From Bifidobacterium aquikefiri (lineage in GTDB: Bacteria > Actinomycetota > Actinomycetes > Actinomycetales > Bifidobacteriaceae): 64,000 nt of DNA. This document shows positions 1 to 64,000 of the stretch, one piece after another. A program made the translations under genes and the position numbers. Each line of letters begins with the position of its first letter. Position 1 is the first letter of the stretch. The DNA lies in NCBI RefSeq assembly GCF_002259795.1, contig NZ_MWXA01000003.1:186001-250000 (forward strand). The letters are read 5' to 3'. The notes under the pieces were generated by a model, which saw nothing but the letters and a program-made list of their open reading frames with translations, was not told the origin of the DNA and searched no databases.

Positions 1-1
1 C

Positions 2-775
2 AAGGGCATCGAGAAGACACTGGTATACGAGATTCGCCGTCAGGCCGCCATTCTCGACAAGGGTGGTGAAATCCTTCAGGAAACCCGTCACTGGGACGAA
101 TCCACGCAGACTACGGCCGGCGGCCGTGTGAAGTCCGATGCCAACGATTATCGTTACTTCCCGGATCCTGATCTGGTCATGGTTCACGTCACCAAGAGCC
201 ACATCGAGGAATTGGCGGCACACATGCCTGAAATGCCTCGTGAACGCAGGGCACGCTTGAAGGCCGAGTGGAAATTCTCTGATTTGGAGATGCGTGATGC
301 GGTGAACGCAGGAGCGCTCGATCTGATTGAAGAGACCGTCAAGGCTGGAACCGATGCAGCCGGTGCTCGCAAGTGGTGGATGGGCGAACTGTCCAGAATC
401 GCCAACGAGCAGGGTGTATCGCTTGAAGAGCTTTCGATCACGCCGCACAACGTTGCCGATGTTCAGAACATGGTTACCACAGGCAAGCTCAACGATAAGC
501 TCGCCAAGCAGACCGTTGCGGGTGTACTCGCCGGTGAAGGAACACCTGCCGAGGTCGTTGCCAAGCATGGATATCAGGTCGTTTCCGATGATGGTGCTTT
601 GGAAAGTGCCGTCGTTGAGGCTCTTGACAAGAACCCTGATGTTGCTGAAAAGTTGCGCTCCGGCAACATGAAACCCATGGGAGCAATCATTGGTGCCGTA
701 ATGCGCGCAACGCATGGTCAGGCAGATGCCAAGGCTATCAGCAAGATCGTCATTCAGAAGGTTCGTCAGGGTTGA
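2..775 (+). CDS. gatB: Aspartyl/glutamyl-tRNA amidotransferase subunit B (3' part)
   Basis: This is the C-terminal part of GatB, the subunit of the GatCAB amidotransferase that binds misacylated Glu-tRNA(Gln) or Asp-tRNA(Asn) and converts the acyl group to the amide using ammonia from GatA. The frame is open from base 2 without a start, so the gene begins upstream of the window. The residues [13 protein letters not shown] belong to the conserved end of the catalytic domain. They are followed by the helical linker and the YqeY-like tail ([25 protein letters not shown]). The stop at 773-775 is normal. The gatC and gatA genes would be expected upstream, which cannot be checked here. Confidence 0.96.
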
Positions 776-898
776 TTTTCCACTCCGAATTTCCGCTGGT
801 TGCGCATGCAATGACTGGGCATGACCTGAATGCCAAGGTTTTGCTGGGAAGTGTCTCGGCAATCAGCGGAATATGGGGTTGTTTTTCAATGATTCACT

Positions 899-913
899 GT
901 TGGTAATACCAAC
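899..913. promoter_or_regulatory. 15-bp palindrome upstream of the GNAT gene
   Basis: GTTGGTA-A-TACCAAC is a perfect 7-1-7 palindrome in the 199-bp gap between gatB and the acetyltransferase gene, 62 bp before its start. It could be an operator or a chance hairpin. No factor can be assigned. Confidence 0.25.
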
Positions 914-974
914 GGTGGAGATACCGCAGTACTATCGTATCGGATAAGAAACCGTCGAATTCGAGAGTGGCATT

Positions 975-2219
975 ATGACACGCAGCACTGGGGACAAGTC
1001 ATTATCCGGTCAGTCAAGAGAGCTTCCGGAGCGCATCATCATTCCTGATATCAAAGGGGAGATGGTGTATTTACGCCCCGCCACACTTGATGATCTTTCG
1101 CGTATGGAAGAGCTGGACGCCTTCTATAATGCCTCGGGAATCACTGGCAAAGACAAGCAGACCGAGCGTGCTGTGGTCCGCACATGGGTACGTCGCTCCG
1201 TTGCGTGGACGTGGGGTCAGAAAACTGTGGATTCCGGCGTGGGCGATCCGGAATTCCGTCGTACTGTCGCATGGGCATTGGTTGCCGAGCCCACGGATCG
1301 CGACACTGAGAACACATCTGATGAGGAATCGGATGCCGATCGCGTCATCGGCATGATCTTCCTCATTGACATTGATGGTTGGGCTCGTTCTGCTCGTATT
1401 CAGGTGGTGCTGGGCAAGGATTATCGTGGCCGTGGATATTCAAGGGATGCCATGCCTCGCGTCATGACGTATGGTTTTGCCCCTGAACCGGTTGGCCTGG
1501 GTCTGCATCGTATTTGGGTGAGCATTCCTGAGAAGAACACACGTTCCATCTCTGTGTATCAGTCACTTGGATTCCTGCCATTGGGTGTATCCCGTGATGC
1601 ATTATGGGATGCTGCTGCAGGAAAATATCAGGATCTGATCGTCATGGACACGCTCGTGGACGAATATGATCCGATACGTTCGCTTGATGCTTTTGGCATG
1701 CACGTCTTCGAAGAAAATCCTGGTGTCAAAGAGGCGATGACGGTGCAGCATATAGCGCCTGAGCTGCATCATCTTGAGAATAAGCGCGGCATAGTTGCCG
1801 ACAGAATCGGCAAGGGGCCCATCAGCGTCAGCAAGCAGCGCTCGTTTGCAAACACTGCAGAGTCCGAGAATGCATCGAATGTGGATTCAGATCTCGATGC
1901 TGTTTCGGCAACGAAATCCCCACGTGATGGCACAACGGCATCCGCTTATGATGACAATGCAGGTGAACACACATCCTCTGCCTCGCAATTGAGCGACGGC
2001 GGCAATCGTCAGGGGGAAAGGCAACAGCCACAGGGCGGACGATACGCCGAAAACCCCTCGTCGAACTGGCATTTCGGCAGTGGTAGAACGGATGGCGACG
2101 CGGCTTCAGATCAGGTTGAATGGCCATACAACCAAACTGACAGAAAGCCATCGAAGCGCGCATGGTGGCGTAGTCTGGGGAATAAACACAAGCAAACCCC
2201 GGAAGATCGGAAAGACTGA
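975..2219 (+). CDS. GNAT-family N-acetyltransferase with long disordered C-terminal tail
   Basis: The first ~230 residues form a GCN5-related acetyltransferase domain of the RimJ/RimL type. They contain a start like MVYLRPATLDDL, a core strand, and the acetyl-CoA loop QVVLGKDYRGRGYS at about residues 142-155, followed by HRIWVSIPEKN and YQSLGFLPLG. The remaining ~180 residues are rich in Ser, Asp, Gln, Gly and Arg, look disordered, and end in a basic tail. An acidic insert (TDRDTENTSDEESDAD) lies inside the catalytic domain. The acceptor is unknown; ribosomal protein N-termini or a small molecule are both possible. The gene ends three bases before the DUF2469 gene, so the two are probably co-transcribed. 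Confidence 0.85.
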   Translation: MTRSTGDKSLSGQSRELPERIIIPDIKGEMVYLRPATLDDLSRMEELDAFYNASGITGKDKQTERAVVRTWVRRSVAWTWGQKTVDSGVGDPEFRRTVAWALVAEPTDRDTENTSDEESDADRVIGMIFLIDIDGWARSARIQVVLGKDYRGRGYSRDAMPRVMTYGFAPEPVGLGLHRIWVSIPEKNTRSISVYQSLGFLPLGVSRDALWDAAAGKYQDLIVMDTLVDEYDPIRSLDAFGMHVFEENPGVKEAMTVQHIAPELHHLENKRGIVADRIGKGPISVSKQRSFANTAESENASNVDSDLDAVSATKSPRDGTTASAYDDNAGEHTSSASQLSDGGNRQGERQQPQGGRYAENPSSNWHFGSGRTDGDAASDQVEWPYNQTDRKPSKRAWWRSLGNKHKQTPEDRKD

Positions 2220-2222
2220 CAT

Positions 2223-2537
2223 ATGAGTGCTGAGGACCTCGATAATTACGAAACCAAGGCTGAACTTGCCCTGTATCGTGAATACAGGGATGTCATCAAG
2301 CTCTTCACCTATGTTGTCGAGACTGAACGACGCTTCTATTTGGCCAATAAGGTTGACTTCAATGTACGTTCAGCTGGCAATGATGTATATTTCGATGTGC
2401 AACTGACCGATGCCTGGGTATGGGATGTATATCGCTCTAGCAGATTCGTAAAAAATGTCCGCATTGTCACATTCAAGGACGTAAATGTGGAAGAAGTGCA
2501 GAAGTCTGACATCGATATTCCAGAAGAGATGCCATAA
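2223..2537 (+). CDS. DUF2469 family actinobacterial protein
   Basis: A 104-residue protein with the features of DUF2469: an acidic start (MSAEDLDNYETKAELALYREY), VVETERRFYLAN, and a strand-rich second half with DVYFDVQLTDAWVWD. The family is widespread and nearly confined to Actinobacteria. It has no established function, no transmembrane segment and no obvious catalytic motif. The start lies three bases after the acetyltransferase stop, which suggests one transcript. Confidence 0.85.
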   Translation: MSAEDLDNYETKAELALYREYRDVIKLFTYVVETERRFYLANKVDFNVRSAGNDVYFDVQLTDAWVWDVYRSSRFVKNVRIVTFKDVNVEEVQKSDIDIPEEMP

Positions 2538-2629
2538 TTTTGTTGAAAATGTAGTGTTGTTCAGGTTTGAAATGCTTGAGAGCAGTGATAAGCGTTACGC
2601 AGTGAATAAAACAATAAGAGGAGGTTGCT

Positions 2630-4252
2630 GTGACTGAACGGGAATCCACGGATAAGGGTTCGGAAGAAAGGCAATCAATCGTGATTGTTGGAGGTGGGCC
2701 AGCAGGTCTCACCGCCGCCTGGGAATTCGTCAAGGACGGAAACTGTGACTATGATGTCACGGTTCTCGAGGCAACCAGCGAATTTGGCGGCATTTCAAGG
2801 ACTGTGAAGCATAACGGCAACCGCATGGATATCGGTGGTCACCGTTTCTTCTCCAAGGATGACAGAATCATGGAGTGGTGGAAGACCATGCTTCCATTGC
2901 AGGGTGCTCCGTCATTCGATGACAAGAAGCTGGGTCGCCACCACGATTTGGAACCCGGCGGTCCAGATCCTGAGAAGACCGACAAGGTGATGCTGAAGCG
3001 TCATCGTGTGTCGAGAATTTTCTGGAATCATCACTTCTTCGATTACCCGATCTCACTTTCGCCAAATACCTTGAAGGCGCTGGGATTCAAGTTGACGATG
3101 GAGGCTGGTTTCAGCTACCTCAAATCGTGCGTTCACAAGCTTCCTGAAGACAATCTTGAAAACTTCTACATCAATCGTTTTGGACGCAAGCTCTATTCAA
3201 TGTTCTTCGAGGGGTACACCGAGAAACTTTGGGGACGTTCACCGAGTCAGATCAGTGCAGACTGGGGCGCACAGCGTGTGAAGGGCCTGAGCATCATCGG
3301 CGTGCTGAAGAATGCCGTGATGAAGATCTTGCCGAAGAAACGCGATGCGCATGAGGTTGAAACCAGTCTCATCGAGGAATTCTGGTATCCGAAGCTTGGA
3401 CCTGGGCAACTGTGGGAAACCGTTGAGAAACGTTGCACCGATGCGGGTGTGAAGGTACTTACTGATGCACGAGTTGTTGAAATTGACCAGCACGAAGGCA
3501 AGATTTCCGGCGTGGTCTATACCAATGCCGAGGGCGAACACGTTGCATTGAAGGCCGATCAGGTAATTTCTTCGATGCCGGTGAAGGACCTTGTGCACGC
3601 CATTGCCGCTTCGCCGAAGTCCGCTCCAACGGATATGCAGCATATCGCCAATGGTCTGCCATACCGTGACTTCGTCACGATTGGCCTGCTGGTCAAGAAA
3701 TTGAGGATACGCAATACTACGAGCATCCCAACGCTTGGTCATCCGCCAATCGTTCCAGACTGCTGGATTTATGTGCAGGATCCGGGATATAAAGTTGGGC
3801 GTCTGCAAGTTTTCAACAACTGGAGCCCATATCTCGTGAAGGACGTTGAAAATACCGTATGGATCGGTCTTGAATACTTCTGCGACGAAGGAGACGATTT
3901 CTGGAATCTTTCCGAGGACGAGGCCAGGAAGTTCGCAATCAGTGAGTTGACGCGCATGGGCATCATCAACGGACCACAGGATGTTCTCGACTCGCACCGA
4001 GAAGAGGTTCCGAAGGCATATCCCGCTTACTTCGACACCTATCCACAGATGCCGGAGCTGGTCGAATGGCTCGATTCCTTCGGTAATCTATATTGCGTCG
4101 GCCGCAATGGCCAGCACCATTACAACAACCAGGATCACTCCATGGCGACTGCGATGGAGGCTGTCAAGAACATTGAGACTGGACGAACTTCCAAGCGCAA
4201 TGTATGGAATGTCAACACCGAGAAAAGCTATCACGAAGAGAAATCGAACTGA
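2630..4252 (+). CDS. FAD-dependent oxidoreductase (amine oxidase / UDP-galactopyranose mutase-like fold)
   Basis: A 540-residue flavoprotein. The dinucleotide-binding motif VIVGGGPAGLTAAWEF lies at residues ~18-33, then the FAD-ribose acid in VLEATSEFGG, the IGGHRFFSK loop, and the C-terminal FAD-contact segment YCVGRNGQHHYNNQDHSM. Proteins of this shape are annotated as protoporphyrinogen-oxidase-like or UDP-galactopyranose-mutase-like, and some work in cell-envelope polysaccharide synthesis. The substrate cannot be read from the sequence. The start is GTG at 2630, supported by AAGAGGAGG six bases upstream. A Rho-independent terminator follows at 4332, so the gene is probably monocistronic. 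Confidence 0.85.
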   Translation: MTERESTDKGSEERQSIVIVGGGPAGLTAAWEFVKDGNCDYDVTVLEATSEFGGISRTVKHNGNRMDIGGHRFFSKDDRIMEWWKTMLPLQGAPSFDDKKLGRHHDLEPGGPDPEKTDKVMLKRHRVSRIFWNHHFFDYPISLSPNTLKALGFKLTMEAGFSYLKSCVHKLPEDNLENFYINRFGRKLYSMFFEGYTEKLWGRSPSQISADWGAQRVKGLSIIGVLKNAVMKILPKKRDAHEVETSLIEEFWYPKLGPGQLWETVEKRCTDAGVKVLTDARVVEIDQHEGKISGVVYTNAEGEHVALKADQVISSMPVKDLVHAIAASPKSAPTDMQHIANGLPYRDFVTIGLLVKKLRIRNTTSIPTLGHPPIVPDCWIYVQDPGYKVGRLQVFNNWSPYLVKDVENTVWIGLEYFCDEGDDFWNLSEDEARKFAISELTRMGIINGPQDVLDSHREEVPKAYPAYFDTYPQMPELVEWLDSFGNLYCVGRNGQHHYNNQDHSMATAMEAVKNIETGRTSKRNVWNVNTEKSYHEEKSN

Positions 4253-4331
4253 CCAAGTCATCATCGGCCGTCATTGTTCGTGAACGTTCATAGTGAAGAT
4301 GTGCACGGTGAATGACTGAAATGAGACCGCC

Positions 4332-4385
4332 AAGAGTCCGGCTGTGTGGGGAGTGCCTCGCCTAGCCGGACTCTTGTATTTTTGA
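4332..4385 (+). terminator. Rho-independent terminator after the FAD oxidoreductase
   Basis: A perfect 12-bp stem (4332-4343 with 4364-4375, AAGAGTCCGGCT) is followed by GTATTTTTG. The rest of the gap to rho (4386-4546) is AT-rich and probably carries the rho promoter and leader. No leader ORF was recognised. Confidence 0.85.
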
Positions 4386-4546
4386 GATATATGGCGTTTT
4401 ATTTTGCAAGAATCCATGGGGCGTTGTAAGGTGTGTGGAGTCCGATTGCTGGGTCAGCCTCGGATATTCATATGCAGATGAATCTGCAATCATTTTCAAG
4501 CCACGCCTGACACTTTGTCAGCGAGCGGTAGGAAAGGCATTATACA

Positions 4547-6541
4547 GTGGCAACAAGCCAAAATCTTGATGATATGAAACTGCCTGAGCTCAAGGAGCTC
4601 GCCAAGCAGATGGGTCTGCGCGGTACATCCACCATGCGCAAGCCAAAACTTGTTGAGACCATACAGGCCGCACGTTCCGGTGGCGCTGCTCCCGCAGGTG
4701 TGACTGTTCGGGCTCCGAAGCAGGTGCCATCGTTGAACTCTTCAGCTGAAACGACCGATGCAGATCAGCAGTCGCCAGTTGCACAAACACTTCCAGAGGA
4801 ACGTTCGTTGATTCGTCGACGTACCCGAAAGAACTCTGCGATCAAGGAGACCTCATCACACGAAGACGCACAGCCTTTGAAAGATGCGGATGTTCAGCAG
4901 AGCGAGGATCGCAAGGCTCAGCACGGAGCACAGAAACAGAACCGTTCAAAGGATCTGTTCGACGTGCTCGGCATCGATAACTCGGCATCAGGCAGTGAGG
5001 AACGACACGATAATCGCCGTGGTGAGCATCGTGACTCGGAGAATTCCAATGGAACTGTTCTCCCGCTGCGCAGAAGAAGTCGCAAGCACGACGTTGTTGA
5101 AGACAATGCCGAGCAAGACCATGAAAAGGTTCGCGATCTCGATGACATCCTGGCATCGCTGCCAAATCGCAGTGAGCGCTCCTCGCGTCGTCAAAACGAC
5201 GAGCGCGGCGACAATCAGGACGGCAATCGCCGCAGTCGTGACCGCCGTGAACGCAATAATCGCAATGATAATGTGGATCGCAATGAGCGTTCTGATCGTA
5301 ACGACCGTAATGAGCGCAATAACGACCGCAGGGGTCGCAACCGTCGTGAACGCAATCACGACTTCGAATCCCGCGAGGAGGAAAAGCGTGATGATGCAAG
5401 GCAGGAAGAGCTTGTCCCTGTTGCAGGCATCGTCGATGTGCTTGATTCCTACGCCTTTATTCGTACTTCCGGCTATCTGCCAGGTCCAAACGATGTCTAT
5501 GTTTCGATGGGTCAGGTCAAGAAATACAGTTTGCGCAAGGGCGATGCCGTTCACGGCTCAATTCGTCCACCTCATGAGGGCGAGCGACGCAATCAGCGTC
5601 AGAAGTTCGTGCCACTGCAGTCCATTGACACCATCAATGGCATGAGTGTGGAAGAAGCATCCTCACGTCCTCATTTCAGCAAGCTCACGCCTCTGTATCC
5701 ACAGGAGCGCCTGCGCATGGAGACCCAGCCAAACAAGATCACTGGTCGGCTGATTGACATCGTTTCGCCGATTGGCAAAGGCCAGCGTGGTCTGATCGTT
5801 TCGCCGCCAAAGGCCGGTAAGACCATCACCTTGCAGAATATTGCAAATTCTATTACCACGAATAATCCTGAAGTGCATTTGATGGTGGTACTCGTTGATG
5901 AACGGCCTGAAGAGGTTACCGATATGGAGAGAACGGTGCAGGGTGAGGTCATTTCCTCAACTTTCGACCGCCCTGCATCTGACCATACGACCGTTGCGGA
6001 ACTCGCCATCGAGCGCGCCAAGCGTCTGGTTGAACTTGGACAGGATGTTGTCGTTTTGCTTGATTCGATGACTCGTCTGGCTCGTGCATACAACATTGCG
6101 GCCCCTGCATCTGGTCGTATTCTTTCCGGCGGTGTCGACGCTCAGGCGCTCTATCCGCCCAAGAAGTTCTTCGGTGCAGCTCGCAACATCGAAAATGGCG
6201 GTTCCCTGACCATCATTTCGTCTGCCCTGGTGGAAACCGGTTCGAAGATGGATGAAGTCATCTTTGAGGAGTTCAAGGGAACCGGCAACATGGAATTGCG
6301 CCTCTCGCGTGAATTGTCAGAAAAGCGCATGTTCCCGGCAATTGATATCAACGCTTCCGGCACTCGCCGCGAAGAGCTCATTACACCGCCGCAGGAGCTG
6401 GCGATCATCTATCGTCTTCGCCGTGCATTCGGTGGCATGGAACCTGAGCAGGCATACCAGACCCTGGTGCCTCGTCTGAAGAAGACAGCAACCAACAAGG
6501 ACTTCCTTGCTGCGCTGACTCAGAATATTCCTCAAACATGA
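4547..6541 (+). CDS. rho: Transcription termination factor Rho with extended N-terminal insertion
   Basis: Rho is the hexameric RNA helicase that ends factor-dependent transcription. The order is a Rho_N/SAP-like helix region ([15 protein letters not shown], residues ~8-22), a ~230-residue low-complexity insertion very rich in Arg, Asn, Asp and Glu, then the RNA-binding cold-shock domain ([18 protein letters not shown]). The RecA-type ATPase follows, with P-loop SPPKAGKT and [11 protein letters not shown]. At 664 residues it is far longer than E. coli Rho (419), as is usual in Actinobacteria, where such insertions are known to change RNA binding. The start is GTG at 4547 after GGTAGGAAAGG. 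The repetitive insertion creates long antisense open frames that are not genes. Confidence 0.97.
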
Positions 6542-6569
6542 GTTTGTGATTTCGCAGTCGCGGCTCGTA

Positions 6570-6609
6570 CGATGTCCTCAATACCGAAGTTAAGGTATTG
6601 AGGACATCG
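6570..6609. terminator. Perfect 16-bp hairpin downstream of rho
   Basis: CGATGTCCTCAATACC (6570-6585) and its exact complement (6594-6609) flank an 8-base loop, 28 bases after the rho stop. There is no T-tract, so it may act as a 3' stability element or a processing site rather than a classic intrinsic terminator. Confidence 0.6.
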
Positions 6610-6612
6610 CGC

Positions 6613-6648
6613 ATATCTGTGTCAATATAAATATCTGTGCCAATGTAA
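6613..6648. repeat. Two tandem 18-bp units
   Basis: ATATCTGTGTCAATATAA is followed directly by ATATCTGTGCCAATGTAA, with two mismatches, between the rho hairpin and the chorismate mutase gene. It resembles a slippage duplication. It lies where the chorismate mutase promoter should be. Confidence 0.7.
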
Positions 6649-6715
6649 ATGACTATGCCTGTGTTGATGATCTGCGGCTGATGATTGGTTGAAGCTGGAA
6701 GCTATTCTTAAGGCT

Positions 6716-7108
6716 ATGAGCGAATCTGAACAAGAAGATGAGAATTCAACCACCATTGACAGGCACATGGCCGCAGAGAACCCAGAAACTGCGAGGGCAG
6801 TGGCGCAGATAAAAGAGTTGAGAGCATCGATCGACAATGTTGACACCGCAATCGTGTCTCTGCTCGCCGAACGGTTCAAATATACTTCCAGGGTTGGCGT
6901 AGTGAAGGCTCGTGCGGGCTTTGCGCCAGCGGACTATGCACGCGAAGAGCGTCAGATTGCTCGCTTGCATGGCATTGCCGAGGCTGCAGGACTTGATCCA
7001 GAAATCGCCGAGATGTATCGCGAATTTGTTGTCACCGAAGCTAAAAAGCGTCATAAACGCATAGCCGAAGCCGGGGGGAACCCCGGTGTTCTCGACGTTT
7101 TTGCATGA
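6716..7108 (+). CDS. Chorismate mutase (AroQ type), monofunctional
   Basis: A 130-residue stand-alone chorismate mutase that turns chorismate into prephenate for phenylalanine and tyrosine synthesis. The all-helical AroQ signature is present: IKELRASIDNVDTAIVSLLAERF, the basic VGVVKARAG region, and YAREERQIARLHGIAEAAGLDPE. I prefer the ATG at 6716; an in-frame TTG at 6689 would add nine residues. Neither start has a strong ribosome binding site. No prephenate dehydratase or DAHP synthase is nearby, so this is an isolated pathway gene. Confidence 0.9.
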   Translation: MSESEQEDENSTTIDRHMAAENPETARAVAQIKELRASIDNVDTAIVSLLAERFKYTSRVGVVKARAGFAPADYAREERQIARLHGIAEAAGLDPEIAEMYREFVVTEAKKRHKRIAEAGGNPGVLDVFA

Positions 7109-7161
7109 AGTCGATAGATATGAACAACGTTGATATGACCAACATCGACATGACCGACTGA
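7105..7161 (+). CDS. Possible 18-residue micro-ORF overlapping the chorismate mutase stop
   Basis: An ATG at 7105 overlaps the stop codon of the chorismate mutase gene in an ATGA arrangement. It opens an 18-residue frame, MKSIDMNNVDMTNIDMTD. The peptide is built from an imperfect 15-nt repeat (DMNNV, DMTNI, DMTD). The overlap geometry would permit translational coupling. The short length and repetitive sequence make this speculative; it may simply be a tandem repeat that happens to be open. Confidence 0.15.
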   Translation: MKSIDMNNVDMTNIDMTD

Positions 7162-7196
7162 GAAAACCAAGATCTTGAAAATCCTGTAGCGGCAGT

Positions 7197-7226
7197 GGGA
7201 TTCGGTCACGATATCGGCCGAATCCC
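7197..7226. terminator. Hairpin between convergent chorismate mutase and valS
   Basis: A 9-bp stem GGGATTCGG (7197-7205) pairs with 7218-7226 in the convergent gap. No long T-tract is present, so the terminator call is tentative. Confidence 0.45.
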
Positions 7227-7248
7227 GAAAATCGGCCACTATGATTGA

Positions 7249-9984
7249 TTACTTCCGCGGTTTCTTTGCCGGGGGCTCGCCAAGGGTGCTCGAAATGACC
7301 TTGATCGATGGCACCTCACCATCCTGAGCATCGGTATCAGAAACAGCCGCGACTTCGATGGTGATCTCGCCGGTGACTCGACCGGCTTCTGCTATATCAA
7401 TCAGTGAGGAACGCACGGCTTCCTCCGCCTCGGCAGGAACCTTCAACGTGACGGAAGTGATTGGGGTGCGCATGGAAACCTTCGCCTCTGACTTGATCTT
7501 GCGCAACTCGGCAAGGGCATTGCCTGACCAGGTGAGCACATCAGGGTTCACGCCATCGCCTGCATCCGCATAGGCAGGAGCCTCTGGCCACTGAGCGACA
7601 TGTACCGAGCCGGCGCCGTCATGCATCCAGCTCCAGACCTGTTCGGTGGAGAATGGAAGATACGGTGCAAGCAAGCGTGCGAAGGCATCCAAACCAAGGC
7701 CGAGCGTCGTGCGAGCGGACTGCACGGCATTGGCATCGGGAATCTTCCCCGTTGCATCGGCAGTGCCATAGGCGCGGTTCTTGACAAGCTCGATGTAATC
7801 ATCGCAGAAGTCCCAGAAGAAGCTCTCAATGGATTCCAACGCCTTTGAATGCTCATAGGACTCAAGCGAGTTGCTTGCGGCGGCAATCACCTCGCCCAAC
7901 CGAGTAAGCACTGAACGATCGATGGTCTCAGTCACGTCTTGCGGGTTCCAAGTCACCTTCGTAGCCGACGCAACGTGATGATTCTCATCTTCACGCCCGA
8001 TTGCCAGTGCAAACTTGGTGGCATTGAGCAGTTTTATGGCCAGTCTGCGGCCAATCTTCATCTGCCCTTCGTCATAGGTGGCATCGAGACCCAAACGTGC
8101 TGAGGCAGCCCAGTAGCGCACTGCATCGGCACCAAATTTCTTGATGGGCTCGTTGGGAACCACAACGTTGCCCTTGGATTTGCTCATCTTCTTGTGATCA
8201 GGATCGAGAATCCAACCTGACAGGGTGGTGTTGGACCAAGGCAGACAGTGATTTTCAAGATGTGCGCGGTCAATTGAGCTGAACAGCCATGTGCGAATGA
8301 TGTCCTGACCCTGCGGACGCAGATCCATGGGGAATGTGGACTTGAACAGCGCTTCGTTCTCTTTGCCTGGTTCTGCCCAGTGCGTCACGATCTGAGGTGT
8401 CAGCGAGCTGGTTGCCCACGTGTCCATGATGTCGTTCTCGGCGGTGAAACCACCGGGGACGTTTCGCTCAGAAGCATCAAATCCAGCGGGAATATCGCTG
8501 GTTGGATCAATCGGCAGATCTGCTTCGTCAGGCGTGATGGGATGGGCATAATCGGTTTCACCATCAGCCTTGACTGGATACCACAATGGGAATGGCACAC
8601 CGAAGAAGCGCTGACGTGAAATGAGCCAGTCCCCATTCAGGCCGTGTACCCAGTTGTCATAACGAACACGCATGAAGTCGGGATGGAAGTTCAGCGCCTT
8701 GCCACGGTTGATGAGCTCAGCATTGAGAGCCTCGTCAGTGCCACCATTGCGCAGATACCACTGGCGCGAGGTGACGATTTCGAGAGGCTTGTCGCCCTTT
8801 TCGTAGAAGTTTGTCATACGCTTGGTCGGGGTTGGATCCCCTTCCAAATCGCCGGATTCACGAAGTTCATCAACAATGATCTTGCGTGCACTGAACACAG
8901 TTTTGCCGGAGGTCTCAGCAAAGATATCACGGCCGTGACTATCGGTGATCCAATCAGGAACATCGCCGACGATACGGCCATTGCGTTGAAGAATCGAACG
9001 CGTCGGCAGCTTCAAGTCACGCCACCACTCAACGTCGGTAACATCACCGAAGGTGCAGCACATGGCGATGCCGGCACCCTTGTCCATCTCAGCGGCAGGG
9101 TGCGCGAGAATGGGCACAGGCACCTTGAACAGAGGCGAATAGACATTCTGGCCAAAGTACTTCTTGTAGCGTTCGTCGTCTGGGTGCGCAATCAAGGCAC
9201 CACATGCTGCAAGTAATTCGGGACGGGTCGTTTCAATGTAGATCGGAGTTCCATCTTCGAAGCGGAATGCAAGCTTATGATAGAAACCAGGGTATTCGCG
9301 AGATTCCAGTTCTGCCTGCGCCACAGCAGTCTGGAAGGTGACATCCCACAGACCGGGGGCATCCTGCTGATATGCCTCACCGCGAGCTAGGTTGCGCAGA
9401 AAGGCCTTCTGGGCAACTCTGCGAGGGTGCTCACCAATGGTGTGATAGGTCTGGGCCCAATCGATGGAAAACCCGAGTGAGCGCCACAGTTGCTCGAACT
9501 GCTGTTCGTCCTGTGCGGTCAGCTTCTCGCACAGTTCGATGAAGTTCTGGCGTGAGATGCGAACCAGATCACGAGCCTCGAGCTTCTTGCCCTCGGTGCC
9601 TTCGAACGGCGGTTTGAAATCAGGATCATAGGGCATTGACGTGTCTACGCGCACGCCATAATAGTTCTGCACGCGACGCTCGGTCGGCAGACCATTGTCG
9701 TCCCAGCCCATCGGATAGAACACGTCATAGCCGAGCATGCGCTTGTAGCGTGCAATGATGTCGGTGTGAGTGTAGGAGAATACATGGCCAACGTGGAGAT
9801 GCCCCGAAACCGTTGGCGGTGGGGTGTCAATCGAATACACCTCTGAACGGTCACGATTATGCTTGAATTGATAGATGCCAGATGTTTCCCACTGTTTCTG
9901 CCACTTGGCTTCCAGACCATCGACGGCAACGCGGTCTGGAAGTGGGGTCAGTTGAGCGGAAATCGGTCCTTGCTTCTCAGTCAT
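7249..9984 (-). CDS. valS: Valyl-tRNA synthetase
   Basis: A class I aminoacyl-tRNA synthetase charging tRNA(Val). The 911-residue protein shows the HIGH-type motif HLHVGHVFSYTHTD in the N-terminal Rossmann half. An editing (CP1) domain follows with TTRPELL and DVEWWRDLKLP, then the KMSKS loop DHKKMSKSKGN and an anticodon-binding helical domain. It lacks the long C-terminal coiled-coil arm typical of many bacterial ValRS; the protein ends soon after a basic PPAKKPRK tail. The start is ATG at 9984. About 130 bp upstream lies the ~106-bp inverted-repeat element at 10115-10220. No T-box leader motif was seen. Confidence 0.97.
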   Translation of the reverse strand: MTEKQGPISAQLTPLPDRVAVDGLEAKWQKQWETSGIYQFKHNRDRSEVYSIDTPPPTVSGHLHVGHVFSYTHTDIIARYKRMLGYDVFYPMGWDDNGLPTERRVQNYYGVRVDTSMPYDPDFKPPFEGTEGKKLEARDLVRISRQNFIELCEKLTAQDEQQFEQLWRSLGFSIDWAQTYHTIGEHPRRVAQKAFLRNLARGEAYQQDAPGLWDVTFQTAVAQAELESREYPGFYHKLAFRFEDGTPIYIETTRPELLAACGALIAHPDDERYKKYFGQNVYSPLFKVPVPILAHPAAEMDKGAGIAMCCTFGDVTDVEWWRDLKLPTRSILQRNGRIVGDVPDWITDSHGRDIFAETSGKTVFSARKIIVDELRESGDLEGDPTPTKRMTNFYEKGDKPLEIVTSRQWYLRNGGTDEALNAELINRGKALNFHPDFMRVRYDNWVHGLNGDWLISRQRFFGVPFPLWYPVKADGETDYAHPITPDEADLPIDPTSDIPAGFDASERNVPGGFTAENDIMDTWATSSLTPQIVTHWAEPGKENEALFKSTFPMDLRPQGQDIIRTWLFSSIDRAHLENHCLPWSNTTLSGWILDPDHKKMSKSKGNVVVPNEPIKKFGADAVRYWAASARLGLDATYDEGQMKIGRRLAIKLLNATKFALAIGREDENHHVASATKVTWNPQDVTETIDRSVLTRLGEVIAAASNSLESYEHSKALESIESFFWDFCDDYIELVKNRAYGTADATGKIPDANAVQSARTTLGLGLDAFARLLAPYLPFSTEQVWSWMHDGAGSVHVAQWPEAPAYADAGDGVNPDVLTWSGNALAELRKIKSEAKVSMRTPITSVTLKVPAEAEEAVRSSLIDIAEAGRVTGEITIEVAAVSDTDAQDGEVPSIKVISSTLGEPPAKKPRK

Positions 9985-10114
9985 ACTCGCAAGTGTATGA
10001 ATTTAGCGTGACAAAGGCATCATTGCCTGTAGAAGTGACGTTGTACGCGAATATTCATGTAAATCCACGCACACTTTATCCTGTTCCTCTCGCCGATTGA
10101 GACCTGCAACCTTC

Positions 10115-10220
10115 ATTGTGAACTTCGAGAAGTACATACACCTGCAATCGATGGGAATCAGACCATATTGAACCGAATATGACCCTCGCTCGCGTCCTTA
10201 TACTTGGTGAAGTTCACAAT
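10115..10220. repeat. Copy A of a ~100-bp element with terminal inverted repeats
   Basis: The element begins ATTGTGAACTTC and ends with the exact complement GAAGTTCACAAT. Imperfect pairing continues inward (GAGAAGTACATAC against GTATAAG on the opposite strand). A second copy lies at 15324-15418, sharing both termini and subterminal bases but with a diverged centre. It sits ten bases after the stop of the family-5 binding protein and upstream of valS. No clear target-site duplication was seen. It could be a MITE-like element, a structured RNA or a 3' processing element. Confidence 0.65.
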
Positions 10221-10230
10221 GAGCACAGCA

Positions 10231-11850
10231 TCATCGCGCGGAGCCGATGCCTCGCAATGGAAAGTACTCGGCGGTTGAATTCGATGGCACATTTGTGACG
10301 GTGTGATTATATGCAGTTACCGGTGTTGAAACATAAAGCCAGTCGACAGGGGATTGCGTTGATACTGTTGAGGCATATGCGGCGATGCTCTTGCGATATT
10401 CTGTGTCATTCCTCGATGCCTTGACGCTTTTCCACTCGCTCTGTGCATCGGGGCTGTCATATCCGCTCAGTGAGGTGGGGTCTGCAAATGTGGCTGCATC
10501 CGCTGCACCCGTCATTGGTGCCAGAGTCATGTCAAAAGCATGCTGTGATTCGACCGTTTTCTTCCAATCCGCATCGCTGACCGTCGTAACCGTTACCGGA
10601 ACTCCACCCGCAGCCAGTTGCGTCTTGACCAATTCGCCGATGGCAGAGCCATAGGATTGCGGATATATGAATCGCAGACTTCCGTTGTAATAGCTTGGAG
10701 GGAAGTAATAGGCCATCTGAGCGCCCTTGGCGGTGTTATGTGGGTGCAGTCCGGTTAAATCCTCGTATCCCTCGTCAAGTGGTGAGAGAGGACCGCCAAT
10801 TGCCGTTGCAGTGCCGTTTTGCGTTGCCACTATGGCGGCGTGATCAAGCATGTAGCGAATTGCTTCACGGAAGCGCTGATCAGACAGTACGGAATCCGTA
10901 CGAGCATTGAACACCAGAGCCAGTGTGTCGCTGCTCTTGCCGGTGACCAGTGAGATTTTCGAAGCCTTCGCATCATTGCTTGCCTTGGCCATCGAAGCGG
11001 GTGCCAACGGCGTGGCAATGTCTACGCTCTTGCTTTGCAGGGCGTCCACCATGGCGGCAGCATCCGAGAAGTATGTGAAGGTTGCCTGTGTGACTGCCGT
11101 AGGCTGAGCGCCCCAATACTTCGTGTTAAGCGTGAGTTGGAGCTTCGTGCCAGGCTTCCAGCTGCTCACGGTGTAGGGTCCTGATCCGAGAGCCTGAGTC
11201 GCATAATTGATGTTCGCGTCCTTGTCGTAAACGATGCCGGCACGCCCATACAAGTGCCGCAGCAGCAGAGGATCCGGGCTGGTAAGCCGTATCGTGACCG
11301 TTGATGCATTCGAATTTGAGACTTCGGCCACATTGGCAAGAGCGTTTGCATCGACGAGCTTATTGGTGATGATCTGCTTCAGGGACCAGACAACATCAGC
11401 AGCATCGAGAGCATCGCCATTGGAGAAGTGCATTCCCGAATTGAGATAGAAGGTGTAGCTGCGACCATCAGGGGAGATGACCCAGGATTTTGCGATGCCG
11501 GCTGCTGGAGTACCTGAGGAATCCTGAGAAACCAGCGTTTCATAGACATTGTTCAGCAGAGCCTGCTCAATGCCTTTCCCTGAGTCTTTTCGCAGGTCCA
11601 AGGATTGAGGTGCCGATGTGCTGGCGATGGAGATTGCCTTGGTGGGCATTGAAATCGTGTGTTCGAAAACCTCACCTTTACGGTTGTACAGCAGCCAGCC
11701 GCCCCAGCAGACACCGCCGAGAATCACAACGATGACAAGAAAAATGACGAATGAGATGAAACCGTTCCTGTGATGGGAACCCCCTTGCAGGGCATCATAG
11801 GAACGAATGCCATTATGGTCTGGTCCGTGGTCTTCCCGGTGGCTGCTCAT
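10231..11850 (-). CDS. Membrane-anchored ABC transporter substrate-binding protein, family 5
   Basis: An extracytoplasmic solute-binding protein of the oligopeptide/nickel type (SBP_bac_5). A His-rich cytoplasmic start of ~30 residues precedes one hydrophobic segment (FVIFLVIVVILGGVCWGGW). The binding domain shows LNNVYETLVSQDSSG, AKSWVISPDGRSYTFYLNSGMHFSNGD and LGSGPYTVSSWKPG. No lipobox precedes the cysteine in the hydrophobic segment, so it is probably a membrane anchor. The ATG at 11850 overlaps the nth stop (ATGA), suggesting translational coupling. The frame stays open further upstream only inside nth. No permease or ATPase gene is next to it, so it is either an orphan receptor or works with a distant transporter. 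Confidence 0.82.
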   Translation of the reverse strand: MSSHREDHGPDHNGIRSYDALQGGSHHRNGFISFVIFLVIVVILGGVCWGGWLLYNRKGEVFEHTISMPTKAISIASTSAPQSLDLRKDSGKGIEQALLNNVYETLVSQDSSGTPAAGIAKSWVISPDGRSYTFYLNSGMHFSNGDALDAADVVWSLKQIITNKLVDANALANVAEVSNSNASTVTIRLTSPDPLLLRHLYGRAGIVYDKDANINYATQALGSGPYTVSSWKPGTKLQLTLNTKYWGAQPTAVTQATFTYFSDAAAMVDALQSKSVDIATPLAPASMAKASNDAKASKISLVTGKSSDTLALVFNARTDSVLSDQRFREAIRYMLDHAAIVATQNGTATAIGGPLSPLDEGYEDLTGLHPHNTAKGAQMAYYFPPSYYNGSLRFIYPQSYGSAIGELVKTQLAAGGVPVTVTTVSDADWKKTVESQHAFDMTLAPMTGAADAATFADPTSLSGYDSPDAQSEWKSVKASRNDTEYRKSIAAYASTVSTQSPVDWLYVSTPVTAYNHTVTNVPSNSTAEYFPLRGIGSAR

Positions 11851-12524
11851 ACCGCCGAGTGTATACCAGATGCGGCATCGAGAGCGGCCTGCATCAGGCA
11901 TTCGCGGCAATCCTTGCTGCGGGCGGTGCAATATTCCCTTCCGAAATATATCAGTCTATGAGAGAGCACTGTCCACTCTTCAGGGTGGAAATATGACGTT
12001 ATCTCTCGTTCCACATGCACAGGATCGGGATGCTTCGAGCGCCAGTCGGTTCTCCAGCGCAGACGTCCGGTGACACGCATGACGTGAGTGTCAACAGGGA
12101 ATCCAGGGATGCCAAAGGCATTGCCCAAAACGACGTTGGCTGTTTTTCTCCCGACACCGGGAAGTGTGACCAATTGATCCATCACTGGAGGAACTTTGCC
12201 GTCAAATTTCGTGGTGAGAGCGCTGCCAAGACCTATCAGATGACGCGCCTTCGAGCGGAAGAAACCGAGTGAGTGAATGATATCTTCCAATGCTTCTGGA
12301 TTGGCCGACGCAAGTGCCTCAGGTGTTGGGTACCGCCGGAACAGCGTTGGCGTCACCTTGTTGACACCGATATCAGTGGTCTGGGCGCTGAGGACCGTTG
12401 CAACGACGAGTTGGAATGGGGAATCGAAATTGAGGCTGCAATGCGCATTCGGATACAACTTCGTGAGTATGTCATAATCCGAATGGATGCGTTCACTACG
12501 CTGTTGCCGAGTCTCCCTTGCCAA
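11847..12524 (-). CDS. nth: Endonuclease III (DNA glycosylase/AP lyase) lacking the fourth Fe-S cysteine
   Basis: A base-excision repair enzyme for oxidised pyrimidines. The helix-hairpin-helix LPGVGRKTANVVLG carries the catalytic Lys127, and FPVDTHVMRVTGRL carries the catalytic Asp145. The family's [4Fe-4S] motif is C-x6-C-x2-C-x5-C. Here Cys199, Cys206 and Cys209 are present but the fourth position (215) is leucine, and the protein stops ten residues later. The start is TTG at 12524; a stop codon lies in frame 18 bases upstream. It sits 33 bp after a GlnR-like regulator and its last four bases overlap the next gene. Confidence 0.93.
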   Translation of the reverse strand: MARETRQQRSERIHSDYDILTKLYPNAHCSLNFDSPFQLVVATVLSAQTTDIGVNKVTPTLFRRYPTPEALASANPEALEDIIHSLGFFRSKARHLIGLGSALTTKFDGKVPPVMDQLVTLPGVGRKTANVVLGNAFGIPGFPVDTHVMRVTGRLRWRTDWRSKHPDPVHVEREITSYFHPEEWTVLSHRLIYFGREYCTARSKDCRECLMQAALDAASGIHSAV

Positions 12525-12557
12525 ACTCCGTGCCGTCCTTGCCTAGAAAAAAATATT

Positions 12558-13319
12558 TCACTGCTCCGAATGACTTGATTTCTTTGCCTGCTCCTGAGCC
12601 TGTGCCTCGCGCTCGCTGCCCTCTGGAGGATCAAAGCGATAGCCAACGTTGCGGACGGTGCCAATAAGGTGTTCGTATTCGCCGCCCAGCTTGGCACGCA
12701 GTCTTCTGATATGTACATCAACCGTGCGAGTGCCGCCGTAGTAGTCATACCCCCATACTTCCTGCAGGAGCTGGGCACGGGTGAAGACCCTTCCTGGGTG
12801 CTGGACCAGGTATTTCAGCAGTTCGAATTCCTTGTATGCCAGGTCGATTGGACGTCCGAAGAGGCTTGCTGTGTAGCCGTTGGTATCCACGATGAGTTCA
12901 CCGGAACGGATCTGCCCGTCGTCATTATGCGAGCTGACCTGCTGAGATTTGGCCCTTACCGGATCATAACCTGTGCTGTGCTCCGATATGATGCGCAGCC
13001 TTGCCTCAACCTCGGCAGGGGATGCGGAATTCACAATCACATCGGCAATGCCCCACGAGGAATTGACCACCGTGAAGCCACCTTCGGTAAGGATAAGCAG
13101 CACCGGTGTGGATAGGCCTGAGGCTCTGATGAGATTGCATAGGGTCTTTGCTGTTGCGAGATCGTCTCGAGCATCGAGAAAAAGTATGGTGTTCTCTGGC
13201 ATCTTCACCAACGATGCGGCATCCATCGGCAACACACGAACGCGATGGGAGAGCAAGGCAAGCGAAGGGAGCACGGACGCAGGATCTGCTGCAAACGTCA
13301 TCAGCGTCAAGTCGGTCAC
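12558..13319 (-). CDS. GlnR-like orphan response regulator, winged-helix
   Basis: A 253-residue two-domain regulator. The N-terminal half resembles an atypical receiver (LPSLALLSHRVRVLP, ILFLDARDDLATAKTLCNLI, VLLILTEGG). The C-terminal half is an OmpR/PhoB winged helix (LAYKEFELLKYLVQHPGRV, LLQEVWGYDYYGGTRTVDVHIRRLR, VRNVGYRFDPP). This matches actinobacterial GlnR, a nitrogen regulator that works without a paired histidine kinase. The regulon here is unknown. I chose GTG at 13319 because AAGGGGA lies six bases upstream; the open frame extends 17 codons further to 13370 but without a better site. No sensor kinase is adjacent. Downstream are nth and the binding protein on the same strand. Confidence 0.85.
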   Translation of the reverse strand: MTDLTLMTFAADPASVLPSLALLSHRVRVLPMDAASLVKMPENTILFLDARDDLATAKTLCNLIRASGLSTPVLLILTEGGFTVVNSSWGIADVIVNSASPAEVEARLRIISEHSTGYDPVRAKSQQVSSHNDDGQIRSGELIVDTNGYTASLFGRPIDLAYKEFELLKYLVQHPGRVFTRAQLLQEVWGYDYYGGTRTVDVHIRRLRAKLGGEYEHLIGTVRNVGYRFDPPEGSEREAQAQEQAKKSSHSEQ

Positions 13320-13453
13320 GTTGGTTCCCCTTAGTATGTAAGAACTGCCATTCTTGATGAAGCAGTTCAATTGTACAGTCTTGAGAAACCTGTGGATGAT
13401 GCCCCGTTCACGATACGTTCATTTTCTCGTGGCCTGGAGTTCTCATAAGGTTT

Positions 13454-13469
13454 CTTGTATTTGTACAAG
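13454..13469. promoter_or_regulatory. Palindrome in the divergent gap of the GlnR-like gene
   Basis: CTTGTA-TTTG-TACAAG (6-4-6) lies between the divergent GlnR-like gene and the membrane protein gene. It is a candidate operator for either; no consensus was matched. Confidence 0.3.
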
Positions 13470-13579
13470 CCCTTGTGGACAGTTCACGCTACATTGTTAC
13501 ACAGGGAAAGGTCTGAGCTCCAGGGGCATTCGCCTGGGAGCCATCGCCCGTGATTGCAAGGAATGTTGAGGCTAACACC

Positions 13580-14371
13580 ATGGTAGATGACAAGATGCAG
13601 ATAAGTGAGCAGAGCAAGGCTTCTGCCGCCTCTCTCTGGTCAAGAATAGCGAAGGCGTTGACTGGCAAGGTTGCTGGTGTGCAGCTCGCCTTCTATTTCG
13701 TGATGCTGCTGGGAACCAGCGCATGCACCTTGTTGTCGTCGGGATCGGTGGCTGTGATCTGGAGCTTGGTTGCTGGATTGGCCATGCTTGTTGTGTTCAT
13801 TCTATTGTGGCCATTCAAGACTTCGAATGCCGAAGGGGCTGATCTTGCAGTCGAGTGGACTGGTCGAATCGTTGCTGGTATTGCCGGAGTGCTTTCGCTT
13901 GTGTTTTCTGCCGTGCAGCTGAGGTCTCTTCTTGCTCCGGCCGTCATTGGCGGGCGGGCGAGATATCTGCTGCCATGGGCTGCAGCCTTTGCCATTCTTG
14001 TGACGGTGCTCGTCATCATTGGATTTGCTCTGCAGATGGCAAGGCGCAAGCGAACTCACCTTATCCGTTCACTTTCGGAAAGCATTTTTGGCGCAGTCGC
14101 ATGTACCGCTGCTGGCGGATGGCCATTCTTCGCCTTCCTGACGCGAATGGTTGCAGACGGTTATCAGAGTCGTTTTGCAATGGCTTTGGTCATGGTGACG
14201 ATTCTTGCATTGGTCATGCTGACCGCAATCGGCGTTGCAGCGACCCTGTGGTGGCGCGATATCAGGGCGGATGAACCAGGATCCTGGTTCGGAGTCGCGA
14301 TGTTACCAGTCATGTTCGCTGGAATGGTTTTTTATCTCTTGAGCATTTGCGTGTTCTATCTGCTGTTCTGA
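13580..14371 (+). CDS. Polytopic membrane protein of unknown function
   Basis: I do not recognise this 263-residue protein. After a polar start it has six or seven hydrophobic segments: QLAFYFVMLLGTSACTLL, VIWSLVAGLAMLVVFILL, IVAGIAGVLSLVFS, AAAFAILVTVLVIIGFAL, AVACTAAGGWPFFAF, MALVMVTILALVMLTAIG, and MLPVMFAGMVFYLLSICVF. A basic loop (MARRKRTHLIRS) lies between. No transporter or enzyme motif was seen. The ATG at 13580 is preferred because GAGG lies about nine bases upstream; a GTG at 13550 is also in frame. It is divergent from the GlnR-like gene and convergent with mntP. Confidence 0.75.
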   Translation: MVDDKMQISEQSKASAASLWSRIAKALTGKVAGVQLAFYFVMLLGTSACTLLSSGSVAVIWSLVAGLAMLVVFILLWPFKTSNAEGADLAVEWTGRIVAGIAGVLSLVFSAVQLRSLLAPAVIGGRARYLLPWAAAFAILVTVLVIIGFALQMARRKRTHLIRSLSESIFGAVACTAAGGWPFFAFLTRMVADGYQSRFAMALVMVTILALVMLTAIGVAATLWWRDIRADEPGSWFGVAMLPVMFAGMVFYLLSICVFYLLF

Positions 14372-14390
14372 GTCATGCGAATGGGTATCG

Positions 14391-14416
14391 ATGTGCAGTA
14401 TTGATGTGTAGTATTC
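14391..14416. repeat. Two tandem 13-bp units
   Basis: ATGTGCAGTATTG is followed by ATGTGTAGTATTC, with two mismatches, just after the membrane protein gene. It resembles the other short tandem duplications in this window. Confidence 0.6.
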
Positions 14417-14515
14417 ATGTGAAAGGCATGACACACAGAGGCGAGGTACATGTTGCTCACCTCATGCACATGCTTGTCAGCAAAGGTCTGAGACCGTGGG
14501 GTTGTTTTGGGACTC

Positions 14516-15121
14516 CTAGAAGAGCATTGATCGAAGTACTTCAAAGAACCCTAGGTGATCCAGCAGTATTTCAAGACCGAGCAGGATCAGCACGCTACCG
14601 CCGCAAATTTGTGCGGGTTTGCGCCAGCGTGAACCAAAGACATTTCCAATCTGTAGACCTGCAACGGACATGGCGGCTGTCATGATGCCGATACTGATTA
14701 TTATTGGCCAAATTCCCTCGGAAACCACTGAGATGCCGATGCCAACGGCAAAGGCGTCGATACTTGTGGCTACGGCAAGTGGCAGCATTGAACGCCAGCC
14801 GAATGAGGATGCAACCTTGTGACTCTCGTCGCTCTGATCTGCAAGACCTTCACGGATCATGTTCACACCCAAGGCCGAGAGCAAGCCAAAGATGATCCAG
14901 TGATCGAAGGAGGTGATGTAGGTGCGGAAACCTGCTGCAGCAAAGTATCCAAATAGGGGAAAGAGCGCTTGGAATCCGCCCAGCCACAATGCGATGGTGA
15001 GGCATTGGCGCGCTGTAGTGCGTCGGATGCTCAGTCCCTTGCTAATTGATACAGCAAAGGCATCCATTGAGACACCTAATGAAATCGCAAGCATTTCAAA
15101 TAACACGATAACTCCATTCAC
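14516..15121 (-). CDS. mntP: Manganese efflux pump MntP
   Basis: A 201-residue, six-transmembrane manganese exporter of the MntP family. The duplicated signature with membrane acidic residues is clear: GVSMDAFAVSISKG near the N-terminus and ATSIDAFAVGIGI in the second half. LWLGGFQALFPLFGYF lies between. MntP protects cells from excess Mn2+. It is convergent with the upstream membrane protein gene and stands alone. A strong palindrome 116 bp upstream (15237-15257) may be its metal-responsive operator. I looked for the yybP-ykoY manganese riboswitch in the leader and could not support it. Confidence 0.93.
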   Translation of the reverse strand: MNGVIVLFEMLAISLGVSMDAFAVSISKGLSIRRTTARQCLTIALWLGGFQALFPLFGYFAAAGFRTYITSFDHWIIFGLLSALGVNMIREGLADQSDESHKVASSFGWRSMLPLAVATSIDAFAVGIGISVVSEGIWPIIISIGIMTAAMSVAGLQIGNVFGSRWRKPAQICGGSVLILLGLEILLDHLGFFEVLRSMLF

Positions 15122-15236
15122 ATATTGAATTAGGTATTAAAACGTTGCTAGCTGCATTGGTTTGTAAGCTGTGTGGATTTAATACTTTTGATTGGTGCTG
15201 TGACCAACCACTTGTGAATGGAACAGTAATAGCCAC

Positions 15237-15257
15237 TTAGCCTTACTGCAAGGCTAA
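15237..15257. promoter_or_regulatory. Palindrome upstream of mntP, possible metal-regulator operator
   Basis: TTAGCCTT and AAGGCTAA form perfect 8-bp arms around a 5-base centre. The TTAG...CTAA ends recall DtxR/IdeR/MntR-type boxes. The position, 116 bp before mntP, is compatible with control of its promoter. A second weaker TTGGT...ACCAA palindrome lies at 15192-15207. The assignment is inference. Confidence 0.4.
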
Positions 15258-15323
15258 AAATGACTACCCCTTGCCGCCTGAATGTTCGACCCATCAAGCT
15301 TGAATTTCGCATGTACTTGATTC

Positions 15324-15418
15324 ATTGTGAACTTCGAAAGATATATACAGTCGTACAAGGCCGAAATGGTCGTCATTTTGATGAAGAACCGTGTTCTATA
15401 CTTTCGGAAGTTCACAAT
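15324..15418. repeat. Copy B of the ~100-bp element with terminal inverted repeats
   Basis: It begins ATTGTGAACTTC and ends GAAGTTCACAAT like copy A at 10115-10220. It also shares inner bases (GAAAG...TATATACAG at the left, TTCTATACTTTC at the right). The right end abuts the 23-bp hairpin downstream of ppa. The centre differs from copy A. Confidence 0.65.
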
Positions 15419-15468
15419 AAACGTTTGGGGTCTGCGAAATATCAGTTTCGCAGACCCCAAACGTTTAT
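15417..15468. terminator. 23-bp perfect inverted repeat downstream of ppa
   Basis: The arms 15417-15439 and 15446-15468 are exact complements over 23 bp, around the loop TATCAG, 24 bases after the ppa stop. It lacks a proper T-tract on either strand. A 3' terminator or RNA stabiliser for ppa is the likeliest role. Confidence 0.6.
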
Positions 15469-15491
15469 GACACTAATAATTTCTGAAGAAA

Positions 15492-15986
15492 TTACTTTTC
15501 TGAATCGGCCAGACGCTCCACGGAAGCAGCAATCTGCTTTTCTGCCTCTTCGGCATTCGTCCAGTAATCTCCGGGCTGAACTTCCTTGCCTGGCTCAAGA
15601 GCCTTGTACTGCTCGAAGAAATGCTTGATCTCTGCCTTGTGGAATTCGGAAACGTCGTCAACGTCCTTGATGCTGTCGAAGCGGACATCGGCAGGTACGC
15701 ACAACACCTTGTCGTCACCGCCGGCCTCATCAACCATGTGGTACAGACCGACTGCTCGACATTCCACAACGCATCCCGGAAAGACGGAATCGGGAATCAT
15801 GACCAGGGCATCCAAAGGATCGCCGTCTTCGCCCAATGTGCCGTCTATGTATCCGTAATCATCCGGATATCCCATGGAAGTGAAAAGTGTGCGATCCAGC
15901 TTGATACGGCCAGTCTCATGATCCACTTCGTACTTGTTGCGTGACCCGCGTGGGATCTCGACAACCACTTCAAATGTTGATGCCAT
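15492..15986 (-). CDS. ppa: Inorganic pyrophosphatase (family I)
   Basis: A soluble, Mg2+-dependent pyrophosphatase that hydrolyses PPi and pulls biosynthetic reactions forward. Its 164 residues carry the family signature [11 protein letters not shown], the N-terminal [12 protein letters not shown], and the active-site region [13 protein letters not shown] (with F in place of the first Y). The start is ATG at 15986 after GGAGAC. The gene stands alone between glgE and mntP, all on the minus strand, and ends before a very stable hairpin. Confidence 0.96.
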
Positions 15987-16099
15987 GTCGTCTCCTTGTC
16001 TGACGTGCTATGTGACGTTTCAACCCTTGAGCATAATGCTCTGACGCCACCACATTACCCGTAGCCCACGAAAGCTGGATCGTGGGCAAGGCTCTCGGA

Positions 16100-18394
16100 T
16101 CAATCTCGGTGCGGATGGCGAACGGTGAGAATGTGCGCAACGTCAGCCCAGGGTGCGAGCGAGACATAGTCAGAGCCACTCCAGACAAACTCACGTCCGG
16201 TCAGTTCATCGTGAACGTCAAAGACATGACCCGGTTCGATGCCGAATGTGGTTGGATCGCTATAGATACCCGAGGAATGTGCGTCATGTCCATCAAGGTT
16301 CACCACCACGATGACGGTATCAGGCATGCCATTGGGAGTGAGAGATCCATTGATATGGCGTACGAATGCCAGAACATTGGGGTCCGATGATTCAAGAATG
16401 CGCAGATCGTGATAACTCATGAGTGCAGGATGAGCATGGCGTATCTGATTCAATCGAGTGAGCAACTCGGCGATGCCATATCGCTGAGCTCGACTCCAGT
16501 CACGAATCTTGATCTCGTACTTTTCGTTGTCGAGCTGTTCTTCGAAGCCTGGCCGCTGCCGGTTTTCAATCAGCTCATAGCCGTTGTATATGCCCCAGCT
16601 TGGGCTTCCGGTAGCTGCAAGTACGGCTCGAATGGCATGGCCCGCTATGCCGTTATCACGAATGTAATCGGTGAGAATGTCCGGAGTGGTCGGCCAGAAG
16701 GTGTTGTGCTGATAGAAGGCTGCATCACCATTAGTCTCCTGCAGATAATCCTGTAGCTCCTCCTTGCCGTTGCGCCAGGGGAAGTAGCAGTGCGATTGGG
16801 TAAAACCGACATAGCTCAGTGCGCGCATCATTCCCGGACGGGTGAATGCTTCGGCAAGGAAGAGAATCTCAGGATGACGTTTGGTGATCTTCGCAATGAT
16901 GTCCTGCCAGAATCTGACTGGCTTCGTATGGGGATTGTCCACGCGGAATATGGTGACACCGGCATCGATCCACAGTCTCATGATGCGTTCGACTTCGCGT
17001 TCTATGCCGGGCATGTCTTCGTCAAAATCAATCGGATAGATATCCTGGTATTTCTTCGGTGGGTTTTCGGCGAATGCAATGGAACCGTCGGGCTTGTGTC
17101 TGAACCATTCCGGATGGCTGTGCACCCAGGGGTGATCGGGAGAGCACTGCAGCGCAAAGTCAAGAGCGATTTCGATGCCAAGTTCGTGTGCCTTGGAGAC
17201 AAAGGCTTTGAAATCATCCATGGTACCCAGCTGCGGATTGACAGTGTCATGCCCCCCTTGCCTCGAACCAATGCCAAAGGGGGATCCAGGATCGTCCGGC
17301 CCGGCAACGAGTGCGTTGTTCCGACCTTTTCTATTGGTCGTTCCGATGGGGAAGATCGGGGGAAGATAGACGATGTCGAAGCCTTCGGCCTTGGCTCTTT
17401 CCAAGCCCGATACCGAAGTGGCAAAGGTTCCCGAGATGATTTCCTGCGTGCGTAGATCGACGCTTGCACCTTCTGAGCGGGTAAAGAATTGATACCATGC
17501 AGCAAAGCTGGATGCCGGGCGCTGTACCAGAATTTCTTTCTCTCTTGATGCGCAGAGATGATCGCGCAAGGGGTGCTCGGCATGCAGTCTTGCGATTGCA
17601 GTGCCTTGCGCTGCAGCAAAGCGCTGTGATATATCGGCGTTCACGTCAAGCATGGATTGTGCGGCATGCGCCAATGTGCGCCTGTCTTTGGCTAGAAGAC
17701 CCTTCTCTTCCTGCAATGACCACCGCCTGAGCAGCTTGCCACCTTCTTGCAGTGTGTTTTCTATATCGTCATTGACGCTGATTTTGATAGTGGCATCGTG
17801 AAGCCACGATGCATATGAGTCTTCCCAACCCTCAATGGCAACTGTCCACAATCCCAGATGTCTGCGAATGGCAGAGAATGAAGGTTCCCAGGGTTTCACA
17901 TCGCTGTGCTCCCCGGCTTTGAGGCTGACTTCCCATGTATCGAGCCCTGCATTGGTACAGACCATGGGCGTTTGCGCCATCACTTTGCCGTGCGGATTGC
18001 GTAGTACGGCAGTTGCACCCACCTTGGTGCGTCCCTCGATGAATATCTGGGCCGAGATCTGGAACATCTCGCCAAGTTCGACGCGTGCTGGAAAGTCGTC
18101 ATCCTCAATGGTGGGCGTGGTGTTCATGACCACAATTCGTCCAAACAGGTGGCTCGCAAGAGTCGGCTGTGCTTTGGTTCGGGATGGGGCAGAACGACCG
18201 GTTTTCTTACTGTGTGCTGGTGTTGCAGCTTCGCGTTTGGATCTCACTGCTGGTTTGGATGTGACCGCTGGTGTGGCTGCGGTGGTGATGGAGGGTGATG
18301 GTGTGGGTGACTTGAGCGCGGGGGAGGACTGAGCGTCGGATCTGGCACTGTTCTTTGTGCCTGCGCTCGCATGTGATGCTGTATGTGAAGCCAT
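16100..18394 (-). CDS. glgE: Alpha-1,4-glucan:maltose-1-phosphate maltosyltransferase GlgE
   Basis: GlgE (GH13 subfamily 3) elongates alpha-glucan using maltose 1-phosphate. After a ~70-residue Ala/Ser/Thr/Lys-rich start come the N-terminal beta domain (HLFGRIVVMNTTPTIEDDDFPARVELGE) and the catalytic barrel. The barrel shows LPPIFPIGTTNRKGRNN, IALDFALQCSPDHPW, the nucleophile Asp in IFRVDNPHTKP and the acid/base Glu in LFLAEAFTRP. Length (764) suits the family. I prefer the ATG at 18394; an in-frame start at 18445 would add 17 residues. The usual partners (treS, mak, glgB) are not adjacent, so the source of maltose 1-phosphate must lie elsewhere. Confidence 0.93.
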   Translation of the reverse strand: MASHTASHASAGTKNSARSDAQSSPALKSPTPSPSITTAATPAVTSKPAVRSKREAATPAHSKKTGRSAPSRTKAQPTLASHLFGRIVVMNTTPTIEDDDFPARVELGEMFQISAQIFIEGRTKVGATAVLRNPHGKVMAQTPMVCTNAGLDTWEVSLKAGEHSDVKPWEPSFSAIRRHLGLWTVAIEGWEDSYASWLHDATIKISVNDDIENTLQEGGKLLRRWSLQEEKGLLAKDRRTLAHAAQSMLDVNADISQRFAAAQGTAIARLHAEHPLRDHLCASREKEILVQRPASSFAAWYQFFTRSEGASVDLRTQEIISGTFATSVSGLERAKAEGFDIVYLPPIFPIGTTNRKGRNNALVAGPDDPGSPFGIGSRQGGHDTVNPQLGTMDDFKAFVSKAHELGIEIALDFALQCSPDHPWVHSHPEWFRHKPDGSIAFAENPPKKYQDIYPIDFDEDMPGIEREVERIMRLWIDAGVTIFRVDNPHTKPVRFWQDIIAKITKRHPEILFLAEAFTRPGMMRALSYVGFTQSHCYFPWRNGKEELQDYLQETNGDAAFYQHNTFWPTTPDILTDYIRDNGIAGHAIRAVLAATGSPSWGIYNGYELIENRQRPGFEEQLDNEKYEIKIRDWSRAQRYGIAELLTRLNQIRHAHPALMSYHDLRILESSDPNVLAFVRHINGSLTPNGMPDTVIVVVNLDGHDAHSSGIYSDPTTFGIEPGHVFDVHDELTGREFVWSGSDYVSLAPWADVAHILTVRHPHRD

Positions 18395-18637
18395 AACGTC
18401 TATTGTAAGTAACAATTGTTCAAAACGGGCATCACATTCGACCACATTGAAAAATGAGCCTTGTGTATAACTATGGATATCTGCAACACTTTTGCATTAT
18501 TCAACCGCTCTTTCTCGGTAATTCGCCATAGGCATGGGCTAACAGGGCATTTCGAGTCTTCTCCAGACACAACCGTGGCATTCACCAGCAGTGGACGATT
18601 CCGGGAGTTTCGTGAGCGCTATCAAGGGGGATTCGAT

Positions 18638-20932
18638 ATGCACCGTCAACACAAACGACGGCTTGGTTATCTCTATACATTCGTATTCGGATGTGCGGCC
18701 CTGCTCGCCTTGGCCTTGGCTTTTCCTGCGTTTGCGCAGGATGGACTCAAGCCCGTGGGAGAGGAGTGGTACATCCCATACACCTTTGACGGCTATGGGG
18801 TTTCCATAGGAGCCATGGCGGATAGCGCCGATGGAAGAAAGGTCTATTGCATGGAAACTGGAGAGCTTGTTTCATATGACGTTTCGCATGCACAGAGCAT
18901 TCCCGACTCTCAGTTGGCGCGCTCCATAGCATGGCTGACCCAGCATTACCGCAATACCGCGAATGCACTGACCCAAGCTGGCATCGGCATTATCATTCAC
19001 GATGCCTACGATTTGAATCCCGCAGTCTGGAAACTGCGCAAAGAGACACTGAACGACACCCATCCCGAGACGATAGTCAGGGCACAGCAGCTCTTGATGG
19101 AAGCAACCAGCAATACCGCTACCGGAGCGAATCTGAACATGACCTACGAAGTCGGCAGACGTCGCGGGTACATCGATGTCACGGTGAAGGGACCTCAGGG
19201 CGTGAATGTAGCGAATGTGCCGTTCACGCTGAAATTCGAGGGGCCAGCGGTCTTCGTTTCTGGCGGCACCTCGACCTTCTCGGCCACGAGCACATCCACT
19301 GCACGGCGTGTCTATTGGACAGCGACCGGCACGGGGGACGTGAAAGCTTCGGTTTCGTATGAGTATGGCACCATTGAGCAGCTTGTCAGTAATCAGGATT
19401 ATGTCAGATTCGCTACGGTAAAGGCAGCTGCCGGTGCGGATCTGAACTTTGCGGTGCGCAAGGAATTTGCTCCGACAATAGGCACCACCGTGCCCCACAG
19501 GATCATTGATGAGGGCGATCAGGTACTTGACACGGTAACGTCTGGAATCTCAGCGGGAGACGTCTGGGAGGAAGGTGTTCAGGTCAAGGCGCTTGGATAT
19601 TACTTTGACTCTCTGAAGCACGGCGATCTGGGTAATGTTATACATCCACAGAGCAATGAGAGCGTTACGTCGTATTTGGCACGTTTGAGCGCATTGGGGT
19701 ACAAGCCCTCAGGGTATGGCACTGCGCTTTTCGATGCCCCTAATCGCAGCGTTCAGGTTAAGGCCACCACCAAACCCGATGGTAGCGAGCCTTATCGAGC
19801 ATCGGCGAATTTGGGCATCGGAACATGGGTGTGGGTGATTGATCATAGTCAGCAGGAGACACTCACCAAGGAATTTGTTGTGAAGGATGTATTGAGCGAT
19901 TTTCTCGAAATCGCCGAGACCGTGTCCATTCGTAGGAAGCTCATCGTCGATTCGAGTGTGACCGAACATGCTGCCACGGTTGGTTCGGAGCTGAGCGATG
20001 TGATAACCATCAGTGGATTTCCTGCAGACAGCGGTACCTTCAAGGGAAACACAGACTACGGCTTACAGGCGGATCTTCCCCATGCTGAAGTTCAGGTCTT
20101 CTGGTCGGGCAGTGGCAACGGCGGAGACGATGAGCCATATAAGCCCGATGCGAGTGACTTGCCTCAAGTTGATGCTCATCATGAGTTGGTGGGCTCCTGG
20201 AAGTACGCAGCTACAAACAGCACGATAAAGGTCGGCGCAGGTGCGCCTGATATGCTTGGCGATCCAGTGCATATCATTGCGGGTAAGCCCGGTTACTATG
20301 TCTTTGTCTATTCCTTCTCCGGGGATGCGAGAACAGCACCGATTCATAGTTCCTACAGCGATGCCTGGGAGCGGGTTCGGGTGCAGGCTTTTGCCGATCC
20401 GGTGCCTGTTCAGGCGACGATAGAAACCCATGCAGAACCGTCGAAGGTCAAGCTTGGTGAAAGCTCATACGACACGGCAACCGTCACGGGAACGGTGCCT
20501 GAGGGCTCATACTTGACATTCAGTGCCTTTGCCGGTGACCAGCAGACTGGGACGATAGACATGAATGAGCCGGTTCTTGAGGAATTTCGTGTGGATCTTG
20601 CTGCCGATCTTGCCTCGCAGACAGTCATGAGCAGTCGAGTGATTGCAGCCAATGTAGGAAGTTTGCAGTGGAAGGCTACATTGTGGACACCTGACGGCGT
20701 GATTCTCGACTCACATGAGCTTGGACTGGAAGAGGAAATCACCACGATTGTCTCTCGTGCACCTGAGAATGCAGATGATGAACCGGATGAATCTGAACGC
20801 AAGCCGGCAGCGGCAAAGGAACTCGCCCATACCGGCGTGTCCATGATCAGCGTATTCGGTATCCTTGCAATCATCGCTCTTATCAGTGGGATGGTGATGG
20901 TGTCAATCGCACGTACTTGGAGAGAAAAGTGA
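18638..20932 (+). CDS. Sortase-anchored surface protein with a possible thioester domain
   Basis: A 764-residue secreted protein. It has a signal peptide (basic start, YLYTFVFGCAALLALALAFPAFA), a long extracellular part, then LAHTG, a hydrophobic helix and a basic tail (RTWREK). This is the wall-anchoring signal of LAxTG-type sortase substrates. Near the N-terminus VYCMETGEL (Cys71) and ALTQAGIGIIIHD (Gln113) resemble the Cys and Gln pair that forms an internal thioester in Gram-positive adhesins; this is an inference. The remainder is beta-rich and may be Ig-like repeats (NVPFTLKFEGPAV, FVVKDVLSDFLEI). The ATG at 18638 is seven bases after AAGGGGG. It is divergent from glgE across 243 bp. 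Confidence 0.8.
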   Translation: MHRQHKRRLGYLYTFVFGCAALLALALAFPAFAQDGLKPVGEEWYIPYTFDGYGVSIGAMADSADGRKVYCMETGELVSYDVSHAQSIPDSQLARSIAWLTQHYRNTANALTQAGIGIIIHDAYDLNPAVWKLRKETLNDTHPETIVRAQQLLMEATSNTATGANLNMTYEVGRRRGYIDVTVKGPQGVNVANVPFTLKFEGPAVFVSGGTSTFSATSTSTARRVYWTATGTGDVKASVSYEYGTIEQLVSNQDYVRFATVKAAAGADLNFAVRKEFAPTIGTTVPHRIIDEGDQVLDTVTSGISAGDVWEEGVQVKALGYYFDSLKHGDLGNVIHPQSNESVTSYLARLSALGYKPSGYGTALFDAPNRSVQVKATTKPDGSEPYRASANLGIGTWVWVIDHSQQETLTKEFVVKDVLSDFLEIAETVSIRRKLIVDSSVTEHAATVGSELSDVITISGFPADSGTFKGNTDYGLQADLPHAEVQVFWSGSGNGGDDEPYKPDASDLPQVDAHHELVGSWKYAATNSTIKVGAGAPDMLGDPVHIIAGKPGYYVFVYSFSGDARTAPIHSSYSDAWERVRVQAFADPVPVQATIETHAEPSKVKLGESSYDTATVTGTVPEGSYLTFSAFAGDQQTGTIDMNEPVLEEFRVDLAADLASQTVMSSRVIAANVGSLQWKATLWTPDGVILDSHELGLEEEITTIVSRAPENADDEPDESERKPAAAKELAHTGVSMISVFGILAIIALISGMVMVSIARTWREK

Positions 20933-20998
20933 CGGGTTGAAGATTTCAATCCAAGGAATTTGAACGTTTTCGCGTATCCTTGTGTACGGGAAACCGCT

Positions 20999-21021
20999 TA
21001 TGCAGATCCAATGTCTGCATA
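20999..21021. promoter_or_regulatory. 8-bp palindrome upstream of the GlsB/YeaQ gene
   Basis: TATGCAGA and TCTGCATA flank a 7-base centre in the 255-bp gap after the surface protein gene. A weak promoter-like TTGAAC at 20960-20965 lies just upstream. It may be an operator for the stress membrane protein gene, or a hairpin ending the preceding transcript. Confidence 0.3.
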
Positions 21022-21187
21022 TGCTCGGCACTCAGATGGCGGATTGTACTATCGTGACCGTCGCAGCATTGCTCACGGTGACTGAACCGTTGTGGGTTTT
21101 GCAGTGAGAGCCCCGGGTTGGACTGCGAAGGTGAGTTCAAGAGTGCCGTTCATCACAGCGGCAACCATGGAAGGAAAGGGGAAAGTC

Positions 21188-21445
21188 ATGGGATTTCTTG
21201 GTTGGATTGTTCTAGGTTTGATTGCTGGAGCGATTGCAAAGGCAATTCTCGGTGATAGAGCCGCAGGTGGTTGGCTCGGATCCTTGATTGTAGGCATCAT
21301 TGGTGCTGCAGTGGGTGGCTGGATTGGAAGCGCAGTGTTCCACGTCGGACTTGAGAATTTCTGGAGTCTGCAGACATGGATCATCGCAATTCTCGGTTCT
21401 GTCCTCGTGCTCTTCATCTATGGTGCTTTGAGCGGAAAAAGATGA
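21188..21445 (+). CDS. GlsB/YeaQ/YmgE family stress-response membrane protein
   Basis: An 85-residue, very hydrophobic and Gly-rich protein of the transglycosylase-associated (YeaQ/GlsB) family. The typical pattern is present: MGFLGWIVLGLIAGAIAK, then GGWLGSLIVGIIGAAVGGWIG, then a third helix (IIAILGSVLVLFIYGAL). Members are induced by stress in several bacteria, but a biochemical role is not established. The start is ATG at 21188, preceded by GGAAGGAAAGGGGAAAG. A longer open frame from 21092 exists but lacks a credible start. A terminator follows at 21454. Confidence 0.9.
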   Translation: MGFLGWIVLGLIAGAIAKAILGDRAAGGWLGSLIVGIIGAAVGGWIGSAVFHVGLENFWSLQTWIIAILGSVLVLFIYGALSGKR

Positions 21446-21453
21446 TTCCTGCG

Positions 21454-21490
21454 CTCGCAGGCATCCATACCTGCGAGTTGCTTTTCGTTT
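21454..21490 (+). terminator. Intrinsic terminator after the GlsB/YeaQ gene
   Basis: CTCGCAGG (21454-21461) pairs with CCTGCGAG (21470-21477) and is followed by TTGCTTTTCGTTT. Confidence 0.7.
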
Positions 21491-21494
21491 GCTG

Positions 21495-21530
21495 ATGCCT
21501 CGACATCCACTGAAGTGGTTGTCGAGGCAT
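21495..21530. repeat. 16-bp inverted repeat
   Basis: The arms 21495-21510 and 21515-21530 pair with one mismatch around the tetraloop TGAA, just after the previous terminator. It may be a second, bidirectional 3' hairpin. From here to 21840 I see no gene and no other clear structure. Confidence 0.55.
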
Positions 21531-21963
21531 GTGTCGTTATGGGCGGGATTGATGGCTTTCGCTTGCTGCTGGCATCACGTTGCCGTTGTGGGAGAAGTGT
21601 GGGGAATTGTTTTCTGGTTCTTGTGGGAGTGGGTGTTGTTCCTGTTTTATATTTTTTACGCTGGTATAACGGCACGGCACAAAGTGTGTGTGTGAAACAT
21701 GTCGTGAGACGTTCTCCCAACTGGGGTTTGTGCTGGTTGATAATCCTGCATGACCTGGGAGGCATGAACGTAACCCCATACCCGCATTGCGGCACCATCA
21801 TGCATCGCAACAGAACCACGAGAGCAGGAACGGCCCAATATCGATGCCCGCCATCCCAACCTCTCTTGTCATCCCGATCATCCCCACTTCCCCTGTCACC
21901 CCGACCGAATGTCATCTCGAGCGAATCCACCTTCCTTGTCACCCCGACCGTCCCCGCGTCCCT

Positions 21964-22265
21964 TGTCATCTCGAGCGAGCGGAGCGAGTCGAGAGATCTC
22001 ACCCTTGCAAGCATCAACAGCGAAGATCCCTCGACTCGCTACGCTCGCTCGGGATGACAATGGTGTTGTCGCTCATATGACCGACTCGCTGTGCTCACTC
22101 GGAGTGACGGCCCTTGGGCTAGCAGCAGGTCGGTTATCTGAGCGGCTCATTCCGCTCGCTCGGGATGACGATGGTGTTGTCGCTCATACGGCCGACTCTG
22201 ACGATGGAACATATAGCTTTGACGAGTCCATACCACCGACTCGCTGGGCTCACTCGGAGTGACGG
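21964..22265. repeat. REP-like palindromic repeat cluster
   Basis: At least five related GC-rich palindromic units occur: 21964-21998, 22025-22060, 22083-22110, 22146-22187 and 22238-22265. Their shared core is CTCGCT-n-CGCTCGC / CACTCGG with GATGAC or GTGACGG at one edge, in both orientations. The phrase GATGGTGTTGTCGCTCAT recurs near 22050 and 22165. Shorter GTCATCCCGA / GTCACCCCGACCG relatives start near 21868. This looks like an extragenic palindrome array. The open frames across it are by-products. The stretch 22266-22401 after it holds nothing I recognise. Confidence 0.75.
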
Positions 22266-22401
22266 GAGAGGGGCATGGCATCGACTGGAATAAATTACAC
22301 GCCGGCACACCAGCGAAGGCATAAACCCACACTTCTATGCCTATAACCCACAGAACGGAGCCGATGTGGCAGAAGCGAGTAATGTCTGGCGATGGGGTGC
22401 C

Positions 22402-23883
22402 TCATTGGGCGTCGGGTTTGGGAGCTACGACATTGTTCTTCACCCAATCCGGGAAGCGGCCATCCATGGAGATGAGTTCATTCATGGTGACGAATTGATA
22501 GCCTTGCGACTTGAGACTGTCAATGATATCAGGCAGAACATGGATGTCCTGCGTTCGATTGCCGCCGCCGTCATGCATCAAGACGATGGCACCCGAATAT
22601 GCGTTGTTCATTACTTCATTCTTGATTGCATTCTCTCCTGGCTGTTTCCAGTCCTGTGTGTCTATCGTCCACAAAATATTCGAACTGACGATATCCGAGC
22701 TATTCATCCACGTTTCCTTGTTGAAGGAACCATATGGTGCGCGCAGCATTCGCGTGGTGCTGTTCGAAGCCGTCTTGAGCGCATTGAATCCCGAAGTCAG
22801 CTCCTTTCGCAAGGCATCTCGGTTGAGTGTGGTCAGATCAGGGTGTGAATAGCTGTGACTTACGACCTGATTGCCATCGGCTAGCATCTGTTGCTCGATC
22901 TGAGGCATCTGAGTCGATTGGTTGCCGATATCCATGAAGGTTGCCTTCACTCCCTTGCTTTTCAAGATCTGAAGTATGGGAGTGCTGTATTGACTAGGTC
23001 CATCGTCAAAGGTCAATGCAATGACTTTCTTGTCTGCCGGAGGCCGTGGATTGATGGAATCGATCTGAAGTGTCTTAGGCTGTGCGATGACTTTCTTCGG
23101 CACCGTTTCGCCGGAGTCCTTGCCTACCCAGTACTCCTGCTTGCCATCCTCTCCCTGTTGGGCGACGAACTGTACCGCACCGCCAAGCTTCATTGTTGCG
23201 GAATAGGGGATGGTCTTTTTCTCAACGGTGTGCCCTTCGGTTTCGTCGCTACCGGTGCTGACCGTGACGATGTCGTTGCTGTGAAGATGGGTCGAATCGA
23301 ACTGGGATGGTGAAATACGGTGGGAATTGAGTTTTATAACAATGGCTTCACCACCATTGGCCTTGAGCGTCTTTCCGGTCAACGATTTCAATGCTCCCGG
23401 CTTGGTGCCAAAGTAATTGTGGTTTTTCAGAATCGAGTCCAAACTTTGCTTGCCGGTGACCTGCATACTTTCATCATTGATGGAGACGGAGAATCGTCTA
23501 TAGTTGTTCCACCAATACCAAGTACCACTCAAAATGAAAATTGCCATGACGCATAACAACGATACCGTCAGCACAATGGAGATACGGTGGTTTCTGGGGG
23601 AATTGGGAATGTCATCTACGGCCAGGGGAGCTGTTGCAGTCGTCTCCTGTGCGTGAGCAGTATCTGGATGATGTGGCCGAGGTGACAAGTCCGCAGAACC
23701 TTTGCCCTGAGGAAGCGGTGGATGTGGTGGTTCGGAACCTACTATGGCATGGTTCATTGCATGGGGATGCTGTGCGGACGCCTGTGCCGGTGAGGATGCT
23801 TGTGCCTGCGCCGGCGCAACGGTTGAATCGTGTGCGTGCTCAGACGCATGTTCGAGATTGCTCTCGTTCTTCTGTCTTCCCAC
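22402..23883 (-). CDS. Membrane-anchored polysaccharide deacetylase (NodB domain)
   Basis: A carbohydrate esterase family 4 enzyme predicted to remove N-acetyl groups from peptidoglycan or another surface glycan. After a ~110-residue polar start rich in Ala, Gln, Pro and His comes one transmembrane segment (ISIVLTVSLLCVMAIFILSG). A ~160-residue spacer follows, then the NodB domain with metal and catalytic motifs ALTFDDGPSQY and VSHSYSHPDL, LRAPYGSFN and AIVLMHDGGGNR. The start is GTG at 23883, because GGGGAGGA lies six bases before it; upstream in-frame ATGs lack a binding site. It is divergent from the mevalonate operon. Confidence 0.92.
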   Translation of the reverse strand: MGRQKNESNLEHASEHAHDSTVAPAQAQASSPAQASAQHPHAMNHAIVGSEPPHPPLPQGKGSADLSPRPHHPDTAHAQETTATAPLAVDDIPNSPRNHRISIVLTVSLLCVMAIFILSGTWYWWNNYRRFSVSINDESMQVTGKQSLDSILKNHNYFGTKPGALKSLTGKTLKANGGEAIVIKLNSHRISPSQFDSTHLHSNDIVTVSTGSDETEGHTVEKKTIPYSATMKLGGAVQFVAQQGEDGKQEYWVGKDSGETVPKKVIAQPKTLQIDSINPRPPADKKVIALTFDDGPSQYSTPILQILKSKGVKATFMDIGNQSTQMPQIEQQMLADGNQVVSHSYSHPDLTTLNRDALRKELTSGFNALKTASNSTTRMLRAPYGSFNKETWMNSSDIVSSNILWTIDTQDWKQPGENAIKNEVMNNAYSGAIVLMHDGGGNRTQDIHVLPDIIDSLKSQGYQFVTMNELISMDGRFPDWVKNNVVAPKPDAQ

Positions 23884-24134
23884 AGTTGTTCCTCCCCATC
23901 TCTGACCGCATATCATTGTAGAAGTATGCTTGGGCGGAATTGTTTGTGAAAAACACGAAATTGTCAACGTCAGCATTCCTCTGACCAGAGCAATGGCTTC
24001 GTGTTGATGCATCAATCGGCACGAGTCGTATTTGTGTTCAAATCATCGAAGTTTCACGAAAGTCATGCATTCCTGCTGCACTGTGGCTAGAGTTTCTTTG
24101 AAATGTCTGGCAACGAAATGGATTGGGAACACTA

Positions 24135-25325
24135 GTGGACAAAGTTGTGATTGTCGCCGCCGTGCGCACCCCCTTCGGAAAATATCGGGGTGCTCTGAAA
24201 GAATGGTCGGCTGCCGATTTGGCACGGCAAGCCCTGATTGCCGCCATGAAGCAGTCGAAGGTACCCGCAGCCAGTGTTGAGGGACTGTATCTTGGCGTTG
24301 CCGTTGCGGCAGGGCTCGGACCAAACGTAGCTCGTACCGTTGCCGTTTCGGCTGGCATGCCAATCGAGTCTCACGCCGTTACCGTCAATGAAGTCTGTGG
24401 ATCGAGCCTGAAAGCTCTGCGTATGGCGCAGCTGAGCATCATGGCGGGCGATGCACAGATGCTCGCCGTTGGGGGTGCCGAAAGCATGACGCGGGCACCG
24501 ATGATTATTCCCTATGACGTTCACCATTGCGCAGAAGACCCTGAACATGGCAGTTCTGCGATGCTTACGCAGCCGGTCAAGGCAATTTTCAAGGATGGAC
24601 TGATCGATAGCTTCTCAGGATCGATCATGGGGCTTACCGCTGAACATATTGCTGATGCCTATTCGGTTTCACGTGAAGCACAGGATGAATTCGCCTATGC
24701 GTCGCATCGCAAGGCAATGCGCGCGGTGTCGCAGCATCATTTTGATGATGAAATCATTCCCATGGAAGGCTTGAGTCACGATGAAACGATTCGACCAGAT
24801 ACATCGTTGTTGAAACTCGCCTCATTGACGCCGGTGTATCGCGAGTATGGCAGTGTCACCGCAGGCAATGCGGCACCGTTGAGCGATGGTGCCGCTATGC
24901 TCATCATCGCCACCGAGAGCAAGGCCGCTTCATTGGGATTGAAGCCTTTAGGATACCTCGGCAGCTATGCAGAGGTTGGCTACGATCCGGCGTATATGGG
25001 ATATGCGCCTTCGATCGCCATTGCGAATCTGCTGAAGCGGTCGAGAAGCAGGATGGAGGATTACGATCTCTATGAAATCACGGAGGCCTTCGCAGCTCAG
25101 GTGATAGCGGTTCGCGATTCACTTCATATACCCGATGATCGGCTCAATATCAATGGTGGATCACTCGCTCTGGGTCATCCCCTGGGGGCAAGCGGAGCGC
25201 GTCTGGTCATCGCACTGCTCAATAATCTCAAGTCGCATGACCTGCACAGGGGTATTGCAGCTCTGTGTATCGGTGGAGGTCAGGGCATTGCGATGGAGGT
25301 CTTTCGGGAGGATCGGACGCTATGA
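24135..25325 (+). CDS. Acetyl-CoA C-acetyltransferase (thiolase)
   Basis: Condenses two acetyl-CoA to acetoacetyl-CoA, the first step of the mevalonate pathway. Thiolase motifs are complete: the nucleophile Cys88 in NEVCGSSLKALRMA, GGAESMTRAP, the catalytic His in NGGSLALGHPLGASG, and the second Cys in LCIGGGQGIAMEV. I chose GTG at 24135, since VDKVVIVAAVRTPFGKYRG matches the usual start of thiolases; a TTG at 24123 would add four residues. The stop overlaps the HMG-CoA reductase start (ATGA), giving a tightly coupled operon. Confidence 0.93.
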   Translation: MDKVVIVAAVRTPFGKYRGALKEWSAADLARQALIAAMKQSKVPAASVEGLYLGVAVAAGLGPNVARTVAVSAGMPIESHAVTVNEVCGSSLKALRMAQLSIMAGDAQMLAVGGAESMTRAPMIIPYDVHHCAEDPEHGSSAMLTQPVKAIFKDGLIDSFSGSIMGLTAEHIADAYSVSREAQDEFAYASHRKAMRAVSQHHFDDEIIPMEGLSHDETIRPDTSLLKLASLTPVYREYGSVTAGNAAPLSDGAAMLIIATESKAASLGLKPLGYLGSYAEVGYDPAYMGYAPSIAIANLLKRSRSRMEDYDLYEITEAFAAQVIAVRDSLHIPDDRLNINGGSLALGHPLGASGARLVIALLNNLKSHDLHRGIAALCIGGGQGIAMEVFREDRTL

Positions 25326-26680
25326 CATCTCAATCAGGAGCACATGCTGCAGTTCACTCTGTGGCTCACGCCGCAGTACAGGCGGCAAGACGTGAAACGC
25401 CCCAGAACATGCCGAAGAAGCTGTATCAGATGAGCATCGAAGAGCGGCTGAGCCATTTGGTCTCGAACGATGTGCTTTCGCGGGATGCCGCAGACGCATA
25501 TCTTGCCAGTGTGGTCGACGATTCCACGAGCCGGATGTCAGAGAACGTGATTGGGGAGCTTGTTTCACCCATTGGGATTGTTGAGAGCATCGAGGTAAAT
25601 GGTGAACGATGCACGGTTCCAATGACGACTGAAGAGCCGTCTGTAGTTGCCGCTGCCAATCATGGAGCGAAGATGGCCGTATCAGGGTTCATCGCAACGA
25701 GCCATCGCGACGGCATATATGGCCAGATCCTTCTGGATGCTCCGAGGACTGGAATGAAGCCTTCCGATTTCAACTGGCAACAACTCAATGATGTCATTCC
25801 CGACCTCATTCGGTTGGTTACCCAACGATTTGATAATCTTTCGAAGCGTGGTGGTGGATTGGTGAGCATTGAGACGCACGAGCATGGCATGAGTTGCGAT
25901 ATGCTCATCAAGGTCAACACTGCTCAGGCTATGGGAGCCAACATCGTCAATTCGATCCTCGAGTGCTTGGTACAGGAGATCGAGCGGGTGTTGCCTGGAC
26001 TCAATGCCATCATGGCGATCGTCAGCAACTACCCGAGTCAGCTGGTCGATGTGGAATCGCGTATACCGTTCGCGCAGTTGGCGAAGACGGAGTCGGCGGG
26101 CAGATCCATCGCCAGAAATATCGATCGAATAGCACATTTTGCCGAGCATAATGCGTATAGGGCAGTCACAAACAATAAAGGCATCATGAATGGCGTTGAT
26201 GCGGTCATTGCGGCCTGTGGCAACGATACGCGCGCGGTCGAGGCGGCTTGTCATCAGCTCGCCGCGCTGTCTGGGCAGTATCTGCCGCTCTCACATTGGC
26301 GTGCCAATGAAGACTCACAGGAGCTCGTCGGCACGATGACGCTAGCTTTGCCGATAGGCGCTGTCGGTGGGGCGATTGCCTCCAGACCTGCAATTCGGCG
26401 CAATATGGAACTGATGCGCAAGCCGGATGTCAGAAGACTCAGCGAACTTGTTGCATCCGTGGGTCTTGCCAACAATCTTGCAGCCTTGCACGCCTTGGCG
26501 GGCGAGGGAATACAACATGGCCATATGCGGCTTCAGGCGGTGCAGACGGCCGTTGCCGTTGGTGCGAACGATGAAGAGATCGCACAGTTGACTGCTCGCA
26601 TGGTAGCTCGATCGGACTATTCGCAAAGCTGGGCGGCTGACGAATTGAAGCGATTAAGGGATGCGCCAGATGCGCAATGA
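25322..26680 (+). CDS. Hydroxymethylglutaryl-CoA reductase
   Basis: Reduces HMG-CoA to mevalonate. This is a class II (bacterial) enzyme of 452 residues with a ~35-residue Ala/His-rich extension. Key residues are visible: the catalytic Glu in PMTTEEPSVVAAA, the Lys in VTNNKGIMNGVDA, and the His in GEGIQHGHMRLQA. ENVIGELVSPIGI is the typical N-terminal signature. Whether it uses NADH or NADPH cannot be told from sequence alone. The ATG at 25322 overlaps the thiolase stop. HMG-CoA synthase follows 90 bp downstream. Confidence 0.95.
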   Translation: MTSQSGAHAAVHSVAHAAVQAARRETPQNMPKKLYQMSIEERLSHLVSNDVLSRDAADAYLASVVDDSTSRMSENVIGELVSPIGIVESIEVNGERCTVPMTTEEPSVVAAANHGAKMAVSGFIATSHRDGIYGQILLDAPRTGMKPSDFNWQQLNDVIPDLIRLVTQRFDNLSKRGGGLVSIETHEHGMSCDMLIKVNTAQAMGANIVNSILECLVQEIERVLPGLNAIMAIVSNYPSQLVDVESRIPFAQLAKTESAGRSIARNIDRIAHFAEHNAYRAVTNNKGIMNGVDAVIAACGNDTRAVEAACHQLAALSGQYLPLSHWRANEDSQELVGTMTLALPIGAVGGAIASRPAIRRNMELMRKPDVRRLSELVASVGLANNLAALHALAGEGIQHGHMRLQAVQTAVAVGANDEEIAQLTARMVARSDYSQSWAADELKRLRDAPDAQ

Positions 26681-26770
26681 CCAGTTCTGAACGTTGCGCC
26701 TGTGCTGCGATTGGCAGCGAATGGGCAGAGTTCGATAGGCCAGAGTTGACATGAAGAGAGAGGTACGTGA

Positions 26771-27967
26771 ATGAGCAGCAATACAGAGGTGCATATTGGC
26801 ATCGACCGCATGGGCATGTTTGTGCCAGAGCAGTATCTCGATGTAGAGGATCTTGCTCGTGCACGACACGTTGAACCGGCAAAATTCACGCGCGGCATCG
26901 GGCAATCTCGCATGAGCGTGCCGCGACACTGCGATGACATCGTGAGTATGGGAGCGAACGCGATTGCGGAGATTCTTCCTGATATTGACATTGATCGTCT
27001 TGGTCTGCTGATTGTGGGAACCGAGAGCGGTATCGATCAGTCGAAGTCGAGCTCGTTGTTCATCAAGCACTTGTTGAATCTTGCGAACCGCATCGAAAGC
27101 TTTGAAATCAAGGAAGCCTGCTTTGGCGCCACGGCAGGGCTCTTTGTTGCATACCATTACGTTGCCGCTCATCCAGATCGAACGGTGCTCGTTGTTGCCA
27201 GCGATGTTGCGCGGTATGGACTGGGAACCGCGGGCGAGGTGACCCAGGGTGCGGGTGCGATTGCGATGCTGGTGAGCGCTGATCCCGATATTCTTGTGCT
27301 CAACGATGATGCTGAGGACTACAGCGATGATATCAACGATTTCTGGCGCCCGAATGGGCATACCGAAGCTTTGGTCGATGGCAAGTATTCAACGCAGGTG
27401 TATCTCGATTTCTTCCGACATGTGTTCGATGAGTATCGTGACAAGACAGCTTTGGGCTTGGATGATTTTGGCGCGCTTCTCTTCCACCTGCCATTTACGA
27501 AGATGGGTATGAAAGCGCTACGTGTAGCTCTTGAAGATGCGGATGTCGATGATCGCAAGCGGCTTGAGCACAATTTTGAGATGAGTGCCAGATATTCCCG
27601 TGATGTGGGAAATCTGTATACCGGTTCGCTGTATTTGAGTTTGCTCAGTTGGCTTGAGCACGCGGATCTGGATCAAGCTGGCAGTGGTGACGGCAGTCTT
27701 GCTGGAACACGAATAGCCCTGTTCAGCTATGGTTCCGGCGCGATGTGCAAGTTTTTCACGGGCCGGATTCAACCGGGTTATCGCCGTGGTCTCCGTGCAG
27801 AAAGCCATGCAAGAATGCTGAATGCACGCAAGCGCCTGACTGTTCAGGAATATGAGCAACTTTTTGATGAATATTATGCAAGCGAAGATGTCCAAACCGA
27901 AAAACCTGAGTCTGGTTTCTATTATGCGGGCGTGAAGCATGACATACGTCAATATTCACGAGCTTAA
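26771..27967 (+). CDS. Hydroxymethylglutaryl-CoA synthase
   Basis: Joins acetyl-CoA and acetoacetyl-CoA to HMG-CoA. The 398-residue thiolase-fold enzyme carries Glu85 (VGTESGIDQSKS), the nucleophile Cys117 (EIKEACFGATAGLFVA) and the His in LLFHLPFTKMG, the known catalytic triad of the bacterial enzymes. The start at ATG 26771 is preceded by GAGAGAGGT. With the thiolase and reductase this completes acetyl-CoA to mevalonate; the mevalonate kinase, phosphomevalonate kinase and decarboxylase genes are not in the window. Confidence 0.95.
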   Translation: MSSNTEVHIGIDRMGMFVPEQYLDVEDLARARHVEPAKFTRGIGQSRMSVPRHCDDIVSMGANAIAEILPDIDIDRLGLLIVGTESGIDQSKSSSLFIKHLLNLANRIESFEIKEACFGATAGLFVAYHYVAAHPDRTVLVVASDVARYGLGTAGEVTQGAGAIAMLVSADPDILVLNDDAEDYSDDINDFWRPNGHTEALVDGKYSTQVYLDFFRHVFDEYRDKTALGLDDFGALLFHLPFTKMGMKALRVALEDADVDDRKRLEHNFEMSARYSRDVGNLYTGSLYLSLLSWLEHADLDQAGSGDGSLAGTRIALFSYGSGAMCKFFTGRIQPGYRRGLRAESHARMLNARKRLTVQEYEQLFDEYYASEDVQTEKPESGFYYAGVKHDIRQYSRA

Positions 27968-28135
27968 TGAGTCGTAACGAAGCGAGATTTACGAGTTTTG
28001 TTGCCTTTTTGAGCCATTAACCCTGTATTTCGCTGCAATGACGTTGATATAAAGCCAATTTTTCCGGTTTATACTGACAAAAGGCCACAAAACTCGAATC
28101 CTCACGAAGCTCGGCTGTATGATTACGCAAACAAT

Positions 28136-28187
28136 TTGACAACCAGACAGGGAGCATGCAATTATAAAGATTGAGAATCGTTATCAA
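28136..28187 (+). promoter_or_regulatory. Promoter with Zur/Fur-like operator before the CobW-like gene
   Basis: TTGACA (28136-28141) and a possible extended -10, TGC-AATTAT (28160-28165), are followed by the imperfect palindrome TTGAGAATCGTTATCAA at 28171-28187. It is 15/18 identical, over GAGAAT..TTATCA.TAG, to the site before rpmB2 at 30671. This fits zinc repression by Zur at the transcription start. The upstream part of this 255-bp gap after HMG-CoA synthase has only a weak hairpin with T-rich tail near 27973-28012. Confidence 0.6.
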
Positions 28188-28222
28188 TAGTTTGACATAT
28201 GTAGGACGGTAGGGAACTCGAT

Positions 28223-29524
28223 ATGCCCAAGGTGTTGCTTTGCACTGGTATACAATATTCAACTCAGCTCATGGGGATGTGCGCGCTCGAATGCCCGCAG
28301 CGGCACGATGATGTTACTGAGCATGAACACGGCAATGACAACAATGTAGCGGAAGCGGCAACTGTAGCCGAAACGTTGATCATCTCCTATACGGCACGAT
28401 GTGATGAACATTGCGGTCTGGTTGTGCACAGAAGGATCGGCACACCGTCGGACATGCTCTTCGCCACCAACCTGCATACCGACACAGTGCCATTGGACGA
28501 TTGCTGCCTGAGCTGCACGATCAAGCACGACCTCTATTCCTGGCTTTCCCGTGAATCTGGTGAGGGTATCGCACCTCGCATCATCGTCATACTGCCCAAA
28601 GGGCTGCAGGCGGCTCCCACCGCTGAATATCTGAAGGAAATGGAGCTCGTGCAGGAGGCGTTCCAACCGCAGAAAGCACGTTTTCAGTTTGAATCCATTG
28701 TTGCAGTCCTCGATTCGGCAACCCTGAAGGATTGTCTCTTCGATGATGCGCCATTCCATCAGGATGATGATAGCGATGGGAGCGATCCGAGTCTGATGAG
28801 CAGCAGCTACGAAGACGATGTCGATGAGCGTTGCATCGGGGGAGCTCTTGCGGGTGTGATTGCTGACGCAAACGATGTGCTGCTGCTTCCCAGTATGGAT
28901 TGCGAACAGAGAGACGAGGAATTGTGCAAGCTTGTTGAAGCTTTGGCTTCGGAAAACTGCCACGTTCGTTGTGGTGTTCCCAGCGTCATGCCCAACGTCA
29001 TGCCCAACGTCATGCCCAACGTCATGCCCAACGTCATGCACGCTGGTGTTCCCGGCGGCAGGTGCCCTGAGAACGCAGACAGTGAAGAAAATCAGCCAGA
29101 TGAGTCTGTAACCGGCGATATTACATGGGCATCGCTTGGCCAGGATGTGATTGGTCTGAGCATTCGTTCCCATGCACCACTGCATCCGAGCCGGTTGTCG
29201 GACTTGCTGGCCGACAAGAGCGTGTCAATGCATATTCATGGCCATTTTGCGGTGCCTAACAAGCCATTTTCAGCTTTCATATGGGAGGGTGATCCGGACG
29301 GCTCGATCATTGAGACCGTCGATCGCGGGGTGGTTGATGAAGCACGGTTTGAGACAGAGATTCTAGTCGTCGCTCGTCTGGTGCAAGGCAATCAGAGTGA
29401 CGAGGCGCGTGCGTGGATCAGCCGTTTTGGGAGTCTGCCGGTAACGCGCGAAGAGATGCAACGTCCACTGATGAGTTGGATGGAGCAGACCGACACCTTT
29501 ACACGTTGGGCCTCTATGGACTGA
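28223..29524 (+). CDS. CobW/ZNG1-related protein without P-loop, Mrf (Rv0106)-like
   Basis: A 433-residue protein with the cysteine centre of CobW-type zinc metallochaperones (DDCCLSCTIKHDL, Cys94/95/98) and a C-terminal CobW_C-like region (SRLSDLLADK, HIHGHFAVPNKP). The N-terminus (KVLLCTGIQYSTQLMG) aligns where the GTP-binding P-loop should be, but the GxxGxGKT motif is absent. Mycobacterial Mrf/Rv0106, a zinc-responsive CobW-like factor linked to the zinc-free ribosomal operon and ribosome hibernation, has this same make-up; equivalence is my inference. A Zur-like box lies upstream and the zinc-free ribosomal genes downstream. Four tandem VMPN units (28985-29032) and an acidic loop (HQDDDSDGSD) interrupt it. 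Confidence 0.75.
   Translation: MPKVLLCTGIQYSTQLMGMCALECPQRHDDVTEHEHGNDNNVAEAATVAETLIISYTARCDEHCGLVVHRRIGTPSDMLFATNLHTDTVPLDDCCLSCTIKHDLYSWLSRESGEGIAPRIIVILPKGLQAAPTAEYLKEMELVQEAFQPQKARFQFESIVAVLDSATLKDCLFDDAPFHQDDDSDGSDPSLMSSSYEDDVDERCIGGALAGVIADANDVLLLPSMDCEQRDEELCKLVEALASENCHVRCGVPSVMPNVMPNVMPNVMPNVMHAGVPGGRCPENADSEENQPDESVTGDITWASLGQDVIGLSIRSHAPLHPSRLSDLLADKSVSMHIHGHFAVPNKPFSAFIWEGDPDGSIIETVDRGVVDEARFETEILVVARLVQGNQSDEARAWISRFGSLPVTREEMQRPLMSWMEQTDTFTRWASMD
28985..29044 (+). repeat. In-frame 12-bp tandem repeat in the CobW-like gene
   Basis: GTCATGCCCAAC occurs four times without a mismatch, followed by a degenerate fifth copy. Each unit codes Val-Met-Pro-Asn. Copy-number change would keep the frame, so length may vary between strains. 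Confidence 0.9.
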
Positions 29525-29603
29525 TCGACTGAGAAGTGTTGTTTGAGCCATGTCATTCAATCTCAATGTGACTGCAGCGCCGCTATGGCGATCGGCGAAA
29601 CAG

Positions 29604-30521
29604 CTATACGGTGACTCCGAAGATCTTGCCAATGACCCAGGCAAAGAGCATGGTCGACAGCCCCATGACAACATTGCGAATGATGGCTTTATGCTTTCTC
29701 GTCCCGACTATCTGTGCCGAGATGAAACCTGTCAGCAGCAGGGCGAATGCCACGGCGAGCACGATGAAGCTTACACGGGCGAGGAACGATGCAGGGATTT
29801 GAGAAATCAACAATGGAAGCAATCCGCCGCTTACGAAGGCAAAGAAGGAAGAAATGGCCGCCTGCCAAGGATTGGTGAGTTCGTCCGGATCGATATTGAG
29901 CTCTTCGAGTGCGTGAGCGCGTAGTGCATCATGGTGCATGGCCTCATATGCTGCCTTGTATGCCGTGGGACGGGTCATGCCTTTGGTTTCATAGATCTGT
30001 GTCAGTTCGTCCAGTTCCTCGACGGGAAGGTTGATCAGTTCCCAACGTTCCTTGTCGAGGATACTTTTTTCCGTATCGCGTTGTGCGCTGACGGAGACAT
30101 ATTCGCCTCCGGCCATGGAAAATGCTCCAGCGGAGATGGCGGCAACGCCGGCGATCAGCAATACATGAGGATTGTTGTCGGCTCCAGCAACACCCAAAAT
30201 GGTGCCAGCGACAGAAACGATGCCATCGTTGGCTCCCAGGACTGCAGCGCGAAGGCTGTTGAGCGCTTTTGAGGATTCGTTGGCTTTATTGTGGATTTCG
30301 CCTGCATGAGGCGTAATCTCATCGCGAGATGCAGGAGTCTGTTCGATGCCAAGCCATCCGCCCTGTGCAATCGATGGGATTCTCGTGCGAGACTCGTCCA
30401 CGTAGCGGTCGTTGTGTGAATGCTTGGTGGCCGGGTCATATGGAACATTGACTTGGGTTCTGTGGGAATCGTGATCTGTAACTGGATTGATGTGTGGCTG
30501 CGCGTCAGCATTATTTTCCAT
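29604..30521 (-). CDS. VIT1/CCC1 family metal ion transporter
   Basis: A predicted Fe2+/Mn2+ transporter of the vacuolar iron transporter family, 305 residues. A ~90-residue polar start is followed by the typical first helix SLRAAVLGANDGIVSVAGTILGVAG, then AISAGAFSMAGGEYVSVSAQRDTE, and a cytoplasmic region with acidic and His residues (EELDELTQIYETKG, HHDALRAHALEELNIDPDE). Three C-terminal transmembrane helices close the protein. The ATG at 30521 is four bases after GGGAGAA. It is divergent from the zinc-free ribosomal operon, with the Zur-like box 150 bp upstream of its start, so shared metal control is possible. Confidence 0.9.
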   Translation of the reverse strand: MENNADAQPHINPVTDHDSHRTQVNVPYDPATKHSHNDRYVDESRTRIPSIAQGGWLGIEQTPASRDEITPHAGEIHNKANESSKALNSLRAAVLGANDGIVSVAGTILGVAGADNNPHVLLIAGVAAISAGAFSMAGGEYVSVSAQRDTEKSILDKERWELINLPVEELDELTQIYETKGMTRPTAYKAAYEAMHHDALRAHALEELNIDPDELTNPWQAAISSFFAFVSGGLLPLLISQIPASFLARVSFIVLAVAFALLLTGFISAQIVGTRKHKAIIRNVVMGLSTMLFAWVIGKIFGVTV

Positions 30522-30594
30522 TGGATTCTCCCATTCCCCCGGTGAACAGTGAAACCGTCCGTACCAATCCTAGAAGAGCAATTCTGTTGACTGT

Positions 30595-30620
30595 GTGAAG
30601 TATCGAGGTGAAGTATCGAG
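30595..30620. repeat. Two perfect tandem 13-bp units
   Basis: GTGAAGTATCGAG is repeated exactly in the divergent gap between the VIT gene and rpmB2, followed by a partial third GTGAG. Confidence 0.75.
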
Positions 30621-30666
30621 GTGAGTTCGAAAAACGGTCAATTATGCGACCCGCCAAATTCACTAC

Positions 30667-30695
30667 TTGCGAGAATGATTATCATTAGTTATAGT
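30667..30695 (+). promoter_or_regulatory. Zur-type operator inside the rpmB2 promoter
   Basis: TTGCGA (30667-30672) and TATAGT (30690-30695) are separated by exactly 17 bp. The spacer contains GAGAATGATTATCATTA (30671-30687), with AATGAT/ATCATT as palindromic core, typical of Zur/Fur sites. The predicted start point is 30702-30703, the A of the rpmB2 ATG, and no Shine-Dalgarno precedes the gene, so the mRNA may be leaderless. Confidence 0.75.
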
Positions 30696-30702
30696 GTCAG
30701 AC

Positions 30703-30942
30703 ATGGCTAAAACATGTCAAGTATTAGGAATACACGTCAGTTTCGGCAACTCCGTGTCCCATTCGCACCGGAGAACGCGTCGACGCTTCCAACCGAATCT
30801 GCAGCGCAAGCGCTATTGGGTGCCTTCGCTGAACAGATTCATAGCACTTGAGGTGAGTGCCAGAGGAATCAAGACCATCGATAGAAGAGGAATTGAAACC
30901 GTCGTTGCCCAGTTGCGCGCTCGTGGTGATCTCAGCATCTGA
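30703..30942 (+). CDS. rpmB: Ribosomal protein bL28, zinc-free paralogue
   Basis: A 79-residue L28 of the large subunit. MAKTCQVLG, the basic [21 protein letters not shown] and the ending [17 protein letters not shown] are characteristic. Only one cysteine remains (Cys5), so a four-cysteine zinc site is not possible. It opens a six-gene operon of zinc-independent paralogues that replace zinc-binding ribosomal proteins when zinc is scarce. The start is ATG at 30703, at the predicted transcription start; nine upstream in-frame bases (from 30694) are unlikely to be translated. Confidence 0.93.
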
Positions 30943-30976
30943 GTGAGCTGCATACGGCAGAGAGGAAAGGATGCCC

Positions 30977-31147
30977 ATGGCGTCTCAATCACATGTGAAC
31001 CGTCCAATCATCACGTTGAAATCCACCGAGGGAACCGGTTCGACATATACAACGCGAAAAAATCGTCGGAATACTCCAGACAGACTTGAACTGCTGAAAT
31101 TCGATCCCGTGCTCCATCGCAGAGTTATGTTTCGCGAAACTCGCTGA
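30977..31147 (+). CDS. rpmG: Ribosomal protein bL33, zinc-free paralogue
   Basis: A 56-residue L33 with [36 protein letters not shown] and a short basic end. It has no cysteine, whereas zinc-type L33 has two CxxC pairs. AGGAAAGG lies six bases before the ATG at 30977. It is the second gene of the zinc-independent set, 34 bp after rpmB and 18 bp before rpsN. Confidence 0.93.
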
Positions 31148-31165
31148 GCTGAAAAGAAAGCAAAT

Positions 31166-31471
31166 ATGGCAAAAACCAGCAAAATAATGAAGCAGCGTCA
31201 GCGTGAGAGCATTGTCGAACGCTTTGCTCAACGTCGACGGCAATACAAGAACGACAGCGTAGATCCCCACCTGAGCCAAGAGGAGCGCGATGCTGCGATG
31301 AGTAAGTTGCATGCGCTGCCGCGTAATGCAAGCCCAACACGGTTGCGAAATCGCGATTCGACCGATGGACGTTCGCGCGGCTATCTGCGCAAATTTGGCT
31401 TGTCTCGCATCACGATGCGTGATCTCGCACACCGTGGAGAGTTGCCAGGAGTCACCAAATCGAGTTGGTGA
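31166..31471 (+). CDS. rpsN: Ribosomal protein uS14, long zinc-free form
   Basis: A 101-residue S14 of the small subunit. [24 protein letters not shown] at the start, [32 protein letters not shown] in the middle and a [11 protein letters not shown] end define it. The short zinc-type S14 (~61 residues) has two CxxC pairs; this longer form has none. It sits third in the zinc-independent operon. Confidence 0.95.
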
Positions 31472-31578
31472 TGAACAAGAAACCGTAGAGGCGATTCCCG
31501 TTGCAAAAGGCGAAGGACTCGTCTCTGCGATGCGTCCAGTTGCACTGAATCACCCTAAATATTGTGAAAAGAGGAAGT

Positions 31579-31842
31579 ATGAAACAAGGCATTCATCCAA
31601 CATACGGCTATGTGATCTTCCATGACCGTTCCGCCAACACGATGATGTTGACGCGCTCGACGCTCGCTGCAAAAGCCAGTTCACTGCCAGTCATGAAGTG
31701 GGAAGACGGCAGGGAGTATCCGGTTGTCAATGTAGATGTCTCGTCGAGCAGCCATCCCTTCTATACAGGCAAGAATGTGGTGCTTGACACCGCTGGTCAG
31801 GTGCAGAAGTTCAACAAGCGCTATCAACGCGCTTCGAAGTAG
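31579..31842 (+). CDS. rpmE2: Ribosomal protein bL31, type B (zinc-free)
   Basis: An 87-residue type B L31. [19 protein letters not shown], then [15 protein letters not shown] and [10 protein letters not shown] are diagnostic. It lacks the CxxC of type A. The ATG at 31579 follows GAGGAAG. Type B L31 is induced by zinc limitation in many bacteria, fitting the Zur-like site that heads this operon. Confidence 0.96.
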
Positions 31843-31916
31843 AGATCGGCACAACTGTTGACGATATCCAGAGAGCAAGCAAGGGCAGGAATTACTGGGA
31901 AAGGCGGGAGATCATC

Positions 31917-32039
31917 ATGAAAGTGAAATCGTCCATCCGATCGCTCGCGCGCAGACCGGGTTCAACGGTCGTGCGCCGACGTGGACACGTGTATGTGATC
32001 AACAAGAAGAATCCGAAGTTCAAGGCAAGGCAAGGCTGA
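31917..32039 (+). CDS. rpmJ: Ribosomal protein bL36, zinc-free paralogue
   Basis: A 40-residue basic protein: [39 protein letters not shown]. This is the YkgO-type L36 without the CxxC...CxxxxH zinc motif. GGAAAGGCGGGAG precedes the ATG at 31917. Its stop overlaps the start of rpmF (TGATG), so the two are translationally coupled. Confidence 0.93.
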
Positions 32040-32206
32040 TGGCATTACCAAAATACAAGACTTCGCGAGCGAACACGCATGCTCGTCGAGCCCAATGGAA
32101 GGCGCAGAGCGCGCAACTCCTGACAGTGCGAACACCTGATGGTCGCGATGTGCAGGTGCCGCAGCATCTCGCGGCGGCGGTGCGCAAAGGATACTTCACA
32201 CTGTAA
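32039..32206 (+). CDS. rpmF: Ribosomal protein bL32, zinc-free paralogue
   Basis: A 55-residue L32: [23 protein letters not shown], then a short tail ending in VRKGYFTL. The C-terminal CxxC...CxxC of zinc-type L32 is absent. The ATG overlaps the preceding stop. It is the sixth and last gene of the operon; an intrinsic terminator follows 56 bp later. Confidence 0.92.
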   Translation: MALPKYKTSRANTHARRAQWKAQSAQLLTVRTPDGRDVQVPQHLAAAVRKGYFTL

Positions 32207-32261
32207 GTCGCCGCCGGCCACATGCCGACCGTGCACTATGTGCAGCACCTCAGATGATTCA

Positions 32262-32304
32262 GAGCAGCAATGGCCCATGATAAAGGCCATTACTGCTCTT
32301 TTTC
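32262..32304 (+). terminator. Intrinsic terminator of the zinc-free ribosomal operon
   Basis: GAGCAGCAATGGCC (32262-32275) pairs with 32285-32298 (one mismatch) and is followed by TTTTTCGTT. From here to 32663 I see no gene; this ~360-bp stretch probably holds the promoter and control sites of the following ABC operon, but no clear operator was found. Confidence 0.85.
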
Positions 32305-32663
32305 GTTGTAGTGAAGTCGTTTGCAGCAGTTCAGACGTTGCTGTGCCATTGACCAGACCGGGCGTAAGTCAGTTGCAAGGATACCAATACTGTAATTCTT
32401 CAACTGTCTCAATCGATGTGTTCCTAAGCTGAATTGATCAATGAAGATGGTAGGTTGGAATTCGGTTTGCTATACGGGCTGCCTGATTCATAGGCGCGAA
32501 TGTGCCTGACAGTCGTATCTGATCAGTGCCAGCGCTTAAGGCCAACGGCATGGGCATGAATGGAAAAGCTGTGGGGACTTTGGACGGATCTGGAGCAAAC
32601 GTGCCGGGTAACGTACAGGGACACGCCAGGGCAATATGGCAATGATGATTGCATGGGGGCTGA

Positions 32664-33422
32664 ATGGAGCATGGTTTGGGGATTGCGTGGAAATCGGTTT
32701 CGAAAACATACAATGACGGAACTGTCGCAGTAAACAACGTCTCTGTGACTGCCGACGAGCATAGGACGCTCGCGCTGGTGGGATCTTCAGGTTCCGGCAA
32801 GACCACCCTGTTGCAGATGGTCAACCGTATGGTTACTCCCAATTCGGGTACGGTCCTGATTCAAGGGCAGGACAATCAGGGGATGAATCCCGTCACGTTG
32901 CGTCGTTCGATAGGATATGTCCTGCAGAATGGCGGACTCCTGCCAAATAAAACCGTTCTTGACAACATCGCCACAGTGCCGGTGCTTCAAGGAACGAGAC
33001 GCAAGGATGCGAGAGTTCATGCCTTGGAGCTTCTTGATGAGGTTGGACTTGAGAAAAGCATACAGAACCGCTATCCATCCGAACTTTCGGGCGGCCAGCA
33101 GCAAAGGGTCGGTGTTGCCAGGGCGCTTGCTGCAAATCCAGAAATACTCCTGATGGATGAACCCTTTGCAGCCGTGGATCCAATTGTCAGAAGAAACCTT
33201 CAGGATGAATTGCTCAGACTTCAATCGGAAATTGGCAAGACCATCGTGTTTGTCACCCACGATATCGATGAGGCCTTCTATCTGGGAGACAAGGTTGCAC
33301 TGCTGCGTCCGGGTGGCACGCTTGCACAGGTTGGCACAGCAAGGGAATTGATCGATCATCCGGCAGATTCGTTCGTCGCTTCATTCATCAATGCAGGATG
33401 CTTGAGGAGCGAGCTGCAATGA
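32664..33422 (+). CDS. OpuCA-type osmoprotectant ABC transporter ATPase
   Basis: The ATPase of a quaternary-amine (glycine betaine/carnitine/choline) importer. Walker A GSSGSGKTT, a Q-loop (YVLQNGGLLPNKTV), the signature LSGGQQQRVGVARAL, Walker B ILLMDEPFAAVDP and the H-loop VFVTHDIDEAF are complete. At 252 residues it lacks the C-terminal CBS-domain pair found in the longer OpuCA proteins that sense ionic strength. The stop overlaps the next start (ATGA). Confidence 0.92.
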   Translation: MEHGLGIAWKSVSKTYNDGTVAVNNVSVTADEHRTLALVGSSGSGKTTLLQMVNRMVTPNSGTVLIQGQDNQGMNPVTLRRSIGYVLQNGGLLPNKTVLDNIATVPVLQGTRRKDARVHALELLDEVGLEKSIQNRYPSELSGGQQQRVGVARALAANPEILLMDEPFAAVDPIVRRNLQDELLRLQSEIGKTIVFVTHDIDEAFYLGDKVALLRPGGTLAQVGTARELIDHPADSFVASFINAGCLRSELQ

Positions 33423-34078
33423 ACTGGCTGATCCTCAATTGCGCGCAGATACTGCATTATGCGCTGCAACACATGCTATTAAGCGTATTTCCGATACTTC
33501 TGGGTACGCTTGTTGCCGTGCCATTGGCAAGATTGGCGAATGGATTCAGACTGACTCGAAGCAGCATATACGTGGCATCCAGCGTGCTGTATGCGATTCC
33601 TTCTTTGCCGCTGCTGATATTCCTGCCCGCGCTGCTGAGGACGAAGATATTGAACCCGGTGAACATCGAAGTTGCACTGACCATATATGCGATTGCCATC
33701 ATGCTCACCTCGGCTTCGCATGCATTTCTTTCCATAGATCCGAGCGTGATACATGCCGCTGATGCCATGGGATTCGGAGCATGGAAGAAGTTCTTCCAAG
33801 TTGAGCTCCCCTTGGCCGGCTCTCAGCTTCTTGCAGGTATTCGAGTGGTTTCCGTGAGCACGATCAGCCTCGTCACGGTGGGATCCCTCATCGGTGTGAA
33901 CTCTCTGGGATTCTTCTTCCTTGAGGGGTATCAGAGAGATTTTCCATTGGAAATCTGGGTTGGCATTGCCGCTACGGCATTGATTGCCTTGCTGTTCGAT
34001 CAGATTCTGGCCATCTGTGGTCGAGTGCTTATGCCGTGGAATCATCGCAGGGTTACACGGGAAAGGTCAGCGGCATGA
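33419..34078 (+). CDS. OpuCB-type osmoprotectant ABC permease
   Basis: A 219-residue membrane subunit with the binding-protein-dependent transport domain. Helices are evident at MLLSVFPILLGTLVAVPLA, VASSVLYAIPSLPLLIFL and VALTIYAIAIMLTS. The coupling region (DAADAMGFGAWKKFFQVELPLAG-like, read here as IHAADAMGFGAWKKFF then VELPLAG) is typical of OpuCB/OpuBB. The ATG at 33419 overlaps the ATPase stop and its own stop overlaps the next permease start, so three genes are translationally coupled. Confidence 0.9.
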   Translation: MNWLILNCAQILHYALQHMLLSVFPILLGTLVAVPLARLANGFRLTRSSIYVASSVLYAIPSLPLLIFLPALLRTKILNPVNIEVALTIYAIAIMLTSASHAFLSIDPSVIHAADAMGFGAWKKFFQVELPLAGSQLLAGIRVVSVSTISLVTVGSLIGVNSLGFFFLEGYQRDFPLEIWVGIAATALIALLFDQILAICGRVLMPWNHRRVTRERSAA

Positions 34079-34752
34079 ACGTATTTTCGCAGACATTGCT
34101 CTGGCTCGGCGATGCATCCAATTGGGAAGGAACAGGGGGAATCAGCGTCCGCCTTGTTCAGCACATGCAATATTCCTTGGCGACACTTGCCATCACCTGC
34201 GTGATTGCCATTCCTCTTGCTTGCTATATCGGACACTTCGGCAGGGCTCTCTTTGTGATTCCTGTGATCAATGCGTTGCGTGCACTGCCAACGCTGGGAA
34301 TGCTCAGCGCGCTCGCCCTGATATTTGGACTGGGAATATCGGCTCCCATGATCGTAATGGTGATGTTTGCAATTCCACCGGTACTGGCTGCCACATATTC
34401 AGGCATAGCCAATGTGAGTCAGACCACCACCCATGCGATGAGGGCGATAGGTTTCAGTGAATGGCAGATTCTGTGGAATGTCGAGCTGCCGACCGCATTC
34501 CCTGCAATTCTTGGAGGCATTCGCTCGGCATTCACGCAGATCATTGCCACATGGACGGTTGCAGCATTCTTGCCGGTTGGGGGATTGGGACGCTTCTTGA
34601 TCGATGGGCTGGCCATTCGTGATTACTCGCAGATGCTTGGGGCATCATTCCTTGTCATTGGACTTTCCATCGCAGTCGATGTACTCATGTTGATCGTGCA
34701 GAACACGATTGAGAGACATTCGCGATATTCGCAGCTGACAACTCAATCCTAA
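34075..34752 (+). CDS. OpuCD-type osmoprotectant ABC permease
   Basis: The second permease, 225 residues, pairing with the previous one as a heterodimer in the membrane. It shows ATLAITCVIAIPLACYIG, INALRALPTLGMLSALAL and the coupling motif MRAIGFSEWQILWNVELP. It closes with VDVLMLIVQNTIERHSR. The ATG at 34075 overlaps the previous stop (ATGA). The binding-protein gene follows after 49 bp with its own ribosome binding site. Confidence 0.9.
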   Translation: MNVFSQTLLWLGDASNWEGTGGISVRLVQHMQYSLATLAITCVIAIPLACYIGHFGRALFVIPVINALRALPTLGMLSALALIFGLGISAPMIVMVMFAIPPVLAATYSGIANVSQTTTHAMRAIGFSEWQILWNVELPTAFPAILGGIRSAFTQIIATWTVAAFLPVGGLGRFLIDGLAIRDYSQMLGASFLVIGLSIAVDVLMLIVQNTIERHSRYSQLTTQS

Positions 34753-34801
34753 GCGATACGTAAATCTATACACAGAGCAATGCAACAAGAAGGGGAGCAA
34801 T

Positions 34802-35719
34802 ATGAGTTCGTTTGGAAGAAAACTCATTGGGGGAGTACTGGCAGGAGTGGTGATGATGGGGACGGTTGGCTGCGGATCCTCCAATCCACTTGATTCCTCA
34901 TCGTCACAGGAGAGCGATGCATCAACGATCACGATCGGCTCCGCGAACTTCGCGGAAAGTGAGATACTTGCCAACATGTATGTGCAAGCCCTCGCATCAC
35001 ATGGCATTCATGCCGCATTGAAGCCAGATATTGGAGCGCGCGACGTATATATTGCCGCACTCAAGGATGGATCGATAGATCTGGTGCCCGAGTACACCGG
35101 TAATCTGTTGCAGTATTTTGACAAGGATTCCACGGCGCACAGTGCCAGTGACGTCTATTCGGAGCTGAAGAAGGCGCTCCCCAGCAAATTCGCAGTGCTG
35201 GATCAAGCAAAGGCCGAGGATTCCGACTCGCTCAACGTGACGAAATCCTATAGCGAGCAGCATCATGTCACCAGCATCGGCGATCTTTCCAAGATCAATG
35301 GACTCAAGATTGCCGCCGCTCCGGAATTTGCCACGCGACCATATGGCATCACAGGACTGAAACAGCAGTATGGAGTCGATGCCACCCTGATTCCAATCAA
35401 CGATGGCGGTGGAGCGACTACCATCAAGGCACTGCTCAATGGAACGGTGCAGATGGCAAATATCAATACAACATCGCCGAGCATCAAGACGAACAATCTC
35501 GTGACACTCAAGGATCCGCTGCAGATGATTCTTCCGCAGCGCGTGATCCCTCTGATCTCGAAATCCGCTGAATCAGACAAGGTCACCAGCGTACTCAACG
35601 AAGTGCAGAGCAAGCTGACAACACAGGATCTGATGACGATGAACGGCGAGAGCATCAACGACAAGGAATCGGCCTCCGCGATAGCGAAGCACTGGCTACA
35701 GACGTACAAGCTTGTGTGA
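34802..35719 (+). CDS. Osmoprotectant-binding lipoprotein (OpuCC/ProX type)
   Basis: A 305-residue lipoprotein. The leader GGVLAGVVMMGTVGCGSSN ends at a lipidated cysteine, then a Ser-rich linker. The quaternary-amine-binding domain begins ITIGSANFAESEILANMY, followed by VPEYTGNLLQYF, KINGLKIAAAPEFATRPYG and the C-terminal lobe. AAGGGGAGC precedes the ATG. With the three upstream genes it forms a complete importer for compatible solutes such as betaine or choline; the exact ligand cannot be read from sequence. Confidence 0.92.
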   Translation: MSSFGRKLIGGVLAGVVMMGTVGCGSSNPLDSSSSQESDASTITIGSANFAESEILANMYVQALASHGIHAALKPDIGARDVYIAALKDGSIDLVPEYTGNLLQYFDKDSTAHSASDVYSELKKALPSKFAVLDQAKAEDSDSLNVTKSYSEQHHVTSIGDLSKINGLKIAAAPEFATRPYGITGLKQQYGVDATLIPINDGGGATTIKALLNGTVQMANINTTSPSIKTNNLVTLKDPLQMILPQRVIPLISKSAESDKVTSVLNEVQSKLTTQDLMTMNGESINDKESASAIAKHWLQTYKLV

Positions 35720-35985
35720 CACATTGAGCACAGATCTCACGTGTGCGGGAGCGTTTCCTCGTCAGGGTGGTTGTACGATTTAATTTTGAGGGAAAATAGC
35801 CATCACCAGGAATCCGGCGATACAAGGCTATGACAGAGTGTCGAAGCACGGTGGATTTACGATGTTGTTGGGCGAGGAACGGCCATGGTGCGCAATTGCA
35901 CAAGACAAGGCCAAGCACCGGGCAAGGTGGGTTTCAACGGCACAAACCCTTGATTTGTATAGGTATAGGGAATGAAGGAGTTGAA

Positions 35986-36936
35986 GTGGGACGAAAAATC
36001 ATTCTTGATTGTGATCCGGGGCATGACGACGCAGTCGCTATCCTGTTGGCGCTTGGTAACGACAACATTGATTTGCTCGGCATAACAACCATCGGTGGCA
36101 ATCAGACATTACACAAGGTAACCTATAACGCGCTCGCTGTTCTGGAACAGGCTCATGCTTACAGTGTGCCTGTTGCTGCAGGCTGTGCCTCGCCGCTCAT
36201 ACGTGAATTGGAAACCGCGCCCGGCGTGCATGGTGATACGGGACTTGACGGCGTGGATTTGCCGAAGCCATCGCACGATGTCATTGGCAAGCATGCGGTT
36301 GACTTCATCATTGACACGATCATGGGCAATGAGCCCAAAACCATCACTCTGGTTCCTACGGGACCGTTGACCAACATCGCAATGGCAGTGCGCAAGGAAC
36401 CGCGCATCGTCGAACGCGTGAAGGAAGTCGTACTGATGGGCGGCGGCATCCATGTCGGCAATTGGAGCGCAGTCGCCGAATTCAACATCAAGGTCGATCC
36501 TGAAGCGGCCCACGTTGTCTTCAATGCATCCTGGCCGGTGACGATGATTGGGCTGAACCTCACTCATCAGGCTTTGTGCACCCCTGCTCGTCAGCGTGAC
36601 ATCGAGTCGATAGGAACCCCAACGGCAGACTTTGTGAGTCATCTGATGGATTTCTTCCGCAAATCGTATGCCGAGAACCAAGGCTTCGTGGATCCTCCGG
36701 TGCATGACCCATGTGCCGTGGCATATCTGCTCGACCCTGAGGTCATCACCACACGCAAGGCTCCCATTGACATCGAGACCAAAGGCGATCTGACGTTGGG
36801 AATGACAGTCGCAGATTTGCGTGCTCCGGCTCCTGCCGATTGCCATACGCAGTTTGGAGAGAAGCTCGATGTGGACCGCTTCTGGGGGCTGATTCACGAC
36901 GCGATCGCACATATCGGTGAAGGAATCGACAAATGA
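35986..36936 (+). CDS. Nucleoside hydrolase (inosine-uridine preferring family)
   Basis: Hydrolyses ribonucleosides to base and ribose. The calcium-binding signature DCDPGHDDAVAILLAL is at the N-terminus, followed by ITTIGGNQT, LVPTGPLTNIAMAV, LMGGGIHVGNWSAVAEFN and VHDPCAVAYLLDP. Length 316 is typical. GTG at 35986 is the start: AAGGAG lies six bases before it and the protein then begins right at the first beta strand. The open frame upstream to 35830 has no supporting start. The stop overlaps the MFS gene (ATGA). The 266-bp gap before it holds only weak promoter-like TATA sequences. Confidence 0.94.
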   Translation: MGRKIILDCDPGHDDAVAILLALGNDNIDLLGITTIGGNQTLHKVTYNALAVLEQAHAYSVPVAAGCASPLIRELETAPGVHGDTGLDGVDLPKPSHDVIGKHAVDFIIDTIMGNEPKTITLVPTGPLTNIAMAVRKEPRIVERVKEVVLMGGGIHVGNWSAVAEFNIKVDPEAAHVVFNASWPVTMIGLNLTHQALCTPARQRDIESIGTPTADFVSHLMDFFRKSYAENQGFVDPPVHDPCAVAYLLDPEVITTRKAPIDIETKGDLTLGMTVADLRAPAPADCHTQFGEKLDVDRFWGLIHDAIAHIGEGIDK

Positions 36937-38372
36937 CAACGAATACGAAGCTTTCCACAAACAAGCCTGAATCACCTTCATCGATCGTCGGTCTGATGAT
37001 CGCCCTGCTGGTTGCCGTGTTCGCATTCCAGCTCAATACCTCCATGCTCTCGCCTGCATTGGTGACCATGCAACGCGAGCTCAACACGACAGCATCCCAG
37101 GTTGCCTTGACGCAGACCGTCTTCTTCACGGCAGCTGCATTGTTCTCTCTGTTCCTTCCCCGCCTGGCAGACTCGGCAGGTAGGAAGAAAGTCCTGATCG
37201 GCATGCTTGTCGCCACGGTCGCAGGGTGCATCATCAGTGCGGTCGCGGTCAACGTTCCGATGCTGATGATCGGACGTGTCCTGCAGGGGGTCTGCGGTCC
37301 GATCGTGCCTCTGTGCCTGATCATGCTGCATGTCCGTGTGCCTGATGACAAGCGCTATGCACGCCTGATGGCCATCATCACCTCCGTGAATGGTGGTATC
37401 GCTGGTGTGGATGCTCTGCTTGGTGGCTGGCTCGCCGCTCACTATGGCTTCCGCTCGATATTCTGGACGATGGCGGCGATCGCATTGATTGCAGTCATCA
37501 TGACGGCTTTGTACACGCACGAAAGCTGGGCCGACACCAAGGCCGGAATGGATTGGATCGGTGCCGTGCTGCTCGTCATTGCCATCGGTGCTCTGTTGCT
37601 TGCCGTGGACGAAATCGAGAAGCTTGCCGCTGCCAACTGGGTCTATGTGATCATCATGCTCGTGATTGCAGTGGTGGCATTCATTGTCTTCTGGAATGTT
37701 GAGAAACGCAAGAAAGAGCCAATGGTCACCACGCTCTATCTCAAACAGCGTAGGACCTGGGGCCTGCTGCTCACCACGCTCCTGACCATGACTGGTGTTT
37801 TCGCCATCATGAACGGCATCGTGCCTGCAATCGCTCAAGATGCGAAATTTGGCGCCGGATTGAGCGCCGATGTCGCATCTCTCGCCACGCTTACTCCTTA
37901 TGCACTGGCAGGTCTGGTGTTCGGCCCTGTTGCAGGATGGCTCACCAGTCGCTATGGCTATCATAAGGTCTTGCGCTATGGCTTGGTTGCAACGGCAATC
38001 GGCGTCATAGCCATCATGCTCACCGCAAGTTCCGTCAGCGTCTGGGCGTTGGTATGCGTTTCGATCTTCGTCGGCATCACCTATGCCGGGACCGTGAACA
38101 TCATGCTCAACGGCTTGGGCATTGTGCTTTCTCCCGCCGATAACACCGGTTATCTGCCGGGATTGAACGCAGGAGCCTTCAACCTTGGCGCTGGGTTGAG
38201 CTTTGCAATTCTCTATGCAGTGATGACTCAGGTCGGTGGTGGGTCAGGCACCATGTCCTATGTGTTCAGTGTTGGAACTGGTCTTGTTCTGGTCGTTCTG
38301 GCTCTTGTCTGCTCCTTCTTCATCCCCTCGGTTGAAAAGACAGAACAGGAAGCTCGCCAGCTCGCAGACTGA
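36933..38372 (+). CDS. MFS transporter, probably nucleoside uptake
   Basis: A 479-residue major facilitator of the 14-helix drug/proton antiporter type. MFS motif A-like FLPRLADSAGRKKVLIG follows the second helix, and GRVLQGVCGPIVPLCL is present in helix 4. Although similar proteins are often exporters, its position between a nucleoside hydrolase (ATGA overlap) and a ribokinase argues for nucleoside or ribose import; this is inference from context. Closest motifs do not define a substrate. Confidence 0.88.
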   Translation: MTTNTKLSTNKPESPSSIVGLMIALLVAVFAFQLNTSMLSPALVTMQRELNTTASQVALTQTVFFTAAALFSLFLPRLADSAGRKKVLIGMLVATVAGCIISAVAVNVPMLMIGRVLQGVCGPIVPLCLIMLHVRVPDDKRYARLMAIITSVNGGIAGVDALLGGWLAAHYGFRSIFWTMAAIALIAVIMTALYTHESWADTKAGMDWIGAVLLVIAIGALLLAVDEIEKLAAANWVYVIIMLVIAVVAFIVFWNVEKRKKEPMVTTLYLKQRRTWGLLLTTLLTMTGVFAIMNGIVPAIAQDAKFGAGLSADVASLATLTPYALAGLVFGPVAGWLTSRYGYHKVLRYGLVATAIGVIAIMLTASSVSVWALVCVSIFVGITYAGTVNIMLNGLGIVLSPADNTGYLPGLNAGAFNLGAGLSFAILYAVMTQVGGGSGTMSYVFSVGTGLVLVVLALVCSFFIPSVEKTEQEARQLAD

Positions 38373-38422
38373 TGCAGGCAAAGGATTGCAGATAGGCGCA
38401 GAAGTTGAGAAGGGATGGATGC

Positions 38423-39427
38423 GTGAAAGAACTGAAGTTGAATAAGGATGAGATCACTGATGAGTTGGATCGCATTGCCTCATCGTCATCTGAGTCTCGC
38501 GTATCCATCGTGGGTTCGATGAATGCAGACAATGTGGTTGAGGTTGAGACCATGCCACAGCCTGGAGAAACCATAATCGGCGGCCCCATGGCAGTTCATG
38601 CCGGTGGGAAGTCTGCAAATCAGGCAGCAAGTTGTGCCAGATTGCAACTGCATACCGATCTGATTGGAGCTGTGGGATCGGATGCCAGTGCAGAGTTTCT
38701 GCTGCATGAACTCGACGATGCCGGTGTGGGAATCGGCAGCATCGAACATGTCGAGGGTCCTTCAGGTTCTACAATCATCGTGGTCGACCCTCATGGTGAG
38801 AACTTCATCGTGGTATCTTCCGGCGCCAACGGCAAGGTTGATGGCGGTTTCGTGCACAGACACAGTGAAGTCATCGAACGCTCCGACATTCTGGGGCTGT
38901 GTCTGGAGGCACCGTTGCAGGTTGTCGCTGAGTCCTCGCGCATTGCCCATGCCGCGCATACAAGGGTCGTGTTGAATATTTCGCCGATGCCCGAAGATCT
39001 CAACCCTTCGTTGAAACATTGTTTGGCGGACATCGCCGATATTGCCGTCATGAATGAGCACGAGACGGCACAATGGCTGGGATTGGCCTATGAGCCGAAC
39101 CTTGAATCAGACTGGGATGATCTTCACGATCAGCTGTGTGCAACGGGACTTGGTCGCGTTGTCATCACCTTGGGTGCAGCCGGTTCGGTCATTCTTGATG
39201 GTTCTCAGGCATTGCATATTCCTGCGTTCACGGTGCAGCCGGTAGATACTACGGGTGCAGGCGATTCCTTTATGGGCTCAATGCTTGCCAGCCTGGCAAG
39301 CGGCAACTCGCTGGATTCTGCATGTGAGGTGGCTTCTGCGGTATCGGCATTCTCAACTCTAGGCAAAGGTGCTCAGTCATCGTATGGCGATACTCAGCAG
39401 ATAACGGATTTTGTGCTGAATCATTAA
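38423..39427 (+). CDS. Ribokinase (PfkB family)
   Basis: Phosphorylates ribose freed by the upstream nucleoside hydrolase to ribose 5-phosphate. The PfkB signatures are present: VSIVGSMNADNVVEVETMP, GGKSANQAASCARL, and the C-terminal anion hole and catalytic base in VDTTGAGDSFMGSMLA. A ~30-residue polar extension precedes the first strand. I chose GTG at 38423, with AAGGGA about seven bases upstream; a TTG at 38405 is also in frame. The terminator at 39457 ends this operon. Confidence 0.92.
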   Translation: MKELKLNKDEITDELDRIASSSSESRVSIVGSMNADNVVEVETMPQPGETIIGGPMAVHAGGKSANQAASCARLQLHTDLIGAVGSDASAEFLLHELDDAGVGIGSIEHVEGPSGSTIIVVDPHGENFIVVSSGANGKVDGGFVHRHSEVIERSDILGLCLEAPLQVVAESSRIAHAAHTRVVLNISPMPEDLNPSLKHCLADIADIAVMNEHETAQWLGLAYEPNLESDWDDLHDQLCATGLGRVVITLGAAGSVILDGSQALHIPAFTVQPVDTTGAGDSFMGSMLASLASGNSLDSACEVASAVSAFSTLGKGAQSSYGDTQQITDFVLNH

Positions 39428-39456
39428 TGTCAGGCTTTGCTTGGAATCAAGTCAAC

Positions 39457-39488
39457 GGGCAGCCACCCATTCGGTGACTGCCCCTTTT
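39457..39488 (+). terminator. Intrinsic terminator of the nucleoside-salvage operon
   Basis: GGGCAGCCACC (39457-39467) pairs with GGTGACTGCCC (39473-39483), one mismatch, followed by CTTTTC. The convergent MFS gene ends about 80 bp further on. Confidence 0.8.
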
Positions 39489-39489
39489 C

Positions 39490-39528
39490 AGTGGTTGCAA
39501 TGAGTGGTTGCAACGAGTGGCTCCAACG
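39490..39528. repeat. Three tandem 13-bp units
   Basis: AGTGGTTGCAATG, AGTGGTTGCAACG and AGTGGCTCCAACG follow one another between two convergent genes. Confidence 0.8.
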
Positions 39529-39566
39529 ATGTTGATTGTTATGACGCATCTTTGAGATCGTTGTTC

Positions 39567-40931
39567 TTAAAGCTCGACTTCAGCGGCGTCACCGTCACCA
39601 ATGATCGCTCTACGCTGCGGCCGCTCGATGCGGTGCAGGGCTGGAATGAAGATTGGCAACAGGGTCACCACGAGATATATGGATCCAAGAATCGTGAGCG
39701 TCAGATGAAGACCAAGAAGGTGAGATGAGAAGCCACCGATAAGTGACCCTAGCGGCATCAATCCCCAGGTTATGGCACTGGTGAGAGAAATGACCTTGCC
39801 GCGCGCCTTGACCGGGATTCTCTCGTACATAACCGCTCCGAAGATGGGGTTCAGGAAGCCCGAGCCAAAGCCACCGATGGCAATGACGGCGATAATCACC
39901 GGTATCGGTGCATTCAGTGCCATCACGATATATCTGGGGAAACCGACGAGTAGATACCCGATGACCAGAACGGGGAAGCGGGGCAGCCGCTCCGCGATGA
40001 TGGTCGCAATGGTGCTTCCCATAAGCGCTGGAAGTGAAAGTGACGCGAACAACAGTCCCAGCGAGGCTGAGCCAAGATGTTGGTCGAGCACCCATGCTGG
40101 AGTGAGCACATCGGTCCAGGCGACATCAATCATGTTGGTGACCGCTGGAATGAGGGCATAGCCAAGAATCACGGGAATGGTGAGCAATACTTCCCATCCT
40201 TCACCAACATTTCTTGCATAGGAACGGATATGCGATCCCAGCTGCGAGACAAGATTCATGGAACGGGCCTGTTCACTCTGAACGCTCGCTTGACTGCCAG
40301 AAGATTCGCCACCGGATTCGTCTGCCTGCTCAGCCTTATTCAAGGATGCAATGGCCGAGCTGTCACAGAGCAGTGCCGGACGAACAATGAAGCCAATCAT
40401 GCATGCGCCAAATACCAGCGCCAGCGAAGTGAGGGCCAAGGCATATGGTCCTCCGACGAGCCCAACGATCACCCCTCCGAGCGCCGATCCAATTGTGCCA
40501 GCCAGATGGCTTGTGGTGCTTGAAAGACCGGTGATCCTTTCCATGGGCTGTTTACTCAAGGCAGCGATGCTTGGCGAGAGAATGTCCTTCGCATTGTTGG
40601 AAGGTCCACGCATGGCACCGACAACGGCAACCACGCCAATCAGCAGTGGAATCGAGAACAAGTGTGCAAACCACAGCACCGGAACAAGCGCGATGAATAC
40701 GGCGCTGATGCAATCGCATGTTATGGATATGCGCGTTGGGCCGAGCTCATCGATCAATGGACCGCACAGCAGATTGGCCACGACGAGCATCCCCAGCTGA
40801 ACTGCGCTGACGATGCCAGTTGCAACGGTATTATGTGTCAGATTCAGTACCATCCATGGCACGGCGAGGCTGCTCAGGGTGCTGCCAAAAAGTGAGACGA
40901 TATCCGAGCATAGCCAGGCACCCAGCACCAT
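39567..40931 (-). CDS. MFS transporter (MFS_3/enterobactin-exporter type)
   Basis: A 454-residue, 12-helix major facilitator. It starts GAWLCSDIVSLFGSTLSSLAVPWM and has GPLIDELGPTRI after helix 2, with a polar central loop rich in Ser, Glu and Gln (KAEQADESGGESSGSQ). This pattern fits the MFS_3-like exporters. The start at ATG 40931 lacks a clear ribosome binding site. An ArsR-type regulator lies 78 bp upstream on the same strand and probably controls the pair, which suggests a drug or metabolite exporter. Confidence 0.85.
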   Translation of the reverse strand: MVLGAWLCSDIVSLFGSTLSSLAVPWMVLNLTHNTVATGIVSAVQLGMLVVANLLCGPLIDELGPTRISITCDCISAVFIALVPVLWFAHLFSIPLLIGVVAVVGAMRGPSNNAKDILSPSIAALSKQPMERITGLSSTTSHLAGTIGSALGGVIVGLVGGPYALALTSLALVFGACMIGFIVRPALLCDSSAIASLNKAEQADESGGESSGSQASVQSEQARSMNLVSQLGSHIRSYARNVGEGWEVLLTIPVILGYALIPAVTNMIDVAWTDVLTPAWVLDQHLGSASLGLLFASLSLPALMGSTIATIIAERLPRFPVLVIGYLLVGFPRYIVMALNAPIPVIIAVIAIGGFGSGFLNPIFGAVMYERIPVKARGKVISLTSAITWGLMPLGSLIGGFSSHLLGLHLTLTILGSIYLVVTLLPIFIPALHRIERPQRRAIIGDGDAAEVEL

Positions 40932-41008
40932 TTAATGGTGATCGAGATACGGGTGCTTCCACGAGACGATTGTGCCCGATCGCTGAGTCTCTTCAGTGGG
41001 CAATCCTT

Positions 41009-41671
41009 TCATCTCAACAAGCCCTGGGCAATGGGGAAGAGGTGGAATTGCATCTCGACGGCTTTCCTTTGTGGATCTGTCGTTGACCCTTCTGTCTTCT
41101 TCGATCCCTGTGACCTCTTCGTATCGTGATGAATGAGCGGATGTTGCTGCATGGCGTTGAGAAGAATGCCCTGCACCTCTTTTGCGATGTCATCAGCCTC
41201 GTGTGGCGTCAACATCATGGCATAATCGCTCATGGTCGTGGCCTTCTGCCATGCCGTGTCCATCGTTCGCCAATCGCTTGCCGCCTGCAATATCTGACGG
41301 GTTGTTTCCGTCGCCGCAACTTGCATGAAGGCACCTGCAGCATCGAGCTTGTTCTCGATGTCATCAGAATCCGGCGAGGGGTCTTCAACTGTGGTGTAGA
41401 GCTGCTTGGCCTTCCAAAACAGCTTTCGACCAGAAGAAAGCTCGCTATCCCTCTCGATGAAGCCATATTTCGCAAGGATTCTTAAGTGGTAGCTGGTCGA
41501 ACCTGTGTTGAGCTCGGTCATGCGGGCAAGATCGGTTGCGGTGGCCGACCCATTGATTCTCAATATGCCCAATAGACGTAGACGAATCGGGTGGGTGAGC
41601 GCCCGTAGCTGTTCTGGGGTAGGGGTTGAAGCCTCTGTGGAGGTGCTTGCCTGATCATGTTGTGATTCCAT
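41009..41671 (-). CDS. ArsR-family winged-helix regulator
   Basis: A 220-residue regulator. The winged helix occupies the first half (LRALTHPIRLRLLGILRINGS, DLARMTELNTGSTSYHLRIL, YGFIERD). The second half is a helical region of unknown ligand (DDIENKLDAAGAFMQVAATE). There are no cysteine metal sites, so it is unlikely to sense arsenic or metals. The ATG at 41671 is chosen; the frame extends twelve codons upstream to 41707 into an AT-rich area. TATACAAATATA and CTTTGTATAAG around 41676-41730 may be its own binding sites. It probably regulates the MFS gene behind it. Confidence 0.85.
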   Translation of the reverse strand: MESQHDQASTSTEASTPTPEQLRALTHPIRLRLLGILRINGSATATDLARMTELNTGSTSYHLRILAKYGFIERDSELSSGRKLFWKAKQLYTTVEDPSPDSDDIENKLDAAGAFMQVAATETTRQILQAASDWRTMDTAWQKATTMSDYAMMLTPHEADDIAKEVQGILLNAMQQHPLIHHDTKRSQGSKKTEGSTTDPQRKAVEMQFHLFPIAQGLLR

Positions 41672-41880
41672 ATATACAAATATACCTATGCAAAGAAATA
41701 TGTGCAAATGAATCTTTGTATAAGTGTCATAGCATCAATACAACAACCAGTCCACATCACAAGTGGAGATTAAAAGCCCGCCTATTCCGTCATATGAGAC
41801 GAAACGCCTCGCATAACGGTATAGGCGAACGCATTATGCGCACTATGCAGCGGATAACGACCGGATACACCGTTGACTTA

Positions 41881-41916
41881 TAAACCAAAAACCGCTTCCC
41901 GAGCACGAGAAGCGGT
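41881..41916 (-). terminator. Intrinsic terminator of the MalY/PatB gene
   Basis: Reading on the minus strand, ACCGCTTC (41916-41909) pairs with GAAGCGGT (41898-41891), followed by TTTTTGGTTTA. It lies 23 bases after the aminotransferase stop. Confidence 0.85.
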
Positions 41917-41938
41917 AGGAATCTCCAGACTGATTTGT

Positions 41939-43186
41939 TCAGATGAGCCCATCGGCATGGAGTGCGTTGAACATGCGGTTGAAGCATTCTTCGAGCAAGG
42001 GATAAGGCATCGCAAAGTTCATGCGAACGCAGCCTGCGCCAACGGTGCCACATTCACGACCGTCAGTGAGGGCAACATTGGCCTTCTTGAGGAAGTAATC
42101 TGCTGGGTCATCGAGATGCAAAGGCGAGAAGTCAAGCCATGCGATATAGGTACCTTCAGGCTTGATATATCCCACATGCGCGAATCTGGTGCCCATTTCC
42201 TTGTTGACCAGTGCAATATTGCGCTGCACGTAGCGAAGAACCCCTTCGAACCATGCGGCACCGCCTTCGTAGGCGGCTGTTGTTGCTATTGCGCCGATGG
42301 TTGCGGTCTGATGTTCGGACCATTGCGCGCGCTGCATCCACATGGCAAGGTCGTTTGGGTTGGTAAGAATGACCTGTGCGCACTTGGTCCCTGGGATGTT
42401 GAAGGACTTCGAAGCGGAGGTTGAGGTGAAAGCCTGCGTAGCCGTCTGCTGGTTGATGGAGGCGAAAGGCACGTGCCTGTGTTCCCCATAGACGAATGGT
42501 GCGTGAATCTCATCAGAGAAGATGCGGACGTCATACTTCGCTGCCAAATCCGAGAGCTTCAGCATCTCGTCGAGTGTGAGCACCTTGCCGATGGGGTTGT
42601 GTGGATTGCAGAGAACAAAAGCGTGGCAGCCATGGGCAAAGGCCTGCTCGATTGCGTTGAAGTCGAATGACCATCCGCCTTCGGACTGTACTGTAGATGC
42701 CTCGCGAATCATTGGAATCTCAAGCAGTTTCACGTTATAGAGCTGAGGAACGCTGAGGAATGGCATGTATGCAGGCGTGGGAACGATGACGGAATTGCCG
42801 GATCCGACGATCTCACGAAGGAAAATCTCGAAGGCTTCCAGAACGTCTGGAACCGGTCGGATGCAGGCAGGATTCACATCCCAGCCGTAGCGTTGCTGCC
42901 ATGCTGCACAGGAGTTTGCGACACGCTTCTTCCAAGGATCGGGAATGTATCCCAGACGATTATGGTCTGCTGCCTCCTTGATTGCGCTGACCACGCAAGG
43001 AGCCAAGCCATAGTCCATCTCAGCGATGAATGCGCCAATGCAACCTGCGTATCTGGTCCACTTATCTGAACCTACGCCTTGCAACTCCTCCATGGTCGTG
43101 GCATCAATTTTATCGGCATCGAATTGCGGCAATGGGTGTTGGGTGAGTGTGGAATTCTTGATTGTCTCTGTTCTCATGTGACCCAT
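41939..43186 (-). CDS. MalY/PatB-type aminotransferase, probable cystathionine beta-lyase
   Basis: A PLP enzyme of fold type I. The PLP-binding lysine is in STSASKSFNIPG, with IFSDEIHAPFVYGEHRHVPF and CNPHNPIGKVLT as the standard neighbours. Members with this layout cleave cystathionine or cysteine conjugates at the C-beta-S bond (PatB/MalY), supporting methionine synthesis or thiol release. About 415 residues from ATG 43186; a TTG at 43213 and an ATG at 43177 are alternatives and no start has a strong site. A LysR regulator lies ~100 bp upstream on the same strand. Confidence 0.88.
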   Translation of the reverse strand: MGHMRTETIKNSTLTQHPLPQFDADKIDATTMEELQGVGSDKWTRYAGCIGAFIAEMDYGLAPCVVSAIKEAADHNRLGYIPDPWKKRVANSCAAWQQRYGWDVNPACIRPVPDVLEAFEIFLREIVGSGNSVIVPTPAYMPFLSVPQLYNVKLLEIPMIREASTVQSEGGWSFDFNAIEQAFAHGCHAFVLCNPHNPIGKVLTLDEMLKLSDLAAKYDVRIFSDEIHAPFVYGEHRHVPFASINQQTATQAFTSTSASKSFNIPGTKCAQVILTNPNDLAMWMQRAQWSEHQTATIGAIATTAAYEGGAAWFEGVLRYVQRNIALVNKEMGTRFAHVGYIKPEGTYIAWLDFSPLHLDDPADYFLKKANVALTDGRECGTVGAGCVRMNFAMPYPLLEECFNRMFNALHADGLI

Positions 43187-43286
43187 TGTCACTAAAGTCC
43201 GTTCCTCGCTCAACGCCTTGGCTCATCGATATGGTAATCATGCTCATAAAGTTGCTTATCGGATGGTGAAGGCTGCCACTATCTGT

Positions 43287-44288
43287 TCAGCTGTGTGAAG
43301 CTGACGGGTTGAGATATTTCGAAGCTGTGCGCTTCAGCTCCTTGATCATTGGTTCCATGACAGGGCGATGATCGTCTTTTCTCGTCACGATGCCGATCTC
43401 ACGGTATGCGAATTCATCTCGTAACGGGCATGCCCGTAAATCTGGCTGCAGGTTGATGTGTATGTCAAGTTCTGGAACCAGTGACACGCCCATGCCTACC
43501 TCAACGAGGTTCTGCGTTGCCCAATAGTCGTCGGTTTCATGGCGAATATCTGGTTTGAAGCCGGAGCGGGCCGCCAATTTCACCAGGTTTGCGCGGCAGG
43601 TTTCACACCCAGCTATCCAATGCTCGTGTCTTGCCATAGCGAGGTCAATCGCCTGCCGATTATGCTGATAGTCCTTCGCAATCGGGTTCTCGCGGCGAAT
43701 CAGCAGTCGCATCGGGTCGAATCCCAACGAATCGAAGGTGAGATCTTCCGTGATATCAAGAAAATTGGGAATTGCACGATATCGGAATACCACTGCTGCA
43801 TCGACTTTTCCACGAGAGATTTGATCGAGGGCTTCGGGTGGTTCCAGCTGAATCAGGCTGAGCTCGATGTTGGTAAACAGACTCAGATTGGCCACTGAAC
43901 GTGCGGCAATGGTTGAGCAGATCGAAGGAGGAGCCACAAGATGAAGATGCGTGTAATGCTGTTGCCGGTAATCCTCGACTTCGCGGGATGCCGACTCAAG
44001 ACGCTCAGATATTGCTTCGCCATATCGAGCGAGCATCGCTCCCGTTGCCGTGAGTTCGACGCCATGCGATGTTCGTCTGACAAGTGTCGCATTGGTCTGC
44101 GCCTCAAGTCTCTTTATCTGCTGGCTGATGGCAGGCTGAGACCATCCAAGTGCTTTCGCCGTTGCAGAGAACGAGTTGTATTGCTCTATGTGCCATAGCG
44201 TGACCAATGACTGAGGATTCAAAGTTGCACCCAATTCCATCTCCTTCGTTTGACCACACATGTTGTCGATCTTGTGAAGAAATTCCAA
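43287..44288 (-). CDS. LysR-family transcriptional regulator
   Basis: The N-terminal helix-turn-helix is typical: LVTLWHIEQYNSFSATAKALGWSQPAISQQIKRLE. The ligand-binding domain follows (LHLVAPPSICSTIAARSV, GKVDAAVVFRYRAIP, VGMGVSLVPELDI). The reading frame begins with TTG at 44288. A TTG at 44234 has AAGGAG six bases upstream, and an ATG at 44240 overlaps that site, so the true protein may be ~18 residues shorter. It likely controls the MalY/PatB gene downstream or the transporter operon upstream; the ligand is unknown. Confidence 0.9.
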   Translation of the reverse strand: MEFLHKIDNMCGQTKEMELGATLNPQSLVTLWHIEQYNSFSATAKALGWSQPAISQQIKRLEAQTNATLVRRTSHGVELTATGAMLARYGEAISERLESASREVEDYRQQHYTHLHLVAPPSICSTIAARSVANLSLFTNIELSLIQLEPPEALDQISRGKVDAAVVFRYRAIPNFLDITEDLTFDSLGFDPMRLLIRRENPIAKDYQHNRQAIDLAMARHEHWIAGCETCRANLVKLAARSGFKPDIRHETDDYWATQNLVEVGMGVSLVPELDIHINLQPDLRACPLRDEFAYREIGIVTRKDDHRPVMEPMIKELKRTASKYLNPSASHS

Positions 44289-44388
44289 TGAGCCTCTGTT
44301 TTCAAGAGGGAAGTCGAGGTTATTGCTTCAACAATAGAGTGGGAATATTCAGTAATGTGTCGGCTCTCTGAGATGACCAAACGTTGAA

Positions 44389-44448
44389 GGGCTGCAGGAA
44401 CCGTTGATCATCAACTTCTCTGCTGATGATCAACGGTTCCTGCAGCCC
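44389..44448. terminator. 25-bp perfect hairpin after the URO-D-like gene
   Basis: The arms 44389-44413 and 44424-44448 are exact complements over 25 bp with a 10-base loop. An outer TGACCA/TGGTCA pair (44374-44379, 44452-44457) may extend it. It lies 57 bp after the end of the minus-strand ABC/URO-D operon and has no real T-tract. Confidence 0.6.
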
Positions 44449-44504
44449 ATCTGGTCATACTGACACGTGTGGTGCATGGGAATGAACGAGGCTTCTGCCG
44501 CTGT

Positions 44505-45554
44505 CTACCTGCAATTTCTCAATAGTTGGAGTGCATCATCCGATGCTGGTGTCGGAATGGTGCAGCTTGGTGCCAGCAGGAAGGGCTTTCCGCTGCGTTG
44601 CTGAATTGTTTCTTCAAGCTCTCTCGCGATTCTTGTGGTATCACCCTCGGTGGCGAATTCCGTGAAGCTTGCACCACCAATGGGCACAATGCCAAATGGA
44701 GCATCCAAGTCCGGATTGCCTTCAAGGAATTGATCCCATTGCAACGCCTGAGCCCCGATTGAAGAGAACCATTCGGGATGGGCCTCCTGCCGGCATGTGT
44801 GGAATATGATCTTTGCCCGAGGATTGGCGCTGTTCACCGCTGCAATGACCATGGAATCGTATGGCTTCGCGAACGCTTCGTATTGCTTCGCATCAAAGTA
44901 ATCTTCACTTGCCATGCCGGTTGATGCCAGGAAAATGCCGTCCAGGCCTGAGCCGCCATCCGCAATCGGTGTCACGAGTGAGGCGGCATATGCAGCAAGC
45001 GTTTCCGCTATGTTGCCTATGGCTTTCTTTGCCGCTTCCGGGTGTTCAAAAATCAGTTCGTCACGGCTGGTCGTTGGCTGTGTCCCGGTGCTATTGGCGC
45101 CGGGGTACAAGGGCAGCAGTGCCATCTGCATGAGTACGGACAAAGGGTTGAAGATTGTCTGTACAATTGCTCGGTCTGGAAATGCCTCGCGAATTAATCT
45201 GGCGGCAGTGAGATGATCTGCAAATTCCGGGGTGGATTTGACATCAAGAACTGACACCTTTTTCAAATCATCAGGGTTGGCAATTGCAGCTTTGATCGGT
45301 TTCGGCTCAGGAATTTCAGGATAGTCGAAGTGATCATATATGGATCCCCATGCTTCGGCATAATAGACGGCCCGCGAATTGATCTTGATCCAGTCCCAGT
45401 TCCATTTACGATTGAAATCAATGGTCGCCTTGGCGAACTCCTCGGCACCGTATTCGTGACCGATGAAGTGTTGCCAGGCACTGGTGAGAAATGCAGGAAC
45501 ATCTGTTTCTCCCTCGAGCATGGCATGGAACTGTTCTCTTCTCGTAGTGGTCAT
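44505..45554 (-). CDS. Uroporphyrinogen decarboxylase-fold protein, zinc methyltransferase-like (MtaA/CmuA relatives)
   Basis: A 349-residue protein with the URO-D fold but without the heme-pathway RxPxWxMRQAGR signature. It keeps the zinc-site pattern of MtaA/MtbA-type methyltransferases: H-x-C at His252/Cys254 (IIFHTCRQ) and a C-terminal cysteine, Cys331, in APSCTIPTPASDDALQLL. It therefore probably moves a methyl group to or from a thiol or cobamide rather than decarboxylating a porphyrin. No corrinoid-binding protein is nearby. The ATG at 45554 has AAAGGAGTT eight bases upstream. It is the last gene of an amino-acid-type ABC transporter operon, which suggests the imported solute is its substrate; that is inference. 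Confidence 0.75.
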   Translation of the reverse strand: MTTTRREQFHAMLEGETDVPAFLTSAWQHFIGHEYGAEEFAKATIDFNRKWNWDWIKINSRAVYYAEAWGSIYDHFDYPEIPEPKPIKAAIANPDDLKKVSVLDVKSTPEFADHLTAARLIREAFPDRAIVQTIFNPLSVLMQMALLPLYPGANSTGTQPTTSRDELIFEHPEAAKKAIGNIAETLAAYAASLVTPIADGGSGLDGIFLASTGMASEDYFDAKQYEAFAKPYDSMVIAAVNSANPRAKIIFHTCRQEAHPEWFSSIGAQALQWDQFLEGNPDLDAPFGIVPIGGASFTEFATEGDTTRIARELEETIQQRSGKPFLLAPSCTIPTPASDDALQLLRNCR

Positions 45555-45623
45555 AATGAAGTAACTCCTTTGTACATGTGCAGCTTTGGATAAGAATGAC
45601 TGACAGCTGAATGGCAGTGCCAT

Positions 45624-46478
45624 TCAAGAAACCGTGATTGCGTTGATGAATGTCTGCAGTTCCTTGTTCTCCCGGTGGTTTCGGGCATCGTTGAAGGAAC
45701 CGTATGTGGTTATTTCACCCGCGCTGAAGAACAGGACCTTATCGGCGGCTCTCGCTGCGAAGGACATGTCATGTGTAACGAGAATGATGGCCATGTTTTG
45801 CCGTTCCTTGAGTTTGGTAAGCACGGCGAGCACGTCTGCCGCCACCGGAGGGTCGAGTGCGGACGTTATTTCGTCGCACAGCAAGACCTGTGGATTCATC
45901 ATGAGGGCGCGTGCGATGGCCACTCGTTGCCTTTGCCCTCCCGATAGCGTCGAGGGCATGCTGTCAATGTATTGCTCCATGCCAACCGCTTCGAGTGAAC
46001 GTTGTGCCTGTGCCCGGATATCTGATTCGGAGAGCTTCAATACCTTGCGTGGTGCCAGTGCGAGATTCTTGTAGACGCTGAGATGTGGCCAGAGTGTATA
46101 GCTCTGGAAGATCATTCCAATCTTGCGCCTTTGTTCATCCCACTGGTCCGTTGATTCATCGCCATCGCAGACCAATTCATTGTCGATGGTGATAGTTCCA
46201 TCATCGAGTTCGGTCAGACCGGCGATTGTACGCAGCAAGGTGCTTTTTCCCGATCCGCTTCGGCCGACAATAACGACAATCTGGCCGCGATAGAAATCGC
46301 ATGATACGGATTTGAGGATGATGCGACTGCCATATGCCTTGTTGAGTCCCTGTACGGAAACGATGGGTCTTTTACCGTTGCGAACCAGTGTTTCCTGCTG
46401 AATCGCATCGTGTTGGTTCAGGGGATGATCGGTCTGGGGAGACTGTGAAGTGGGAGATGATGCTTTGTTTTCATTCAT
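45624..46478 (-). CDS. Polar amino acid-type ABC transporter ATPase
   Basis: A GlnQ/HisP-type ATPase. After a 35-residue polar extension come Walker A GRSGSGKSTLL, the Q-loop MIFQSYTLWPHLSV, the signature LSGGQRQRVAIARAL, Walker B VLLCDEITSALDP and the H-loop ILVTHDMSFAA. The glutamate after the Walker B aspartate is present. It lies 69 bp upstream of the URO-D-like gene and 29 bp after the permease gene, all minus strand. Confidence 0.92.
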   Translation of the reverse strand: MNENKASSPTSQSPQTDHPLNQHDAIQQETLVRNGKRPIVSVQGLNKAYGSRIILKSVSCDFYRGQIVVIVGRSGSGKSTLLRTIAGLTELDDGTITIDNELVCDGDESTDQWDEQRRKIGMIFQSYTLWPHLSVYKNLALAPRKVLKLSESDIRAQAQRSLEAVGMEQYIDSMPSTLSGGQRQRVAIARALMMNPQVLLCDEITSALDPPVAADVLAVLTKLKERQNMAIILVTHDMSFAARAADKVLFFSAGEITTYGSFNDARNHRENKELQTFINAITVS

Positions 46479-46507
46479 GGGATGGCTTTCGTTGGTACTT
46501 TGTGAGT

Positions 46508-47182
46508 TCAGACATTGTCTCGTTGCATGAGCATGTGACGTTCAAGGGCGTTGACTACCAGCGTTACAGGGAAAGCGATTATAAAATAGAAGAGCGCGGT
46601 TACCGTGAATATTTCGAATGGCCGGTAATATTGCTGTGAAGCTGTATTGGCCTGAAACATAAGGTCGGCAACCCCGATTGTCGACACAAGCACGGTGTCC
46701 TTGAATGCGCCCACCAGTAACGAAAGTATGGAGGGGAGCTGCTGGCGAAAAGCCTGTGGAAAGATGATATGAATGACCTGATCGAATCGTGAAAGTTGCA
46801 AGACATTTGCAGCCTCGATCTGTTCTTCGGGAATTGACTGGAACCCCGACCGGTACGCCTCGGCCATGTATGCAATGAGGTTCAGCCCAATCGTGAGCAC
46901 AGCCGCGAGGAATCCTGGTAGCTTAATCCCGAAAACCATCGGGAGTGCATAAAAGACCCAGAACAGCTGCAGAAGCAGCGGGGTGCAACGAAATATCTCA
47001 ATATATGCCTGTGCAAGGTAGCGAATGATGTAAATGCCAGACATGCGTGCCAGCGCTACGGGAATTCCCAGAGAAAGTCCAATACAAACAACGAGCAGGG
47101 TGAGAACGATAGAGGTTCTCATACCGCTGAGTAGCAGCGGCATGGCCTTGGAGACGATGCCCCAGTCTGGAATGTAATTCAT
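46508..47182 (-). CDS. Polar amino acid-type ABC transporter permease
   Basis: A 224-residue membrane subunit of the HisMQ/GlnP family. It shows LLLSGMRTSIVLTLLVVCIGLSLG, FRCTPLLLQLFWVFYALP, the coupling region (YRSGFQSIPEEQIEAANVL, IIFPQAFRQQLPSI) and a last helix ending in LERHMLMQR. A single permease suggests a homodimer. The ATG at 47182 is preferred; the frame extends five codons upstream. Confidence 0.92.
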   Translation of the reverse strand: MNYIPDWGIVSKAMPLLLSGMRTSIVLTLLVVCIGLSLGIPVALARMSGIYIIRYLAQAYIEIFRCTPLLLQLFWVFYALPMVFGIKLPGFLAAVLTIGLNLIAYMAEAYRSGFQSIPEEQIEAANVLQLSRFDQVIHIIFPQAFRQQLPSILSLLVGAFKDTVLVSTIGVADLMFQANTASQQYYRPFEIFTVTALFYFIIAFPVTLVVNALERHMLMQRDNV

Positions 47183-47229
47183 GATCATTGCTCTCAATCT
47201 TGAGACGGATATTGTTAGGTGTGCCCCTG

Positions 47230-48126
47230 TTACGAGAGTTGATATTTTGCAGGAACCGATGCCTCTACATAACCATTGGTTATTGTGGTGTCGATCTTGA
47301 CCTTTTCGAAGCTGGCCTGGATCTGACCGGAATTGACTGCATCAGTGATTGCGGCATTCAGCGTTGCAAGTGATGATGAGTCGATGCTGTGTGACACGCC
47401 GAAGCCTGAAATTGCGACTGCTATTGGATTCTGAGGAACCAGGATGGCCAGGGAGTCGTTGTTCTGAGCCGCCTGCACGGCAGTATCTGCGGGAAGCAGC
47501 ACAGCGCAGGCACGGCCAGAGTTGACTGCCTGAATTGCATCTGGGAAACTATCCACGCTCAGCACATTCTTGTCCTTCAACTTCAATGAGGATTCCTGTG
47601 CGCTCCCTTGAGGAACGGCTATCGGCTTGGCATTGGTAAGCAGAGCGTCCTCTGTCTTGGCAGTGGTGTTCTTCGGCACCATCAACACGTTGTTCGTTCC
47701 GGTCATTGGCGCGGTGAATCCCACCGCGAGAGAACGAGCCAGTGTGATGTCAAGACCAGCTGCAAGATCATAATCACCGGATTGCAGACCGGCAACAATG
47801 TTACCCCAGGAGGTGGTGACATATTGGACCTTGACACCTAGTGCCTTGGCAATTGTTTCAGAAGGAATCGTCCAAGGTCCCTCCCATTGCCCCTTGGAAT
47901 TCTTGCTCAGTGTGGGTGCGGCCTCTGCCATGCCTACCTTGAGCACCCCAGCCTTCTTGACTCGTGCAATCCATGAACCTTGACTGGAATCTGAAGAGCT
48001 CGCCTGTGACGCGCCACCACCGGCAAGTTTCGCAGCGGAAAATCCACAGACCAGAGAAATAACGATCACAATGATTATTTCGGTAACCATGCGATTGGTT
48101 GCCTTGACTTTACGGTTGCTCGCCAT
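47230..48126 (-). CDS. Polar amino acid-type substrate-binding protein, membrane-anchored
   Basis: A family-3 binding protein of 298 residues. The start has a hydrophobic anchor or signal (TEIIIVIVISLVCGFSAAKLAG) without a lipobox. The domain follows with VLKVGMAEAAPTLSKN, AGLQSGDYDLAAGLDITLARSLAVGFTAP and SVDSFPDAIQAVNSGRACAVLLPADT. The WEGPWTIPSE segment replaces the usual GFDVDLA motif, hinting at an unusual ligand. AAGGGGA precedes the ATG at 48126. It opens the operon SBP, permease, ATPase, URO-D-like protein. Confidence 0.9.
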   Translation of the reverse strand: MASNRKVKATNRMVTEIIIVIVISLVCGFSAAKLAGGGASQASSSDSSQGSWIARVKKAGVLKVGMAEAAPTLSKNSKGQWEGPWTIPSETIAKALGVKVQYVTTSWGNIVAGLQSGDYDLAAGLDITLARSLAVGFTAPMTGTNNVLMVPKNTTAKTEDALLTNAKPIAVPQGSAQESSLKLKDKNVLSVDSFPDAIQAVNSGRACAVLLPADTAVQAAQNNDSLAILVPQNPIAVAISGFGVSHSIDSSSLATLNAAITDAVNSGQIQASFEKVKIDTTITNGYVEASVPAKYQLS

Positions 48127-48344
48127 ATTGTCCCCTTTTTGTTGTGCGTGTCTGCCACTATAGGGACTGATTCACGAGCACAGGTGCCCGTAAAGCCATA
48201 ACTTTCTTTGGGTGCGTATAAATCTGCTTCTATCAGGTAACACGTTGAATGATCGTTACATGAGTGAAATCTTTAAGAAAGCAGGTGTTTAACTTGAAGC
48301 ATATTTTCCAGCTGCAGATGTCTGATGAGGCTCAGCACGATATC

Positions 48345-48377
48345 CATGTGGCTTTCCGAGCAATTGGCAGCCACATG
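48345..48377. repeat. 9-bp inverted repeat between the MFS and binding-protein genes
   Basis: CATGTGGCT (48345-48353) pairs exactly with AGCCACATG (48369-48377). It lies in the 267-bp gap upstream of the ABC operon and just after the upstream MFS gene ends, so it may help end that transcript. No T-tract occurs in the minus direction. Confidence 0.35.
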
Positions 48378-48393
48378 TTTCGCAATGTACATG

Positions 48394-49767
48394 CTACTTG
48401 CCAATGAAGCGTGGAATGAATCGCTGCATCATGTAGGCACCAACGAGTCCTATTGAACCCATCAACACTGCGGCGGACCAGAGGCCGGACAATGCAGTCA
48501 TGCCCGAAATGGCAAGTGGACCAACGGCAGAGCCTGAATCCGTAGACATTCTCCATCCGCTGAGGAAACCAGGCATATTCTCCGGTGCATAACGTGATGC
48601 CAGATCGGCCCCGAGCGTCATGATAATGCCGCTACCTAGGCCATTGGCTACAGATATCAGGATTGCGATGCAGATATATGTCCATTCAACCGTGGCGAAA
48701 GGCATGAGGAGATGCCCAAGGCTTATACCAAGCAACACCGGCACAGCAGCCCAACGGCGTCCGAATCGATCCATGATCTGGCCGGAAGTATAGAAGAGTG
48801 AAAGGTCTACGGCACCGGCAACGCCCATGATCAGCGCTATGTGCGGCGCGGAAATATTGAGTTGTACACCCCAGAGCGGCAGAATCACCTGGCGTGATGC
48901 GCGCATCATCTGCAGTATGCCGGCCGCTGTACCTATGCGGCATAGGATGCTGAAATATCTGATCACCGGGAAACGCATCAGTGTGACCATCATCGGTGAA
49001 GTGCCATATTTGCCCATACCAGGATTGACCGTATGCCCATGCTCAATGATCCCCTGAGATGTCACATGTGAAATGGCGATATGGCCTGCACCCGCAGAAT
49101 CTGTGTTCTTGGCATGCGCAACACCTCTGCCTCGCTCAGCACGAGCTCTATTGGCAGACAGGAGCTTTTCGGGATCTGGCGTGACCTGCAGCACGACCAG
49201 AACACTCAGACAGGCCACAACGTGAATCCAATATACGCTACGTGATCCGGTCAGTGCAATGACTGGTGAAGCGATGAATGGTCCGACGAAATAGCCGATG
49301 CGAGTCGTGCCGCCCAGCAGCGACATTGCTCGTGCCCGGTACCAAGGTGGAGTCCATGCGGTAAGAAATGCATGTCGCGCAAGATTGAATGTTGCGGATG
49401 CAATGCCAATAACCAGAACACCCGCTGCCAGTACGACCAGATTCGGAGCACGCCAGCAGAAAATTGCCGAGATAATGGCGAGTATTGCAGCGATGCGCAT
49501 GGCAACGGTCTCGCCCCAAGTATTGACGATGAAGCCGCTGGGCACATCGCCGAGCACCACTCCGATCATCAGGAGCCCAGATATGATTCCGGCCGTTGCA
49601 AGGTTGGCTCCCAACGCCTTGGCGGTAAGGGGGACGATGGGGATGAGCGATCCCTCTCCGGTTGCAAATACAATGGCAGGCATATATACGGGCACGAAAA
49701 GATGGTGAAGGAAATCCGTCTGCTCCGCATGTGTCTTCTCGTTGGTAGCCTGTGCCATACCGCTCAT
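48394..49767 (-). CDS. MFS transporter
   Basis: A 457-residue, 12-helix carrier. Conserved spots are FATGEGSLIPIVPLTAKALG in helix 1, VVLGDVPSGFIVNTWGE as the motif A region, and SLLGGTTRIGYFVGPFIASP in the N-terminal half. The second half has DRFGRRWAAVP. A long polar central loop contains HAKNTDSAGAGHIAISH. The substrate is unknown. The ATG at 49767 follows GGAGG by three bases; the ATG at 49758 would give a 12-base spacing. The open frame reaches 49854 without a credible start. Confidence 0.85.
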   Translation of the reverse strand: MSGMAQATNEKTHAEQTDFLHHLFVPVYMPAIVFATGEGSLIPIVPLTAKALGANLATAGIISGLLMIGVVLGDVPSGFIVNTWGETVAMRIAAILAIISAIFCWRAPNLVVLAAGVLVIGIASATFNLARHAFLTAWTPPWYRARAMSLLGGTTRIGYFVGPFIASPVIALTGSRSVYWIHVVACLSVLVVLQVTPDPEKLLSANRARAERGRGVAHAKNTDSAGAGHIAISHVTSQGIIEHGHTVNPGMGKYGTSPMMVTLMRFPVIRYFSILCRIGTAAGILQMMRASRQVILPLWGVQLNISAPHIALIMGVAGAVDLSLFYTSGQIMDRFGRRWAAVPVLLGISLGHLLMPFATVEWTYICIAILISVANGLGSGIIMTLGADLASRYAPENMPGFLSGWRMSTDSGSAVGPLAISGMTALSGLWSAAVLMGSIGLVGAYMMQRFIPRFIGK

Positions 49768-50072
49768 TGACCTCCTATGTGATCGTTGCCGAAGATTCAT
49801 GACGCATGCCGTGTAAGTGTCTCCCTGCTGACCCATCGCGCAATGAACCGACATTTCCCGCTGCCTCGCAGTATAGCCGTTGTGCTGTGGCTTTCAACGC
49901 GAATGTGATGAAAGCGGACGTGATTCGACATTTGTAAAATGACTTTATATAAGTTACTCTCGAAGTTGCAATGTGACGAGCGATTGAACAATGCAGTTGG
50001 TCCCATAGGTGTCGTTCGTCTTGACATTCATACTCAGCGAAGAAGCGGAGCATTCGGTAGAAAGGAATTCCC

Positions 50073-51086
50073 ATGAAGGCATTGGTACTTACAGCGATTC
50101 GACGTTTTGAGATTCAGAATCTTTCCACACCCAGCATTGGAGCGAACGATGTGCTGGTGAACACGGCATATGCCGGGGTGTGCGGCACCGATCATGACCT
50201 GTATGCAGGTCGTCCGGGATCGGCTCCGGCGAATCCACCGATCGTGCTCGGGCATGAGAACTCAGGAATCGTCGCTGAAGTGGGCAATGCCGTGACCAAT
50301 GTGAGCAAGGGAGATCGTGTTGCCGTTGATCCGAACATCTATTGCGGGGAATGCACATACTGTCTGACGCAGCGACCGGAGCTGTGTGACCACCTCAGTG
50401 CTGTGGGTGTGACGAGAAACGGCGGACTCGCAGAGCAGTTCAGTGCTCCTGCCTCCGTCGTGTATCGACTTCCCGACACGGTGACATTGCAGTCTGCCGC
50501 AGCCATCGAACCTTTATCCTGTGCCGTACACGGCGTTGATCTGCTCCGACTGCGGCCCTACCAGAAGGCGCTCGTAATTGGAGACGGATTTATGGGTCAG
50601 CTCTTTGCCCAGCTATTGCAGGCCTATGGGGTTCATCGGGTGGATCTGGCGGGCATCTTTGACGACAAGCTCAAGCGCAACCATGAACTGTTCGGTGTCG
50701 ATCGCACATACAACACGCAGCGAGAAAGCATCCCGGTCGATTCCTATGACGTTGTCGTTGAAGCGGTGGGACTTCCGCAGACGCAGGCAACGGCCGTGAA
50801 GGTGGCGGCCAAGGGCGGTCAGGTTCTAATGTTTGGTGTTGGCCCCCAGGAGTCGTCCTTCGAGATGAACACCTATGACATCTACAAGAAGCAGCTGACC
50901 ATCCAGGGCTCCTTCATTAATCCCTTGACCTTTGCCGATGCCATCGCTTTGATATCTGCCGGAAAGGTCAATGTCGACGGACTCATCAGCCACGTTCTTG
51001 ACCTCACCCAGGTCCAGGACTTCCTGGACGGCAAGATCAAGGATGTCTCGAAGGCCATTGTCAAGGTCGGCGACACGTTGAAGTAG
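50073..51086 (+). CDS. Zinc-dependent medium-chain alcohol/polyol dehydrogenase
   Basis: A 337-residue MDR-family enzyme resembling sorbitol or threonine dehydrogenases. Catalytic zinc ligands Cys37 (GVCGTDHDL) and His61/Glu62 (VLGHENSG) are present, as are four structural-zinc cysteines in YCGECTYCLTQRPELCD. The nucleotide-binding domain has VIGDGFMGQLFAQLLQA, where the usual GxGxxG is GDGFMG. AGAAAGGAATTCCC precedes the ATG. It is convergent with the ROK repressor gene and may supply a polyol or sugar-alcohol oxidation step for the glycan region. Confidence 0.9.
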   Translation: MKALVLTAIRRFEIQNLSTPSIGANDVLVNTAYAGVCGTDHDLYAGRPGSAPANPPIVLGHENSGIVAEVGNAVTNVSKGDRVAVDPNIYCGECTYCLTQRPELCDHLSAVGVTRNGGLAEQFSAPASVVYRLPDTVTLQSAAAIEPLSCAVHGVDLLRLRPYQKALVIGDGFMGQLFAQLLQAYGVHRVDLAGIFDDKLKRNHELFGVDRTYNTQRESIPVDSYDVVVEAVGLPQTQATAVKVAAKGGQVLMFGVGPQESSFEMNTYDIYKKQLTIQGSFINPLTFADAIALISAGKVNVDGLISHVLDLTQVQDFLDGKIKDVSKAIVKVGDTLK

Positions 51087-51102
51087 AGGGCTGGGGTTCA
51101 CG

Positions 51103-51147
51103 AAAATCCGGCGGATAGGCGCAATGAGCGAATTCTGCCGGATTTTT
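51103..51147. terminator. Bidirectional terminator between the dehydrogenase and ROK genes
   Basis: AAAATCCGGC (51103-51112) pairs with GCCGGATTTT (51137-51146), with T-runs on both outer sides of the two strands. Confidence 0.8.
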
Positions 51148-51154
51148 GTGCAGA

Positions 51155-52318
51155 TCAGCCATGAGCTTCGCCGCACAGCGCTTTCACATATGGCGATATG
51201 AGTCTCAATGCTGCGCCGACGATGCCCTGATTGGGAATGCACAGGCTGCGTTTCAGTGTAAATGAGTCTGCAAACGGGCTATGTGCGAGCACGTTGTGCT
51301 TGAGAATCTGCATATCGTCCTCATTGAGGAAGCGAGAAGCCTCACCGCCCAGAATGACATCGCTGGCAATAACCATGCGCATGTTTGTTATGGTCGATGC
51401 AATATGGTCGAGCCAGCGGTTAAATTCTCTGAGCCTGGAGACGGAGTCTGTGCGGTCGCGATGATGCTGCGCCTGATGAATGGTTACGAATGCATGTTCC
51501 ATCGACTCGCCGCGATGCATCAATGTTTCCGGTGAGCAATACGGATCGACGCAGCCTCGATGACCGCAATAGCACAGACGACCGTGGGGAACGAGAGTCA
51601 TGTGCTCGACGGTGCCGCTGGTGAGTCCCCGGCCGCGATAAAGCGCTCCTCCCATGATGACTGCGCCGCCTATTCTGCGTTCGAGATAGAGAAGAGTGGC
51701 ATCGTTGATCGTTCGGTCAAACCACAGCTCGGCCATTGCAGAAGCATCCGAATCGTGAATCATTGTGCTCGGGTATCCAATGTCACCTGCGAGTTGTTCG
51801 ATGGTGACGCCGGTGTCTCCCATGATGTTGCCGAAGGTGATGCGCTGCCCGTCAGCAGAGACCAGCCCCTGTATGGCGAAGGCAACGCCAAGAATCTGGT
51901 GTTCATTGGATTGAATCCCATGCGCAAAGTTGGAAATCACTGCATCAATCTCCTGATAGTACGAAGGATCACTCGCATTGAGCGCGATTCCTTGTGTGCT
52001 GCTTGCGATGGTTGAGCCGTGCAGATCCACTGCGCAGCATGTGACCTGGTGTCTGCGTATGGATGCTCCTATGGCGATGCGCACCCTGGATGCGAAGGCA
52101 TAGCGTTGCGCTCGCCTGCCGCCTGTGGAATCATTCAGGCCCGTCATTGCAATGATTCCCGAGTTTTCCAATTCATGAAGATGCTGGGTGATGGTAGGCA
52201 GGCTCAATCCAAGCGTTGCCTCAAGTTCTTGCTTCGTCGCAGACCCATGCTCATAGAAGTACCTGGTAACTTGCTGCTGATTGGCTCTTTTCAGCCGCGA
52301 CATGGAGCTTGAACTCAT
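51155..52318 (-). CDS. ROK-family transcriptional repressor
   Basis: A 387-residue ROK regulator. The N-terminal winged helix (SRLKRANQQQVTRYFYEHG, LPTITQHLHELENSGI) is followed by a sugar-kinase-like domain with GVTIEQLAGDIGYP, HDSDASAMAELWFD and the structural zinc cysteines of CYCGHRGCVDPYCS. The phosphate-binding and catalytic features are incomplete, as usual for regulators. AAGGAGAA is six bases before ATG 52318. It is divergent from the LplA-type binding-protein gene and is probably its sugar-responsive repressor. Confidence 0.92.
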   Translation of the reverse strand: MSSSSMSRLKRANQQQVTRYFYEHGSATKQELEATLGLSLPTITQHLHELENSGIIAMTGLNDSTGGRRAQRYAFASRVRIAIGASIRRHQVTCCAVDLHGSTIASSTQGIALNASDPSYYQEIDAVISNFAHGIQSNEHQILGVAFAIQGLVSADGQRITFGNIMGDTGVTIEQLAGDIGYPSTMIHDSDASAMAELWFDRTINDATLLYLERRIGGAVIMGGALYRGRGLTSGTVEHMTLVPHGRLCYCGHRGCVDPYCSPETLMHRGESMEHAFVTIHQAQHHRDRTDSVSRLREFNRWLDHIASTITNMRMVIASDVILGGEASRFLNEDDMQILKHNVLAHSPFADSFTLKRSLCIPNQGIVGAALRLISPYVKALCGEAHG

Positions 52319-52683
52319 TGAAGATTCTCCTTGTGTCCAACACGATGGCAGCCCTTGTGCCAAGTTATCATAGATTGCCGTAATTGGGGCTGACGCAGAT
52401 GATTAGAAAACATTGCATTTAATTGCGAAATTATTTCGAATATCTTTCTTACAATGAATGACGTTTCTGTCGTATTGGAGGACAATTCATGGCATGTTTT
52501 CCATTAATATCGCTCGATTTCCTTGCAAAAGAAAGGAAACACGCAAATTACAGAAAATGACTGGAAAAGTTGCGAAAGAATTTCTGGAGTCATATACTTG
52601 AGCCGAGCCTAACGAAGGTAGGGAGCCTGAATAGGCAAGCAACTATGGCGTTGCGAATTCGAAGGTCAAGGAGGAGACTTCGC
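52319..52683. promoter_or_regulatory. Divergent regulatory region with palindrome
   Basis: This 365-bp gap between the ROK gene and the binding-protein operon holds no gene. It is AT-rich around 52400-52460 and contains CGAAAT-T-ATTTCG (52426-52438, perfect 6-1-6), a good candidate for the ROK operator. The binding-protein gene has a strong AAGGAGGAG site at its 3' end. Confidence 0.45.
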
Positions 52684-54324
52684 ATGAAGAGAAAAAGTGC
52701 GGTTATGAAGCTTGGTGCCCTGGCGTGCGTTGCAGTGTTTGCACTGTCCGCATGTGGCGGCAGCAGCAGTTCCGCAACTGGCAAAGACGGTAAACCAACC
52801 ATCAACGTTCAGGTCATTTTGGATGCACGAGCAGAAAAAATGCAGAAGATGGGTTGGACGAAGCAACTGGCCACCGCCTGCGATTGCAATATCAACTGGA
52901 TCAACACTGGTAGTGCAGCTTGGTCCAACCAGAAGCAGGCAACGCTCGCATCCGGTGATGTCGCCGATGTAACCCTCGGTGGCTATGGCTCCGGTGATAT
53001 GAGCACCTATGGAAGCCTGTTCATGAACTTGAAGCCGGAACTCAAGAGCATGCCGAACGTATCAAAGATGTTCAAGGCCGATCCATATTCAGAGGTCGTT
53101 TCGACAACCTATGATGGCAAGATCTACGGGACCCCAGTCGTCGCACGCCCTGTGACGGCAAGAACCAGCAATCATATGTTCATCAACAAGACTTGGCTTG
53201 ACAAGCTTGGACTCAAGGTTCCGACCACATGGGATGAACTCGAAAAGGTACTGATTGCCTTCAAGAACGATGATCCGAACGGCAATGGCAAGGCCGATGA
53301 GATCCCCATGGACTTCTATACTCCAGGAACCGATAACTTCTGGCTCTTCCAGCCGAATGTTCTGCTTTCGAGCATGGGGATCGTCGTCCCGAACGGACCG
53401 CTTGGTATGTATGTCGACAACGGCAAGGTCAAGAACTATCTAACCGATTCGCGTTACAAGACATTGGTGCAATACATGCACAAGCTCTGGAGTGATGGAG
53501 TGATTTCGCCAGAGGCCTTCACGCATGACTGGTCAAAGTTCACCAGCACAGCCAAGGGCAATGGCAAGACAGCGACAGTCGGATTCGAATGGATGTGGAC
53601 TCCTGCAGGCACATTCGGCGCCGACAACTATGACCAATATGTCACGATTCCTTCACTTGAGCAGAGCGCAAATCAGAAGACCTCCCCAGTGTGGTCGTAT
53701 AACGGCGATGACCTTGCCTACAAGATCGATCAGGAAGTGGTGTCCTCGAAGCTTACCGATGCCAAGAAGACCGCAGCACTCAAGTTCGTCGATGCCTTCT
53801 ATTCTGCTGATATGTCCGTTCAGGCACGCTATGGTGCCTTCGGAACCGCTGTCAAGAAGCTCGGAACCAACCATTACAAGATTCTCAACGCCCCCAAGGG
53901 TCATGAGGAGGCTGATTGGATGTTCTATCAGGCACTTGGCGATGCTGCTCCAGGTTGGATCAACACCGACATGAAGCTCGATCTTCCTACGCTGGACGCC
54001 CAAGTCAAGCCCGTCGATGCCGTGTACGACAAAGACTACAAGAATGTCAACTTCAACAAGGACATTCTCTACCAGAACATGCCTGCCACCAAGGAGCAGA
54101 GCGACACGATGGACACGAACACGACGAATTACGCACAGTACGCAATGAGTCAGTTCTCCCAGTGGGTCACGAAGGGTGGCGTTGATTCAGGATGGGATGC
54201 CTACGTTGCAAAGCTCAAGCAGAACAAGCTTGAAGAGAACGTTCAGATTGAGCAGAAGGTATATAACTCCTACGTCAAGCGCATGAAGAAGCTGGGTGTG
54301 AATCTCAACAATTTCAACGAGTGA
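52684..54324 (+). CDS. LplA/YtcQ-type oligosaccharide-binding lipoprotein
   Basis: A 546-residue family-1 binding protein. Signal peptide with lipobox (CVAVFALSACGGSSS), then the domain with NINWINTGSAAWSNQKQATLASGDVADV, GTPVVARPVTARTSNHMFIN, and FKNDDPNGNGKADEIPMDF, a DxNGNGxxDE loop shared by this subfamily and possibly metal-binding. The length and motifs match LplA/YtcQ proteins, which pair with LplB and LplC permeases lacking a dedicated ATPase. AGGAGGAG precedes ATG 52684; the frame opens further upstream without a start. A terminator-like hairpin follows before the GH13 gene. Confidence 0.93.
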   Translation: MKRKSAVMKLGALACVAVFALSACGGSSSSATGKDGKPTINVQVILDARAEKMQKMGWTKQLATACDCNINWINTGSAAWSNQKQATLASGDVADVTLGGYGSGDMSTYGSLFMNLKPELKSMPNVSKMFKADPYSEVVSTTYDGKIYGTPVVARPVTARTSNHMFINKTWLDKLGLKVPTTWDELEKVLIAFKNDDPNGNGKADEIPMDFYTPGTDNFWLFQPNVLLSSMGIVVPNGPLGMYVDNGKVKNYLTDSRYKTLVQYMHKLWSDGVISPEAFTHDWSKFTSTAKGNGKTATVGFEWMWTPAGTFGADNYDQYVTIPSLEQSANQKTSPVWSYNGDDLAYKIDQEVVSSKLTDAKKTAALKFVDAFYSADMSVQARYGAFGTAVKKLGTNHYKILNAPKGHEEADWMFYQALGDAAPGWINTDMKLDLPTLDAQVKPVDAVYDKDYKNVNFNKDILYQNMPATKEQSDTMDTNTTNYAQYAMSQFSQWVTKGGVDSGWDAYVAKLKQNKLEENVQIEQKVYNSYVKRMKKLGVNLNNFNE

Positions 54325-54356
54325 TCAGGCTTCGAGCAATAAGCAAGCAGTGATGT

Positions 54357-54397
54357 GAACTTGGGAGCGGAGTGGGTTCAGATCCGCTCCCAAGTTC
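54357..54397 (+). terminator. Hairpin between the binding protein and GH13 genes
   Basis: The arms 54357-54371 and 54383-54397 are exact complements over 15 bp. No T-tract follows. It may partly end transcription or protect the binding-protein mRNA, letting it be made in excess over the rest of the operon. Confidence 0.55.
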
Positions 54398-54460
54398 ATG
54401 CCACGTCCCATTCGCATATGTCTCAAGACAATGCGCATCTATCAAGAATGAAGTGAAACT

Positions 54461-56281
54461 ATGACTACAAGGCAACGTCATCACGTGCCTGACGCTATAC
54501 ATACCAACGGTGCGCCCATGAACCCCTGGTGGGCGAATGCGGTTGTCTACCAGATTTATCCAAGATCGTTCCAGGATGGCAACGGTGATGGCTATGGGGA
54601 TCTGAAGGGTATCATCTCTCGGCTTGGCTATCTGGCGGATCTTGGCATCGATGCGATATGGCTCAGTCCCGTGTACCGTTCCCCACAGGACGACAATGGC
54701 TATGACATATCTGACTACCGCGACATCGACCCGATGTTTGGCAATCTCGAAGACATGGACCGTCTCATCGAAGGCGCACACGAGCTTGGCATCAAAATCG
54801 TGATGGATCTTGTGGTCAACCACACTTCTGACGAACACGCCTGGTTCCAGGCTTCACGAGACAAGAATTCACCGTATGCCGACTGGTATTGGTGGAGGCC
54901 AGCTCGTGAAGGATTCATACCAGGGACACCCGGAGCAGAACCGAATCGGTGGGGTGGAAGCTTCGGTGGGTCTGCATGGCAATATGACGAGAAGCGTGGA
55001 GAATACTACCTTCACACCTTCTCAAGGAAGCAGCCCGATCTGAACTGGGAGAACCCGAAGGTTCGTTATGCAGTCTACGACATGATGAATTGGTGGCTTG
55101 ACCGTGGCATCGATGGCTTCCGCATGGACGTGATCACGCTGATTTCGAAGCAAATCGATCAGGAAGGTCGACTGCCTGGAGAAAGTCACGGCACCATTGC
55201 CGACCTGCCTGTTGGTGAGGAAGGCTATTCAAGCCCTTGGCCGTTCAGCATGGATGGTCCTCGCCTTGACGAATATCTCAAGGAGATGCGAGCTCACGTC
55301 TTCGAGGGAAGAACCGGATATCTTACCGTTGGCGAAGGTCAGGGCATCTCTTCAAAACGCAACGAGTTCATTACCGATCCTGCCAATAAGGAACTGGATA
55401 TGATATTCCTCTTCGACCATGTTGGCGTCGATCAGCAAGGTTCGAAGTGGGGTATGACGAAGCTTGAACTGCCACGGCTCAAGCGGGCGATGATCGAACA
55501 GCAGGATGCCGTGCGTACCAAGGGCTGGGCCAGTCTGTATTTCAACAACCACGATCAGCCGCGTGCCCTTTCACGGTGGGGCGATACCTCCACTCCTGAG
55601 CTGCGTGTGAAGTCGGCGAAGGCTCTCGGACTGATGCTGCACATGCATCGTGGAACCCCGTATGTATATCAGGGTGAGGAGATCGGCATGACCAACGCCG
55701 GATTCACCAAGCTCGAACAGTACCAGGATCTTGAATCGATCAATGCATTCCATCAGAGGGTCGAGGACGCCAAGGTCCAGGATGCCGGTTCAATGATTGA
55801 CTCCTTGGCACAGGCGAGTCGCGACAATTCGCGGACGCCGATGCAATGGGACGACAGCACATACGCAGGTTTTACCGATGCCAGTGCCAAGAGCCGACCA
55901 TGGATCTCAGTCAATCCCAATGCAGCGGAAATCAATGTGCAGGCCGAGAAGAACGATCCGAATTCGGTCTATTCGTTCTATCGCAGGCTTATCGAGTTGC
56001 GGCACGATGATGACGCGGTATCGTCCGGAGAATTCATTCCCATCGATATCGATGACGACAACGTGTGTGCCTTCAAGCGAACCCTTGGTTCAAGAAGTTT
56101 GCTGTGCGTGGTCAATGTCTCTTCGCAGACCGTTGATGTTCCGACACAGACAGCGCATCTGCTTGGCGACGATTTCAAGCACGAGAGTGTAGTCATTTCC
56201 AATATTGATTTTGACGAGTTACGGAAAACCGTGCACGAGGGGCAGCTAGCACCATGGTCTGCTTTTGTGTACCAAATCTAG
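54461..56281 (+). CDS. GH13 alpha-glucosidase (oligo-1,6-glucosidase type)
   Basis: A cytoplasmic 606-residue enzyme that releases glucose from short alpha-glucosides. The barrel motifs are clear: VVYQIYPRSFQDGNGDGYGD near the start, DLVVNHTSDEHAW, the nucleophile Asp223 in GFRMDVI, the acid/base Glu292 in TVGEGQ, and NNHDQPR (His364/Asp365). No signal peptide. Val-Val-Asn-His following DL is typical of alpha-1,6/1,4-glucosidases. An in-frame ATG at 54518 (MNPWWANAVV) is an alternative start. It lies between binding protein and permeases of one transporter, so an imported oligosaccharide is its likely substrate. Confidence 0.92.
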   Translation: MTTRQRHHVPDAIHTNGAPMNPWWANAVVYQIYPRSFQDGNGDGYGDLKGIISRLGYLADLGIDAIWLSPVYRSPQDDNGYDISDYRDIDPMFGNLEDMDRLIEGAHELGIKIVMDLVVNHTSDEHAWFQASRDKNSPYADWYWWRPAREGFIPGTPGAEPNRWGGSFGGSAWQYDEKRGEYYLHTFSRKQPDLNWENPKVRYAVYDMMNWWLDRGIDGFRMDVITLISKQIDQEGRLPGESHGTIADLPVGEEGYSSPWPFSMDGPRLDEYLKEMRAHVFEGRTGYLTVGEGQGISSKRNEFITDPANKELDMIFLFDHVGVDQQGSKWGMTKLELPRLKRAMIEQQDAVRTKGWASLYFNNHDQPRALSRWGDTSTPELRVKSAKALGLMLHMHRGTPYVYQGEEIGMTNAGFTKLEQYQDLESINAFHQRVEDAKVQDAGSMIDSLAQASRDNSRTPMQWDDSTYAGFTDASAKSRPWISVNPNAAEINVQAEKNDPNSVYSFYRRLIELRHDDDAVSSGEFIPIDIDDDNVCAFKRTLGSRSLLCVVNVSSQTVDVPTQTAHLLGDDFKHESVVISNIDFDELRKTVHEGQLAPWSAFVYQI

Positions 56282-56296
56282 GATAGGAGAGGTTCC

Positions 56297-57271
56297 ATGG
56301 ATGCAAACGTGAGCAACATACAGCACGTTGCCAAAAAGAAGACCCAGGCCAAAACCTCGGCGCGGCACGGCACATTGCTCTATAGGAAAGTGGTTGAGCA
56401 CCTCCACCAATATTGGCAATTGTGGGCATTTACACTGCCCTCCATCGCCTTCGTGGTGCTTTTCGCATACGTTCCCATGTATGGCGTTCAGCTCGCATTC
56501 CGTCAGTTTGACTTCACCAAAGGGCTGACGGGTGGCACATGGGTTGGATGGCAATACTTCGAGCAGTTCTTCCGTGACCCGATGTTCGTTGAAATCCTGA
56601 GCAATACCTTCAGGATCAGCATGTGGACCTTGGTGATGGGCTTCATCGCCCCCATCGTTCTTGCATTGCTCATCAATCAGATTGGCAGTCCGAAAGTCAA
56701 GAGCTTTGTGCAGACCATCACCTATATGCCTCACTTCATTTCGACGGTTGTCATGGTCTCCATCATTCAGATCTTCCTGGCTCCATCGACCGGTCTGCTT
56801 GGCCGCTTCCTGGGACGTACCAGCATCATGGGCGATCCGAACGCCTTTGCTCCAATCTATTGGATCTCAGAAGTCTGGCAGCATGCAGGATGGAATTGCA
56901 TCATCTATCTCGCGGCCTTGTCATCGGTCGATCTTGCCCTGTACGAGGCGGCGCGCATCGATGGCGCAGGACGTCTGCAACTGATCAGATATGTTGATAT
57001 TCCCACCATAATGCCAACCGTGGGTGTGCTGCTGATCTTGAACATGGGTTCCGTGCTCGGCGTGGGATTCGAAAAGGTCTGGCTGATGCAGAACACTCTG
57101 AATATCAATGCTTCCGAAGTCATTTCAACGTATACATACCGCATCGGTCTGTTGAACAATCAGTTCTCGTATTCGACTGCAATAGGTCTCTTCAACTCTC
57201 TGGTGAACTTCCTGTTCCTGATCATGGCTAACTTCATAGCCAAGCGGACCAGCGATACGAGCATCTTCTAG
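56297..57271 (+). CDS. LplB-type sugar ABC transporter permease
   Basis: A 324-residue membrane subunit. A ~40-residue basic start precedes helices LWAFTLPSIAFVVLFAYVPM, FRISMWTLVMGFIAPIVLALLI and others. The coupling motif EAARIDGAGRLQLIRYVDIPT is intact. PMYGVQLAFRQFDFTKGL is typical of LplB/YtcP-type systems. AGGATAGGAGAGG precedes the ATG, 15 bp after the GH13 stop. It pairs with the next gene. Confidence 0.94.
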   Translation: MDANVSNIQHVAKKKTQAKTSARHGTLLYRKVVEHLHQYWQLWAFTLPSIAFVVLFAYVPMYGVQLAFRQFDFTKGLTGGTWVGWQYFEQFFRDPMFVEILSNTFRISMWTLVMGFIAPIVLALLINQIGSPKVKSFVQTITYMPHFISTVVMVSIIQIFLAPSTGLLGRFLGRTSIMGDPNAFAPIYWISEVWQHAGWNCIIYLAALSSVDLALYEAARIDGAGRLQLIRYVDIPTIMPTVGVLLILNMGSVLGVGFEKVWLMQNTLNINASEVISTYTYRIGLLNNQFSYSTAIGLFNSLVNFLFLIMANFIAKRTSDTSIF

Positions 57272-57284
57272 GAAAGAAGCGAAC

Positions 57285-58268
57285 ATGACATCGTCCATGC
57301 AAAATAACGAGCCCATAACTCAGGCAACCACGGTTGCCAATCCAAGCAACAAGAAGGAAATCATAGCCTGGAACCGTCATAGGCATCAGGACAAGACGGC
57401 TTCCGACTGGGTTGTCGATGCAATCATCGCTCTGGTCGTCGTCGTGGTGCTTGTCGCAATCATCTATCCGCTGTGGTTTATCATCATCGCTTCGTTTTCA
57501 TCCCCAACGGCAGTTTCTATCGGTGAAGTGAACTTCTGGCCAAAGGACGTGAGCTTTACCGGATATGCAAAGATCCTTGCCGATACTCGTATCTGGGTGG
57601 GTTATAGGAACACGCTGATCTACAGCATCATCGGTACCGCGGTGAACCTTCTGGTGACCATTCCATCCGCCTATGCCCTTTCCCGTAGAGAATTCAAACC
57701 TCGCCGCATCATCATGTTCCTCTTCACCTTCACGATGTTCTTCAGTGGCGGCTTGATCCCTAGCTATTTGCTGATGAAGCAGCTTGGCCTGATCAACAGC
57801 ATGTGGGTGTTTGTGCTTCCAGGTGCGTTCAGCGTCTACAACATGATCATTGCCCGCTCGTTCTTCGAGACCTCGATTCCTGAGGAGCTTCGAGACTCGG
57901 CACGAGTCGATGGCGTGTCGTATTTTGGGTTCTTCTTCAAGATAGTGCTGCCATTGTCGGGTGCGATTCTTGCGGTCATCGGCCTGTACTTCTTCGTTGG
58001 GCACTGGAATGACTACTTCACGGGTCTTATCTATATCCGAGATGAAGGCAAGTATCCGCTGCAGAATGTGTTGCAGATGATTCTGCTCACCAACCAGACT
58101 ACCCAGGGTTCTGGCAATGTCGGCATGTCTGCAACCCAGGCTCAGAACTTTGCAGATCAGATCAAGTTCGGCATCATCATCGTGTCGAGTCTTCCTCTGC
58201 TGGTGCTCTACCCATTCCTACAGAAGTACTTCAACAAGGGTGTCATGATCGGAGCCGTCAAGGGCTGA
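57285..58268 (+). CDS. LplC/YtcP-type sugar ABC transporter permease
   Basis: The second permease, 327 residues. Helices include AIIALVVVVVLVAIIYPLWFIIIASFS and FLFTFTMFFSGGLIPSYLLM. GGLIPSYLL is a hallmark of this subfamily. The coupling motif is DSARVDGVSYFGFFFKIVLPLSG. It starts 13 bp after the previous gene. No ATPase gene is in the operon, so a shared MsmX/MsiK-type ATPase elsewhere is expected. A long terminator hairpin follows. Confidence 0.94.
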   Translation: MTSSMQNNEPITQATTVANPSNKKEIIAWNRHRHQDKTASDWVVDAIIALVVVVVLVAIIYPLWFIIIASFSSPTAVSIGEVNFWPKDVSFTGYAKILADTRIWVGYRNTLIYSIIGTAVNLLVTIPSAYALSRREFKPRRIIMFLFTFTMFFSGGLIPSYLLMKQLGLINSMWVFVLPGAFSVYNMIIARSFFETSIPEELRDSARVDGVSYFGFFFKIVLPLSGAILAVIGLYFFVGHWNDYFTGLIYIRDEGKYPLQNVLQMILLTNQTTQGSGNVGMSATQAQNFADQIKFGIIIVSSLPLLVLYPFLQKYFNKGVMIGAVKG

Positions 58269-58275
58269 TTGGTGC

Positions 58276-58369
58276 AATGGAGACGGTGCGGATCCCGATG
58301 AAGCGTGCATGCTCTGGAAAGAGCAAAGGCAGAAAGACATCATCGGGACCCACGTCGTCTCCATTTTTT
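58276..58369 (+). terminator. Long bipartite terminator hairpin after the permeases
   Basis: AATGGAGACG (58276-58285) pairs with CGTCTCCATT (58356-58365), enclosing a second pairing GATCCCGATGA / TCATCGGGA. A run of six T closes it. The following 255 bp to the YesL gene show no gene; TTGACT near 58522 may start a separate promoter. Confidence 0.8.
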
Positions 58370-58624
58370 GTTCCGTATTGATGAATATCATCTGTTGCCT
58401 GAACGAGAGTCGCCTTCCATTCAATTGCAAACATGCTCATACAGACATGTCTGTGTTGAATCATGCGATGGTGACTGTCGAAGAGAGTGACGGTCGCGGC
58501 AGGGTATTGAGGTGGATCACATTGACTTTTTGTGGGCATGCGACTGTACCATGGTCAGGCTGATCGATGAGATATATGGCAACCTGACAAGTGGACAGAT
58601 GGCAACGACAGGAAAGAGCTGAAG

Positions 58625-59320
58625 ATGAGAAGAATTTCGCTCGGCTATGAATATTTGGCACGTATCGTCATGATGATTGTGGTTGTGAACATTGCGATCA
58701 TCGTTCATACGCTGTTCGGGCTTGTCGCTGCAGGATTCTTTCCATCGATTTCCGCTGCATATTCGACCTATCGCCGGTGGATACTGTCGGTTGATGACCG
58801 TTCGTGGTCCATCACCAAGACGTGGAAGGTGTTCTTTCATGAGTGGAAATCCGATTTCGTAGGTGCGAATGTTTTTGGCTGGATTCAGTTTGTGGTCTGG
58901 GCGGTACTGCTTTGGGAATACTGGTTTGTGCAACAGAATAACCTTGGCCAGATGGGGTTCGCCGTTTCTGGTATTCTGCTCGTGCTGAATATCATCTATA
59001 TTCTCTTTGTACTTGAGAGCTGGGCGATTCGCTCCCACTTCAACGAGCGGGCTGGCTGGATCATTCGTACCACATTCACCATGATCCTCGTGCGTCCCAT
59101 CTGCACATTCTTTGTGCTTGTGGTAGTGCTGCTGGTTGGAGTCGCCTATTACAAATGGCCTGGCCTGATGGTTGCCTGTGGCATTTCAATTCCAATTTTT
59201 ACCACCATGATGTGCATCTATTCCTGGGGCAAACTTCCCAGCATGGATATCCATCAGATTGAGCCGCTGGAGGATGATTTGAAAAAACGGCATCAGACGG
59301 ACGTCAATGATCAGCAATGA
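58625..59320 (+). CDS. YesL family (DUF624) membrane protein
   Basis: A 231-residue polytopic protein of the YesL family, often encoded beside LplABC/YtcQP-type sugar importers; its role is unknown. The family start (LARIVMMIVVVNIAIIVHTLFGLVA, FPSISAAYSTYRRWI) is present. Around five hydrophobic segments and a polar C-terminal tail follow. The ATG at 58625 has GGAAAG about nine bases upstream. The gene is followed 61 bp later by a membrane-anchored protein that resembles partners seen beside YesL. Confidence 0.88.
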   Translation: MRRISLGYEYLARIVMMIVVVNIAIIVHTLFGLVAAGFFPSISAAYSTYRRWILSVDDRSWSITKTWKVFFHEWKSDFVGANVFGWIQFVVWAVLLWEYWFVQQNNLGQMGFAVSGILLVLNIIYILFVLESWAIRSHFNERAGWIIRTTFTMILVRPICTFFVLVVVLLVGVAYYKWPGLMVACGISIPIFTTMMCIYSWGKLPSMDIHQIEPLEDDLKKRHQTDVNDQQ

Positions 59321-59381
59321 TGCAACAATGATTTCGACTACGATTGACGATGAGCAATGATGGTTGATGATGGAGATGTGA

Positions 59382-60224
59382 ATGAGTGCAGATGATGATT
59401 CGCGCAATGTAGATGATGAAATGAAGTCGCGGTCTGTTCCGAGCTCCAACGCAAACGGCAATCGACCCAGTACCGCGGATGCTGACCAGGGAGATGCCGG
59501 TCATCGCGCAAGGAGTCTGACGGCTTCTTTATCTCCCGAACAGTTGAATGCCGTTGCTGCGCTGGCGAAAAACAATCAATACGAGCATCAGTCGTCTTGG
59601 AAAACCCTGAGGGAACTGCCTCTCAAGGAGCGCATGACTTTCTTCGTCGAGCATTTTCTTCTTGCAACCATCGCGATTGTCGTGGCTCTCGCGCTGATCA
59701 TCACATTCGTTGTGAGTTATGTAACCAAACCTGCCGATCCAGACTTGACGGTGCAGGGATTCGACATGTCGAACTATGCGTCGCAACTGACGACGCTCAG
59801 CAATGAATTCGCTTCCTCTGAAGGTTTGAGTGATCAGCATTCGGTTGACATTACAGGCGATATGGATATTTTGACCAATGCCACGTCTGATGACTCTGCA
59901 AAATTGCTGGCCATGGTCAGTGCGGGTCAGATCAATGTTGTTTTCGGTAACAAGGCAAATTTCACCTCACTGAATAAGCGCGGCCTGATCACATCCGTCA
60001 GGTCTGTGCTCGGTGAATCCGCCATGAAGCAGTATGCCGATGCATGGGTCAATGCGAAGGGCGCACCAACAACGGATCCTGCCAAGGTGGCTGGTCTCGA
60101 CCTTTCCCATGCCACGAAGTGGAAATCCGCTGGACTTCCCAGCAAGACGTACATTGGTTTCAGCAATGTGCAGAAAAGCAAGAAATACGCCAGGCATTTC
60201 ATCACTTTCCTTGACTTTGGATAG
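59382..60224 (+). CDS. Single-pass membrane protein with extracytoplasmic domain, YesL neighbour
   Basis: I do not know a function for this 280-residue protein. It has a ~75-residue polar, disordered start, a short amphipathic region (LRELPLKERMTFFVEHF), one transmembrane helix (LLATIAIVVALALIITFVVSYV), and a ~180-residue outer domain. The segment AKLLAMVSAGQINVVFGNKANF resembles a motif in membrane-anchored proteins next to YesL genes in Firmicutes, so it may be an accessory of the importer or a ligand-sensing protein. GGAG precedes the ATG. It is downstream of YesL, probably co-transcribed. Confidence 0.7.
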   Translation: MSADDDSRNVDDEMKSRSVPSSNANGNRPSTADADQGDAGHRARSLTASLSPEQLNAVAALAKNNQYEHQSSWKTLRELPLKERMTFFVEHFLLATIAIVVALALIITFVVSYVTKPADPDLTVQGFDMSNYASQLTTLSNEFASSEGLSDQHSVDITGDMDILTNATSDDSAKLLAMVSAGQINVVFGNKANFTSLNKRGLITSVRSVLGESAMKQYADAWVNAKGAPTTDPAKVAGLDLSHATKWKSAGLPSKTYIGFSNVQKSKKYARHFITFLDFG

Positions 60225-60325
60225 TTAAGCTTTCAAGGATCACACCGCAGTCGTCGCTGCACGGCGGAGAGTGCAGAAATGACAATGATGACATGCAGCA
60301 GACGGAAGTGGTGCTAGGGTATATA

Positions 60326-60343
60326 CTAATTGTTAACAGTTAG
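60326..60343 (+). promoter_or_regulatory. Palindromic operator-like site before the SGNH gene
   Basis: CTAATTGTTAACAGTTAG is an 18-bp palindrome with one mismatched pair centred on TGTTAACA, 22 bp before the start of the SGNH gene. LacI- and ROK-type sites often look like this. TATATACTAAT just upstream may be a -10 region. Confidence 0.5.
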
Positions 60344-60365
60344 CAAATGTCAAAGGTGACTATTC

Positions 60366-61490
60366 ATGACGGTGAAATACTCTGGTCCAGAACTCAAGCC
60401 CTTCATTACGGGGATGGCAGACTACGAAATCGGCCCCTTGCATGGAATCATCGCTCACAAAGTTCCCAAAAGATGGAGAACACAAATTCCGGATTCTTCG
60501 TTCTGCTGGAACGAGATGTGCTCATCAGGAATACATGTGGATATGATCATACGAGGCCCGGTCAGGTTGGAAGTGGCTGTATATGAACAATTCGGTTGGG
60601 ATCATGAGTTCGCCATACAACGATCGGATGGGGCTGAAGTTGTCTGCCATACCGTTCCAGTCGTGGATGCGGGAATCTACAAGGATGTGGATGATGCCGG
60701 GGGCTGTGCACTGACGAAGGCAACAGCGACTGTTATTGATATATCGCCGATTCGAGAATCAACCCTGACGCACGTCAGTGTAGTTCTTCCTCATCGCGCA
60801 ATTTCTGAGATAATCGCTGTGACAGCCGATGAAGCAGTGCTGCCAGAAGCGGTCTCCTCTCAAGATATCAATTGGACACATTATGGAAGTTCAATCTCTC
60901 AAGGGGTTTCGGTCCACAATCCTGCGAAGCGCTGGACAGAAGTGGTTTCACATCAGTTGGGATTATGTCTCTATGACCTCTCTATTGCAGGAAACGCACA
61001 ATTGGATGCGCCGGTCGCGCGATCAATCGCTACCAAGGAAGCAGACTTCATCACCTGCTCCATCGGCATCAATCTCGTAAACGCCGATTCGATGCGCGAG
61101 AGAAGTTTCGTTCCTGCCCTCCATGGATTTCTCGATGTGATTCGTGATCGTCAGCCAACCACTCCGATCATGCTGATTTCGGCATGTGCATGTCCAATTC
61201 ATGAGACTGTTCCAGGACCTACATATCTCAATGAGCAGGGGAAATGCGTCGCTGCGCGGCGAGACGTGGAATGTGATGACGGTGCGTTGACTTTGCAAAG
61301 AACCCGCGAGCTGATGTCACGGGTTGTTCATGCTCGTCAAGATCCCCATCTTTCCCTGTTGGACGGCCGCTCGTTACTGGGTGATGCCGATACGCAATAC
61401 CTGGAAGACAATCTACATCCGAATGAGGCAGGAACGAAACTCATTGCGGATAGGGCTGCCTTGGTCTTTCGCAAGTTTCTTAAGCTGTGA
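60366..61490 (+). CDS. SGNH/GDSL-type hydrolase, probable carbohydrate esterase
   Basis: A 374-residue cytoplasmic hydrolase. An N-terminal ~165-residue beta-rich domain precedes the SGNH fold: block I HYGSSISQG (nucleophile Ser176), block III-like TCSIGINLVN, and block V DNLHPNEAG with the Asp-His pair. Two-domain SGNH proteins of this type remove acyl groups from sugars, but the substrate here is unknown. AAAGGTGA precedes ATG 60366. It is followed by GH127 and a BNR-repeat protein on the same strand, so it probably belongs to the same glycan-degrading operon. Confidence 0.85.
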   Translation: MTVKYSGPELKPFITGMADYEIGPLHGIIAHKVPKRWRTQIPDSSFCWNEMCSSGIHVDMIIRGPVRLEVAVYEQFGWDHEFAIQRSDGAEVVCHTVPVVDAGIYKDVDDAGGCALTKATATVIDISPIRESTLTHVSVVLPHRAISEIIAVTADEAVLPEAVSSQDINWTHYGSSISQGVSVHNPAKRWTEVVSHQLGLCLYDLSIAGNAQLDAPVARSIATKEADFITCSIGINLVNADSMRERSFVPALHGFLDVIRDRQPTTPIMLISACACPIHETVPGPTYLNEQGKCVAARRDVECDDGALTLQRTRELMSRVVHARQDPHLSLLDGRSLLGDADTQYLEDNLHPNEAGTKLIADRAALVFRKFLKL

Positions 61491-61589
61491 TCGAGGGTGA
61501 AGATCACATCGAAGCTGACTCACCGCTCTATGAATCACACTGTGCTCCATACGAATTGAAGTTTCTCTACGCAGACGAAGGTCAGTATC

Positions 61590-63437
61590 ATGACATACAA
61601 AGCTTGCACACTTGGACAGGTCTCTTTGGGCAGTGGTGTCTATGAAGATCGACATCGCAACAACGTCGACTATATCCTCTCGTTACACAATGAGAATCTG
61701 CTCCAGAATCATTATATTGAATGTGGAATCAACAGGTATCCGAACCTATTCGGCACTTGGGAGGGTAAAGAAAACTCTCACGGTGAACATCTTCATTGGG
61801 GATGGGAAACCCCTGGAAGCGCCGTTCGGGGTCAGTTCCTCGGACACTGGCTTGCAGCAGCGTCGAGAGAGGTGGCTGCAACAGGCAATGCCACCTTGCG
61901 CATCAAGGCCCTGAACATCGTTGACGAACTTGCGCTGTGTCAGAAAGAGCACGGTGGAGAGTGGGTGTTTTCGATACCTGAGCTCTACATGGATCATTTG
62001 GCGCAAGGTCACCCCAATGGGGTGCCCCAGTATGTGCTTCATAAGACCTTGATGGGGCTTCTCTGCGCCTATAGATATCTTGCCTCAGACAAGGCGCTCG
62101 ACATTGCTCGACACGCATCGCAGTGGATCATGCGTTGGGCCAGGCAATTCGATGCCGATCGGTGGAATGCCATTCTCGATGTAGAGACTGGTGGCATGCT
62201 TGAAGTTTGGGCTGATCTCTATGAGATCACGCACGACGTGAAGTACCGGGAGATGCTCGATCTCTATTGGCATCAGCACCTCTTCGATCCGCTTCTTGCA
62301 GGTGAGGATGTTCTCACCAATCGCCATGCGAATACGACCATTCCAGAGGCAATCGGCGCGGCACGTGCCTATGAGGTTACAGGAGCGCAGTGTTGGAAAG
62401 ATGTTGTCGAAGCATATTGGAAGTGCGCCGTGGAGCGGCGAGGTTTTTTTGCCACGGGCGGATGCAATGCAGGGGAAATCTGGTGCCCTCCCTTTGAATA
62501 TGCTGCAAGAAGAGGGGATAAGAATCAGGAGCTCTGCACTGTATTCAACATGATGAGGCTTGCTGATGTGCTGTTTCGGTGGACTGGCAGGAGAGAATTT
62601 CTGGATTATTATGAGCTCAATTCGATAAATGGGCTCCTTGCTCAGACACATGCACGCACAGGAATGCCATCGTATTACCTTCCGCTCGAAGGTGGTGCAA
62701 GAAAGCTATGGGGTTCGCGCCTGCATGATTTTTGGTGCTGCCATGGCACTGCCGTTGAGGCAGGGGCAATGCACGGTGAGGGAATCTATTACTACGATGA
62801 AAGCGCTGAGCTGCCCGCCGTCGTGGTTGCAAGATTCGTGAACTCGAAGCTGACCCTTCCCATCGCGAACGGTGAACTTCACATTGCCATGCAAGAAGGG
62901 TCAAGCATGCAGGGCGATGCGTTGCACAATGCATCTTCAGCAGGAGCATTGCATAGGCCTCAATCTCTGACGGCATACCTGAAAGTCGAAAACGCGGGCC
63001 AAGCCTCGATTATCCTTCGATTGCGGATGCCGTCATGGTGCAGCGGCTCTCCCACAATCAGCGTGGATGGAGTCAGACGCCCGGCTCATGCGGTCAATGG
63101 GTTTACCGAACTGGTGATAGCCCCTGGTCGCTGTGAAGTGACTCTCGTGGTGCCAAAGGAACTCAGAGCAGTAGCCATACCGGATGCACCAGAAACAGTT
63201 GCATTCCTTGATGGGCCCGTTGTCTTGGCTGGGATCGCCGACAGGGAGACAACGTTATACGGTGATCTCAAGCGCCCCACCTCGATGCTTGCATCCAACA
63301 ACGAACGACAATGGGGGACATGGATGCATGGATACCGCAGTATTCACCAGCCTCAATCGATGGTGTTCAAACCGCTGTACGAGGTCGACGACGAAGCCTA
63401 CTGCGTCTACTTTCCAACACAGCCCTGCGCGACATAG
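61590..63437 (+). CDS. GH127 beta-L-arabinofuranosidase-like glycosidase
   Basis: A 615-residue GH127 (DUF1680) enzyme. Family members release beta-linked L-arabinofuranose with a zinc-bound cysteine nucleophile. The key residues line up: Glu314 and Cys316 in NQELCTVFNMMRLADVLFRW, and the Cys383-Cys384 pair in FWCCHGTAVE, as Glu338/Cys340/Cys417/Cys418 do in the B. longum enzyme. NRHANTTIPEAIGAARAYEVTG is also diagnostic. There is no signal peptide, so imported oligosaccharides are the likely substrate. It follows the SGNH gene by ~100 bp. Exact linkage specificity cannot be told; several DUF1680 relatives act on other sugars. Confidence 0.93.
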   Translation: MTYKACTLGQVSLGSGVYEDRHRNNVDYILSLHNENLLQNHYIECGINRYPNLFGTWEGKENSHGEHLHWGWETPGSAVRGQFLGHWLAAASREVAATGNATLRIKALNIVDELALCQKEHGGEWVFSIPELYMDHLAQGHPNGVPQYVLHKTLMGLLCAYRYLASDKALDIARHASQWIMRWARQFDADRWNAILDVETGGMLEVWADLYEITHDVKYREMLDLYWHQHLFDPLLAGEDVLTNRHANTTIPEAIGAARAYEVTGAQCWKDVVEAYWKCAVERRGFFATGGCNAGEIWCPPFEYAARRGDKNQELCTVFNMMRLADVLFRWTGRREFLDYYELNSINGLLAQTHARTGMPSYYLPLEGGARKLWGSRLHDFWCCHGTAVEAGAMHGEGIYYYDESAELPAVVVARFVNSKLTLPIANGELHIAMQEGSSMQGDALHNASSAGALHRPQSLTAYLKVENAGQASIILRLRMPSWCSGSPTISVDGVRRPAHAVNGFTELVIAPGRCEVTLVVPKELRAVAIPDAPETVAFLDGPVVLAGIADRETTLYGDLKRPTSMLASNNERQWGTWMHGYRSIHQPQSMVFKPLYEVDDEAYCVYFPTQPCAT

Positions 63438-63489
63438 CAAGTCAACGTTCAAGTTCAGATATCGATATCAGAGAAAAGGGGAATCAACG

Positions 63490-64000
63490 ATGCATGGAAC
63501 GGACTCATGGAACTATGATAGCTACGGACCCAACCCCACCATTGATCCGGATGATTTCCGCATCACACGGATCGTCCCTCACCACGATGGTTTCAGCATA
63601 TCGTGGAGTCCAGCTCTGGGCGAGCGGAAATATATCGTGCGGTGGAACGACATTGAGCACGGCGATGAAGGATCGCTGCTGATTGACTCGACTGCTGCGA
63701 TCATCACTGGATTGCGTGAGGGGTTCAACTACAGGGTGGTGGTGTCTACGATCGATGGGTCCTTGCAAACCCGGCCTCGTGTGCTTCGGACATCGGACGT
63801 TCCAGGAACCGTGATCAATTATCTTCATCCCAAGGATGACAGTTTCAATTTTTCAGGCAGGTTTCTGGCAAGCCCTTCAATCGTTCGCCTGAGTAATGGC
63901 AGGCTGCTCGCATCCATGGATGTTTTTTCGTGGCATGGAGGACAAAACCTTACCATGATCTTCAGCTCGGATGATGCAGGGGAGACGTGGGAATACCTTA
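63490..64000 (+). CDS. BNR/Asp-box sialidase-like protein (5' part)
   Basis: The gene is cut by the window end. The first ~105 residues read as a fibronectin type III-like domain (DGFSISWSPALGERKYIVRW, ITGLREGFNYRVVVSTIDG). A beta-propeller then begins with FLASPSIVRLSNGRLLAS and the Asp-box SSDDAGETWEYL. Such proteins include sialidases and other exo-glycosidases. AAAAGGGGAATCAACG precedes the ATG at 63490. No signal peptide is visible at the start. The rest of the sequence is needed to see catalytic arginines. Confidence 0.75.
   Translation, partial: MHGTDSWNYDSYGPNPTIDPDDFRITRIVPHHDGFSISWSPALGERKYIVRWNDIEHGDEGSLLIDSTAAIITGLREGFNYRVVVSTIDGSLQTRPRVLRTSDVPGTVINYLHPKDDSFNFSGRFLASPSIVRLSNGRLLASMDVFSWHGGQNLTMIFSSDDAGETWEYL

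Follow-up and report, generated by a model that had tools for sequence, protein, structure and literature searches.

Does Bifidobacterium possess the zinc-starvation ribosome swap of other actinobacteria, and does a CobW-like protein accompany it in the manner of mycobacterial Mrf? The question is raised by an island at positions 28136–32303 of a 64,000-nucleotide stretch of Bifidobacterium aquikefiri DNA (the window), in which a CobW-like gene for 433 residues is joined by a six-gene ribosomal operon (L28, L33, S14, L31, L36, L32). We consider it highly likely that this island is a Zur-repressed, zinc-sparing ribosome-remodelling unit of the actinobacterial kind. Its features, in window coordinates, are as follows.

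28136–28165, + strand: promoter-like sequence before the Mrf-like gene (TTGACA, 18 nt, AATTAT; consensus scan, 10/12)
28172–28189, + strand: Zur-type palindrome 1 (strict 15-mer 28172–28186; sequence match)
28223–29524, + strand: gene for the Mrf-type protein (COG0523-like, P-loop-less), long form, 433 aa (NCBIfam MRF 6e-7, below cut-off)
28502–28516, + strand: CCLSC motif (C94, C95, C98), candidate zinc site (alignments A1, A2)
28979–29039, + strand: 12-bp repeat, in tandem and in frame, giving about 5 copies of VMPN between the two domains
29604–30521, − strand: VIT1-family transporter gene, separating the island halves (Pfam VIT1 4e-64)
30667–30695, + strand: putative ribosomal operon promoter (TTGCGA, 17 nt, TATAGT), its end 7 nt upstream of the ATG of L28
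30670–30687, + strand: Zur-type palindrome 2, over the −35 end and spacer (sequence match)
30703–30942, + strand: zinc-free L28 (PF00830 1.6e-25, one Cys)
30971–31147, + strand: zinc-free L33 (PF00471 1.1e-17, no Cys)
31166–31471, + strand: zinc-free long-type S14 (NF006477 1.1e-37, no Cys)
31579–31842, + strand: type B L31 (NF002462 2.2e-33, no Cys)
31917–32039, + strand: type B L36 (NF002021 1.2e-20, no Cys)
32039–32206, + strand: zinc-free L32 (PF01783 1.6e-6 over residues 2–27)
32261–32303, + strand: strong intrinsic terminator closing the ribosomal operon (−22.8 kcal/mol, z −5.5)

Zinc-free ribosomal proteins and their paralogues

A preliminary description had proposed a compact island. 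The genes are in place, with the correction that a VIT1-family gene on the minus strand (29604–30521) intervenes between Mrf and the operon. In the window, the Mrf-like gene and the operon on either side of it are co-oriented and each has its own box; G130 and G141 carry a VIT1 gene at the same place. The operon terminator was absent from the list returned by the consensus scan, and an Rfam scan gave no match at the gathering threshold.

None of the six ribosomal proteins contains CxxC (0/6), with one Cys in L28 and none in the other five. Their assignments (Pfam/NCBIfam) have E-values from 4e-6 (L32) to 1e-37 (S14), and L31 and L36 are assigned as "type B". Aligned with its zinc-type (C+) copy, L32 conserves the N-terminal half and has lost the zinc ribbon. 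Family profiles and the sequences as read thus bear out the proposed set of six zinc-free proteins. The paralogue search suggested alongside that proposal found C+ forms of L33, S14, L31 and L32 elsewhere in the same genome. L28 is present in two copies, and the letters of a C+ L28 were read in the congener G149. No C+ L36 was located in the genome, where the infA–rpmJ block was examined.

Zur-type boxes and the metal sensed

The palindromes TGAGAATCGTTATCA (28172–28186) and CGAGAATGATTATCA (30670–30684) are identical at 12 of 15 positions, and both conform to the 7-1-7 consensus of actinobacterial Zur, TGAAAATGATTTTCA (PMC2823685). Of 500 shuffles of each upstream region, 5 for Mrf and 0 for L28 produced an equally good match to the consensus. 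This agreement and these shuffle tests confirm the earlier call of two near-identical Zur/Fur-like palindromes, one per transcription unit. An 18-base pattern, defined post hoc with the sites already known, matches twice in the window against 0.27 expected (at least two matches in 4 of 100 shuffles). By sequence match only, the Zur box overlaps the operon promoter, and the L28 mRNA is predicted from the promoter position, 7 nt before the ATG, to be leaderless. The promoter-like site of the Mrf-like gene is weak, because the region gave four such sites against 4.0 expected. Upstream of Mrf, a box-like match at 13–17 of 18 positions was found at 27 of 27 loci scanned (30 were fetched) versus 1.8% of shuffles.

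The genome encodes Zur, on a different contig from the island; its best solved relatives are M. tuberculosis FurB and 3mwm, which we take to be Zur of S. coelicolor. No ZnuA, ZinT or Zur gene was found near the island within the window (best E 0.48). G130 has a ZnuA–ZinT gene with a Zur box, and the matching place in the present genome is without it. Within 5 kb of 20 named Bifidobacterium loci, we found ZnuA at 16, ZinT at 13 and a Zur/Fur-type gene at 9; for examples of ZnuA and of ZinT, Pfam confirmed the identity. The zinc-starvation reading first given to the operon gains support from the C+ paralogues and from relatives, in which the island genes lie beside Zur boxes and these ZnuA, ZinT and Zur/Fur genes. 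Binding of the boxes by Fur or another Fur-family protein, with an island that answers iron or another metal, would suit the three Fur-family proteins of the genome, the likeness of Fur and Zur boxes, and the VIT1 gene inside the island. We judge it very improbable, as the proteins spared are zinc proteins, ZnuA and ZinT occur in relatives' islands, and the box geometry fits actinobacterial Zur (PMC2823685).

Genome-wide, seven strict boxes occur in 2.41 Mb, with 0 matches to a reversed-pattern control (0–9 in 17 other genomes). Strict boxes number 2–10 per genome in 13 carriers of the island versus 0–1 in 5 non-carriers. Further Zur targets in this genome were considered and set aside: two of the seven boxes are those of the island, a third is intergenic and precedes a gene assigned by Pfam to D-lactate dehydrogenase, and four fall within unvetted ORFs of at least 90 aa. 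Loss of Zur in island-free genomes was also rejected, since all 10 of the congeners tested that lack the island have a Zur orthologue.

The CobW-like protein and its kinship to Mrf

The preliminary description singled out the CobW-like protein as P-loop-less. The P-loop is indeed missing, and its absence proves to be a shared Mrf trait: a P-loop occurs in 0 of 29 Bifidobacterium proteins versus 13 of 13 canonical homologues, and the idea that its loss is peculiar to the window protein fails, given that all 11 mycobacterial-type relatives and all 6 f6 relatives are also without it. A missing Walker A and CXSC in place of CXCC, as in the Mrf family (NF047431), are both present in the window protein; for Rv0106, with the same two changes, loss of GTPase activity has been argued (PMC2770081). 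Residues C94, C95 and C98 are invariant in alignment A1 (21 rows) and the overlapping A2 (18 rows), and CCx[STA]C is found in 29 of 29 Bifidobacterium proteins.

By sequence comparison, the CobW-like protein is related to mycobacterial Mrf, from which it has diverged. The hhalign comparison of Bifidobacterium long forms with mycobacterial-type Mrf gave 3.6e-19 over 365 columns, both domains end to end, at 16% identity; short forms matched weakly (1.7e-7, 136 columns). The protein resembles Rv0106/Mrf in its lost P-loop, its CxxC (CXSC) and its two domains, but differs in a score far below the family cut-off (28.7 bits over residues 40–174 versus 375 bits for NF047431); in 25 of 36 Bifidobacterium carriers the C-terminal domain is missing. 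In a tree of three groups it lies nearest mycobacterial-type Mrf (support 94/84, not starred, long branch), which, with the gene layout that its relatives share with that group, upholds the kinship originally suggested. For mycobacterial-type Mrf itself, canonical COG0523 is a much nearer match (1.5e-45) than are the Bifidobacterium forms (3.6e-19). The fold is predicted to be of the CobW/YjiA type: Foldseek matched the model (pLDDT 67.5, pTM 0.56) to Zn-bound YjiA at 2.4e-8, with TM of only 0.26–0.34. A PDB profile search with Mrf gave no relevant match. Relative to the COG0523 GTPases YjiA, YciC and CobW, the predicted fold is alike, whereas the window protein is without P-loop and CxCC.

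Such a protein could instead be a zinc chaperone or allocation factor, in the COG0523/YciC role, beside an operon that is still Zur-controlled and zinc-sparing. COG0523 proteins are reported as common in Zur regulons (PMC2823685, PMC6103462), the predicted fold is YjiA-like, CxxC is kept, and some ribosomal paralogue lies near canonical homologues at 6 of 13 loci. We find this possible but doubtful, since the P-loop count separates Bifidobacterium from canonical proteins entirely, CxCC is altered as in Rv0106 (PMC2770081), and the canonical homologues are more distant by profile (1.3e-13 versus 3.6e-19), and just 2 of their 13 loci have L28 in the vicinity. Of 11 loci with mycobacterial-type Mrf, all 11 have L28 and L33 divergent from Mrf, 10 have S14 so placed and 9 have a strict box.

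Described cases allow a closer comparison. M. smegmatis has a Zur-controlled rpmB-rpmG-rpsN-rpsR operon (MSMEG_6068-6065), Mrf (MSMEG_6069) and rpmE2. The island shares with it the L28-L33-S14 order, Zur boxes and a P-loop-less CxxC CobW-like gene. The divergent layout of M. smegmatis, operon / Zur box / Mrf, is the usual one in Bifidobacterium relatives; in the window's clade VIT1 is inserted. Unlike that of M. smegmatis, the Bifidobacterium operon has no S18, adds L36 and L32, and includes L31, which lies behind Mrf in M. smegmatis; Bifidobacterium Mrf is only 16% identical, and L28 is predicted leaderless. In S. coelicolor, the Zur-controlled genes include rpmE2, rpmF2, rpmB2, rpmG2, rpsN2 and rpsR2 (PMC6103462). 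The island likewise holds a zinc-free paralogue set, in another gene order. At all 6 loci of family f6, which we take to be Streptomyces, a CobW-like gene without P-loop has L28, S14, L33 and L31 as neighbours, and its protein keeps CACC rather than CxxC (6/6).

Distribution and proposed role

The island is found in 36 of 189 family genomes, and every genome with either the zinc-free (C−) proteins or Mrf has both (36 of 36). B. psychraerophilum is one of the culturable carriers. Three islands seemingly without Mrf (G053, G066 and G081, apparent L28 duplicates) were rejected as such, their DNA showing short Mrf genes missed by the protein search. Mrf is shortened in 25 of the 36, a count that includes cut genes and cases judged from frame length; the window protein is a long form. 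The restricted distribution, together with the high divergence of Mrf and the repeat expansion in the window (the VMPN repeat is not present in G130), could be read as the mark of a decayed relic of diverged duplicates without function. All eight genes have dN/dS of 0.00–0.20 (0.18–0.20 for the Mrf-like gene), however, and gene order and promoters are conserved among island loci, which makes a relic extremely unlikely.

For the proposed Zur-repressed unit, the analysis shows directly the genes, the missing motifs, the C+ paralogues of all but L36, the boxes, homology, gene order, co-occurrence and purifying selection. With sufficient zinc, Zur would sit on both palindromes and block both promoters. 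As zinc falls, the repressor would leave and the six zinc-free proteins would be made, displacing their zinc-binding counterparts in new ribosomes and so saving zinc. The companion would be an Mrf-type pseudo-GTPase with a CobW/YjiA fold, a CxxC metal site and no P-loop. Zur binding, zinc response, ribosome incorporation and HPF recruitment are the steps we infer; there is strong inferential support for zinc control and for ribosome replacement, and recruitment of a hibernation factor by the Mrf-like protein is plausible. A presumably switchable zinc-free set adjoins a relative of Mrf, and therefore part of this genus of gut and food bacteria very probably has a zinc-starvation ribosome swap like the one known from mycobacteria and streptomycetes.

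As to the companion itself, we lean towards an action like that of mycobacterial Mrf, bringing HPF onto zinc-free ribosomes with a stability set by zinc at CxxC. HPF is present in 46 of 46 genomes (single and long in this one), so its presence does not track Mrf. That universality, set beside the strict co-occurrence of Mrf with the C− operon (36/36) and the 25 of 36 carriers with the N-terminal domain only or a cut gene judged such, would also suit service to zinc-free ribosomes of another sort, such as assembly or quality control, without HPF. This alternative is unlikely in our view, as a role in Mpy recruitment is reported for the mycobacterial relative, whose genes are in the same order (review PMC13418864). 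More tentatively, and against somewhat unfavourable odds, P-loop-less Mrf-type proteins rather than GTPase zinc chaperones may be what regularly accompanies zinc-free ribosomes throughout Actinobacteria. The N-terminal domain with its CxxC would then be enough by itself, because most carriers have lost the C-terminal CobW domain and have kept the gene order, the Zur box and the co-occurrence; the short forms would represent a minimal zinc-sensing hibernation adaptor.

The kind is already known in actinobacteria (mycobacteria, streptomycetes), and the Bifidobacterium island is an additional case. The few papers listed by a brief search of the Bifidobacterium literature did not describe a zinc-free ribosome island, and passages on B. 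kashiwanohense (PMC5219805) mention ZnuA and ZinT and not a zinc regulon. Through the island, part of Bifidobacterium would join the bacteria with zinc-dependent ribosome replacement, and possibly those with hibernation under zinc control; carriers and non-carriers can be compared inside one genus. Natural one-domain forms make it testable which part of Mrf is active and whether any nucleotide is involved. The carriers include B. catenulatum subsp. kashiwanohense.

Island genes and their zinc-type counterparts

The CobW-like gene and the six ribosomal protein genes are present where the preliminary description placed them, as judged from the DNA, open reading frame lists, and Pfam and NCBIfam names. 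Inspection of the sequences bore out its claim that all six island ribosomal proteins lack CxxC; L28 contains a single Cys and L36 none. L31 and L36 of the window are of type B, and S14 is the long form (Pfam/NCBIfam). The features that separate the two halves and close the operon are:

29604-30521, minus strand: VIT1-family gene (Pfam), separating the Mrf-like gene from the operon
32261-32303: strong hairpin plus T-run, the terminator of the ribosomal operon

All eight genes are apparently under purifying selection, with dN/dS of 0.18-0.20 for Mrf and 0.00-0.12 for the others (the value for L33 of clade member G141 was computed from 17 codons). Within the Mrf-like gene, a 12-bp in-frame tandem repeat of about five copies (VMPN) spans window positions 28979-29039; it is absent from the gene of the closest relative, G130, and its copy number may be variable.

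Zinc-type (C+) paralogues were read in the same genome for L33 (CTEC...CPRC), S14 (CQVC...CRIC), L31 (CSCG...CAKC), and L32 (CPNC...CPSC). L28 was matched twice, C+ L28 letters being read only in the congener G149. Neither C+ L36 nor IF1 was detected in C16:72000-97000 of the window's genome; because IF1 is missing there too, the IF1/L36 block is probably located outside this region. Paralogue counts were obtained for 46 genomes: the 36 that carry the island, plus 10 of the 21 congeners that lack it. At least two S14 and two L33 matches occur in 36/36 carriers, and one of each in 10/10 non-carriers; L31 is present in two copies in 31 of the 36 carriers and in one copy in all 10 non-carriers. 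Given the families involved, the island is predicted to be controlled by Zur, to replace zinc proteins in the ribosome, and so to save zinc.

Zur-type boxes and genomic neighborhood

The two palindromes of the window, described as near-identical, have the same base at 12 of 15 positions. When the 280 bases upstream were shuffled with dinucleotides preserved, an equally good match arose in 0/500 cases for the L28 box and 5/500 for the Mrf box. At 27 of the 30 fetched Mrf loci (L010, L025, and L026 left out), the best consensus match was 13-17 of 18, a score of 13 being reached in 1.8% of 2700 shuffles. The L28 box overlaps the last bases of TTGCGA and the spacer ahead of TATAGT, with the L28 ATG 7 bases downstream of TATAGT. 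A TATA-like hexamer lies shortly 5' of the ATG in 24 L28 genes (pattern matches among 31 sources, judged by eye), a proximity from which we predict that the L28 mRNA is leaderless. Zur boxes of C. glutamicum overlap promoters, some of them leaderless, according to a portion of PMC2823685. A third intergenic Zur-type box of the window's genome (L184 position 3022; G000:C17:172021) stands upstream of a gene for D-lactate dehydrogenase (Pfam).

We surveyed 20 Bifidobacterium loci with flanks up to 5 kb, using baits drawn from these same genomes. A strict box lies between L28 and Mrf in 19, and the neighbors include ZnuA-like genes (16 loci), ZinT (13), and Zur/Fur-type genes (9, some being paralogues at 40-45% and not the Zur orthologue itself). 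Pfam confirms examples, namely ZnuA and a ZnuA-ZinT fusion. In the window, the best ZnuA/ZinT/Zur bait match reached only E 0.48. VIT1 splits the island in the window's clade (G000, the window's genome, with G130 and G141); the strict box accompanies both halves in G000 and G130 and the Mrf side only in G141. The window genome's own Zur is encoded on a different contig, adjoining purE/purK-like genes (by eye), and its best solved relatives are 3mwm, which we take to be the Zur of S. coelicolor, and 2o03, the FurB of M. tuberculosis. With island-free congeners counted in, 45 of the 46 genomes tested contain a Zur orthologue of at least 57% identity.

Several neighboring arrangements were also observed. 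In G130 (L186), genes for a ZnuA-ZinT fusion and an ABC ATPase lie downstream of a Zur box (Pfam); the corresponding site of the window's genome (L218) has neither. B. hapali (L107, G050:C16) has a second operon of the zinc-free type, which has a Zur box of its own, encodes L28, S14, L31, L36, and L32 without an L33 match, and is followed by a Fur-family gene; its genome gives three L28 matches. Directly upstream of the window's island (24123-27967) are adjacent genes for thiolase, HMG-CoA reductase, and HMG-CoA synthase (Pfam), the early mevalonate pathway, and directly downstream (32664-35719) an ABC ATPase, two permeases, and an OpuAC-type binding protein (Pfam for 3/4), a glycine-betaine type transporter.

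Identity of the CobW-like protein

The 433-aa protein matches Pfam cobW at 0.013 and NCBIfam MRF at 6e-7, with 28.7 bits against a cut-off of 375. Its N-terminus reads VLLCTGIQYSTQ in place of CobW GFLGxGKT, and CCLSCTIKHDL occupies the position of GCICCTLRED. The reported lack of a P-loop is shared by its relatives: GxxxxGK[TS] is missing from 29/29 Bifidobacterium Mrf-like proteins, as it is from 11/11 mycobacterial-type proteins (those scoring over the MRF cut-off) and 6/6 proteins of a second P-loop-less group, f6, taken as Streptomyces; it is present in 13/13 other actinobacterial homologues, termed canonical. With one exception (L119, no match to the motif pattern), the mycobacterial-type proteins contain CxxCT (10/11), and CACC is retained in all six f6 proteins. 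According to part of PMC2770081, neither GTPase motif is present in mycobacterial Rv0106, which carries CXSC.

In profile comparisons, long Bifidobacterium forms match mycobacterial-type Mrf end to end at 3.6e-19 (16% identity), versus 1.3e-13 for canonical COG0523 and 1.2e-7 for f6. Short forms match mycobacterial-type Mrf at 1.7e-7 over 136 columns, versus 0.05-0.2 for canonical COG0523 and f6. Mycobacterial-type Mrf is itself nearer to canonical COG0523 (1.5e-45) and f6 (8e-40). In an unrooted tree of 50 rows, Bifidobacterium Mrf shares one side of a split with mycobacterial-type Mrf (94/84, not starred), and all P-loop-less proteins are divided from the canonical ones (100/99). The AlphaFold model of the Mrf-like protein (pLDDT 67.5, pTM 0.56) gave only three fold matches at E <=0.001, all YjiA entries with low TM scores.

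We infer that this protein may play the Mrf role. As described in part of a 2026 review (PMC13418864), Mrf aids Mpy binding to zinc-free (C-) ribosomes, and Mrf, a protein with a CXXC motif, is degraded via Clp in its zinc-bound state. The window's genome encodes one hibernation factor (HPF), of the long form by eye, so that a target exists; since each of the 46 genomes examined has one HPF, its presence does not track Mrf.

Ten complete Mrf genes are of a long form (419-540 aa). They belong to the clades of the window, of psychraerophilum, and of tissieri/catulorum/pluvialisilvae, and to mongoliense; in G109, the cut gene likewise includes the C-terminal region. The other 25 carriers have a short kind: 18 complete genes encode 255-288 aa, one ends at 181 aa, and those of G066, G081, and G173 reach about 300 aa, while G021 and G114 were assigned from frame length alone and the G053 gene is cut. 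The 181-aa stop, in B. rousetti (L162/L030; 259 aa in B. callitrichos), reflects either decay or sequencing error.

Distribution and shared layout

A protein search with a single diverged query, which missed some short forms, found the Mrf-like gene in 33 of 189 family genomes; L28 is at least duplicated in 35. DNA reading revealed short Mrf genes in the three genomes with extra L28 and no Mrf match (G053, cut by a contig end, G066, and G081). The only Mrf genome without L28, G109 (360 contigs), has a small contig that encodes the C- forms of S14, L33, and L31. Mrf and the C- ribosomal half thus occur together in 36/36 carriers, and neither was seen in the other 153 genomes, 5 of which gave no L28 whatever. 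At least 20 carriers, identified by species in a limited search with one peptide pattern, are all Bifidobacterium, including B. psychraerophilum, B. mongoliense, B. tissieri, B. callitrichos, B. hapali, and B. catenulatum subsp. kashiwanohense. A Zur regulon reconstruction that included B. longum credits ribosomal paralogues to other genera and not to B. longum in the part consulted (PMC2823685), and we found no account of such an island in Bifidobacterium among the titles and abstract openings of the papers listed, most subscription journals lying outside coverage.

This kind of island is already known from mycobacteria and streptomycetes. We compared 30 Mrf/CobW loci across the phylum (11 mycobacterial-type, 6 f6, 13 canonical). 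At mycobacterial-type loci, L28 and L33 (11/11) and S14 (10/11) are divergent from Mrf, L31 lies on the opposite side (11/11), and a strict box is present in 9/11; in M. smegmatis, Zur boxes precede rpmB and the Mrf gene at -58 and -57, as given in part of PMC7174638. L28, S14, L33, and L31 are close by at 6/6 f6 loci; canonical loci show some ribosomal match in 6/13 and L28 in 2/13. Relative to mycobacteria and streptomycetes, the Bifidobacterium island has local variations: the six-protein operon, the shortened Mrf, and the VIT1 insert.
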